Source: an uncultured Chloroflexota bacterium
GTDB taxonomy: Bacteria > Chloroflexota > Anaerolineae > Aggregatilineales > Phototrophicaceae
Assembly (NCBI GenBank): GCA_903904765.1
Contig: CAIVEA010000990.1
Coordinates: 1-6,665, forward strand
Reading direction: 5' to 3'
Length of the DNA: 6,665 bases
Shown here: positions 1 through 6,665 of the stretch, piece after piece
Layout of the letters: each line of letters begins with the position of its first letter
Position numbering within the stretch: position 1 is the first letter of the stretch
Made by a program: the position numbers and the translations under genes
Notes under the pieces: generated by a model
Told to the model about the DNA's origin: nothing
What the model saw: only the letters and a program-made list of their open reading frames with translations
The model's database searches: none

Positions 1-19
1 CAGGCACTTAATGACAAAT

Positions 20-48
20 ATGGTAGCACTATCCCCCCGCATGGTCAA
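20..48 (-). promoter_or_regulatory. possible leftward promoter
   Basis: On the minus strand a TTGACC box (plus-strand 43-48) lies 17 nt from TACCAT (plus-strand 20-25). The latter is preceded by TG one base upstream, giving an extended -10 (TGCTACCAT). Transcription would run leftward off the window, into a gene that is not visible. The competing reading is that a rightward reading frame open over 1-102 (stop TAG at 100-102) is the tail of a gene entering from the left. Its third codon positions are AT-richer than those of the cytochrome genes here, so I favour non-coding sequence, but weakly. Confidence 0.3.
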
Positions 49-104
49 GGCAGAATTTGGGATGAATTTGCTACAATCCGCCCTGCGAAATCGCATTTCT
101 AGTC

Positions 105-133
105 TTGAACGCCCTGCCAGCCTATGCTATACT
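105..133 (+). promoter_or_regulatory. promoter of the tRNA-Val gene
   Basis: A TTGAAC -35 box (105-110) and a TATACT -10 box (128-133) are separated by exactly 17 nt, close to the sigma-70 consensus. Transcription would start around 140, a few bases before the mature tRNA 5' end at 148, which is a normal arrangement for a single tRNA gene with a short leader. Confidence 0.7.
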
Positions 134-147
134 CTCCCCAATCACGC

Positions 148-221
<74 letters not shown>

Positions 222-229
222 CACCCACG

Positions 230-260
230 ACACCCACCAATTCGGTGGGTGTTTTGTTTT
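230..260 (+). terminator. rho-independent terminator of the tRNA gene
   Basis: A 9-bp perfect stem, ACACCCACC (230-238) with GGTGGGTGT (244-252), closes a 5-nt loop and is followed by TTTGTTTT. It begins 9 nt after the tRNA end and points in the same direction. There is no T-run on the opposite strand, so it works rightward only. Confidence 0.88.
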
Positions 261-280
261 CCCAACACGGATAACGCAAT

Positions 281-312
281 AAAAAAGCCAATCGCAGTGG
301 ATTGGCTTTTTT
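281..312 (-). terminator. symmetrical terminator of the leftward cytochrome operon
   Basis: A 13-bp perfect stem (281-293 with 300-312) encloses a 6-nt loop, with GCCAATC/GATTGGC at its core and A6/T6 at the base. On the minus strand this gives a GC hairpin followed by TTTTTTATT, 24 nt beyond the stop codon of the last operon gene. Because of the A6/T6 symmetry it should also stop rightward transcripts that escape the first tRNA terminator, so the two converging units are insulated from each other. Confidence 0.85.
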
Positions 313-335
313 GTACAAATGCTTGAGTATGCAAG

Positions 336-1370
336 CTAGTTCTGCGGCTGCGTCAGCCACGCCCACAGATGCACCAGATAACCATCCGGGAGTTCACTCT
401 CGCTGAAGGACGGCATCTGCCCCTTGCCCACACGCACCTGCTCGAAGAAAGCCGCGAAGGAAACGGTCGTCCCACGAATGGCGGGTTCGCCCTTCGTGCC
501 GCCCTCGCCGTTCGCGCCGTGACAGAACGCGCAGCGCAGCGTTCCCCACAGCACTTCGCCAATGTGCGGATCACCCGTTTCCGGCAGCGCCTCCGGTGCG
601 AAAATCACCGTTTCGCGGCGCGGCACGGTGTTGATCGCCGTCTGTTCCGAAGTCAGGAACCATAACAGCCCACCCGCCACCACCGCACCCAGCACAACGG
701 CTACGGGCAGGAACTTCTGCCGACGAGCGCGAATGGCTTCCGCCGAAAGCGCAGGCGCAGGCTGTTCGGCGAAGATATCCGCCCGTTTAGGCCGCCACAA
801 CAGAGCGATACCGAGACGCAGCAGTACCAGCACCCCGATGAATAGCATAGCCTGATCGCTGTGAACGCTACGTGCCGTCGGAATGATACTTCCCGGCAGA
901 ACTTTGGTAGCAGCAATCGGATTCCACAGGACGATACCCGTGATTGCCAGTACCAGCACACTCAGCACGATCAGCAAATATTCGAATTTCAAAATGAACG
1001 GATACGACGCTTTGCCATCGCTACCTGCGAAGTTACTCGCCACCCGCGACAGCAGGGCACGAACGTCGCTTATACCGGGCATCATCGCCCAACCGCGCTC
1101 CATGACGAAGCGGCTGTACAGCACCGCCAACACATGGTAGATCGCTTCGACCAGCAACAATCCGGCGAAAATGCGGTGCATAATGCGGAGGCTTTCAATC
1201 CCACCGCCTAGCACGAACACAATGTCCGCCCACCATGCGGTGGTATAACGCTGCGGCAATCCAGTCAGGATGAGGCCGACGAGTGCCACCGCGACCAGAA
1301 AGCGTTCGACAAGCTGCGAGGTTGACAACCCCGGTCTGATTTGCGGCTCATTTGCAGTCTGCGCTGCCAT
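336..1370 (-). CDS. membrane cytochrome b fused to a one-haem class I cytochrome c
   Basis: The product is 344 residues. Four hydrophobic helices (about 22-40, 62-88, 130-150, 170-192) form a cytochrome b domain resembling the gamma subunits of formate dehydrogenase and the b subunits of quinone-linked bc complexes. Residues 220-240 form a fifth helix. A class I cytochrome c domain follows, with CAFCH at 280-284 and a probable distal Met at 319 in a QMPSF context. Likely b-haem ligands are His65, His79 and His170. The expected helix-1 His is Arg23, and the second helix-4 His is absent, so one of the two usual b haems may be missing. The likely role is exchange of electrons between menaquinol and the c haems of its operon partners, with the c domain outside the cell membrane. 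I start it at 1370 rather than at the longer ATG at 1436, because AGAGG lies 9 nt upstream and the longer form would overlap the preceding gene by 41 bases. It is the last gene of the operon. Confidence 0.88.
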   Translation of the reverse strand: MAAQTANEPQIRPGLSTSQLVERFLVAVALVGLILTGLPQRYTTAWWADIVFVLGGGIESLRIMHRIFAGLLLVEAIYHVLAVLYSRFVMERGWAMMPGISDVRALLSRVASNFAGSDGKASYPFILKFEYLLIVLSVLVLAITGIVLWNPIAATKVLPGSIIPTARSVHSDQAMLFIGVLVLLRLGIALLWRPKRADIFAEQPAPALSAEAIRARRQKFLPVAVVLGAVVAGGLLWFLTSEQTAINTVPRRETVIFAPEALPETGDPHIGEVLWGTLRCAFCHGANGEGGTKGEPAIRGTTVSFAAFFEQVRVGKGQMPSFSESELPDGYLVHLWAWLTQPQN

Positions 1371-1377
1371 CTTACGT

Positions 1378-1384
1378 TCCCTCT
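1378..1384 (-). promoter_or_regulatory. ribosome binding site that fixes the 1370 start
   Basis: The minus strand reads AGAGGGA here, with AGAGG ending 9 nt before the ATG at 1370-1368. The site lies in the 25-nt gap after the preceding stop codon and supports the shorter 344-residue protein. Confidence 0.6.
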
Positions 1385-1395
1385 CTGTAAGCGGC

Positions 1396-2550
1396 TCAGC
1401 CGCGCCGCCGCAGGCGGCGGAACAGGTCAGACACAATGATGATGCTGACGAGGCCGATTGCGACTGGGATTAACACGTTATACAGGTTCTTCAAGAAGTA
1501 CAACACCGGATGCGTTTCGGGCGTAGCCGGATAATGACCGATCCACGCCGCCGAGAAATCGGCGCTAGCATTCGGATGGCACTGGCGGCAAGTGGTCAAC
1601 AGCGTGTTGCGGATGCTGGCAACGCCCTGATCGTCCACCTTCTGGATGTTGTGAACACCGTGACAGTCGAAGCACACGGCCTTGTTGGTCGGCACATCCG
1701 GCGACTCATGTTCAAACAGCGTGATGGTCGAACCATGAAAATCCGCTAGATAACTGTCGAACACCTGTGTGTTGATGTTGTACTTCCCCATCAACTCGCC
1801 ATTGGCATGGCAGGTCGCACATAATTCAGGCGAACCGGTGCGGAACGAAGCCGTTGTCGGGTTCTCGATGTTATGCACGCCATGACAGTCAATACAGGTT
1901 GGCACATCCGGGTTGTTTTCATCCAGCAGCGCGCCGCCATGTACGCTGTTGCGGTACTCGTCAAAGATAGCCCCATGACAGCGCCCGCAAGTGAGCGAGA
2001 TTCGCTGGCGCGGCTCATCCGGCGTTTGAATGTCATGACCGCCATGACAATCCACGCAGGTCGCCGCTTCCAATCGCCCTTCGCGGATGAACTGACCATG
2101 CACGCTGTCCTGCGCCTTCAGATATTGCTCTTCGTGGCAGTTGCGGCACACCGCGTACCGTTCAATCTGGAAATCACGGATGGTCTGGCTGAGTGAAGGT
2201 GGATGCGGATAACGGAAATTCGGATGACAGTCCGAGCAAGCCAGCGCACCTTCCGGGCTAGACGAGCCGTGTACCGAGTTTGCCAGAATGGTCGGGTCAA
2301 TCGTCACCGAGAGCGATTCGCCGCTGGGCAGATGCCACACCTGATCGGGTTTGGTATGGCACAGCAAGCAGTAGGCATCGGATGCCGCGTCAGGAGTGGC
2401 TTCTGCCGCCGTTGACGATGCTTCTGGAGTGGCTTCTGGTGTCGCCTCTGCGCTCTGGCTCTCCTGTGCTGCTACTGCGCTGAACATCATCCCCAATACG
2501 ATCATGAGGATACCCACGAGCAGCAAACCCACTTTTGCTTTGCCAATCAT
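1396..2550 (-). CDS. nine-haem cytochrome c of repeated two-haem modules, C-terminal membrane anchor
   Basis: The product is 384 residues. Residues 1-28 are a signal peptide (two Lys, a hydrophobic core, AVAA near the cleavage site), followed by a linker rich in Ala, Thr, Pro and Glu to about 58. Nine CxxCH motifs start at residues 61, 105, 135, 165, 188, 219, 244, 293 and 321. The order is regular: a CxxCH, then SVHG or DFHG (His94, 151, 204, 272, probable distal ligands), then CxDCH. The last three CxDCH sites are followed by GxHxI. Residues 359-377 form one transmembrane helix ending in an Arg-rich tail, so the haem domain is tethered to the outer face of the membrane. Its ATG overlaps the preceding TGA (ATGA), with AGGAG 9 nt upstream, and a cytochrome b gene follows. 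A multihaem c protein with a C-terminal anchor beside a cytochrome b recalls Cbc-type quinone oxidoreductases such as CbcBA of Geobacter. The electron-conduit role is inferred. Confidence 0.92.
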   Translation of the reverse strand: MIGKAKVGLLLVGILMIVLGMMFSAVAAQESQSAEATPEATPEASSTAAEATPDAASDAYCLLCHTKPDQVWHLPSGESLSVTIDPTILANSVHGSSSPEGALACSDCHPNFRYPHPPSLSQTIRDFQIERYAVCRNCHEEQYLKAQDSVHGQFIREGRLEAATCVDCHGGHDIQTPDEPRQRISLTCGRCHGAIFDEYRNSVHGGALLDENNPDVPTCIDCHGVHNIENPTTASFRTGSPELCATCHANGELMGKYNINTQVFDSYLADFHGSTITLFEHESPDVPTNKAVCFDCHGVHNIQKVDDQGVASIRNTLLTTCRQCHPNASADFSAAWIGHYPATPETHPVLYFLKNLYNVLIPVAIGLVSIIIVSDLFRRLRRRG

Positions 2551-4469
2551 GGGGTTGTCTCCTGCTTGCCTGATTTACTCCGAGACTGTCGTAAGATGAA
2601 GGTGATCCCCCCCACCAGAATAACCCCCACGATACCGAGAATGATGATCGTGATAGGCCGGAAGCCCGTCCGCACCGGAAGCTCCATACCGACAGTAATC
2701 CCCTGATCGGAGGCCGGGGTTAAGGTCGGTGCGGCCGCTTCCGTCGGCTCCAGCGAAGCACCGGGGACGGCCAGCTTGGACAGCAGCTTGGAGGCTTCGT
2801 TCAGCAGTGCGTCCGCATAGGCATAGTTATGCACGCCCAGACTGCCGTCGTTCTGCACAAAAGTCAGCGCCATCACCACGCGGTCATATTCCGCGCTCTC
2901 CGCCGTGCCAGCTTCCGGGGCTGTGACGCTGCCCAGCCGCGCCCGTGCGATGGAAATCCGCGAACGAACCGCCGCCTGCGTATCTTCGATCAACGATTGC
3001 AGATCGGTCGCCGTCAGATTATCGTGGCATTCCGAGCAGGCATCGGGCGGGCTGTCGGCCTCACCGGGGATAACCGGCTTCCACGTATGGTTCGCCAGTG
3101 ATGCGCCGCCCACCGGAACATCCTGCATGTGGCAGGTCACGCAGCGCGGGCCATCTTCCGCTGAGAAATGCACAGAAGGAATGCCGTCTACGCCATCAAT
3201 CACCGCCTGCCCTTCAAACATTTCCTTCACCGGATGATGCACAGGTTGCATCAGATCGGTGTTGGTATGGCACGCAGTACACATCTCATAGGCCGCGCTG
3301 GTGAGTTGGAAGTCCTCGCCCTCAGCCGCCTTGTGCGGGCTGTGGCAGGTGGTACAGGTGATGCAAAACTGGGCGTTCGCCAGCGTTGTCTCTTCTGGCG
3401 GCGAGCCGCTGAGGTCGCCATCAGCATACACGCCGAGGATGCGCTGGGTGAACGAATAATCTCCGCTGTGGCAGGTCACACAGCCATCCGCCGCGCTGGA
3501 ACTCCCCTTCATCGTCTCCAGCGAAGTCGAATGTGCCGACAGCATCCATTCGTTGAACTGCATGTTGTTCAGCCGCCCGTGACCAGATGCATACCACGCA
3601 GCCGGGTCTTCTTCGCCCACCAACTGGAATGCAGTCGGGTCAAGCAGAGTACCGCCGGGGCGATACTGCGTCGAATACGGATGCGCCGAGTCCGGTGTCA
3701 TGCCCTGACTGTGGCACTGACCGCAGATTTGCGCGTCCGGGCTGAGGACAACTGCGCCATGAATGGCGAGCGCCTCTTCATCAGACGGGTTATTGCCGGC
3801 CTTCTTCGCCAAATCCTTGTGGATGCTGCCCGGCCCATGACAGGCTTCGCACTGCACGCCTTCGTCCTGCCAGCGGCTACGGTCAAGGTCTAAGCCCGTG
3901 ACGTGGCAACCCGCGCAGTTATTGGTGAAGTCGTACTCTGGCGCAGGCCACGCTTCAGCCCGTGTATAAGGCCGCCAGACCTGATTCACCACATCCCACT
4001 CGGCAGGCAGAACCGCATACACCCGCTTCTCTACCTCGTAGGCGTAACGCTGCACATAGCGCCCGGAACCAATGGCGAACACGATGTCATCCGCTGTGAA
4101 TGGACGCGGAGCATCTTCGCCGGGAAACTGAACAGTACGCACATCTGCGCCCTGCTCGAAATCTCCGAGGATGGCCTTCTTGCTCTTTTTGACATCCTGA
4201 AGCGCCAGCGAATGGGGGGTTTTAACGTGATCGCGTGCAAGGCCACGATGGCAATCTTCGCAGTCATTTAGCCCGATATACTCTGCCTGTTCAGCAGCAG
4301 CATCTTGCGAGGCTGGAGCAGCAGTGGTGCTGCTCTCATCCGAAGCAGGCGCAGCATCGGTGCTGTCATCCTGTGCGCGGACGGATTGCGTCGGGAGGCT
4401 CATCGCAATACCAAGCGCGATCATGCCGAACCCACATATCAACAACCAAGTTATGATGGTGCGACCCAT
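2547..4469 (-). CDS. nine-haem cytochrome c, c554/NrfA-like, C-terminal membrane anchor
   Basis: The product is 640 residues. It has a signal peptide (1-32, cleavage probably after VRA), an Ala/Ser/Thr-rich linker to about 60, nine CxxCH motifs (residues 70, 185, 207, 249, 330, 372, 397, 443, 478), a Pro/Thr/Ala-rich spacer (about 572-588) and one transmembrane helix (605-626) with a basic tail. The first third matches the cytochrome c554-like multihaem pattern: an early haem, then an IGSGRYVQRY...VLPAEW segment (133-158), then NNCAGCH. The last third, with CVTCHM at 443-448 and GVHNYAYADALL at 545-556, resembles the helical end of NrfA/octahaem cytochromes. No CxxCK catalytic haem is present, so nitrite reductase activity is not supported. 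I start it at 4469, where GGGGA lies 7 nt upstream and a normal signal peptide follows. In-frame starts at 4487 (ATG), 4496 (ATG) and 4520 (TTG) lack a ribosome site. It is the first gene of the operon. Its substrate or partner is unknown. Confidence 0.9.
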   Translation of the reverse strand: MGRTIITWLLICGFGMIALGIAMSLPTQSVRAQDDSTDAAPASDESSTTAAPASQDAAAEQAEYIGLNDCEDCHRGLARDHVKTPHSLALQDVKKSKKAILGDFEQGADVRTVQFPGEDAPRPFTADDIVFAIGSGRYVQRYAYEVEKRVYAVLPAEWDVVNQVWRPYTRAEAWPAPEYDFTNNCAGCHVTGLDLDRSRWQDEGVQCEACHGPGSIHKDLAKKAGNNPSDEEALAIHGAVVLSPDAQICGQCHSQGMTPDSAHPYSTQYRPGGTLLDPTAFQLVGEEDPAAWYASGHGRLNNMQFNEWMLSAHSTSLETMKGSSSAADGCVTCHSGDYSFTQRILGVYADGDLSGSPPEETTLANAQFCITCTTCHSPHKAAEGEDFQLTSAAYEMCTACHTNTDLMQPVHHPVKEMFEGQAVIDGVDGIPSVHFSAEDGPRCVTCHMQDVPVGGASLANHTWKPVIPGEADSPPDACSECHDNLTATDLQSLIEDTQAAVRSRISIARARLGSVTAPEAGTAESAEYDRVVMALTFVQNDGSLGVHNYAYADALLNEASKLLSKLAVPGASLEPTEAAAPTLTPASDQGITVGMELPVRTGFRPITIIILGIVGVILVGGITFILRQSRSKSGKQETTP

Positions 4470-4476
4470 AACGAGT

Positions 4477-4481
4477 TCCCC
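4477..4481 (-). promoter_or_regulatory. ribosome binding site that fixes the 4469 start
   Basis: The minus strand reads GGGGA, 7 nt before the ATG at 4469-4467. None of the three longer in-frame starts has a comparable site, and the 4469 start gives a conventional signal peptide. Confidence 0.55.
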
Positions 4482-4538
4482 AATCATCAGGTACATGCGG
4501 GAAGATCGCCGCTCAAACAAAAAGAAGAAACAAGAAAC

Positions 4539-4553
4539 ACCTCTTAACGAGGT
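4539..4553. repeat. short inverted repeat in the operon leader
   Basis: ACCTC (4539-4543) and GAGGT (4549-4553) form a 5-bp perfect dyad around a 5-nt centre. It lies just downstream of the leftward promoter, inside the untranslated leader of the operon. It could be a weak mRNA hairpin or an operator half-site pair. It is short enough to be a chance occurrence. Confidence 0.25.
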
Positions 4554-4565
4554 TCATCTCTCATA

Positions 4566-4593
4566 AGTGTAATGGATGGGATAGAAGTGGCAA
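4566..4593 (-). promoter_or_regulatory. promoter of the three-gene cytochrome operon
   Basis: The minus strand has TTGCCA (plus 4588-4593, five of six matches to the -35 consensus) and TACACT (plus 4566-4571, four of six to the -10 consensus), separated by 16 nt. Transcription would start near 4559, giving a leader of about 90 nt before the ATG at 4469. Confidence 0.5.
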
Positions 4594-4616
4594 TCATTCG
4601 ATAGCATGATTCGGAT

Positions 4617-4632
4617 TCATCCTGCCGGATGA
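4617..4632. promoter_or_regulatory. dyad in the divergent control region, possible operator
   Basis: TCATCC (4617-4622) and GGATGA (4627-4632) form a perfect 6-bp inverted repeat around TGCC. The dyad lies about 24 nt upstream of the leftward -35 box and next to the candidate rightward -35, which is where a regulator serving both transcription units would bind. No T-run follows, so it is not a terminator. I do not recognise the motif as the site of a named regulator. Confidence 0.35.
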
Positions 4633-4633
4633 T

Positions 4634-4660
4634 TTGTGTCTGGCATAGATATGTTACGAT
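4634..4660 (+). promoter_or_regulatory. possible promoter of the NapC-like cytochrome gene
   Basis: TACGAT (4655-4660), preceded by TG one base upstream, makes an extended -10. TTGTGT (4634-4639) is a weak -35 at a short 15-nt spacing. This is the best rightward candidate in the divergent region, but it is clearly weaker than the leftward promoter. That may mean the gene needs an activator, or that I have picked the wrong boxes. Confidence 0.28.
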
Positions 4661-4750
4661 GACTAGATTAGGGTTCGTCTACACAAATGCACCCGCTGGT
4701 TCTGGTCAGCAGCGGAGTGATGCCAGACAGCGTTACAGGAACGATAAATT

Positions 4751-6421
4751 ATGATGGCATGGCTGAAACGATATATTCCGAGGCGCGGCGCAACGTTCAC
4801 GTATCGCGATCTGCTGCCCATCGGCGCATTATTGGTATTCATCGGCTTGATTCTGTTGGTCGCGCCGCCCATTTGGGAGTACAGCAACTCATCCCAGTTC
4901 TGCGGTGTCACCTGCCACACCATGCCGCCTGAGTATTCGACCTTCCTCGTGTCTCCGCATTCGCGCATTTCCTGCGTGGATTGCCACATCGGACGCGACC
5001 TATTACTGGTACAGTTCTTCCGCAAGGCTGGCCACATGCGCCTGATCGTGGACACCGTTTTGGAGAATTATGAACTCCCCATCCGCACGGCGGAGATGCG
5101 CCCGGCGCGTGAAACCTGCGAAATGTGCCATTCGCCCGAAAAATTCTCGAATGACAGTCTGCAAGTCATCCACACCTTCGACAATAACCGCACCAATGAT
5201 GCCTACGACATCTACTTGCTGATGCACACGGGCGGTAGCCAGCGGCAGGGACAGGGCAAGGGCATCCACTGGCATGTCGAAAACCCCATCACCTACATCG
5301 CACTAGACAAAGAACAGCAGGAAATCCCATGGGTGCGTGTGCAGGCTGCCGATGGCACCATCACCGAATACAACGCCATTAACTCCCCGATTGATACCAG
5401 CAATCTGGATCAATACGAAGTGAAGGAGATGGACTGCATTACCTGCCACAATCGCATCGCCCACAACATCCTGCCGCCCACCCGTGCGGTGGATGAGGCG
5501 CTGCAAATGGGCGACATCTCGCAGGATATTCCGTTCATCCGGGCGCGGGCGGTGGATCTGCTCTCGGCACGCTATGTGAATACCGAAGATGCGGTCAAGG
5601 CATTCGAGTCGCTGAATGAGTATTACAGCACCAACTACTCCGAATTTTATGCGACCGGCAAAGACCAGATAACCGCCGCCATCGCGGTACTGGAACGCCT
5701 GTACAAAGACAGCAACTATCCCGAACAGTTGTTGAGCTACGACACGCATCCGAACAACGTCGGCCATCGCGACTCGGCGGGCTGCTTCCGTTGCCATGAC
5801 GGTGAACACTTCAGTTCGACAGGCGAAGTCATCCGTTTGGAATGCAACCTGTGCCACACCATCCCGACCATTGTGCGCCCCAACCAGATCGAACCAACTC
5901 TGCCGCTGACCACTGGCATCGAACCGCAGAGCCATCTGGACACGACATGGATTAGCCGCCACCCGACGGCCTTCGATGCCAGTTGTTCCAACTGCCACAC
6001 TACCGCCAACCCCGGCGGCATTGACAACAGCAGTTTCTGTTCCAACAGCGCCTGTCATGGTTCATCATGGAAGTATGCGGGCTTTAACGCACCCGGTCTG
6101 GCAACCATTCTCGGCATCTATCAGGTGACTGCCCCGCCGCTGCTGGAGGACTTCAACGGCGAACCGACCTACGCCATTCTACAACCGCTGTTCGTACAAC
6201 AGTGTAGTGCCTGTCACGGGCAAAACCCGACCAACGGCCTGCGTGTCACCGACTACGACAGCATCATCGCAGGCAGCGATAGCGGCGCAGTGCTGATCGC
6301 CGGCGATCCCAAGAACAGCAAGATGTACAAAGTGTTGATCGGCGGTCACTTCGCGCAACTCAGCGATCATCAGATTGACCTGCTCAAGACGTGGATTGCG
6401 AACGGCCTGAAGAAAGAATAG
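4751..6421 (+). CDS. NapC/NirT-type nine-haem cytochrome with a C-terminal PSCyt1-like domain
   Basis: The product is 556 residues. A basic N-terminus and one uncleaved helix (about 21-40) anchor it, as in NapC/NrfH quinol dehydrogenases. Haem 1 is CGVTCHTM (51-58), a CX3CH motif whose Met58 stands where NrfH has its Met haem ligand. CVDCH (75), CEMCH (123) and CITCH (229) would complete a NapC-like four-haem head, with the conserved-looking GIHWHVENP segment (171-179) between the third and fourth. Further motifs are CFRCH (345), CNLCH (365), CSNCH (412), CSNSACH (430, CX4CH) and CSACH (485). The last lies in a small domain (about 470-556) ending in a TWIANG helix like planctomycete-type c domains, but with GGHFAQ where MPP is usual. 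The likely role is taking electrons from menaquinol and passing them along its haem chain outside the membrane. AGGA lies 10 nt before the ATG. The gene is transcribed divergently from the cytochrome operon and ends at its own terminator, so it is monocistronic. Confidence 0.92.
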   Translation: MMAWLKRYIPRRGATFTYRDLLPIGALLVFIGLILLVAPPIWEYSNSSQFCGVTCHTMPPEYSTFLVSPHSRISCVDCHIGRDLLLVQFFRKAGHMRLIVDTVLENYELPIRTAEMRPARETCEMCHSPEKFSNDSLQVIHTFDNNRTNDAYDIYLLMHTGGSQRQGQGKGIHWHVENPITYIALDKEQQEIPWVRVQAADGTITEYNAINSPIDTSNLDQYEVKEMDCITCHNRIAHNILPPTRAVDEALQMGDISQDIPFIRARAVDLLSARYVNTEDAVKAFESLNEYYSTNYSEFYATGKDQITAAIAVLERLYKDSNYPEQLLSYDTHPNNVGHRDSAGCFRCHDGEHFSSTGEVIRLECNLCHTIPTIVRPNQIEPTLPLTTGIEPQSHLDTTWISRHPTAFDASCSNCHTTANPGGIDNSSFCSNSACHGSSWKYAGFNAPGLATILGIYQVTAPPLLEDFNGEPTYAILQPLFVQQCSACHGQNPTNGLRVTDYDSIIAGSDSGAVLIAGDPKNSKMYKVLIGGHFAQLSDHQIDLLKTWIANGLKKE

Positions 6422-6449
6422 GCCACTACCCTCATCACAACATCCCTAC

Positions 6450-6475
6450 AAGACCCGCCACTGTGCGGGTCTTTT
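6450..6475 (+). terminator. rho-independent terminator of the NapC-like gene
   Basis: A 9-bp perfect stem, AAGACCCGC (6450-6458) with GCGGGTCTT (6465-6473), closes a 6-nt loop. The T-run at its end is only TTTT (6472-6475). It begins 29 nt after the stop codon. The AA before the stem gives little T-run on the other strand, so it is mainly rightward. Confidence 0.85.
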
Positions 6476-6542
6476 GATTCACAGGGGCATTTTCGTCCAC
6501 GAACAGAGTGTTGTAAGATGAATAGAGCGAATGGACGCTGCG

Positions 6543-6571
6543 TTGAGTTTGCAGCCGACTCGCTGTATAGT
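6543..6571 (+). promoter_or_regulatory. promoter of the gene entering at the right edge
   Basis: TTGAGT (6543-6548) and TATAGT (6566-6571, five of six matches to the -10 consensus) are separated by 17 nt. The start of transcription would be near 6578, about 33 nt before the ATG at 6611. It lies beyond the upstream terminator and so opens a new transcription unit. I see nothing else in 6476-6542. Confidence 0.6.
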
Positions 6572-6610
6572 GGTCTTTAAGCGCAGGTTCAAAACCAGTG
6601 TGAGGTTTGC

Positions 6611-6665
6611 ATGTCCTCTTTCTTTGGCAACCGCCGTCAATCCGAACCGATTGTTACCCCCCCAC
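6611..6665 (+). CDS. start of an unidentified gene, cut by the window edge
   Basis: An ATG at 6611 opens a frame that reads MSSFFGNRRQSEPIVTPP and leaves the window without a stop. GAGG lies 5 nt upstream (within GTGAGGTTTGC) and a good promoter lies 40 nt upstream, so this is probably a genuine start. The 18 visible residues are polar and Pro-containing with no signal peptide or motif, and I cannot assign a function. Whether it belongs with the cytochrome genes cannot be judged; the intervening terminator and separate promoter suggest independent expression. Confidence 0.5.
   Translation, partial: MSSFFGNRRQSEPIVTPP

Follow-up and report, generated by a model that had tools for sequence, protein, structure and literature searches.

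The stretch of DNA analysed here, hereafter the window, has a length of 6665 bases and carries four genes, cytb, c9a, c9b and napc, the positions of which are listed in Table 1. Together the four proteins contain 28 haem motifs, with nine CxxCH motifs each in c9a and c9b, one in cytb, and seven in napc, where one CX3CH and one CX4CH motif bring the number to nine. The recount thus agrees with the 28 c-haem sites (9+9+9+1) reported in the first-pass annotation, and shuffled sequences of the same composition yield at most two motifs per protein, or one for cytb (2000 shuffles each). The minus-strand genes are closely packed, as c9b and c9a overlap by 4 nt (2547-2550) and the c9a stop is separated by 25 nt from the likely start of cytb at 1370. 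The likely ATG of c9b is residue 18 of the listed ORF and corresponds to the start used by most of the 32 aligned homologues; the previously described control region of 281 nt between c9b and napc is correct if the minus-strand operon starts at this codon, while it shrinks to 230 nt if the TTG that opens the listed ORF is used. Hydrophobic stretches are found once in napc, at the N-terminus, at both the N- and the C-terminus of c9a and c9b, and five times in cytb. Scans of the window for promoters (5 found, 3.4 expected) and terminators (8 found, 5.5 expected) were uninformative.

Table 1. Positions of the genes and other features within the window.
Feature	Position	Strand	Remarks
tRNA-Val	148-222	+	past the cytb end; sole Rfam match
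cytb	336..1370	-	listed ORF to 1436; likely ATG 1370; FdnI-like cytochrome b with mono-haem c
cytb Arg207 codon, TM4	816..818	-	aligned to FdnI His169
cytb Arg45 codon, TM1	1302..1304	-	aligned to FdnI His18
c9a	1396..2550	-	nine-haem NrfB/DmsE-like wire
c9b	2547..4469	-	listed ORF to 4520; likely ATG 4469; nine-haem OcwA homologue
c9b His428-His429 codons	3234..3239	-	aligned to OcwA HH380/381, open haem 5
Divergent c9b/napc intergenic region	4470..4750	.	281 nt
napc	4751..6421	+	NapC/NrfH-type, ImcH-like, nine-haem
napc CX3CH haem motif CGVTCH	4901..4918	+	residues 51-56, beside the TM helix
napc CX4CH haem motif CSNSACH	6038..6058	+	residues 430-436

Among the families on the Foldseek list, the nearest solved relative of c9b is by a wide margin OcwA (PDB 6i5b), the nine-haem terminal reductase of the cell surface of Thermincola potens. 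First, all nine CxxCH haems of the two proteins align in the same order, and the fold comparison places c9b in the OcwA fold including the C-terminal three-helix bundle. Next, c9b has a signal-like N-terminal hydrophobic stretch and a C-terminal TM anchor preceded by a Pro/Thr-rich stretch, and among the best 120 of 587 homologues, 117 have a hydrophobic stretch in the last 75 residues and 113 have nine haem motifs; the anchor itself distinguishes c9b from OcwA. Finally, in alignment A1, whose 33 rows are the window plus 32 homologues taken from these 120, His428 is retained in all rows and His429 in 32, and the two residues align to the OcwA pair His380/His381, which according to a passage of PMC6703420 sits over the open haem 5. 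The retained pair makes haem 5 of c9b a candidate open site. The second His-His pair of OcwA, at haem 2, is absent from c9b, since His282 is replaced by Asn319, an asparagine in 33 of 33 rows, and His281 falls within an insertion, for which reason c9b is classed as a homologue of OcwA and not as an orthologue. The two proteins differ further at the position of OcwA Met402, which in c9b is taken by an invariant His451, and in that c9b is encoded together with its likely partners in one operon, while the chain proposed for Thermincola in a section of PMC7911101 consists of TherJR_1117, 1122, 0333 and 2595.

A motif scan detected no CxxCK in the four proteins, but the earlier statement that none of them has a recognisable catalytic signature is not borne out as worded, as it missed both the kinship of c9b to OcwA and the His428/His429 pair of haem 5 (32 of 33 rows). 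The candidate open haem also gives rise to a different reading, in which c9b would be a reductase of the NrfA superfamily acting there on a soluble oxyanion (nitrite, hydroxylamine or another nitrogen or sulphur compound) and receiving its electrons from napc and c9a in the manner of NrfABCD or NrfHA systems. Some NrfA proteins use CxxCH at the catalytic haem, and the missing CxxCK, while speaking against such a reductase, is therefore not by itself decisive against NrfA. The wide margin by which OcwA is the nearest solved relative of c9b, as well as the separate NrfA-family protein found in 10 of 16 relatives, the closest one (G317) included, likewise argue against it, and we regard this reading as unlikely.

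The family matches of c9a are NrfB/DmsE-like and lie below the family cut-offs. Outside the haem motifs, eight histidines are invariant and one is near-invariant among 23 rows, and as these nine would suffice for nine bis-His haems, c9a is regarded as a wire. The related genomes also contain clusters of another type, in which c9b-like and c9a-like proteins stand beside QrcC/DsrO-like iron-sulphur and QrcD/NrfD-like proteins; of these clusters, L111 was tested in full and the others in part. These paralogous clusters resemble the multihaem-NrfD complexes of the NrfABCD and Qrc type, while the window has no iron-sulphur or NrfD subunit and carries napc and cytb instead. In L113 a single 17-haem ORF precedes the QrcC/DsrO-like and QrcD/NrfD-like pair. 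The TAT-like proteins of 268-282 residues had been considered as Rieske proteins, but the three tested (L111, L113 and L172) are 4Fe-4S proteins, and the following gene encodes NrfD in the three loci tested for it (L111, L113 and L168). Since the nine-haem pair stands beside different membrane units, it appears to be a module that docks to different partners.

The napc protein matches the NapC/NirT family PF03264 and has a C-terminal mono-haem PSCyt1 domain (PF07635). It is also similar to NrfH, both to the TIGR03153 model (5.7e-15, under that model's cut-off) and to the 2j7a_C structure (9.7e-7). Another resemblance is to the Geobacter ImcH, a menaquinol oxidase of the NapC/NirT type, with which napc has in common the NapC/NrfH-like N-terminus, the presence of several CX2CH motifs and an atypical CX3CH beside a TM helix. 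ImcH homologues are described in a part of PMC6295460, which surveys EET quinol oxidases, as having an atypical CX3CH adjoining the TM region and three TM helices, with Intrasporangium calvum and Anaerolinea thermophila named there as one-TM exceptions. Among the 120 listed napc homologues, CX3CHxM occurs within the first 120 residues in 119 and the longer CX3CHxMPPE in 90, and a CX4CHG is present in the region of the napc CX4CH in 110. Unlike ImcH, napc has one TM helix in place of three, as also reported for Anaerolinea thermophila, as well as an additional CX4CH motif and the C-terminal mono-haem domain. Because the three N-terminal TM helices are not present, napc is graded as ImcH-like only, and its kinship to ImcH, like that of c9a and cytb to CbcL, is suggested by motifs and architecture.

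In cytb, which has five TM helices, a mono-haem c domain (PF13442) is joined to an FdnI-like cytochrome b; the c domain resembles the cytochrome c subunit found in actinobacterial bc1 complexes. The haem-b ligands of FdnI, the cytochrome b556 of E. coli formate dehydrogenase N (1kqf_C), we take to be His18, His57, His155 and His169. The TM fold and the positions of His57 and His155 are common to both proteins, whereas those of His18 and His169 are occupied in cytb by Arg45 and Arg207, the fifth TM helix and the c domain are additional, and the window has no formate dehydrogenase subunits. The states at positions 45 and 207 were read from multiple alignments (A2 and A3, with 24 and 31 of 114 rows), as several of the distant rows are misaligned around position 207 in the pairwise alignments; for L213, where the pairwise alignment shows Arg at TM1, the multiple-alignment state was used, and the L209 state is known at TM1 only. 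His45 is present in 26 of 40 rows, L115 and L209 both being among the proteins with His at TM1, and absent from 14, namely the window, the 12 relatives that share the locus, and L207, which has its R/R cytb gene at the very start of the contig. The cytb of this clade has probably lost the inner haem together with the FdnI-type quinol route. With both inner haem-b ligand residues missing, cytb is doubtful as a point of quinol entry, and the earlier view that the cluster has two different quinol-type entry modules is not borne out for its b-type module, napc being the better candidate. CbcL of Geobacter combines, in the relevant part of PMC6295460, a nine-haem c domain with a HydC/FdnI-like b domain, and the window similarly encodes nine c-haems beside an FdnI-like cytochrome b, but on two separate proteins, c9a and cytb, with an extra mono-haem c on the b part and with the inner haem-b ligands replaced. 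In L077, from Sumerlaeota, c9a-like and cytb-like parts are found in one ORF.

The co-occurrence of the four genes, which had been put forward for checking, is conserved in 12 relatives. In the family of genome G284, 12 of 98 genomes have napc at E<=1e-60, and these are the same 12 with a best c9b match above 900 bits, a cut set after seeing the list. Each carries c9b, c9a and cytb with an upstream divergent napc as in the window, with the exceptions that the L161 cytb runs off the contig and that the L164 cytb ORF ends after TM4 and is followed by no haem c domain in the translated stretch. In L163 and L164, napc and c9b are about 3.4-3.8 kb apart, and the DNA in between encodes, in L163, a histidine kinase together with a response regulator (Pfam) and, in L164, look-alikes judged by eye. 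Near the 26 loci with a TM1-His cytb, napc is found in five, some of the stretches ending too soon to show it, and there it lies downstream, convergent in four cases and on the same strand in one. Across the 33 genomes searched as a whole, napc is present in 12 of 13 whose locus has a cytb without the TM1 His, G324 (the genome of L207) giving no match, and in 9 of the 20 others. The napc gene is consequently not obligatory for the wider module. A Fisher test of napc nearby (12/12 vs 5/24) gives 4.9e-6, a value to which no weight is given, as it ignores relatedness, omits L207 and predates the 26-locus count.

Two trees of cytb were built, one with 76 of the 114 rows, as limited by length, rank and gaps, and the other with 33 of 38, from which short rows such as L161 and L164 were left out. 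In the 33-row tree, with a midpoint root for drawing only, the clade with the haem loss is nested in a supported set together with five H/H loci. Four of these have napc nearby; the fifth, L214, has none in its stretch, but a different contig of that genome carries napc. L165, which has napc nearby, falls outside the supported set. This arrangement would be consistent with napc having been gained first and the haem lost later, an order that depends on the root. The L211 ORF represents two genes with a stop between them and not an 18-haem fusion. In the scan of genome contigs, L001-L003 match at 40-44% and the others at no more than 31% (among the best 80 loci), viral contigs gave one pattern stretch and no relative of the locus, and the 14 matches among plasmid records are partial, none covering 80%.

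The organism-named matches are all from Anaerolineae or Chloroflexi, apart from one weak cytb match named Rudaea (P0345, 27% identity). The 16 genomes screened comprise those of the 12 relatives with the napc locus and four of the H/H type that have napc nearby. Omp85, part of the outer-membrane machinery on which a diderm porin-cytochrome EET system would depend, was found in none of them, against 7 of 14 in the control, the completeness of the relatives being unstated. COX1 and a bc-type cytochrome b (PF00033) are present in all 16, and Alternative Complex III (TIGR04519) in one, although with 0 of 14 in the control its absence says little. The host group is thus probably single-membraned and oxygen-capable. 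Because the relatives already possess a bc-type cytochrome and in many cases an additional NrfA, it is unlikely that the cluster serves as their bc complex or as their sole nitrite reductase. The locus might still encode a quinol:cytochrome c oxidoreductase feeding a haem-copper oxidase, with cytb and napc handing electrons through their mono-haem domains to a soluble cytochrome c; the mono-haem c domains (PF13442 and PF07635) in which both proteins end, the actinobacterial bc1 resemblance of the first and the COX1 in 16/16 genomes fit such a role, but the bc-type cytochrome b already in place in every genome and the 18 further haems and OcwA fold, which would be left without a reason, make it very unlikely. 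No PF00033 cytochrome b or Rieske protein was found among the four proteins in the Pfam scan.

On balance, the cluster is probably, though by no means certainly, a conduit for electrons from menaquinol to the cell surface in Anaerolineae that are themselves probably single-membraned. Directly observed are the genes present and the number of their haems, the homologies and the fold match, conservation and co-occurrence, and the replacement of the two ligands as a pair, whereas the direction of flow, the order of partners, the surface location, the acceptor and the absence of the inner haem are inferred. The extracellular conduit that the first-pass annotation had suggested for a possibly single-membraned Chloroflexota cell is thereby strengthened by the OcwA homology of c9b, the organism-named matches, the Omp85 counts and the co-occurrence. 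In such a conduit, the ImcH-like napc would act on the outer side of the membrane, oxidising menaquinol there and passing electrons to c9a, possibly through the single outer haem b and the haem c of cytb. From c9a electrons would reach c9b, which on its Pro/Thr-rich stalk outside the cell would reduce extracellular acceptors such as metal oxides or shuttles, with nitrite or hydroxylamine perhaps serving as acceptors at haem 5. The window contains no CwcA-like cell-wall conduit, which counts against this model, as does the missing haem-2 His-His pair of c9b, and since the searched genomes have haem-copper oxidases, extracellular respiration would not be the sole option. Electrons could also run in the opposite direction, being taken up from minerals or partner cells by c9b and passed by c9a to the quinone pool or the haem c domains. 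The terminal oxidases of the genomes would suit such uptake, and CymA- and CbcL-type modules are linked to both directions elsewhere; the window is, however, without a donor-side enzyme, and ImcH homologues are so far linked to quinol oxidation only, both links as given in the relevant part of PMC6295460, so that we consider electron uptake very unlikely.

Within the conduit, cytb would be a half-unwired cytochrome, which lost its inner, cytoplasmic-side haem b through a paired His-to-Arg replacement after an ImcH-like dehydrogenase joined an OcwA-type conduit, and which would survive either as a relay with one haem or as a subunit needed for assembly; we put this forward tentatively, at slightly less than an even chance. 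If true, electrons would be barred from crossing the membrane dielectric through cytb, and the energy that this clade gains from surface respiration would change. For Geobacter, a part of PMC12307469 assigns acceptors of high potential to ImcH and those of low potential to CbcL. By analogy, H/H loci may use CbcL-like quinol oxidation and H/H loci with napc both routes, while the clade of the window may use the ImcH-like route only.

The components of the cluster are of known kinds, being relatives of Thermincola and Geobacter parts. In PMC full text, subscription papers and preprints being outside its scope, no description was found of the four-part combination in one locus or of a half-unwired cytochrome b, and nothing pertinent on OcwA in the literature on Chloroflexi. 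Electron export by Chloroflexi is itself not new, as a bioanode study (PMC7399161), in the part concerned, refers to an isolate capable of ferric iron reduction and of electron exchange with electrodes, and reports large multihaem proteins in Anaerolineales with the route left unassigned. Electron export across a single membrane is known in detail from few organisms, and a compact and conserved four-gene set would offer both a route for export in the Anaerolineae and a marker by which to recognise it. The paired ligand loss, with one origin and next to loci already carrying the ImcH-like gene, raises the question of whether the quinol site moved from cytb to napc, and at what cost or saving in proton-motive force.

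A single 809-residue ORF from Sumerlaeota (L077, 16250-18679) joins regions resembling c9a, the nine-haem NrfB/DmsE-like protein, and cytb, the FdnI-like cytochrome b with a mono-haem c domain, and its architecture, found here outside the Chloroflexota, is similar to that of CbcL from Geobacter. In L120 (7259-9610), a 783-residue ORF resembling the NapC/NrfH-type protein napc has two additional stretches that match the C-terminal mono-haem region. ORFs resembling the nine-haem OcwA homologue c9b can carry 17 haem motifs, and the one in L113 is followed by a 4Fe-4S protein and NrfD.

Clusters of a second type combine proteins resembling c9b and c9a with a QrcC/DsrO-like 4Fe-4S protein, as tested in L111 and L172, and with a QrcD/NrfD-like protein, as tested in L111 and L168. 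Between the two paralogous clusters in L113 (8180-12726) lie ORFs whose resemblance to [NiFe]-hydrogenase subunits was judged solely by eye.

Among the cytb homologues, P0286, P0288 and P0292 form a clade of their own in which only one inner ligand is changed, with His at position 45 and Tyr at position 207. The cytb ORF of L164 (9497-10126) ends just past TM4, and no haem c domain was seen downstream of it; this may be a degenerate copy or reflect an assembly break. In the window itself, a terminator-like hairpin of 10 pairs (229-253) follows tRNA-Val and separates it from the converging cytb gene.

Features in the window and in related loci
Feature	Location	Coordinates	Strand	Basis
tRNA-Val (CAC)	window	148-222	+	
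Second cluster type	L111	9844-14852		
Second cluster type	L168	7223-12060		
Second cluster type	L172	9204-13028		
c9b-like ORF, 17 haem motifs	L113	3458-5911		
c9b-like ORF, 17 haem motifs	L117	2047-4557		
c9b-like ORF, 17 haem motifs	L003	9887-12157		
Adjoining kinase and LuxR-type regulator (two-component)	L163	11797-14309		Pfam
Adjoining two-component look-alikes	L164	3405-5902		by eye
Adjoining kinase	L165	6678-9160		Pfam
Adjoining ten-haem ORF, ~700 residues	L162	13555-15696		
Adjoining ten-haem ORF, ~700 residues	L110	11225-13456		
Adjoining ten-haem ORF, ~700 residues	L122	6582-8678		

The ten-haem ORF that adjoins the cluster in several loci may encode a further carrier, and the two-component genes beside the cluster in L163, L164 and L165 could function in redox or acceptor sensing.
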